Positions 1-32,860 of a stretch of 32,860 nucleotides of DNA are shown one piece after another. This DNA comes from Bifidobacterium breve (GTDB taxonomy: Bacteria > Bacteroidota > Bacteroidia > Flavobacteriales > Flavobacteriaceae), in assembly GCA_943323545.2 (NCBI GenBank), contig CALPIE020000014.1, positions 1 to 32,860 on the forward strand, written 5' to 3'. The number at the start of each line of letters is the position of its first letter. The stretch's first letter is position 1. Below the pieces are notes generated by a model, which saw only the letters and a program-made list of their open reading frames with translations, was not told the DNA's origin and did no database searches. A program made the position numbers and the translations under genes.

Positions 1-4
1 AAAA

Positions 5-865
5 ATGGCAAACTTAAAGGAAATCCGTAATAGAATTACTTCCGTTTCATCTACGATGCAAATCACATCGGCTATGAAAATGGTTTCTGCTGCAAAGTTG
101 AAAAAAGCACAAGATGCAATTACAGCAATGCGACCTTATGCCGAAAAATTAACGGAATTATTACAAAATCTTTCTTCCACTCTTGATGGAGATGCTGGTG
201 GCGAATACACAAAACAACGTGAAATTAACAATGTTTTAGTGGTAGCCATTACATCGAACAGAGGTTTGTGTGGTGCTTTTAACACCAACGTCATCAAACA
301 AGCAAAAGTGGTAGCCGATTCTTACGAAGGTAAACAAGTAGACATTTTTGCTATCGGAAAAAAAGGGAATGATATTTTGAGAAAAACATACACTGTTGTT
401 GAAAACAGAAGCGATGTTTTTGATAATCTTACTTTTGATAATGTGTCTGAAATTGCTCAAACCTTAACCGATAAATTTCTTTCTGGCGATTACGACCGAA
501 TTGAAATCGTATATAATGAATTCAAAAATGCAGCGACACAAATTGTGAGAACACAACAATTTTTGCCATTAGCACCAATACAATCCGACGTTGTAGCTTC
601 AACTGGAGATTATATCTTCGAACCTTCAAAAGAAGAAATCGTTTTAACGTTGATTCCGAAATCATTAAAAACACAATTATACAAATCAATACGTGATTCA
701 TTTGCTTCAGAACACGGCGCTCGTATGACCGCTATGCACAAAGCAACCGATAACGCAACCGATTTAAGAGATCAGTTAAAATTAACATACAATAAAGCAC
801 GTCAAGCTGCAATTACTAATGAAATATTAGAGATTGTTGGTGGAGCTGAAGCTTTGAAAGGGTAA
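5..865 (+). CDS. atpG: ATP synthase F1 subunit gamma
   Basis: ORF 286 aa; N-terminus MANLKEIRNRITSVSSTMQITSAMKMVSAAKL and C-terminus ARQAAITNEILEIVGGAEAL are diagnostic of AtpG. Confidence 0.98.
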   Translation: MANLKEIRNRITSVSSTMQITSAMKMVSAAKLKKAQDAITAMRPYAEKLTELLQNLSSTLDGDAGGEYTKQREINNVLVVAITSNRGLCGAFNTNVIKQAKVVADSYEGKQVDIFAIGKKGNDILRKTYTVVENRSDVFDNLTFDNVSEIAQTLTDKFLSGDYDRIEIVYNEFKNAATQIVRTQQFLPLAPIQSDVVASTGDYIFEPSKEEIVLTLIPKSLKTQLYKSIRDSFASEHGARMTAMHKATDNATDLRDQLKLTYNKARQAAITNEILEIVGGAEALKG

Positions 866-887
866 TTATTTAATTCAAATAAATTAT

Positions 888-918
888 AAAGAGTCAACAA
901 TTGTTGACTCTTTTTTTT
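888..918 (+). terminator. Rho-independent terminator after atpG
   Basis: Perfect palindrome GAGTCAACAATTGTTGACTC (891-910) followed by a T-tract. Confidence 0.85.
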
Positions 919-941
919 GAACATGTAACCCCTAATAATTT

Positions 942-1820
942 TTATATTTTAATCCACTTAATAACTTCTGTCTTTTCTTCGGAGAAGACTTTTAAGTAAT
1001 AAATACCAGAGGATAAATTACTTACATTGATTTCTTCACTGGTTATTTGTAAATTCTCCTCTTTAAATATTTCTCCGTTGGCATTATACATAATATATTT
1101 TGTGATGTTTTTTTCTGAGGTCAAAAATAAAATGTCTTTGGTTGGATTTGGATATAGTTTGAAAGTTGAATTTACGGATTCATTAGTACCCATTCCTCCG
1201 GTAATAGTTAATTGAACCAATGGTCTATTAGAATTAACCAGCATGACTAAGGCATCAAGGCTGGTGCTTCCAACACGTGTTGCATTTGTAGTTGCATCTG
1301 TTGACCTTCCCCAGGTAATATCGGCTGTCGGTGTACTAGGTCTGTACCATTCAACAAAAATGACGATGTTAGAGGTTCCATTCCATGGAAAAGGAGTTGT
1401 AAAAGGCACTTGTTTCCATCCGGTACCCGTTGGAATACTATAAGAAGTAGAATTGAAAACTTGTGTAGCACCCACTATTTCTGTATTCCAAGCCGGCACG
1501 GGGCTGGTTGGCCAAACGTTATTTGTGGTATGTTTCAGAAGCACCCTGATCTGGGCATCGTTGAATGTATATTCCCCAGTACCCGATTTACTCCAAGCTA
1601 AACTGCTAATGACACCAGCCATACCACCGGCGGTAGTAATCTCTTGTGCCGTATAAAGAGACATCGTTCGGGAATATCGATTAACAGTTGTACTCGTTGA
1701 TAATAAGACATTTGTAGAGGCTGCACCCGTTGAAGTTCCTAAGGATACGGTTACTTGCGCTATCATCTGAGAATTAAAGGTAAGAAATCCCGCTAAAAAT
1801 AAGAGTAATGCTTTTCTCAT
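942..1820 (-). CDS. Secreted protein with C-terminal T9SS type A sorting domain
   Basis: Signal peptide (MRKALLLFLAGFLTFNSQMIAQ) and C-terminal FKLYPNPTKDILFL...GIYYLKVFSEEKTEVIKWIKI, typical T9SS type A. Confidence 0.9.
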   Translation of the reverse strand: MRKALLLFLAGFLTFNSQMIAQVTVSLGTSTGAASTNVLLSTSTTVNRYSRTMSLYTAQEITTAGGMAGVISSLAWSKSGTGEYTFNDAQIRVLLKHTTNNVWPTSPVPAWNTEIVGATQVFNSTSYSIPTGTGWKQVPFTTPFPWNGTSNIVIFVEWYRPSTPTADITWGRSTDATTNATRVGSTSLDALVMLVNSNRPLVQLTITGGMGTNESVNSTFKLYPNPTKDILFLTSEKNITKYIMYNANGEIFKEENLQITSEEINVSNLSSGIYYLKVFSEEKTEVIKWIKI

Positions 1821-1939
1821 GGTTTTTAGGTATCTAGTTTATAATTGTTGTTTGTTAAAAGTAATCAAAAAACGAATTCAAGTAATAAAAAAGAAACAAA
1901 ATCGTTGGCTTCTTTTTTTTATCTTTATATCAAAAAAAA

Positions 1940-2377
1940 GTGATAATCAAAGTGTTTACTGAAATTGACAAGATGCTAACGCAGATAAAGTTGGTGCAAC
2001 AATTGTATCCTAAAATCACAGTAGAAAAATATCAATCCTATCTAGAAGAAATGATTCCGCACAATTATAAGCAAATCGCTGTTTTTGAAAACACTACTTG
2101 TATTGGATTAACCGGAATCTGGATAGGAACAAAACTATGGTCGGGCAAATACATCGAAATCGATAATTTTATTGTGCATTCCGATCATCGAAAAAAAGGA
2201 GTCGGCAAAATGATGACTGATTATGTCGACAATTTAGCAAAAGAAAAAAATTGCACGATGATTGTACTCGATGCTTTCGCTGGGAATTTCAAAGCACATC
2301 GTTTCTATTACAATCAAGGGTTTTCGCCAAAAGGATTTCACTTTGTGAAAATTCTCAATGAAGAAGGATTAACTTAA
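1940..2377 (+). CDS. GNAT family N-acetyltransferase
   Basis: IDNFIVHSDHRKKGVGKMMTDYV matches the GNAT acetyl-CoA binding motif; GTG start, in-frame ATG at 1972 is an alternative. Confidence 0.85.
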   Translation: MIIKVFTEIDKMLTQIKLVQQLYPKITVEKYQSYLEEMIPHNYKQIAVFENTTCIGLTGIWIGTKLWSGKYIEIDNFIVHSDHRKKGVGKMMTDYVDNLAKEKNCTMIVLDAFAGNFKAHRFYYNQGFSPKGFHFVKILNEEGLT

Positions 2378-2387
2378 TTTTGCAATC

Positions 2388-2867
2388 ATGAACTATTTTT
2401 CAAAATTGGTTTTCGTTTTAATGGTCGTGATAGCCAGTAGTTGCTCTTCTAAAAAGTCAATTTCAACCGAATTACCTCAAGCTATAGAAGAAGTTTATTT
2501 TCAAAAATGGATTGGCGGACATGAGTTATCAGGAAGTGGAGTAGATTTCCATCTTAAATTTAAAAATCCGTTACCAATTAATACTTCACTTGTTAAATTA
2601 TTTTTTCAAAATAAAACAGCTTTTTTCGAAAAAGAAAATGAAACTACTTTTACAGCAAAATTTTATTCAAAATCCAATATAATTAAAGTTAGTGATAGTA
2701 TGAAAACGGTTACTAATAAAAGAGAAAATGAAGCTTTCCCATTCCGTTTAAACCCAACAGAAGCGATTCTCGAGTTCAATAATAAAAACAAAATAGTACA
2801 TTTAAAAATTGTAAATATTAAAGAAAAAGAACTTCTTGCATATCCGTCTGCAGGACCAAGAAATTAG
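2388..2867 (+). CDS. Hypothetical lipoprotein
   Basis: Signal peptide with lipobox (VIASSC); no recognised domain. Confidence 0.7.
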   Translation: MNYFSKLVFVLMVVIASSCSSKKSISTELPQAIEEVYFQKWIGGHELSGSGVDFHLKFKNPLPINTSLVKLFFQNKTAFFEKENETTFTAKFYSKSNIIKVSDSMKTVTNKRENEAFPFRLNPTEAILEFNNKNKIVHLKIVNIKEKELLAYPSAGPRN

Positions 2868-2896
2868 TTATTTTTGCTTAAAACCAATATGCCACT

Positions 2897-4363
2897 TTGA
2901 GTTTATATAAAAACCTTTTTAAACAAACGCTTATTTACGGACTGGCAACAGTTTTACCGAGAATAATAAGTTTTTTGCTCAACCCCTTGTTTGTTATTTA
3001 TTTGAAAGATAAAAGCGAAATGGGGGAAGTATCGGTAATTTTCTCCTATTTGGTTTTCTTCAATGTTATTTTGTCTTATGGAATGGAAACAGCTTTTTTT
3101 AGATTTTACAATAAAGAAGAAAATAAGAAAAGCGTAATTTCTACGACAACAATTTCTATTTTTTGGTCTTCAATTGGATTTTTATTTCTTGCCTTATTTT
3201 TTAGAAAATCATTCGCAAATTGGTCTGAAATAAATGTAGAATATGTTACGTATACTATTTGGATTTTGACTCTTGATGCATTAGCAATTGTTCCATTTTC
3301 TAAGTTACGAGCCGAGAAAAAACCAATTAAATATGCCACTATTAAAATGGCAAATGTTTTAATTTACTTATTGTTGAACGTTTTCTTTTTGGCAGTATTA
3401 CCTAAAATAGTGATTAATAATCCACAGGGTATTTTAAGTATAATTTACTATGAAAACTTTCAAATAGGTTATATTTTCATTTCAAATCTTATAGCAAGTT
3501 TGATTACATTTTTATTAATAATCCCAAATTATATAAATATAACTTGGAAATTTGATTACCTCCTTTGGAAAAAAATGTTGAAATATGGCATACCTATTTT
3601 AATTGCCGGAATTGCTTTTGCTATCAATGAACATTTTGATAAAATTTTATTAGATTGGTTACATGTATCTAAATCAGATATTGGGGCATATGCTGCTTGT
3701 TACAAAATAGGAATGTTTATGGTTTTATTCAGAACCGCCTATACTTTAGGAATTGAGCCTTTTTTCTTTAGTCATGCTGCTAATGAAAACGCTCCTCAAA
3801 CCTATGCCACAATTACCAAATATTTTGTTATTTTCGGATCGTTTATTTGTCTTTTTGTAATTGCTTTTATCGATATATTAAAACTTCCGTTAGTACCAAA
3901 AAAAGAATATTGGGACGCTATAAAAGTAGTACCTCTAATTGTTTTGGCTAACTTTTTTCTAGGCATTTATACCAATTTATCAGTATGGTATAAATTAATT
4001 GATAAAACAAAAATAGGCGCATATATTTCTATAATTGGAGCAATAGTTACTTTGGTTTTAAATTACTTGTTAATTCCAACCATGAGTTATTACGGTTCTG
4101 CAATTGCAACTATAGCAGCCTATGGGAGTATGATGATTATTTCTTATAAAATGGGACAAAAAAGTTATCCAATTCCTTATGATATGAATAAGATATTTAG
4201 TTATCTTGGACTCACAATAGTTTTTTCGGCAGTGTCGTTTTATATTCCATCAATACGTGAAAATTATTATGTCAAAATACTCTTATTAAGCGTATTTTTA
4301 TATTTCATTTATTACAGTGAAAAGGAAACTTTATCAAGAATCATAAAAAGAAAAGCAAAATAA
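2897..4363 (+). CDS. Polysaccharide biosynthesis protein / Wzx-like flippase (MATE/MOP superfamily)
   Basis: 488 aa polytopic membrane protein; TTG start [31 protein letters not shown] typical of oligosaccharide flippases. Confidence 0.88.
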
Positions 4364-4797
4364 TGATCATTAAAATCATCAACAAATCACAACACGATTT
4401 ACCCAATTACGAGACCATTGCCTCAGCAGGAATGGATTTACGAGCAAATTTATCTCAACCAATAACTATTAAATCGTTAGAACGAACTATAGTAAAAACT
4501 GGACTTTTTATTGAACTTCCAATAGGCTATGAAGCACAAGTTCGCCCGCGTAGTGGATTGGCCGCCAAAAAAGGAATCACAGTTCTTAATTCTCCCGGAA
4601 CTGTAGATGCCGATTATCGTGGTGAAATTGGAGTAATTTTAGTAAATTTATCGAATGAAGATTTTGTAATCGAAAATGGAGAACGAATTGCCCAATTAAT
4701 CATTGCCAAACACGAACGCGCCGAGTGGGTTGAAGTTTCTGAATTGTCTGAAACATCCCGAGGTGAAGGTGGTTTTGGAAGTACAGGAGTGAAATAA
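4363..4797 (+). CDS. dut: dUTP diphosphatase
   Basis: [46 protein letters not shown] and [10 protein letters not shown] dUTPase motifs; TAATG overlap with upstream gene. Confidence 0.98.
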
Positions 4798-4889
4798 TTT
4801 GAAGTGTTCGGTAAGAGTAAGCAATTAAAAGTAAAACATAGCGAACCCTGCGTAAAACCTTTGCGCACTTTGCGGTTAAAAAACAAAAA

Positions 4890-5900
4890 ATGAAAATAAT
4901 AGTCCCAATGGCAGGTAGAGGTTCTCGCCTTCGTCCACATACTTTAACTATTCCAAAACCACTAATTCCCATTGCTGGCAAACCAATAGTACATCGATTG
5001 GTTGAAGATATTGCAGGAGTATTAAATCAAGAAATTGAGGAAGTCGCTTTTATCATTCACGAAAGTTTTGGCAAAAAAGTAGAAGAAGATCTAATTGCTA
5101 TAGCCCAAAAATTAGGCGCAAAAGGAACAATATATTACCAAAATGAAGCGTTAGGTACCGGACATGCTATTATGTGCGCCAAAGATTCTTTAAGCGGTTC
5201 TGCGGTTATTGCTTATGCCGATACATTAATTCGTGCCGATTTTGATTTGGATACAACAGCCGATAGTGTTATTTGGGTAAAACAAGTTGATCAACCAGAA
5301 GCTTTTGGAGTTATCAACCTTAATGAGGAAAATGAAATTATAGAATTGGTTGAGAAGCCAAAGGAGTTTGTTTCAGACTTAGCAGTAATCGGAATATATT
5401 ATTTTAAGGATATTGCCGTTTTAAAAGAGGAATTACAGTCTGTTTTAGATAACAACATTATTCACGGTGGCGAATATCAAATTAATGACGGAATTAAGCA
5501 AATGATGGCGAAAGGAATGAAATTCGTCCCTGGAAAAGTCGATGAATGGATGGATTGTGGTAATAAAAATGTTACTGTCGATACCAATTCAAGAATGCTA
5601 GGTTTTCTTCATAACGATGGCGAACATTTAATTGATTATGATGTGAAACAAGAGAACGCAACGATTATTCCGCCTTGTTACATTGGTGAAGATGTCGTGC
5701 TAATTAATGCTACAGTGGGTCCAAATGTATCATTAGGAAAAGGTTGTCACATTATCGATAGCACTATAAAAAACAGTTTAGTTCAAACCCATGCACATAT
5801 TAAAAATGCTAATTTAGACAACGCTATGATAGGAAATCATGCTAGTTTTGATGGTAATTTTACAAGCATTAGTATTGGAGATTTTTCAGTATTAGAATAG
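4890..5900 (+). CDS. Sugar phosphate nucleotidyltransferase (NDP-sugar pyrophosphorylase)
   Basis: MKIIVPMAGRGSRLRPHTLTIPKPLIPIAGKPIV signature and C-terminal left-handed beta-helix-like region. Confidence 0.92.
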   Translation: MKIIVPMAGRGSRLRPHTLTIPKPLIPIAGKPIVHRLVEDIAGVLNQEIEEVAFIIHESFGKKVEEDLIAIAQKLGAKGTIYYQNEALGTGHAIMCAKDSLSGSAVIAYADTLIRADFDLDTTADSVIWVKQVDQPEAFGVINLNEENEIIELVEKPKEFVSDLAVIGIYYFKDIAVLKEELQSVLDNNIIHGGEYQINDGIKQMMAKGMKFVPGKVDEWMDCGNKNVTVDTNSRMLGFLHNDGEHLIDYDVKQENATIIPPCYIGEDVVLINATVGPNVSLGKGCHIIDSTIKNSLVQTHAHIKNANLDNAMIGNHASFDGNFTSISIGDFSVLE

Positions 5901-5908
5901 TAAATAGA

Positions 5909-7258
5909 ATGAAAAAAATAGTATTAGTTTTTATTTTATTGGGATTTTTTAGTTCTCCTATGTTATTGTTAGGTCAAACAGAGCCTGAACAAGTAGCATT
6001 AGATACCGATGAATTTCAAAATCATTTTTACGAATCTCTAAAACAAAAAGGGATGGAAAATTATGATAGAGCAATAGAATCACTAGAGAAATGTCTTCAA
6101 ATCCAACCTAAAAACGCCTTGTTATTTTTTGAATTAGGGAAGAACTATTTATCTTTAAAAAAATACAAGGATGCCTATGATAACTTTGAAAAAGCAACTA
6201 AAATTGACCCAAAAAACCGTTGGGCATTTGTAGGAATGTATGATGTGTGTTATGATACTCAAGATTATAACCAAGCCATTATAATTGTGCAAAAGCTAAT
6301 TGAATTTAAAGAATTGTATAAAGAAGATTTGGCTTCTCTCTTTATGAATACCCAACAATTTGACAAAGCTTTAGATTTGATAAATGAATTAAATCAAACA
6401 GTAGGGAAGTCTGAAAAACGTGAATTATATAAGGCTCAAATTTTACAGGATGCCAAATATCAAGGTCCAGAAAAAAATAATTTATTAGAACAAATCAGGA
6501 AAAATCCAAAAGAAGAATCTAATTATATTTCATTGATTTACATGTATTCTCAAAGTAATCAGGAAGAAAAAGCAATGGAAATTGCTAAGAAACTAGAGAC
6601 CGAAATACCGACTTCCGATTGGGCTCAAGTAAGTTTATTCAAATTTCATTTGAACAATAATGATGGCGAAAAAGCAATTAAAGCAATGAATACTGTTTTA
6701 GGAAGTTCTAAAATTGATCGAAAAGTCAAACATCGAATTTTTAATGAATTTTTAATTTTTAGTAAAAACGATGTTAAATACGAAGTTGCTTTAGATAAGG
6801 CAATAAGTTATTTTGCTTCAGATAAAGAAGTAAAAGTCGCTAAAGAAATAGGTAAGTTTTATACAAATAAAAAAGAGTGGGACAAAGCTATTAAGTATTT
6901 CGAAATGCATCTAAAATCAGCAAACGACGACTATGAAACAGCAATACTTTTATTAGAAGCTTATTCCCAAAAAGGTCAATTTGATAAAGTAGTATCAACT
7001 GCAGACAATTGGTTACAGTTATTTCCTTCACAACCGCAATTTTATTATTATGCTGGATTAGGTTATAATCAATCCAAAAACTTTAAAAAAGCTAAAGAAA
7101 ATCTTGAACTTGGAATGGATAATTTAGTTGATGATATAGACCTTGAGATCAAAATATACCTCCAATTGAGCTCAGCTTACAATGGATTAGGCGATTTGAA
7201 AAAGAAAGAATTCTATTTCTCCAAAGCAAATGAATTAGTAAAAAAACAAAAAAAATAA
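5909..7258 (+). CDS. Tetratricopeptide repeat protein (exported)
   Basis: Signal peptide; repeated TPR units such as ALLFFELGKNYLSLKKYKDAYDNFEKATKIDP. Confidence 0.88.
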   Translation: MKKIVLVFILLGFFSSPMLLLGQTEPEQVALDTDEFQNHFYESLKQKGMENYDRAIESLEKCLQIQPKNALLFFELGKNYLSLKKYKDAYDNFEKATKIDPKNRWAFVGMYDVCYDTQDYNQAIIIVQKLIEFKELYKEDLASLFMNTQQFDKALDLINELNQTVGKSEKRELYKAQILQDAKYQGPEKNNLLEQIRKNPKEESNYISLIYMYSQSNQEEKAMEIAKKLETEIPTSDWAQVSLFKFHLNNNDGEKAIKAMNTVLGSSKIDRKVKHRIFNEFLIFSKNDVKYEVALDKAISYFASDKEVKVAKEIGKFYTNKKEWDKAIKYFEMHLKSANDDYETAILLLEAYSQKGQFDKVVSTADNWLQLFPSQPQFYYYAGLGYNQSKNFKKAKENLELGMDNLVDDIDLEIKIYLQLSSAYNGLGDLKKKEFYFSKANELVKKQKK

Positions 7259-7277
7259 TATTTAGATTTATCCAATA

Positions 7278-8066
7278 ATGAAAAAATGCATTTTTTTATT
7301 TTTTATTTGCTTCATCAGTTCTCTTATGATTGTATCTTGTAAATCTAAAGCAGCTATTCTTGAGGGAAATGCTAGCAATACATTAACTTCAGATAAAATA
7401 ATTGAAAATCATTACAACAATAAAACCGACTTTTCTACATTATATATAAAAGCAAATGCGAAATACAAAGACGAAAAGCAATCTCAAAGCGTCACTGCGG
7501 AAATAAAAATTAAAAAAAACGAGAAAATCTTAATTAGTATTCGTTTTATAGGAATAACAATGGCAAAAGCTATGATTACACCTGACGAAGTAAAATATTA
7601 TGACAAAATAAACAACAAATATTTTGAGGGGGATTATTCTGGATTAAGTAAATGGTTAGGTACAGATTTAGATTTTGATAAGGTTCAAAATTTATTAACA
7701 GGGAAAGCATTAGACGATTTACACAAATTAAACTATTTAGTTTCTATAATTAATAAAATGTATAAATTAGAAGACAATAGTGATGTAAATAATAGTAAAT
7801 CATTCTTTTTTGAAGCAGACAATTTCTTAATTAAACAACAAGAAATAAATCAACCTAATTCAGGAAGAGCTTTGCATATTGTGTATCCAGAATATAAAAA
7901 ATATGACGATATGATTTTACCATTATCCTTTGAAATAGATACAGTTAATAAAAACAACAAAGCCAATATTAATATAGAATATAAAAATGTTTCCTTTAAT
8001 GAAGAACTTTCCTTTCCTTATAGTGTGCCAGAGGGTTTTGAAAGAATAGTTATAGAAAAGTTATAA
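7278..8066 (+). CDS. DUF4292-type lipoprotein
   Basis: Lipobox (SLMIVSC); KIKKNEKILISIRFIGITMAKAMITPDEVKYYDKINNKYFEGDYSGL resembles the DUF4292 family of Flavobacteria. Confidence 0.75.
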   Translation: MKKCIFLFFICFISSLMIVSCKSKAAILEGNASNTLTSDKIIENHYNNKTDFSTLYIKANAKYKDEKQSQSVTAEIKIKKNEKILISIRFIGITMAKAMITPDEVKYYDKINNKYFEGDYSGLSKWLGTDLDFDKVQNLLTGKALDDLHKLNYLVSIINKMYKLEDNSDVNNSKSFFFEADNFLIKQQEINQPNSGRALHIVYPEYKKYDDMILPLSFEIDTVNKNNKANINIEYKNVSFNEELSFPYSVPEGFERIVIEKL

Positions 8067-8070
8067 AACC

Positions 8071-9327
8071 ATGCAAAAACTAATTTACACCTTTTTATTC
8101 ATTTGTTTATCTACAACTGTTTGGAGTCAACAAACACAAGAAGAATTAGAACAGAAAAAAGCCAAAATTCAAGAAGAAATTCGAGAAAAAGAAATGTTGC
8201 TACAAGATGTTAAAAAGAAAGAAAAATCGGTAGTTAAATTACTCCAAATTCAAAAAGATAAAATCGGATTGAAACAAAAACTAATCTTTACTACCGAAAA
8301 ACAAACCAAGTTATTAAGCAATGATATGTATATCAATCAAGTGAAAATTAATCACTTAAAAAAAGAACTTGTCGATCTTAAAGAAGATTACTCAGATATG
8401 ATTGTTAAGTCATATAAAAGTCGATCAACTCAAAGCAGAGCCATGTTTGTTTTATCTTCCGAAAATTTTCTCCAAGCCTATAAAAGATTGCAATATATGA
8501 AGCAATATTCTAGTTATAGAAAAATGCAAGGGGAAGAAATTAAAAGTAAAACAGTTTCATTATCGGATTATAATGAAAAATTAAATGGTCAAAAAACAGA
8601 AAAGCAAAAACTTATTGAAGAACAAGAAAAACAAAAAAAGGATCTTGAAAAAGAAAAATTAGAGCAAGAAAAAATTGTCAACAGTTTAAAGAAAGACAAA
8701 AAACAAATTGCAGCCGAAATTAAAAAGAAACAACAAGAGTCAAATAAAATCGATGCACAAATTCAAAAATTAATTCGTGATGCCATTGCCGAAGCCAACA
8801 GAAAAACAGCAGCCGCTAGCGCTAAAGCAAACCCCAAAACCACCACGGCAGCTGAAACAAAAGCTGTTGAATCTTCAACAAAAATAGTATTAACTCCCGA
8901 AGGTCAATTATTAGCCAACAATTTTAAAGCAAATAAAGGACAATTGCCTTGGCCAGTAGAAAAAGGTTTTGTGTCTTTGGGCTACGGAAATCAAGCACAT
9001 CCCGTATATAAAACATTAGTAATTCACAATAGTGGTGTCGAAATTACTACCGATGCAGGTTCAAATGCACGTGCAGTTTATAATGGAGAAGTAACCAAAG
9101 TAATTGTAATTTCTCCTTTAAACAAAGCAATTTGTGTGCAGCATGGAGATTATTTTACCATCTATCAAAACTTGAGTAGTGTAAATGTAAGTGCGGGAGA
9201 CAAAGTATCTACCAAACAAGTTTTAGGAAAAATTAGAACCAACGGTGAAGGGAAAACAGTATTGAAATTCTTAATATCTCAAAATACAACCTACGCCAAT
9301 CCGCAAACTTGGATAAGCAGAATGTAA
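8071..9327 (+). CDS. EnvC-like murein hydrolase activator with coiled coil and degenerate LytM/M23 domain
   Basis: Signal peptide, long coiled coil, C-terminal LytM-like fold sequence (GVEITTDAGSNARAVYNGEVTKV...YFTIYQNLSSVNVSAGDKVSTKQVLGKI). Confidence 0.9.
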   Translation: MQKLIYTFLFICLSTTVWSQQTQEELEQKKAKIQEEIREKEMLLQDVKKKEKSVVKLLQIQKDKIGLKQKLIFTTEKQTKLLSNDMYINQVKINHLKKELVDLKEDYSDMIVKSYKSRSTQSRAMFVLSSENFLQAYKRLQYMKQYSSYRKMQGEEIKSKTVSLSDYNEKLNGQKTEKQKLIEEQEKQKKDLEKEKLEQEKIVNSLKKDKKQIAAEIKKKQQESNKIDAQIQKLIRDAIAEANRKTAAASAKANPKTTTAAETKAVESSTKIVLTPEGQLLANNFKANKGQLPWPVEKGFVSLGYGNQAHPVYKTLVIHNSGVEITTDAGSNARAVYNGEVTKVIVISPLNKAICVQHGDYFTIYQNLSSVNVSAGDKVSTKQVLGKIRTNGEGKTVLKFLISQNTTYANPQTWISRM

Positions 9328-9360
9328 AAAAATGTCCGCAATTTAGCGGACATTTTTTTT
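9326..9360. terminator. Bidirectional terminator between convergent genes
   Basis: AATGTCCGC-aattta-GCGGACATT stem (9331-9354) flanked by A-tract and T-tract. Confidence 0.88.
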
Positions 9361-9868
9361 ATAGAAACAATGCTTTTAACTCAGTAGCATCATGCGGATT
9401 CATTTTTCCCGCAAGCACCAAACTCAATTGTTTTCTTCGTAAAGCCGCATCATATCGTGATTTTTCTTCTTCCGTTTGTGGGTCAATTTGCGGTACTTCT
9501 ACTGGGTTACCCGTTTCATCAACAGCAACAAAAGTATAAATAGCTTCATTGGCTTTAGAACGAATACCCGATTCTCTATCTTCAATCCAAACATCTAAGA
9601 AAATTTCCATAGAAGTTCTAAATGCCCTTGACACCTTTGCTTCAACGGTAACAACACTACCTAAAGGAATCGAACGATTAAAAGCTACATGATTTACCGA
9701 TGCTGTTACAGTAATTCGTCTTGAATGTCTTCGCGCCGAAATACTAGCTGCTCTGTCCATTCGCGCTAATAATTCTCCACCAAAAAGATTATTTAATGGG
9801 TTAGTTTCGCTTGGCAGAACCAAATCGGTAAGTATCGTCAAGGAATCGATAGGATGTTTCGGAGTCAT
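9359..9868 (-). CDS. Acyl-CoA thioesterase (hotdog fold)
   Basis: LVLPSETNPLNNLFGGELLARMDRAASISARRHSRR and VNHVAFNRSIPLGSVVTVEAKV motifs. Confidence 0.93.
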   Translation of the reverse strand: MTPKHPIDSLTILTDLVLPSETNPLNNLFGGELLARMDRAASISARRHSRRITVTASVNHVAFNRSIPLGSVVTVEAKVSRAFRTSMEIFLDVWIEDRESGIRSKANEAIYTFVAVDETGNPVEVPQIDPQTEEEKSRYDAALRRKQLSLVLAGKMNPHDATELKALFL

Positions 9869-9897
9869 AGTTTTTTTTGCAAAGATATTTATTTTTA

Positions 9898-9992
9898 GAA
9901 GCTATTCCCGCTATCCGTTCTATCTTTTATTATTTTGCACTTCGCAAGCTCCGTCACAAAATAATAAAAGGATGCCGCTGTTATCGGGGCTA
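9898..9992 (+). repeat. Dispersed intergenic palindromic element, copy 1
   Basis: GAAGCTATTCCCGCTATCCGTTCTATCTTTT...AAAAGGATGCCGCTGTTATCGGGGCTA; termini match 32444-32524; contains a perfect 14-bp inverted repeat CTTTTATTATTTTG (9924-9937) / CAAAATAATAAAAG (9957-9970). Confidence 0.85.
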
Positions 9993-10029
9993 AAAAAACG
10001 CCCTATTTTCATAAGACGTTTTGTGTATT

Positions 10030-10980
10030 CTAAAATTCCTGAATTAGCAACCACGCTTCTGGATTGTGTGATTTCTGAATTTTCAACATTTCTTTTTGTG
10101 CTTCAGCATACGAAGCAAAACTACCATAAGCAACTGGATACAATCCGTGTTTGTTTTGTTCAATTCGTTTTGCAGGATAGCCTAATTTTAATAATTCTCC
10201 ATAAATAGCATTTGCATTTTTTTCCAATCTAAATGCACCCGCAACAATGTGATAAGGCATTTTTTCTTCCGAAACCGTTAAGGTTACAGTTGGCAAAGGA
10301 TTAGTAATAAAAAAAGTAGCTTCCTGAATTTTTTGATCAACTTGTTTTTGAACTTTAGTTTGCACAGCTAAAGTTTCTTCCTGAATTTTATTTTGATAGT
10401 AAGCGTTTCCAAAATAGCCGCCAACACCTAACGCTCCGATTCCTAAAACAAAAATAGCAGCGTATTTCATAAACGAATTAGCCCTTCTTTTTTCAGGTGT
10501 AAATACAATTGGAGCTTTTTCTTCTAAAGCTTCAACTTCCTGTTTATACACTTCGCGTTTTATAGCAGGTGACACATAGGATGTTAAACCAAAAGAAGTA
10601 GTTAAATAATTGAGTTGGTCATAAGGTGTAAATACCAAATTGTTTTCAGCGTTTAAAGCCAATTCCCCTATATTTTTTATAGCAATTGCACCAAAATCAT
10701 TGAGTTTGCTTTTCCAAGTTGCCACATGATTTTCAATCACAGAAACGGCCACTTCGTATGACATTTTTTCTGATTGAGCAATATGATTGGCCAATAAACC
10801 ATCGTTGTTTTTTAGATACGCATTAAAAGAAACCAACTTTTTAGGAGGGTAAAATGAATGGGAATCTTTGTGTAATTGTGCCGATTGGATTTCAGTTAAA
10901 AAGGCACCAAATCCAGGAACAGTTACACATTGGTAACGATAAAGTAATTGTGATATATATATGTCCATATTCATAATCAC
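10030..10980 (-). CDS. HU-CCDC81-like and SPOR domain-containing protein
   Basis: N-terminal YQCVTVPGFGAFLTEIQSA...FYPPKKLVSFNAYLKNNDGLLANHIA (HU-like), one TM helix, C-terminal YHIVAGAFRLEKNANAIYGELLKLGYPAKRI (SPOR). Confidence 0.88.
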   Translation of the reverse strand: MIMNMDIYISQLLYRYQCVTVPGFGAFLTEIQSAQLHKDSHSFYPPKKLVSFNAYLKNNDGLLANHIAQSEKMSYEVAVSVIENHVATWKSKLNDFGAIAIKNIGELALNAENNLVFTPYDQLNYLTTSFGLTSYVSPAIKREVYKQEVEALEEKAPIVFTPEKRRANSFMKYAAIFVLGIGALGVGGYFGNAYYQNKIQEETLAVQTKVQKQVDQKIQEATFFITNPLPTVTLTVSEEKMPYHIVAGAFRLEKNANAIYGELLKLGYPAKRIEQNKHGLYPVAYGSFASYAEAQKEMLKIQKSHNPEAWLLIQEF

Positions 10981-11100
10981 AAATTTAAATATTTAATGTG
11001 TATTGCAAAATATTATCAACAAACTTTGTTAACAATTTTAAAAATTTGTTCTTACATTTGATTCTCAATATTATAGTATACACCAAACAGATTTTTTATA

Positions 11101-12213
11101 ATGAATGAAACAGAATTACTGCATATTTTAGCTTTGTTAAAAGTAGAAGGAGTTGGCGATATTGTCGCTAAAAAACTTATTAATCACTGCGGAACAGCCG
11201 AAAACATATTCAAATTAAAAGCTTCAAAACTAACTTCTATTGATGGCATAGGTCAAAACTTAATTAAGAATTTAAAAGACAAATCTGTTTTTTTAAAAGC
11301 AACAAACGAATTAAACTTCATCAAAAAAAACGACATAAAGGTTTGTTATTACCAAGACAACAATTATCCTGAACGATTAAAGCATTGCATTGACGGGCCA
11401 GTTTTGTTGTTTTATACAGGTACTATAAATTGGAATACACGCAGAATAATTAGCATTGTTGGTACAAGACAAATCACTTCTTATGGAGCCGATTTCTGTA
11501 AAAAATTAATAGAAGATTTAGCACCATTAAATCCTATAATTATTAGCGGTTTTGCATATGGTGTTGATATTGTTGCACATCAAGCAGCTATGGACAACAA
11601 CTTACAAACCATCGGAATCTTAGCGCATGGTTTGAATCAAATTTATCCAAAAACGCATAAAAGATACATTTCAAAAATGGACAGTAAAGGTGGATTTATG
11701 ACGGAATTTTGGAGTAATTCTAATCCTGAAAAAGAAAATTTTGTCAAGCGTAATCGCATAGTTGCTGGAATCGCAGAAGCAACGATTGTTATTGAAAGTG
11801 CCGAAAAAGGAGGTTCATTAATTACTGCTACTATGGCCAACGATTACAACCGTGATGTGTTTGCTGTTCCAGGGCGAACTTCAGACAGGTTAAGTCTAGG
11901 GTGTAATAATTTGATAAAAACGCAACGCGCCCATTTGCTTTCTTCGGCTGCTGATGTTTTATACATATTGAATTGGGAAATAGAAAACACATCGAAAAAA
12001 GGAACTAAAGTTATTCAAAAACAATTGTTTATTTCTTTAGATCAAGAAGAACAGCAGCTTTACGATTATCTCCATCTTCATGGAAAACAGCAGCTAGATG
12101 TTATAGCTATAGCATCTAATTTTCCGGTTTTTAAAACAGCTTCAATTTTATTAAACATGGAACTCAAAGGAGTTGTTCGTCCGCTGCCAGGAAAATTGTT
12201 TGAAGTGATTTAA
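11101..12213 (+). CDS. dprA: DNA-processing protein DprA
   Basis: ISIVGTRQITSYGADFCKKLIEDLA, IISGFAYGVDIVAHQAA, KRNRIVAGIAEATIVIESAEKGGSLITA and FAVPG motifs. Confidence 0.97.
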   Translation: MNETELLHILALLKVEGVGDIVAKKLINHCGTAENIFKLKASKLTSIDGIGQNLIKNLKDKSVFLKATNELNFIKKNDIKVCYYQDNNYPERLKHCIDGPVLLFYTGTINWNTRRIISIVGTRQITSYGADFCKKLIEDLAPLNPIIISGFAYGVDIVAHQAAMDNNLQTIGILAHGLNQIYPKTHKRYISKMDSKGGFMTEFWSNSNPEKENFVKRNRIVAGIAEATIVIESAEKGGSLITATMANDYNRDVFAVPGRTSDRLSLGCNNLIKTQRAHLLSSAADVLYILNWEIENTSKKGTKVIQKQLFISLDQEEQQLYDYLHLHGKQQLDVIAIASNFPVFKTASILLNMELKGVVRPLPGKLFEVI

Positions 12214-12312
12214 TAGATTAAATACATTAAAATAGCATCTTTTAATTTTGATGTAAAATAATCAATTACATTTTAGAATTATATATTTTCAAGCAAAAGC
12301 TATTTATTTTGA

Positions 12313-12343
12313 TTTGAATTTTAGAATGTTTTAATTACTTTTG
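12313..12343 (+). promoter_or_regulatory. Bacteroidota-type promoter (TTTG-N19-TACTTTTG)
   Basis: TTTG 12313-12316 and TACTTTTG 12336-12343 fit the -33/-7 consensus TTG...TAnnTTTG; start codon is 18 nt downstream. Confidence 0.7.
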
Positions 12344-12361
12344 AATTTGAAAAAAAAATAA

Positions 12362-13210
12362 ATGAAAAAGAAATTCAATTGTATTCTTTTTATATTGGTA
12401 TTTCCTCTAATAAGCTTTGCCCAAGTAGAGAATAGAGCCTCGTTATTTTATTCTTATTATGCACCATCATCAGATAATAATCTTAAAAATATTGAACAAT
12501 CAAATGTAGATTTTCAGTATAATTTAAAGAGTAAGGTTATTGCCAAAAAAATTAGATGGGATAATACTTTTTCCTATAAAAGTGTTTTTATGGATAATGT
12601 ATTTGATGAAAATCTCATGGATTTATCTTATACATCCGCTTTTGTTTATACCAAAAACTTAAAAAATTTTATTATAGGAAATGCAAGAATCAATTACAGG
12701 AGTCAATCAAATCTTCAATTAACAAGCGATGCTCTTTTTCCAGCGCTCTCATTGGGTTATATGAGACAATCTCAAAAAAACAAATCTATAAGATGGGCAG
12801 CAGGAATAAATTATAACAATGATTTTGGTAAAAATGTAATATTGCCTTTTTTTATATTTAATTATGAATCTGCAAAGATGCGATTTAACGCTACACTACC
12901 CAATTCAATTTTATTACTTATTAGAAATAATTCTAAGTTTTACTACGGTATAAACACAACTTTAAATTCTTCGATATTTGAAGTAGACGACGATTTAGAT
13001 CAGAGACTACAACTTTTAAATGCAAACTTTTTAGTTTTTTCTCAAATTAAACTCCACAAGAAATTTTGGTTAGAAGTAAAGCCTGGGATTACGTTAAGAA
13101 GGGATATAAATATTTTACAACATAACTTTGAACCTATTAATAGTAATTCGGAATACAGTTTAGATTCAAATTTTATTTTTACAACCGGATTGCTATATAG
13201 AATGAATTAG
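12362..13210 (+). CDS. Hypothetical outer-membrane-like protein (DUF6268-like)
   Basis: Signal peptide ending SFAQ; alternating beta-strand pattern; family assignment tentative. Confidence 0.6.
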
Positions 13211-13263
13211 TCATTCATAATTCGAGTTGTATGTATTATTTGTTTTACAAAAAGATATTGCTA

Positions 13264-14235
13264 TTATTCAAATCCTAGTTTTTCTCTAACTCTACCTAAT
13301 ACACCATCAGCAATTTTACTGGCTTTTGTAGCACCTTGTTTTAGTAATTCATCAACTTCGGAAAGGTGATTGATATAGTAGTTGTATTTTTCTCTTTCTC
13401 TTTTAAAGTTCTCACAAATGAGTTCAAATAGTGCTTGTTTCGCATGCCCATAGCCATAATTTCCTCCCAAATAATTTTGCTTCATTGAGTCAATTTGCTG
13501 TTCATTGGCAAGAAGTTTATATATACCAAAAGTATTGCATGTATCAGGATTTTTAGGTTCTTCAAGTGGAGTGCTATCACTTTCGATAGCCATAATTTGT
13601 TTGCGAAGTGCTTTATCATCTAAGAAAATATTGATGATATTGCCTCGAGATTTACTCATTTTTTGTCCGTCTGTTCCCGGAACATACATAGTGTCTTTTT
13701 GAATTTTTGCTTCCGGAATGACAAAAGTTTCTCCCATCTGATGGTTAAATCGAGAAGCAACATCGCGTGTAATTTCGATATGTTGCAATTGGTCTTTTCC
13801 AACAGGAACAAAATTAGCGTCATACAATAAAATATCGGCAGCCATTAACATCGGATAGGAAAATAAACCTGCATTTACATCTTCTAAACGATCGGCTTTA
13901 TCTTTGAAAGAATGGGCTAATGTTAATCTTTGAAAAGGGAAAAAACAACTTAAATACCATGACAATTCAGCCGTTTGTGGCACATCCGATTGACGGTAAA
14001 AAATCACTTTAGAAACATCCAAACCGCAAGCCAACCAAACTGCAGCAGTGCTATAGGTATTGTTTCGCAATTCGGCCCCGTTTTTTATTTGGGTAATCGA
14101 ATGCAAATCGGCTATAAAGAGAAACGATTCGTTTTCTGCTTTTTCTGATAGAGAAATTGCAGGGAATATGGCTCCTAATAAGTTGCCTAAGTGAGGTGTG
14201 CCAGTGCTTTGTATACCAGTGAGAATTTTCGCCAT
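13264..14235 (-). CDS. trpS: Tryptophan--tRNA ligase
   Basis: GIQSTGTPHLGNLLGA (HIGH-like), DLHSITQ, GKDQLQHIEITRDVA, GTDGQKMSKSRGN (KMSKS). Confidence 0.98.
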   Translation of the reverse strand: MAKILTGIQSTGTPHLGNLLGAIFPAISLSEKAENESFLFIADLHSITQIKNGAELRNNTYSTAAVWLACGLDVSKVIFYRQSDVPQTAELSWYLSCFFPFQRLTLAHSFKDKADRLEDVNAGLFSYPMLMAADILLYDANFVPVGKDQLQHIEITRDVASRFNHQMGETFVIPEAKIQKDTMYVPGTDGQKMSKSRGNIINIFLDDKALRKQIMAIESDSTPLEEPKNPDTCNTFGIYKLLANEQQIDSMKQNYLGGNYGYGHAKQALFELICENFKREREKYNYYINHLSEVDELLKQGATKASKIADGVLGRVREKLGFE

Positions 14236-14313
14236 GTTTATTTTGTTGATAGAAGCGCAAAGTTAAACACGAATTTCACAAAATTTCATAAAATTTCAAT
14301 TATTTTTGACGCT

Positions 14314-15051
14314 ATGAGATTACTAAAAATTATTTTTTGGATACTATGGCGTGTTTGGTTTTATGTAGTTATGGGAACCATAATTGTGATTTTATTTCCT
14401 TTATTAATGATTTCAATACTTTCAGAAAAGTTTTATACAATGTTTTTTATGTTGGCTCGAATTTGGGCGAAAGGGGTATTGATTTTTACAGGATTTTATT
14501 ATAAAATTGAAAGAGAAGAAGAAACAATTGCAGGGAAAAGTTACATGTTTGTTGCCAATCATACTTCTATGACGGATATTATGTTGATGTTGGCGGTTGT
14601 AAAAAATCCTTTTGTATTTGTAGGAAAAAAAGAACTTGCTAATATTCCTTTATTTGGATTTTTTTACAAGCGCACCTGTATTTTGGTAGACAGAAGTAGT
14701 TCTAAAAGTAGAATGGCAGTATTTGCTAGAGCTCAAAAAAGATTAAATCAAGGATTAAGTATTTGCATTTTTCCAGAAGGAGGTGTGCCGGACGAATCTA
14801 TACTATTAGACGAGTTTAAAGATGGCGCATTTCGATTGGCGATAGAACATCAAATACCAATTGTTCCTATCACTTTTGGAGATAATAAAAAAAGAATGTC
14901 GTATACTTTTTTAAGTGGAAGTCCAGGATTAATGAGAGCCAAAGTGCATCATTTTATTCTTACTTTAGGAAAAAAACCAGAAGATAAAAAAGAAATAAGT
15001 GAACAAGTTAGAACGGTTATTTTACAACAATTACAACAATTTAACAAATAA
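14314..15051 (+). CDS. 1-acyl-sn-glycerol-3-phosphate acyltransferase (PlsC-like)
   Basis: FVANHTSMTDIM (NHxxxxD) and CIFPEGGVPDE motifs; start moved from ORF-track 14191 to ATG 14314 (MRLLKIIFW), giving a normal membrane-anchored N-terminus. Confidence 0.9.
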   Translation: MRLLKIIFWILWRVWFYVVMGTIIVILFPLLMISILSEKFYTMFFMLARIWAKGVLIFTGFYYKIEREEETIAGKSYMFVANHTSMTDIMLMLAVVKNPFVFVGKKELANIPLFGFFYKRTCILVDRSSSKSRMAVFARAQKRLNQGLSICIFPEGGVPDESILLDEFKDGAFRLAIEHQIPIVPITFGDNKKRMSYTFLSGSPGLMRAKVHHFILTLGKKPEDKKEISEQVRTVILQQLQQFNK

Positions 15052-15052
15052 A

Positions 15053-15082
15053 AAAGAGTGCCTAACTAAAGCACTCTTTTCC
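15053..15082. terminator. Hairpin terminator between convergent genes
   Basis: AAAGAGTGC-ctaactaaa-GCACTCTTT (15053-15079). Confidence 0.8.
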
Positions 15083-15137
15083 GATATTACTCGAAAGCAA
15101 TAACACCACTTAACTAATTTTAAACAAACTAACCTAA

Positions 15138-16703
15138 TTAAAAATGGTAACTTATTCCAGAGTAAACTCCAAATATATATGGTTTAAAATTTCCCGAACC
15201 AGAAGAAAAGGTGTTTAATTGATATTTAAATAGGGGTTCTATTCTTGCGTCAAATTTTTTCAAAAAGGAATATTTTAATCCCAATCCTATGTTAGTACTA
15301 AAATGAACCATATTTAAATTACTTGCTTCTCCAATTTTCATATTAAAACCAGAAGATTTAAGAAAAACATCATTTTGATTAAGAAATAAAGTACTTAAAC
15401 CACCAATAACATCTAATCCAAATTTTTTAGAAACTAATTTATATGAAACCTCTAATGGGATTTCTAGATATCCTATTTTTTGATTTATAGTTCCTTCAAA
15501 TTTATCTTCTATAATTCTGCCAAAACTAGTATTTACATTATTTAAAGGATCTATTTGAATTAATGACCCTTGTAAATTTGGATTTAAATTTTGCATTTTA
15601 CTTGCATTAGCATTTTGATAAAACACAATTCCCTTAGTGTCGTAATCAACAGAAAAGGAATTCACGCCTGTTCGTATACTGTATTTTTTATTGATGGAAT
15701 AATTAAACGTTAATCCATAACTATAATTTGTGCCATAATTTTTTTGATTTACCTCTAATTTTTGATCTAAAGGAGAACCGTTAGAAAGTGAACTAAAAAA
15801 AATAGGGGCAATGTTTGGCGATACTTGCCACCTATCTATTTTAGGAATTTTGGTAATTTTGTTTTCTTTTTCTTTAAGCAATTCTTCCAACACATTAGGT
15901 TCAACGGCCGCCAATTTTGTTGAATCTATTTTTTTAATTTCTTCCGCATTTGTTTTTGTATTTTCTGAGATAGCAAGTCCCGTTTTAGAATTTATATTAT
16001 TAGGTATTTTATCTATTGCTAAATCGGTAGCTCCAACATCAGTTTTATTTGATCTGTTTGTTATGACTTCTTGTATTGAAGTATTTAAAAAAGAAGGTTT
16101 TGTTTCTTTTTCAGAGTCTAAATTGGTTTTAATTGAATTTTGTGTTTTATTACTTGAAAGATTATTGGAAACCAATGAAGCATTTGAACTTGCAATTATT
16201 TCTTTTGTAGAAGGCCTTTTTTTATTTGAATTACTTGCTTTCGATTTATTGTTTAATACAGCTATACCTTTATTTTGTATATTTTTATTAGCTAAAGTGG
16301 TATTTATTTTATTTTCTAAAGTAGCGTTTGAGGAACGAATATTATCTGTTTTGTCTTTGTCTTTAGTTAGATTTTGAATAACTACTTCCTTATTTATAGT
16401 TGAATCAGTTAATGAATTAGCAACTTCTTTTCCTTTCGAATGATTTGGAACTGTAGTTTGTTGATTTACTATTGGATGATTAACAACAGAATTGTTATTA
16501 AAATAAGTTGTATACAATTCGAATCCGATTAGTAAAATAGCTGCAATACCAGAAAACTTAAGCCAAAACGGGACAATTCTTCTTTTTTCTTTTTTTTCAT
16601 TTAGTTTCGCTTCGATGTTATCCCAAGCCATATCAGGTGGATTAACTTCAAAATGGGCTAAATGCTCTTTAAAAAAATTATCTATATTTTTATTTTCACT
16701 CAT
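15138..16703 (-). CDS. Anti-sigma-like / outer membrane beta-barrel fusion protein
   Basis: 521 aa: cytoplasmic-like N-terminus (FFKEHLAHFEVNPPDMAWDNIEAKLNEKKEKRR), one TM (FWLKFSGIAAILLIGFELYTTYF), Asn/Ser/Lys-rich linker, C-terminal barrel (YLEIPLEVSYKL...FGVYSGISYHF). Confidence 0.8.
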   Translation of the reverse strand: MSENKNIDNFFKEHLAHFEVNPPDMAWDNIEAKLNEKKEKRRIVPFWLKFSGIAAILLIGFELYTTYFNNNSVVNHPIVNQQTTVPNHSKGKEVANSLTDSTINKEVVIQNLTKDKDKTDNIRSSNATLENKINTTLANKNIQNKGIAVLNNKSKASNSNKKRPSTKEIIASSNASLVSNNLSSNKTQNSIKTNLDSEKETKPSFLNTSIQEVITNRSNKTDVGATDLAIDKIPNNINSKTGLAISENTKTNAEEIKKIDSTKLAAVEPNVLEELLKEKENKITKIPKIDRWQVSPNIAPIFFSSLSNGSPLDQKLEVNQKNYGTNYSYGLTFNYSINKKYSIRTGVNSFSVDYDTKGIVFYQNANASKMQNLNPNLQGSLIQIDPLNNVNTSFGRIIEDKFEGTINQKIGYLEIPLEVSYKLVSKKFGLDVIGGLSTLFLNQNDVFLKSSGFNMKIGEASNLNMVHFSTNIGLGLKYSFLKKFDARIEPLFKYQLNTFSSGSGNFKPYIFGVYSGISYHF

Positions 16704-17248
16704 TTGATAGATGGAATGGAAGAATTACCGATGTTATTTTCAATTTTATCTTTTAAAATCAAGCGTGCTCTAGACAAATTTGATTTTGATGTGCCAATGT
16801 TAATATTTAATAAGTCAGCAATTTCCTGATGCGTATAGCCATCAATTACGAACAAATTAAAAATCAATCGATACCTATCAGGCAGTTCTTGTATAATTTT
16901 CAATAAATAATCTAACGAAACGGTTACTTCATCTTCTATAATAACATCAATAACTTCTGTTATTTCTTCATTTACTATACTCAAAAAAGTTTGTTTTCTA
17001 TACAATTGAAGAATATGATTAATAATTACTCTTTTTAGCCATCCTTCAAAAGATCCTTTAAATGAATACAAATGGATTTTTTCAAAAATTAATAAAAATC
17101 CATCTTGTAAATTATCTTGCGCTTCGGTATAATTACGAGAATATTTCAAGCATACAGAAAACAATTTTGGAGCATATTGTCTATATAATTGTTCTTGAGC
17201 TTTTATGTCTTTCTTTTTACAATCATTTATAAGTTGTTCTATACTCAA
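16700..17248 (-). CDS. RNA polymerase sigma-70 factor, ECF subfamily
   Basis: LQDGFLLIFEKIHLYSFKGSFEGWLKRVIINHILQLYRK (region 2) and LPDRYRLIFNLFVIDGYTHQEIADLLNINIGTSKSNLSRAR (region 4). Confidence 0.96.
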   Translation of the reverse strand: MSIEQLINDCKKKDIKAQEQLYRQYAPKLFSVCLKYSRNYTEAQDNLQDGFLLIFEKIHLYSFKGSFEGWLKRVIINHILQLYRKQTFLSIVNEEITEVIDVIIEDEVTVSLDYLLKIIQELPDRYRLIFNLFVIDGYTHQEIADLLNINIGTSKSNLSRARLILKDKIENNIGNSSIPSIK

Positions 17249-17259
17249 GGTATTACTTT

Positions 17260-17670
17260 TTAATGATCTACAACTGCATCATATTCAATAAATTGATCTA
17301 TACCGCCAACATCTTCACCAGACCAAAATTTAAAATGATAGGTGCCAATTTCTGTTGGTTTAAAACGCAATGGAACTTCGATAATTGTTACATTGTCAGT
17401 TTGACAACTAGCTTGAGTTGCTCTTGCACTATATATTGCAACAGTTCTGTCAAAATTGTTTTTAGCATAATAAAAACTATTAAAAAAATGACAAGAAGTT
17501 GGACGTATATATTTCACCGGAATCTCTGTTATACTATCTTTCGCATAAGCTGTAGGCATATTAACTTCACTAACAGGGAGTGTTTCTAATGTTAATTCAG
17601 GTTGTCCGCTATTAAGCTCACAAGATGATAGTAAAAAATAAAAAGGAATAAATAAAATAATTTTTCTCAT
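17260..17670 (-). CDS. Small hypothetical lipoprotein
   Basis: Signal peptide with lipobox (FLLSSC); 136 aa; 11 nt upstream of the sigma factor on the same strand. Confidence 0.7.
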   Translation of the reverse strand: MRKIILFIPFYFLLSSCELNSGQPELTLETLPVSEVNMPTAYAKDSITEIPVKYIRPTSCHFFNSFYYAKNNFDRTVAIYSARATQASCQTDNVTIIEVPLRFKPTEIGTYHFKFWSGEDVGGIDQFIEYDAVVDH

Positions 17671-17733
17671 AATGTTCTATTTAATATTGTTTCAAGATGA
17701 ATGTTTTAATATATGGTTGCGTAAAAAAGTAAA

Positions 17734-17765
17734 AAAAAACCCGTCAAGCGGATTTTTTAATTTTT
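17734..17765 (-). terminator. Terminator downstream of recA
   Basis: AAAAAACCCG-tcaag-CGGATTTTTT imperfect hairpin next to the recA stop. Confidence 0.6.
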
Positions 17766-17766
17766 T

Positions 17767-18771
17767 TTAATTGTTATTTGATTTAATCAAATCCTTAATT
17801 TTTTGTTCAAGTTCCTCAGCAAGTTCTGGATTATCTTTTATTAAAACTTTAACAGCGTCTCGACCTTGACCAAGTTTAGTGTCGCCATAGCTAAACCAAG
17901 ATCCTGCTTTTTTAATGATTTCAAATTCGACAGCTAAATCGAGAATTTCGCCTGTTTTTGAAATTCCTTCACCATACATAATATCAAATTCGGCCGTTTT
18001 AAATGGTGGAGCTACTTTATTCTTTACTACTTTAACTTTTGTTCTGTTTCCAATAACATTATCGCCGTCTTTAATTTGAGAAGAACGTCTGATATCCAAA
18101 CGAATAGAAGCATAAAATTTTAACGCATTACCACCTGTCGTTGTTTCTGGATTTCCAAACATTACGCCTATTTTTTCTCTTAATTGGTTGATGAAGAAAA
18201 CAGTACAATTGGTTTTGCTAATAGTTCCAGTCAGTTTTCTTAGTGCTTGCGACATTAAACGAGCGTGTAACCCCATTTTAGAATCACCCATTTCGCCTTC
18301 AATTTCACTTTTTGGCGTTAATGCAGCAACCGAGTCAATAACTACGATATCAATAGCCCCGGATCTAATTAAATTTTCTGCAATTTCTAAAGCTTGTTCT
18401 CCATTATCGGGTTGTGAGATAATTAAGTTTTCAATATCTACACCTAATTTTTCAGCATAATTTCTATCAAATGCATGTTCGGCATCTATAAAGGCAGCAA
18501 TTCCACCAGCTTTTTGTGCTTCTGCAATTGCGTGTAATGTTAAGGTAGTTTTTCCTGAAGACTCTGGGCCATATATTTCTATGACTCTTCCTTTAGGGTA
18601 TCCGTTTACTCCTAAGGCTAAATCGAGACCCAATGAACCAGAAGAAATAGTTTCTACTTCTTCAACTGCTTTGTCTCCCATTTTCATTACGGTTCCTTTG
18701 CCGTAAGTTTTGTCTAATTTGTCAAGCGTTAATTGTAATGCTTTTAACTTGGCTTCTTTTTCTGTGCTCAT
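17767..18771 (-). CDS. recA: Recombinase RecA
   Basis: [22 protein letters not shown] Walker [53 protein letters not shown]. Confidence 0.99.
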
Positions 18772-18905
18772 CTTTACTATATTTAATTGGCAATTAATTT
18801 TGTAAAAATAAATATTTTTTTAATGTAAAACGAGTTTGTAAAAACGAGTTTTAAACAATCGTAACCCAAAATTATTATGTAACTTTGTTATCATTTTTTT
18901 TATAA

Positions 18906-19640
18906 ATGGAAAAGCTTATTTCTTATCCAATTTCGATTGTTTATTACTTATGTTTTGTTAGTTGTTTGATAATTTTTCATCCAATTCAATGGATTTGTTT
19001 CAACATATTTGGCTACCAAGCTCATAAAAAAAGTGTTGATTATTTGAATTTTTGCCTAGAAAAATGTACGCTCCTTTTAGGAACATGGTTTCAATTTAGA
19101 AACATCAATTACGTGCCTAGAGGGGTACCCATTATCTTTGTTGCCAACCACCAAAGTTTGTATGATATTATCGGAATTATTTGGCATTTGCGACGATTTC
19201 ACGCCAAATTTGTAAGCAAGAAAGAGTTGGGCCGCGGAATTCCAAGCGTATCCTACAATTTAAGGCATGGAGGTTCCGTTCTTATAGATAGAAAAGACCC
19301 CAAACAAGCCATACCAACCATTAAAGGGTTAGGAGAATATATTGAAAAACATAAAAGATCAGCAGTTATTTTTCCTGAAGGAACAAGAAGTAAAGACGGT
19401 ACACCAAAGAAATTTTCTGAAAATGGTTTAAAAATTTTATGCAAATATGCACCATCAGCAGTTGTTGTCCCTATTTCAATTAATAATTCATGGAAATTAG
19501 TTAAATTTGGGACCTTTCCAATGGGGCTAGGAAACAGATTGGAATTTATAATTCATGAACCAATAAAAGTAAAGGATTTTCCATTTGAAGTATTGATGGA
19601 GAAAGTAGAAAAATCGGTTGTACAATCAATAAGAAATTAA
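18906..19640 (+). CDS. 1-acyl-sn-glycerol-3-phosphate acyltransferase (PlsC)
   Basis: FVANHQSLYDI (NHxxxxD) and VIFPEGTRSKDG motifs. Confidence 0.95.
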   Translation: MEKLISYPISIVYYLCFVSCLIIFHPIQWICFNIFGYQAHKKSVDYLNFCLEKCTLLLGTWFQFRNINYVPRGVPIIFVANHQSLYDIIGIIWHLRRFHAKFVSKKELGRGIPSVSYNLRHGGSVLIDRKDPKQAIPTIKGLGEYIEKHKRSAVIFPEGTRSKDGTPKKFSENGLKILCKYAPSAVVVPISINNSWKLVKFGTFPMGLGNRLEFIIHEPIKVKDFPFEVLMEKVEKSVVQSIRN

Positions 19641-19641
19641 T

Positions 19642-20631
19642 ATGTCATTAAAAAATATTCGTCTAGAAGTAATGCAATATCTAGAGAAAAATGTAGATAG
19701 TTTTGTAGATCAATTCTTAATTCCGGTTGAGAAAATTTGGCAGCCTTCAGACATGCTTCCTAATTCAGAAAAAGAAACTTTTTTCGAAGAGGTAAAAGAA
19801 TTGCGTGAAATAGCCAAAGATTTGCCTTATGATTTTTGGGTAGTTCTAGTTGGCGATACTATAACCGAAGAAGCATTACCAACTTACGAATCGTGGTTAA
19901 TGGAGGTAGAAGGAGTGGATAATGAAGGAAGAAATGGTTGGTCAAAATGGGTACGTCATTGGACTGCCGAAGAGAATCGTCATGGTGATTTACTAAATAA
20001 ATATTTGTATTTATCAGGACGTGTTAACATGCGTGAAATAGAAATGACCACCCAACACTTAATCGCTGATGGTTTTGATATCGGAACAGGTAAAGACCCT
20101 TATAAAAATTTTGTTTACACAAGTTTTCAAGAGTTAGCTACTTATGTTTCTCACAATAGGGTTTCTCAATTGGCTAAAAATTATGGTGATAAAAAACTGT
20201 CAAAAATTTGCAAAATGATTGCTGGAGACGAAATGCGTCATCATCATGCTTATAGCGAATTTGTAAATCAGATCTTTAAAGTAGATCCAAGTGAAATGAT
20301 GTTGGCTTTTCAATACATGATGAAGCAGAAAATTACAATGCCCGCCCATTTTTTAAGAGAGTCTGGCGATAGAATTAGTACTGCATTTGAAGAATTCTCT
20401 AATTCAGCTCAGAAAATTGGAGTTTATACAGCTGCAGATTATGTAGATATTCTACAAAAATTGGTAGAAAAATGGGAGATTGATAAAATTGTAAATCTTA
20501 CTGATGAAGCCGAAAAAGCCAGAGATTACCTCATGAAATTACCAGCACGAATGGCAAAAATTTCTGAAAGATTGGTGTTGCCAAATGAAACCAAAATATT
20601 CAAATGGGTAGAACCAGCTTTAATAAGATAA
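19642..20631 (+). CDS. Acyl-ACP desaturase (diiron, plant stearoyl-ACP desaturase family)
   Basis: Two diiron motifs EENRHG and DEMRHH; RVNMREIEMTTQHLIADGFD. Confidence 0.93.
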   Translation: MSLKNIRLEVMQYLEKNVDSFVDQFLIPVEKIWQPSDMLPNSEKETFFEEVKELREIAKDLPYDFWVVLVGDTITEEALPTYESWLMEVEGVDNEGRNGWSKWVRHWTAEENRHGDLLNKYLYLSGRVNMREIEMTTQHLIADGFDIGTGKDPYKNFVYTSFQELATYVSHNRVSQLAKNYGDKKLSKICKMIAGDEMRHHHAYSEFVNQIFKVDPSEMMLAFQYMMKQKITMPAHFLRESGDRISTAFEEFSNSAQKIGVYTAADYVDILQKLVEKWEIDKIVNLTDEAEKARDYLMKLPARMAKISERLVLPNETKIFKWVEPALIR

Positions 20632-20659
20632 CCGAGTACAGATAATAGAAAACAGACTT

Positions 20660-20686
20660 AAATCCTTTCTTAATGAAGGGATTTTT
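20660..20686 (+). terminator. Putative terminator after desaturase gene
   Basis: AAATCCTTTC-ttaat-GAAGGGATTT (one G-T wobble) followed by Ts. Confidence 0.65.
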
Positions 20687-20696
20687 AAATTAATAT

Positions 20697-21341
20697 ATGA
20701 CATTAATTGATACTACAATCGAATTTGTAAAACAACAACTTAAAGATGCCGAGGGTGGTCACGATTGGTTTCACATAGAACGTGTTTATAAAAATGCAAT
20801 ACTTATTGCAAAAGAAGAAAGTTGCAACATTGAAGTTGTTCAATTAGGAGCCTTGCTTCATGATATTGCTGATAGTAAGTTTAATAATGGAGATGAAAAT
20901 ATTGGTCCAAAAGTAGCCCGAGAGTATTTACATTTACAAAATATATCTCTAGAAATCGTTGAACATGTCATAGCTATTATTGAAAACATATCTTTTAAAG
21001 GAGGAAATTTTAAAAAGAAATTTAATTCTATCGAATTACAAATTGTTCAAGATGCTGATCGATTGGACGCGATTGGCGCCATCGGAATTGCACGTACATT
21101 CAATTATGGGGGTTTTAAAAACAGACTACTTTACAATCCAGAAATTGCCCCAAATTTAAACATGACAAAGGAAGAATATAAAAATAGCGTAGCACCAACG
21201 CTCAATCATTTTTATGAAAAACTACTTCTGTTAAAAGACAAAATGAATACTGAAACTGGTAAAAAAATTGCACAAGAAAGACATCGGTTTATGGAATCGT
21301 TTCTCGCACAATTTTATGCCGAATGGGATGGGGAGAAGTAG
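20697..21341 (+). CDS. HD domain-containing phosphohydrolase
   Basis: DWFHIERVYKNA...LGALLHDIADSKF...QDADRLDAIGAIGIARTF metal-binding HD motifs. Confidence 0.93.
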   Translation: MTLIDTTIEFVKQQLKDAEGGHDWFHIERVYKNAILIAKEESCNIEVVQLGALLHDIADSKFNNGDENIGPKVAREYLHLQNISLEIVEHVIAIIENISFKGGNFKKKFNSIELQIVQDADRLDAIGAIGIARTFNYGGFKNRLLYNPEIAPNLNMTKEEYKNSVAPTLNHFYEKLLLLKDKMNTETGKKIAQERHRFMESFLAQFYAEWDGEK

Positions 21342-21342
21342 T

Positions 21343-21397
21343 AGTCAGTGCTCAGTTTTCAGTTGGCAGTGACAACACACTGAACACAGCCAACTAA
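21343..21397. repeat. CAGT-rich intergenic repeat with inverted arms
   Basis: AGTTGGC (21362-21368)/GCCAACT (21390-21396) and CAGTG/CACTG; contains CAGTTTTCAGT shared with 23664-23702. Confidence 0.7.
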
Positions 21398-21398
21398 T

Positions 21399-22181
21399 TT
21401 ATCTTCCTTTAAAATCTGCTTTTCGTTTTTCTAAAAATGCGGTTGTTCCTTCTTTAAAATCATCGGTTCCGAAGCATTTACCAAAAGATTTTATTTCGGT
21501 TTTAAATCCGTTAACACCCTCTTTAAAATTGGCATTTACTGCTTTTATGGCTTGACCAATAGCAACGGGAGAATTTTTCATAATGCGGTGCGCTATCGAT
21601 TTTGTAAAATCTAAAAGTTCGGCTTGTGGTACAACATGATTTACCAATCCAAATCTATAGGCATCTTCAGCGGTTATCATTCCGGCAGTCATTATCATTT
21701 CCATAGCGCGACCTTTACCCACTAATTGCGGTAATCTTTGTGTTCCGCCATAACCCGGAATTACACCAAGTGATACTTCTGGCAAACCCATTTTTGCATT
21801 TTCTGATGCAATTCTGAAATGACATGACATGGCCAATTCCAATCCGCCACCAAGTGCAAATCCATTCACGGCAGCAATAACCGGAGTTCTTAAATTTTCA
21901 ACAAAATCAAATAGTAATTCTTGCCCTTGAGTAGCCAATTGCGCACCTTCTTCTATAGAAAAATGAGCAAATTCTGAAATATCAGCGCCAGCGACAAATG
22001 CTTTTTCACCTTCTCCAGTAATTATAATTACTCTTACATCTGTATTGGCTTCCAAGTTTTCAAAAGCATCATGTAACTCTTGAATTGTTGCTACATTTAA
22101 AGCATTTAATTTTGAAGGACGGTTAATAGTGATTTGTCCAATTCCATTTTCAACGGAAACCATTATGTTTTCAAAATTCAT
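21399..22181 (-). CDS. Enoyl-CoA hydratase/isomerase family protein
   Basis: FVAGADISEF, PVIAAVNGFALGGGLELAMSCHFRIA, LGVIPGYGGTQRLPQLVGKGRA. Confidence 0.96.
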   Translation of the reverse strand: MNFENIMVSVENGIGQITINRPSKLNALNVATIQELHDAFENLEANTDVRVIIITGEGEKAFVAGADISEFAHFSIEEGAQLATQGQELLFDFVENLRTPVIAAVNGFALGGGLELAMSCHFRIASENAKMGLPEVSLGVIPGYGGTQRLPQLVGKGRAMEMIMTAGMITAEDAYRFGLVNHVVPQAELLDFTKSIAHRIMKNSPVAIGQAIKAVNANFKEGVNGFKTEIKSFGKCFGTDDFKEGTTAFLEKRKADFKGR

Positions 22182-22184
22182 AGT

Positions 22185-23657
22185 TTATTTTTTTATTATA
22201 GGAAGTGAAACAGTAAATGTAGTTCCTTTTCCTAGTTCGGTTTCAAAAGTAATTGTTCCTTTATAATTTTCAATTATATTTTTAATAATTCCTAGGCCTA
22301 ATCCCATTCCACTATTTTTTGTGGTGAATTTAGGTTCAAAAATGTGTTCTATATTTTCAGATTCAATTCCAGTTCCATTATCTTTAACAATAATAAGTAC
22401 ATGGTCGAATTCTTCTTTTACGCTAACCAAAACCATTTTTTTTGTTTGTTCTTCCGGAATGGATTGAATAGCATTTTTTACTAAATTAGTGATGATTCTG
22501 ATTAGCTGTGTTCGATCTAATTTGGTAATAATTTCTTCTTTTTCACTTTCAAAAACTATAAAATCTTCATTAAAAATATCCAAAGCCAATTCAATAACAT
22601 CGATAACATTTAAATTTTCATTTTGCTGGGCAGGCATGGAAGCAAAATTTGAAAAAGCAGATGCAACAGCACTCATGGTGTCAATTTGTTGTATAAGCGT
22701 TTTAGTATAATCGTTGAGTTTTTGATTTAGATTCGGATCATTAGTATCAAATTTTCTTTGAAAACTTTGTACAGTTAAGCGCATCGGAGTCAAAGGATTT
22801 TTAATTTCGTGTGCGACTTGTTTTGCCATTTCACGCCATGCTTGTTCCCTTTCGGATTGTGCTAGCATAACAGCACTTTCTTCTAATTTGTCAACCATTC
22901 TATTATAAGCTGAAATAAGGGAATTGATTTCTCTACTATTGGCTTCAATTACAATTTTTTCATTTTTTTGATTTAGGCTTGTTTCGTTAATCTTGTCTGA
23001 AATTGTTTTCAATGACTTGGTAATATAACTTGCTAAAAAATAAGCAATTGCAAAAGCAATTAGTAACATGAATGAATACACTTGGCTTAATCGAATTAAA
23101 AATGCTTGCAATTCATCTTCATAAAAACCGTCATCTTCAACATAAGGGATGTTTAATATTCCTAAAGGTTTGAATTTATCATCTTTAATTTGGCTAAAAG
23201 AAGATCTGTTTTTTACCCCATCAATATTTTTAATATCAACGTATCTTTTTTCGATAGATGATTGAACAAGTTTAATTATGTATTTTGGAATAGAGGGCGA
23301 TACAGTATCAATAGAGAAAGAGCCTTTAGACGATTTTAAAAGTTTACCATCTAAACTATAAATATTAATATCTAAATTATGAATATCTGCTAATTCATGA
23401 ATTTTATCTTTAAAAATGTAAGGTAAATTGTTTTGTGTTAACGGATATGTGGTGTTAGAAAGCACATAATTGATATGTTCTTTTATAGCGTTTTCTTTTC
23501 GATCTAGTCGCTCCTGATGGTATTCTTTTGCCTCGTTTTTAAATTGGATAATCGAAATTGACGCCATTAAAACCGATGCAATTAATACCAATACAATCAT
23601 CGAAAGAAAAATTCTAATTCGAAGGGAGAGCATAGAGATTTTGAATCCGTTAAGCAT
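22185..23657 (-). CDS. Sensor histidine kinase (NtrY-like, HAMP)
   Basis: Two TM helices, HAMP-like region, H box EMAKQVAHEIKNPLTPMRL, N box NLVKNAIQSIP, G boxes VKDNGTGI and NSGMGLGLGI. Confidence 0.95.
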   Translation of the reverse strand: MLNGFKISMLSLRIRIFLSMIVLVLIASVLMASISIIQFKNEAKEYHQERLDRKENAIKEHINYVLSNTTYPLTQNNLPYIFKDKIHELADIHNLDINIYSLDGKLLKSSKGSFSIDTVSPSIPKYIIKLVQSSIEKRYVDIKNIDGVKNRSSFSQIKDDKFKPLGILNIPYVEDDGFYEDELQAFLIRLSQVYSFMLLIAFAIAYFLASYITKSLKTISDKINETSLNQKNEKIVIEANSREINSLISAYNRMVDKLEESAVMLAQSEREQAWREMAKQVAHEIKNPLTPMRLTVQSFQRKFDTNDPNLNQKLNDYTKTLIQQIDTMSAVASAFSNFASMPAQQNENLNVIDVIELALDIFNEDFIVFESEKEEIITKLDRTQLIRIITNLVKNAIQSIPEEQTKKMVLVSVKEEFDHVLIIVKDNGTGIESENIEHIFEPKFTTKNSGMGLGLGIIKNIIENYKGTITFETELGKGTTFTVSLPIIKK

Positions 23658-23663
23658 AATGTC

Positions 23664-23702
23664 CAGTTTTCAGTCGCAGTTTTCAGTCGCAGTTTTCAGT
23701 AG
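23664..23702. repeat. 13-bp tandem repeat, 3 units
   Basis: CAGTTTTCAGTCG / CAGTTTTCAGTCG / CAGTTTTCAGTAG. Confidence 0.9.
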
Positions 23703-23729
23703 TTTTTCTGTAAACTGAGACGGAGACTG

Positions 23730-24272
23730 TCAACTATTTTTTTCTCGGATTTTTTTGTAAAATTTATAACCAAGCATCAACAGCATTGAAAAAACAAAGA
23801 TGCCAATTACGCCATAAATCCAGTTAAAAGCATTTTTTAAAATTACTAAAAAAACAACTGCAAATAAGATAAGTGTAGCTCCTTCATTCCATAACCGCAT
23901 AAAATTGGAACTGTATTTAAATAAATCTTTTTGCAATTGCGAATAAATTTGATGGCATTTTAAATGGTATGCGAACAACACAAAAACGAAGCCAAGTTTC
24001 AAGCGCATCCATGGCATTTGCAACCATTGTGGCATTAAAAATAGCAGCCAAACTGCAAAAAGTGTTGCTAAAATTGCACTTGGCCAAGTGATGATATACC
24101 ACAATCGATACGTCATAATTTTGTATTGTTTTTGTAGAATTTCTTTTTCTGGCGACGGTTTTTCTTTGGTTTCTATTTGGTATACAAACAAACGAACAAT
24201 ATAAAACAATCCAGCAAACCATGTAATTACGAAGATGAGGTGAAGTGATTTTATATAGTTATAGTATTCCAT
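23730..24272 (-). CDS. hemJ: HemJ/CopD-family protein (candidate protoporphyrinogen oxidase)
   Basis: YYNYIKSLHLIFVITWFAGLFYIVRLFVYQIE resembles the HemJ (UPF0093) N-terminus; 9 nt downstream of hemH. Confidence 0.75.
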   Translation of the reverse strand: MEYYNYIKSLHLIFVITWFAGLFYIVRLFVYQIETKEKPSPEKEILQKQYKIMTYRLWYIITWPSAILATLFAVWLLFLMPQWLQMPWMRLKLGFVFVLFAYHLKCHQIYSQLQKDLFKYSSNFMRLWNEGATLILFAVVFLVILKNAFNWIYGVIGIFVFSMLLMLGYKFYKKIREKNS

Positions 24273-24281
24273 CGAAGTTTG

Positions 24282-25298
24282 TTATTGATTTTTATAATCA
24301 TTAATCCATTTTGCAACAGTTTCACACCATTCATCTCCATCATTCATACAAGGAATAGCAATAAATTCCTCACCTCCATTTTCTTTGAATTCATGATTGG
24401 CTTCCATAGCAATTTCTTCTAATGTTTCAAGACAATCAGAAACAAAAGCTGGAGTAACAACTGCTAATTTCTTAATTCCTTGCTTTGGCATTTTATTAAT
24501 TTCTACATCGGTATAAGGTGTTAACCATTTATCTCCAGCCAATCGCGATTGAAAGGTTTGACTGTATTTGCCTTCTGGAATTCCAAGTAATTTTATCACT
24601 TGTTTTGTTGTTTCATAACATTGGTGACGGTAACAAAATTCATGAGCAGGCGAAGGTGTATTACAACACGAGCCGTCTATTTTGCAATGCGATTTAGTAA
24701 TGTCGGTTTTACGAATGTGTCGTTTCGGAATACCGTGGTACGAAAATAACAAATGGTCATATTCAAAAGTATCTAAATGCATTTTTATAGAATTTGCTAA
24801 TGCTTTGATATAATCTGGTTTATTGTAAAATGCAGGGACAATCGTAAATTTCATTTCTGGGAAATGCTTTTGACGCAATTCTTCTGCTAAAACTAAAATA
24901 GTTGTAGTAGATGCCATAGCATGTTGCGGATACAACGGAAATAACATTACTTCATTTACGCCTTTGTCTTTTAACTCTTGCAATCCTTTTAAAATAGTCA
25001 TAGTTCCGTAACGCATAGCCAAAGCTACAGGCACATCAACTAGAGCTTGCACTTTTTTATGCATTCTTTTAGATATAACTACTAAAGGAGATCCTTCTTC
25101 CCACCAAATTTTTGCATAAGCAGCAGCCGATTTTTTTGGACGAGTTTTTAAAATAATACCACGAACTAATAATGCACGCAATAAAAACGGAACGTCAATG
25201 ACGTATTTATCCATTAAAAATTCATCTAAATAAGGCTTTACATCCTTTGCAGTTGGACTTTCGGGTGAACCTAAATTTACTAATAATACTCCTTTCAT
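24282..25298 (-). CDS. hemH: Ferrochelatase
   Basis: GVLLVNLGSPESPTAKDVKPYLDEFLMD, LLFSYHGIPKRH, YSQTFQSRLAGDKWLTPYTD. Confidence 0.98.
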   Translation of the reverse strand: MKGVLLVNLGSPESPTAKDVKPYLDEFLMDKYVIDVPFLLRALLVRGIILKTRPKKSAAAYAKIWWEEGSPLVVISKRMHKKVQALVDVPVALAMRYGTMTILKGLQELKDKGVNEVMLFPLYPQHAMASTTTILVLAEELRQKHFPEMKFTIVPAFYNKPDYIKALANSIKMHLDTFEYDHLLFSYHGIPKRHIRKTDITKSHCKIDGSCCNTPSPAHEFCYRHQCYETTKQVIKLLGIPEGKYSQTFQSRLAGDKWLTPYTDVEINKMPKQGIKKLAVVTPAFVSDCLETLEEIAMEANHEFKENGGEEFIAIPCMNDGDEWCETVAKWINDYKNQ

Positions 25299-25332
25299 TT
25301 TGAATAACTTATTTTATTTGGATTGAAAAAAT

Positions 25333-26238
25333 TTACAAATTTGTATTTATTGCCATTAAATATTTTTTTGGGGTAGTAGCAAACTTCTTTTTAAAAGCAG
25401 CAATAAAATGACTTCCTGTACTATAGCCAATTTTTAACCCAACTTCGTTTACATTATAGGAACCACTATCTAATAATTGTCGCGCATAATCCATTTTATA
25501 ATCAAATAAAAAACCATAAACAGTGTCGCCATAAATTTGTTTGAAACCCATTTTAAGCTTTTTTAAACTCAATCCGACTTGATCAGATAGTTCTTCTAAG
25601 CCAGGAGGTTCAGACATGTTAGCAATTATTATTTCTTTTGCTTTTCTAATTTTAAGGACATTTTCTTCATCAATTAAAAAAGGACATTGCTCAGCATTTG
25701 GATCTTCTGACCGATTGAAATACAAACTTAATAATTCATATCCTTTCCCTTTATAATACAAATTTTTAATCGACGGATTTAAATTATAATGAAACAATTG
25801 ACTTAATACAATAGCCATAGACGGACTAATTTCTCCTTCTTTATAGTACTTTTTATCTTTGTTTTCTTCACTTAAAAAAGGAATATGGCCCGATTCATTT
25901 GTAAATAAAGAGTGAAATTTTTGAATAGAAATAATGATTGAAATCACCCAAGTATTAGGTGCTAATTCTAAATTTAAAGGCAATTCTTTTTGTGGATTAT
26001 AAAATAAATACGACTTCTCTTCATTTAAATCTAAAGCATAATTGCCTTGATTGAAAATGAATTTAGCTTTCCCTTTAATTCCGAAATGAAATTGAATAAG
26101 TCCTTGATGAATGTGTTTTTCTATCCTAAATGTTTCATTTTCATCATTTTGAAAACGATGTAAAATAAAATCATTCTCGATTTTTATTTCTTCTTGTGAA
26201 CTCATAGCGTCATTTTTTTTACTCAAAACTCCATTCAA
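25333..26238 (-). CDS. AraC family transcriptional regulator
   Basis: C-terminal GLEELSDQVGLSLKKLKMGFKQIYGDTVYGFLFDYKMDYARQLL...VNEVGLKIGYSTGSHFIAAFKKKFATTPKKYL. Confidence 0.95.
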   Translation of the reverse strand: MNGVLSKKNDAMSSQEEIKIENDFILHRFQNDENETFRIEKHIHQGLIQFHFGIKGKAKFIFNQGNYALDLNEEKSYLFYNPQKELPLNLELAPNTWVISIIISIQKFHSLFTNESGHIPFLSEENKDKKYYKEGEISPSMAIVLSQLFHYNLNPSIKNLYYKGKGYELLSLYFNRSEDPNAEQCPFLIDEENVLKIRKAKEIIIANMSEPPGLEELSDQVGLSLKKLKMGFKQIYGDTVYGFLFDYKMDYARQLLDSGSYNVNEVGLKIGYSTGSHFIAAFKKKFATTPKKYLMAINTNL

Positions 26239-26375
26239 AGCATTTTATTTATTTAGAAACAATCTACATAAGTAAATTGTAAATGCTTTATTTTACTGCA
26301 AATTTATAATAAATAACGCTAAAAAAACAAATTGTTTTAAAAAATCCCTAAGCGATGCAAAAAGTACTTTGAGCG

Positions 26376-26407
26376 TTGTTTTTATAAAACACTTAACTAT
26401 AACTTTG
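26376..26407 (+). promoter_or_regulatory. Bacteroidota-type promoter for hemA (TTG-N21-TAACTTTG)
   Basis: TTG 26376-26378, TAACTTTG 26400-26407; start codon 26434. Confidence 0.7.
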
Positions 26408-26433
26408 TTCCACTTTTAGGAAAAGTAACAATT

Positions 26434-27690
26434 ATGGAAAACGGAAACTTCGTAAAGCATACTACTTTTTACATTATAGGATTGAGTTATCAAAAAGCAG
26501 ATGCTGATATGAGAGGTAAATTCAGTTTAGATGCTCAAGCAAAATCCAACTTAATGCAGCAAGCTAAAGAGGAAGGAATCGAAGCTTTGCTTGTTACTTC
26601 CACCTGTAATAGAACCGAAATTTATGGTTTTGCACAACACCCTTTTCAATTAATAAAGTTACTTTGTGAAAACAGTCAGGGCACTGTAGAAGATTTTCAA
26701 AAAGTTGCCTATGTCTACAAAGGGAAAGAAGCAGTTTCACATATATTTAGAGTTGGTACGGGTCTTGACAGTCAAATTCTCGGAGATTTTGAAATTATTA
26801 GCCAATTAAAAATAGCATTTACTCAGAGCAAAGAAGTTGGATTGGTCAATAATTTCCTTGAAAGATTGGTGAATTCTGTTATTCAAGCGAGTAAAAAAAT
26901 TAAAACAGACACAGAAATTTCTTCTGGCGCTACTTCGGTTTCTTTCGCAGCAGTTCAATATATTTTCAAAAATGTTGAAACCATAGAAAATAAAAATATT
27001 TTACTTTTTGGAACTGGTAAAATCGGTAGGAACACCTGCGAAAATTTAGTAAAACATACCAAACACGAACAAATTACTTTAGTAAATCGCACCAAAGATA
27101 AAGCAGAAAAATTAGCTAAAAAGTTAAATGTTATTGTAAAAGATTATGCCGACTTGCAACTCGAATTACAAAAAGCAGATGTTGTAGTAGTGGCTACTGG
27201 AGCTCAAAATCCGACAATAGATAAAGCCATTCTAAATCTTAAAAAGCCATTGCTGATTTTAGATTTATCTATTCCAAAAAACGTTAATGAAAATGTTACC
27301 AGTGTTGATGGTGTAACTTTGATTCATATGGATCATTTATCACAACTAACAGACGAAACTTTAGAAAACAGAAAACGTCACATTCCGGCAGCGGAATCTA
27401 TTATAGAAGAAATTAAAAATGAGTTTTTGGCATGGACCAAACAAAGAAAATTTGCACCAACTATTCATGCATTAAAAGAGAAATTAAATTCTATTAAAGA
27501 AGGCGAATTAAACTTTCAAAGAAAAAAAATCACCGATTTTCACGAAGAACAAGCCGAAATCATAAGCGCAAGAATCATCCAAAAAATTACCAATCATTTC
27601 GCCAATCATTTAAAAGAGGATACTACCATGGTTGATGAAAGTATTGAATGGATTGAAAAAATATTCCAAATTGAAACCGATTCAAAATAA
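26434..27690 (+). CDS. hemA: Glutamyl-tRNA reductase
   Basis: LLVTSTCNRTEIYGF, HIFRVGTGLDSQILGDFEIISQLK, LLFGTGKIGRNTCENL. Confidence 0.98.
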   Translation: MENGNFVKHTTFYIIGLSYQKADADMRGKFSLDAQAKSNLMQQAKEEGIEALLVTSTCNRTEIYGFAQHPFQLIKLLCENSQGTVEDFQKVAYVYKGKEAVSHIFRVGTGLDSQILGDFEIISQLKIAFTQSKEVGLVNNFLERLVNSVIQASKKIKTDTEISSGATSVSFAAVQYIFKNVETIENKNILLFGTGKIGRNTCENLVKHTKHEQITLVNRTKDKAEKLAKKLNVIVKDYADLQLELQKADVVVVATGAQNPTIDKAILNLKKPLLILDLSIPKNVNENVTSVDGVTLIHMDHLSQLTDETLENRKRHIPAAESIIEEIKNEFLAWTKQRKFAPTIHALKEKLNSIKEGELNFQRKKITDFHEEQAEIISARIIQKITNHFANHLKEDTTMVDESIEWIEKIFQIETDSK

Positions 27691-28613
27691 TGAATAAAAT
27701 TATTAGAATAGGAACCCGTGATAGTGAACTCGCACTTTGGCAAGCAAATACAGTCGCCAAAAAACTCAACGATTTAAGCTATAAAACGCAAATCATTTCT
27801 GTAAAATCGGATGGTGATTTACTTCTAGATAAACCATTATACGAACTCGGAATTACTGGAATTTTTACCAAAACTTTAGATGTTGCCATGATAAATGGTC
27901 AAATTGATATAGCTGTTCATTCGATGAAAGATGTGCCAACCGCTTTACCACACGGAATTGTTCAAGCTGCCGTTTTAGAAAGAGCCAATGAATTGGATAT
28001 TTTAATACACAAAGGGAATCTAGATTTTCTTGAAACTAACGGAACAATCGCTACCGGTAGTCTTCGTCGACAAGCATTATGGTTAAATAAATATCCAAAT
28101 CATAAAGTTGTTGATTTACGTGGAAATGTAAATACCAGAATGCAAAAACTATACAATAGCGATTGGAACGGAGCCGTTTTCGCTGCTGCTGGATTGGAAA
28201 GAATCAATTTAAAACCAGATAATTTTATCAATTTAGATTGGATGACTCCAGCTCCGGCACAAGGGGCAATGGTTGTGGTGGCAATGGCTAATGATGATTT
28301 TAGTATTGATGCCGTTTCACAATTAAATGATTTAGATGCTGAAATTTGTACCTACATCGAAAGACAATTTCTAAAAACTTTAGAAGGAGGTTGTACAGCC
28401 CCAATTGGTGCTATTGCAAAATACAATGAAAAAGAAGATACTATTCATTTTCAAGGAGTGCTTTTATCCATCGATGGAAAAGAAAAAATTGAAATCGAAA
28501 AGACAGTTGATATCTCCGAATGGAAAAAATTAGGATTCAATTCCGCTCAAGAAATCTTAACTAACGGTGGAACGCAATTGATGGAAAAAATCAAGGCAGC
28601 ATTAAAAAAGTAA
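27690..28613 (+). CDS. hemC: Hydroxymethylbilane synthase
   Basis: RIGTRDSELALWQA, DIAVHSMKDVPTALP, ATGSLRRQALW, LEGGCTAPIGA. Confidence 0.98.
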   Translation: MNKIIRIGTRDSELALWQANTVAKKLNDLSYKTQIISVKSDGDLLLDKPLYELGITGIFTKTLDVAMINGQIDIAVHSMKDVPTALPHGIVQAAVLERANELDILIHKGNLDFLETNGTIATGSLRRQALWLNKYPNHKVVDLRGNVNTRMQKLYNSDWNGAVFAAAGLERINLKPDNFINLDWMTPAPAQGAMVVVAMANDDFSIDAVSQLNDLDAEICTYIERQFLKTLEGGCTAPIGAIAKYNEKEDTIHFQGVLLSIDGKEKIEIEKTVDISEWKKLGFNSAQEILTNGGTQLMEKIKAALKK

Positions 28614-28624
28614 TTCGTGCATTC

Positions 28625-29296
28625 GTGGCAAATACCATCAACATATTATCTACCAAGAAGCTTTTGACAAAACAGAAGCAACTTCTGTTAGATGCCAATT
28701 TTGAAGTGATTGAAGCAGATTTTATTCAAATTAAAATCAAAAACTTCGAGTTGACAAATGTCAATGACAATTTGATTTTTACAAGTCAAAATGCTGTTGA
28801 AAGTGTTTTAGAAAATCCCAAATGCAGTGAATTAAGTGGGAAACCAGTTTTTTGTGTAGGCATGAAAACAAAAGATTTTTTGGAAGAGAATGGGTCCGAG
28901 GTTGCAGTGTATACCGATTATGCTTCCGATTTAGCCGAAATAATTTCTTTAATTTATTCCGATGAAACCTTTACTTTTTTCAGCGGAAATCTACGAAGAG
29001 ACGTTTTGCCAAAAGCCCTAAAAGAAAACCAAATAACGTTCAACGAAATCGAAGTGTATGAAACCAACATTACTTCACATAAGATAAAAAGTAAACTTGA
29101 CGGAATTTTATTTTTCAGTCCGTCGGCGGTTGAAAGTTATCTGAAAATGAATACCATAAAAAATGAAATCTGTTTCTGCATTGGTGAAACTACTGCAGAA
29201 GCTTTAGAAAAAAGAAAAATAAAAAAGATTGTAATTGCAGAACAACCCTCAGTTGATAACGTAATTGTAGAAGTAATAAAATATTACAAAAATTAA
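28625..29296 (+). CDS. hemD: Uroporphyrinogen-III synthase
   Basis: LIFTSQNAVESVLE, GILFFSPSAVESYLKMN; operon position after hemC; GTG start, no in-frame ATG upstream. Confidence 0.9.
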   Translation: MANTINILSTKKLLTKQKQLLLDANFEVIEADFIQIKIKNFELTNVNDNLIFTSQNAVESVLENPKCSELSGKPVFCVGMKTKDFLEENGSEVAVYTDYASDLAEIISLIYSDETFTFFSGNLRRDVLPKALKENQITFNEIEVYETNITSHKIKSKLDGILFFSPSAVESYLKMNTIKNEICFCIGETTAEALEKRKIKKIVIAEQPSVDNVIVEVIKYYKN

Positions 29297-29368
29297 AACA
29301 TAACGATTTTCCAATTTTCCGATAGTTAATTCGTGAAAATTTATGGAATTCGTGGCAAAACAAAAATT

Positions 29369-30397
29369 ATGATTAAAAACGACCTATTCCTTCGCGCCTT
29401 AAACAACGAAACTGTCGAACGTCCTCCTGTTTGGATGATGCGTCAAGCGGGAAGATACTTACCCGAATTCAGAGCCTTACGCGACAAATATGATTTTTTT
29501 ACCCGTTGTGAAACACCCGAATTGGCCGCAGAAATTACCGTACAACCGATACGAATTGTACAACCCGATGCGGCGATTTTATTCTCTGATATTTTGGTGG
29601 TACCAAGAGCAATGGGAATTCACGTGGAACTGAAAGACAACCTCGGACCGATAATTCCGAATCCGATTCGCACCATGGTACAAGTCAATCAAGTTATTGT
29701 TCCCGATGTAAACGAAACCTTAGGCTATGTATTTGATGCGATAAAACTCACCAAAGAAATGTTGAACGATGAGGTGCCATTAATTGGTTTTGCCGGATCA
29801 CCATGGACAATTTTTTGTTATGTAGTAGAAGGAAAAGGATCCAAAAGTTTCGATACAGCCAAAGGATTTTGTTTCTCTAATCCAGTTGCGGCGCATACGT
29901 TATTACAAAAAATCACCGATACCACGATTTTATATTTAAAAGAAAAAGTAAAAGCAGGTTGCAACGCCATTCAGATATTTGATTCGTGGGGCGGCATGTT
30001 GTCGCCAGTAGATTATCAGGAATTCTCCTGGCAATACATCAACCAAATTGTTGAGGCTTTAGCCAATGATACAAAGGTTATTGTTTTCGGAAAAGGATGT
30101 TGGTTTGCATTAGGCGATATGGCAAAATCAAAGGCATCTGCAATTGGTGTCGATTGGACATGTTCTGCTCGAAATGCCCGATATTTAACAGGAGGAAAAA
30201 TTACGTTACAAGGAAATTTTGATCCGTCAAGATTGTTATCGCCAATTCCAACCATCAAAAAAATGGTGCATCAAATGATAAACGAATTCGGAAAGGACAA
30301 TTATATCGTCAATCTCGGACACGGTATTTTACCTAATATTCCTGTCGATCATGCAAAAGCGTTTATAGAAGCCGTGAAAGAATATAAAAATAGTTGA
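29369..30397 (+). CDS. hemE: Uroporphyrinogen decarboxylase
   Basis: [41 protein letters not shown]; start moved from track GTG 29333 to ATG 29369 ([11 protein letters not shown]). Confidence 0.98.
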
Positions 30398-30468
30398 TGG
30401 TTTATGGTTGATAGTCGTGGGAAGTTTCCAAAGCCATCAACCAACAACCAACAACCAACAACTAATCA

Positions 30469-31413
30469 ATGAAAGATAAATTCTACCAATACCTACTCAA
30501 TCTCCAAAACCAAATCACTTCTAAATTAGAAGAAGTTGATGGTGTGGCGAAATTCCGCGAAGACATTTGGACTCGAGTCGAAGACGAACAGGGCGAAGCC
30601 AAACGACCAGAAGGCGGCGGTGGTAAAACACGTGTCATTGAAAACGGTCCCGAAGGGTCGGGAGTTTTTGAAAAAGGCGGCGTGAACATTTCAGCGGTGC
30701 ATGGCAAATTGCCCGATACTATGCAGCAAATGTTCAAAGTGGTAGAAGCCGATTTTTTTGCCTGTGGATTGAGTTTAGTGATTCATCCAAAAAATCCAAT
30801 GGTACCAACCGTGCATGCCAATTGGCGCTATTTCGAAATGTACGACGATAAAGGAAATATTATCAATTCGTGGTTTGGTGGTGGACAAGATTTAACGCCG
30901 TATTATCTTTTTGAAGAAGATGCCATTCATTTTCACCAAACGTCTAAAACCGCTTGCGACAAACACAATTCCGATTTTTATCCAAAATATAAAGCACAAT
31001 GTGACTCCTATTTTTGGAACGCACACCGACATGAAGCGCGTGGTATTGGCGGTTTGTTTTTCGATTATTGTAAAGCTGACGAAAATAGGTCAATGGAAGA
31101 TTGGTTCAATTTCGTAACCGAAGTGGGCAACAGTTTTCTCGAAGCGTATGTTCCCATTGTAGAAAAAAGAAAAAATTTACCGTATACCGAAGCTCAAAAA
31201 ACCTGGCAGGAAATCCGTCGTGGTAGATATGTCGAATTCAATTTGGTACACGATAAAGGAACGTTATTCGGACTCAAAACCAACGGTCGTATCGAAAGCA
31301 TCCTGATGAGTTTACCACCACACGTGCAATGGGTTTACGACCATCATCCGGAAGCTGGAAGTGAAGAAGAAAAATTAATCAAAATACTAATGAATCCTAT
31401 TGATTGGATTTAG
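30469..31413 (+). CDS. hemF: Oxygen-dependent coproporphyrinogen oxidase
   Basis: KRPEGGGGKTRVIENG, VHANWRYFEM, WFGGGQDLTPYYLFEEDA, RGIGGLFFDY, RRGRYVEFNLVHDKGTLFGLKTNGRIESILMSLPP. Confidence 0.99.
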   Translation: MKDKFYQYLLNLQNQITSKLEEVDGVAKFREDIWTRVEDEQGEAKRPEGGGGKTRVIENGPEGSGVFEKGGVNISAVHGKLPDTMQQMFKVVEADFFACGLSLVIHPKNPMVPTVHANWRYFEMYDDKGNIINSWFGGGQDLTPYYLFEEDAIHFHQTSKTACDKHNSDFYPKYKAQCDSYFWNAHRHEARGIGGLFFDYCKADENRSMEDWFNFVTEVGNSFLEAYVPIVEKRKNLPYTEAQKTWQEIRRGRYVEFNLVHDKGTLFGLKTNGRIESILMSLPPHVQWVYDHHPEAGSEEEKLIKILMNPIDWI

Positions 31414-31455
31414 AATTATTTTAAATGTTGAATTTTAAATTTTAAATTAGAAGAT

Positions 31456-32445
31456 ATGTTTCCTTTAAGAAGAAACCGCAGATTACGCTCCAACGAAAGC
31501 ATTCGCTCTCTAGTTCGAGAAACTATTATCTCACCCAACGACTTTATCGTGCCGCTTTTTGTAGTCGAAGGCAAAGGCGTTCGTGAAGAAATTCCGTCCA
31601 TGCAAAACTACTTCCGTTTGAGTCTAGACAACCTCGAAAAAGAAGTCAAAGAACTTTGGAAACTCGGATTAAAATCGGTTTTGCTTTTCGTAAAAGTGCC
31701 CGATAATTTAAAAGACAACAAAGGAACCGAAGCGCTAAATCCAAACGGATTAATGCAACGCGCCATCAAAACGGTAAAAAATGCATGTCCCGATATGATT
31801 GTAATGACCGATGTCGCCCTCGATCCGTATTCAATTTACGGTCACGACGGCATCATCGAAAACGGTCAAATCGTCAACGATCCAACGTCGCTATTTTTGG
31901 CTGAAATGAGCGTTTCTCATGCCCAAGCTGGTGCTGATATTGTGGCACCAAGCGACATGATGGACGGCAGAATTCTTGAAATCCGTGAGACGTTAGAAGA
32001 TGAAGGATTTATCAATACCGGAATTATGAGTTATTCCGCAAAATACGCCTCGGCACATTACGGCCCGTTTCGCGACGCTCTCGACAGTGCGCCAGTCGAT
32101 TTACAAAACATTCCTAAAGATAAAAAAACCTACCAAATGGATTACCACAATCGCCTTGAAGCCCTTCGCGAAACCCGAATGGACATCGAAGAAGGTGCCG
32201 ATATTGTAATGGTAAAACCCGGAATCGCGTACCTCGACATCGTGCGTGAAGTCAAAAACATGTCCGAAGTTCCTGTTGCTGTTTATCAAGTTTCGGGCGA
32301 ATATTGCATGATAAAAGCCGCAGCAGAACGCGGTTGGATTGACCATGATGCCGTAATGATGGAGCAAGTAACTGCGATAAAAAGAGCTGGCGCCGATTTA
32401 ATCGCAAGCTATTTTGCCAAAGATGTAGTGAAGTTAATTTCTTGA
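31456..32445 (+). CDS. hemB: Delta-aminolevulinic acid dehydratase (porphobilinogen synthase)
   Basis: RRNRRLRSNESIRSLVRET, DVALDPYSIYGHDG, GADIVAPSDMMDGRI, MVKPGIAYLDIV, VYQVSGEYCMIKAAAERGW. Confidence 0.99.
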   Translation: MFPLRRNRRLRSNESIRSLVRETIISPNDFIVPLFVVEGKGVREEIPSMQNYFRLSLDNLEKEVKELWKLGLKSVLLFVKVPDNLKDNKGTEALNPNGLMQRAIKTVKNACPDMIVMTDVALDPYSIYGHDGIIENGQIVNDPTSLFLAEMSVSHAQAGADIVAPSDMMDGRILEIRETLEDEGFINTGIMSYSAKYASAHYGPFRDALDSAPVDLQNIPKDKKTYQMDYHNRLEALRETRMDIEEGADIVMVKPGIAYLDIVREVKNMSEVPVAVYQVSGEYCMIKAAAERGWIDHDAVMMEQVTAIKRAGADLIASYFAKDVVKLIS

Positions 32446-32524
32446 AGCTAATCCTGCTGTTCGCTCTATCTTTTCTTCCGCTGCGCTCCAAAAAAGGATG
32501 CCGCTGCCATCAGGGCTAGGGCTC
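32444..32524 (+). repeat. Dispersed intergenic palindromic element, copy 2
   Basis: GAAGCTAATCCTGCTGTTCGCTCTATCTTTT...AAAAGGATGCCGCTGCCATCAGGGCTAGGGCT; same termini as 9898-9992; overlaps the hemB TGA stop. Confidence 0.85.
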
Positions 32525-32548
32525 ATCTGCAAAGAAAACTATTTAGTA

Positions 32549-32860
32549 ATGAAGCATATAATTTACTCTTTAATACTGTCTTTTTTTATTATCAGTTGTG
32601 ATAAAAAAGAAACTTCCAAAACAGAAGAAACACTTTCTGAGCCAACACCAGAAAAAGGAGAAGCCCTTTTTACAGAAAACAATTGCATCGCTTGTCATAA
32701 AGTCGATCAAAAAATTATAGGTCCAAGCTTACAGGAAACCGCAAAAATCTACAAAGAAAAAAAAGGAGATATGGTGGCTTTTTTAAAAGAAGAAGCCGAA
32801 CCGATTGTCAATCCAGCGCTTTACGAAACTATGAAAATCAATTTACAACTCACCAAAATG
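32549..32860 (+). CDS. Cytochrome c class I-like lipoprotein (truncated at window end)
   Basis: Manual translation MKHIIYSLILSFFIISCDKKETSK...GEALFTENNCIACHKVDQKIIGPSLQETAKIY; CxxCH heme motif and lipobox; not in supplied ORF track because no stop in window. Confidence 0.88.
   Translation, partial: MKHIIYSLILSFFIISCDKKETSKTEETLSEPTPEKGEALFTENNCIACHKVDQKIIGPSLQETAKIYKEKKGDMVAFLKEEAEPIVNPALYETMKINLQLTKM

Follow-up and report, generated by a model that had tools for sequence, protein, structure and literature searches.

Gene content and borders of the locus

The window, that is, the whole stretch of 32,860 nucleotides analysed here, contains three consecutive minus-strand genes encoding a small lipoprotein, an ECF sigma factor and a 521-aa protein (Table 1), the last of which is called Dma below for its likeness to the dual membrane-spanning anti-sigma factors. 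The three ORFs were found at the coordinates given in a first-pass annotation of this DNA, and both the 11-nt spacing between the lipoprotein and sigma factor genes and the ATGA shared by the sigma factor stop and the following start were confirmed in the sequence. This overlap is not due to chance, since it measures 4 nt in 73 of 196 sigma/Dma gene pairs and 1 nt in 39 more. Terminator-like hairpins 3' of recA and 3' of the Dma gene delimit the three-gene unit. No Rfam element was detected within positions 14900-19000, matches to sigma-70 type promoters were rarer than in shuffled sequence, and the three genes of the cassette include no TonB-dependent receptor or FecR domain.

Table 1. Positions of the cassette features in the window
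Feature	Position	Strand	Basis
Terminator-like hairpin 3' of recA (upstream border)	17734..17758	-	
Predicted sigma-dependent promoter, ACGCAACC-N15-CATCT	17694..17722	-	Conserved before the lipoprotein gene
Lipoprotein gene, 136 aa	17260..17670	-	ORF; lipobox Cys17, beta-sandwich fold
ECF sigma factor gene, 182 aa (TTG start in the window reading)	16700..17248	-	Pfam Sigma70_r2 and Sigma70_r4_2
ATGA, shared by sigma stop and Dma start	16700..16703	-	Sequence
Probable Dma-type anti-sigma factor gene, 521 aa	15138..16703	-	ORF; AlphaFold2 domain anatomy; homologues
Dma residues 1-45, cytoplasmic two-helix putative anti-sigma domain	16569..16703	-	AlphaFold2 and coevolution
Dma residues 46-68, TM helix, KEKRR just before	16500..16568	-	AlphaFold2, sequence
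Dma residues 69-291, largely disordered tether rich in Asn, Lys and Ser	15831..16499	-	pLDDT, composition
Dma residues 292-521, 8-strand outer-membrane beta-barrel, end SYHF	15141..15830	-	AlphaFold2, Foldseek
Terminator-like hairpin 3' of the Dma gene (downstream border)	15050..15082	-	

The sigma factor matched the Pfam families Sigma70_r2 (E 1e-13) and Sigma70_r4_2 (E 6e-16) and could be aligned to the solved ECF sigma factors SigW, SigE and RpoE. It is ECF-like by Pfam and scored under the NCBIfam cut-offs of TIGR02985 and NF058625. Its exact start in the window is uncertain, TTG being the earliest possible start here and in most relatives.

Cys17 and Cys60 of the lipoprotein were invariant in 66 cassette-lipoprotein sequences. 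The AlphaFold2 model showed a beta-sandwich (pLDDT 91), for which Foldseek returned generic beta-sandwiches and no significant match, and neither Pfam nor NCBIfam gave a match for the protein. An identity as NigD was considered and rejected: NigD_N (PF12667) matched neither the lipoprotein nor anything else in the genome.

Domain anatomy of the 521-aa protein

An AlphaFold2 model of the 521-aa protein was built with 77 homologues. The first-pass annotation had proposed a short cytoplasmic segment, a TM helix at about residues 45-67, a linker of roughly 220 residues and a C-terminal barrel ending in F. All of these parts, barrel and TM helix included, were predicted by the model, with the TM helix at residues 46-68. 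The cytoplasmic part comprises two helices (residues 5-18 and 24-38) of moderate pLDDT (about 67-83), followed beyond the membrane by a region with pLDDT <50 across most of residues 77-265. The barrel (residues 292-520) has eight strands modelled at pLDDT >90 almost throughout, and Foldseek matched it to OmpA (TM-score 0.71, target-normalised) and other small outer-membrane barrels. The protein as a whole had no match in Pfam or NCBIfam, and a sequence search of the PDB returned no Dma relative.

Comparison of the homologues revealed that the parts differ in how freely their lengths vary. The cytoplasmic part measures 45 aa (5-95%: 43.8-46) and contains the invariant residues P22, W27 and I30. 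The barrel measures 235 aa (CV 1.7%), whereas the tether, which in the window is 223 aa long and consists of 16% Asn, 13% Lys and 11% Ser, has a median of 212 aa and ranges from 120 to 372 aa (CV 19%). A C-terminal F was found in 76 of the 77 homologues, 69 of which end in YxF or FxF.

Distribution and gene neighbourhood

The expectation that similar proteins occur in other Bacteroidota was borne out: a Dma homologue was present in 167 of 201 sampled Flavobacteriaceae genomes, and further loci were recovered from distant members of the phylum. Within the same genus, 34 of 61 genomes gave a Dma match at E 1e-10. When genome contigs were scanned with the Dma protein as query, no relatives were found; these were recovered with the sigma factor as query. 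A search of the neighbourhood of sigma genes for proteins with TM helix, linker and barrel, as had been suggested, placed a Dma homologue directly downstream of the sigma relative in 106 of 108 loci, most of them overlapping by 4 or 1 nt, and a lipoprotein gene upstream of it in 95. Across the 196 sigma/Dma loci, the lipoprotein gene precedes the sigma gene in 166 and is missing from 30.

Most loci share the order recA - lipoprotein - sigma - dma - plsC - trpS. The three genes also stay together in loci where no recA was found (L077, L099, L102, L103, L107, L108 and L110). In distant Bacteroidota the N-terminal module fronts differing C-termini, and a sigma gene adjoins it in 18 of 20 fetched loci. 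Three of these distant sigma-linked proteins (L296, L297 and L301) carry the same module in about 750-900 aa and lack a terminal aromatic residue, so they are possibly barrel-less. From such sequences, it appears that the anti-sigma module may have been joined, by shuffling, to other parts in the periplasm or at the surface.

Coevolution of the sigma factor and the Dma N-terminus

Mean-field direct coupling analysis was applied to 192 paired sequences of the sigma factor and the Dma N-terminus. The strongest coupling joined sigma R162 to Dma D8 with a score of 5.48, against 2.65 for the runner-up, and shuffled pairings (n=12) gave at most 1.89. Because shuffling also strips shared ancestry, couplings of barrel columns and of the lipoprotein were added as controls. 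On the same 107 rows, the sigma factor and the Dma N-terminus reached 4.23, compared with at most 3.08 for the sigma factor and barrel columns, and the control with the lipoprotein gave at most 2.25. The R162/D8 pair thus stands above the phylogenetic background. Couplings ranked below it fell inside the range of the phylogeny controls, including that between helix 2 and region 2 (Dma P23/sigma Q44).

The residue pairs at sigma 162 and Dma 8 are R-D (154), K-E (26) and K-D (6), with R-E never observed. These positions underwent 10-12 changes on the tree, with co-change in about five of seven supported independent pairs and the opposite in none; the tree-based sign test taken by itself is borderline (median p 0.06). 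Sigma R162 aligns with RpoE R178 in structure 1OR7 (query 5-170 vs chain 12-189), provided that the 194-residue chain bears a three-residue tag, as its length suggests. In class I anti-sigma factors, helix 1 contacts region 4 through RseA D11 and RpoE R178/R149 (PMC7406223). As the R162/D8 coupling matches this known contact, the Dma N-terminus is, judged from sequence, very probably an anti-sigma domain. The topology and the sigma/anti-sigma pairing proposed in the first-pass annotation are backed by the structure model, gene adjacency and coevolution. No outcome that the annotation had listed as refuting came up: a barrel and a TM helix are predicted, the homologues sit beside sigma genes, and coevolution speaks indirectly for sigma binding by the N-terminus.

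A conserved promoter and its candidate regulon

In the window, the predicted promoter upstream of the lipoprotein gene reads ACGCAACC-N15-CATCTT (17722-17694). Its consensus across relatives is ACGCAACC(T/A)TT...GCATCTA, with the general form ACGCAACC-N14/15-CATCT. The core CGCAAC-N16/17-ATCT precedes the lipoprotein gene in 136 of 162 loci (spacer of 17 in 125 and of 16 in 11), against a mean of 0.1 in shuffled sequence, and it is kept with the cassette in loci without recA, e.g. L099, L103 and L107. The strict form occurred in 83 of 121 family genomes, and a reversed control gave almost no matches. It was present in 82 of 108 genomes with Dma and in none of 10 without (p 3e-6, with the cassette's own promoter counted and relatedness and genome size uncorrected). 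This co-distribution and the logic of autoregulation point to the cassette sigma factor as the probable reader of the promoter. A text search of the literature did not turn up the promoter sequence, which counts for little because such motifs can rarely be searched as text.

The DNA downstream of 86 distinct promoter sites was read for target ORFs. With the cassette lipoprotein excluded, an ORF with a lipoprotein signal followed 26 of 63 sites, compared with 26 of 559 background ORFs (p 5e-15). The count is conservative, as several ORFs classed as "other" or "tiny" are lipoproteins whose start or lipobox was missed. Recurrent target families include an LVIVD-repeat lipoprotein (5 loci), a group of 141-281 aa (6 loci) and a group of about 147 aa (4 loci). 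At least two acidic residues follow soon after the lipoprotein Cys in 73 of 82 cassette lipoproteins and 19 of 26 target lipoproteins, against 13 of 26 background lipoproteins. Such residues fit what we take to be the Bacteroidota surface export signal, which the window lipoprotein (CELNSGQPE) matches only weakly.

A SusC-like TonB receptor follows the promoter in four loci. One of them belongs to the window's own genome (L200; Plug and CarboxypepD_reg domains), in which the only other full-consensus site lies on contig C7 near 19936, 138 nt before the SusC-like gene; the orthologues in L249, L278 and L284 have the promoter 141-145 nt ahead. The window's genome thus holds two convincing sites, its own operon and the SusC-like gene, and the wider regulon therefore rests on relatives. 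The neighbouring genes plsC, topA and trhO were rejected as targets, with lipoprotein or tiny ORFs found directly after those sites.

Two families of tiny ORFs were also observed behind the promoter. In seven loci (L221, L222, L260, L264, L268, L273 and L293) an ORF for a hydrophobic one-helix peptide of 28 aa (e.g. MKILIIISILIVINLILLTFSVNKKTEP) starts 20-28 nt after the ACGCAACC promoter, in several of them with a terminator-like hairpin close behind; it would represent an unannotated small membrane peptide. A peptide of 30 aa with the C-terminus CKADGG (CKLDGG in L234) was found in nine loci (L206, L211, L213, L215, L218, L229, L234, L237 and L238), behind a second promoter copy that is separated from the cassette by recA, with a trhO-like gene downstream. 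In L279 and L285 the promoter is followed by a hairpin and T-run within about 100-150 nt, with no clear ORF between, and L279 has two near-identical promoter copies 222 bp apart. These units are possibly small RNAs.

Proposed mechanism and alternative readings

The anatomy of Dma, the coupling of the genes, their coevolution and the conserved promoter with its distribution are direct outcomes of the computation. We consider it highly likely that the cassette is a Dma-type tethered anti-sigma system reaching from the outer membrane to the cytoplasm. Given where the promoter lies, ahead of the lipoprotein gene and, in further copies, ahead of other lipoprotein genes, a SusC-like receptor gene and two families of tiny peptides, the cassette probably acts as an autoregulated sensor in the outer membrane and drives a regulon rich in lipoproteins.

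For the binding of the sigma factor by Dma, its release and the signal, we infer the following sequence of events. The N-terminal ~45 residues of Dma would bind the ECF sigma factor and keep it at the inner membrane, with at least one holding contact between helix 1 (D8) and sigma region 4 (R162). Through the TM helix, the ~220-residue disordered tether and the C-terminal barrel, the same chain would be anchored in the outer membrane. A trigger there, be it a ligand, failed barrel assembly or tether cleavage, would free the sigma factor, which would then transcribe its own operon from ACGCAACC-N15-CATCT and yield more lipoprotein, sigma factor and anti-sigma factor. In relatives, it would also transcribe many lipoprotein genes, the SusC-like receptor and small membrane peptides. 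A broader proposal, to which we give even chances, is that the recA-linked Dma system of Flavobacteriaceae governs a regulon of surface lipoproteins as its master regulator. Its dedicated ACGCAACC-N14/15-CATCT promoter, also driving the SusC-like receptor and the two unannotated tiny peptide families, would then serve a response of this phylum to outer-membrane stress, or one that remodels the surface, and RseA, Cpx and Rcs parts would play no role in it.

Two sub-models of the release step are compatible with the Dma reading and do not exclude it. The first, which is quite possible and falls somewhat short of even odds, needs no ligand: BAM insertion of the Dma barrel itself would be the signal. 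Failed assembly would expose the YxF/FxF end and lead to cleavage, first periplasmic and then within the membrane, cf. DegS and RseP acting on RseA. The almost universal C-terminal F argues for it, as does a barrel of near-constant length beside a freely varying tether, which is expected if anchoring matters, and lipoproteins make up most of the predicted targets. Such a C-terminal end is unspecific, however, because it is common to most outer-membrane barrels, and the authors of the Dma2 study prefer surface glycan sensing (PMC13088901).

The second sub-model, which we regard as rather doubtful, makes the lipoprotein a sensor or co-sensor that binds the Dma barrel, so that its absence or saturation frees the sigma factor. 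A feedback loop would follow, because the lipoprotein is made from the sigma-dependent promoter. It would explain a gene that comes first after the promoter and precedes the sigma gene in most loci, those away from recA included. Against it stand the 30 sigma/Dma pairs without a lipoprotein gene and the coupling analysis, in which no lipoprotein/barrel coupling rose above background.

The third reading, in which the 521-aa protein is a standard OmpA-like barrel whose hydrophobic segment near the N-terminus is there by chance and which has no anti-sigma role, would agree with the lack of a Pfam or NCBIfam family but is very improbable in view of the conserved cytoplasmic module with its three invariant residues, the coevolution of the N-terminus with the sigma factor, the recurrence of the same module before other C-termini beside sigma genes across the phylum, and the known Dma precedent.

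Comparison with known systems

In FecR/FecA-type signalling, three separate proteins, FecA, FecR and TonB, relay the state of the outer membrane to an ECF sigma factor in the cytoplasm. The Dma-type cassette resembles these systems in reporting from the outer membrane to a sigma factor, but uses one polypeptide instead of three proteins. With RseA/RpoE of class I (PMC7406223) it shares the pairing of an acidic residue in helix 1 with an Arg in sigma region 4, here D8/R162 by coupling. Class I anti-sigma factors have a four-helix domain with helix 4 on region 2, whereas the Dma of the cassette has two helices in the 45 residues before its TM helix, so its cytoplasmic domain resembles class I and is nevertheless non-canonical. 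This Dma further differs from RseA and other class I members in that its chain continues into a predicted outer-membrane barrel. With the D8/R162 pair there is a defined handle for proving that a single chain connects the outer membrane to a sigma factor in the cytoplasm.

The first-pass annotation knew of no defined mechanism for such a protein. This view is outdated, as the anti-sigma factors of the Dma family have exactly this anatomy. According to PMC13088901 (J Bacteriol 2026), Dma was described in Bacteroides thetaiotaomicron in 2024 (PNAS, 10.1073/pnas.2321910121, cited therein) and consists of an N-terminal anti-sigma domain, a TM helix, a long disordered tether and a C-terminal barrel. 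Dma is reported from Bacteroidota only, with the Dma1 and Dma2 genes adjoining ECF21 sigma genes (Das1 and Das2). When dma2 is deleted, the dma2 operon is among the most strongly raised targets and more vesicles are produced, both depending on das2; Das1 increases the expression of nigD1 (PMC13088901). In its anatomy and its logic the cassette is thus already known, since the Dma of B. thetaiotaomicron has the same four parts beside a sigma gene.

Outer-membrane sensing in Bacteroidota is poorly known, and a widespread Dma with a recognisable promoter offers a testable regulon in tractable species, e.g. Flavobacterium. It would also tie Dma proteins outside Bacteroides to the output of lipoproteins. 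The cassette, likened by published description to Dma1/Das1 and Dma2/Das2, has the four-part protein and the adjacent ECF sigma gene in common with them. It differs in having a lipoprotein gene first, in its place between recA and plsC/trpS in most genomes of the family, and in the lack of a NigD_N match in the window's genome. To the known Dma systems, the present analysis adds the Flavobacteriaceae-wide occurrence, the R162/D8 coupling and a conserved promoter with lipoprotein-rich candidate targets.
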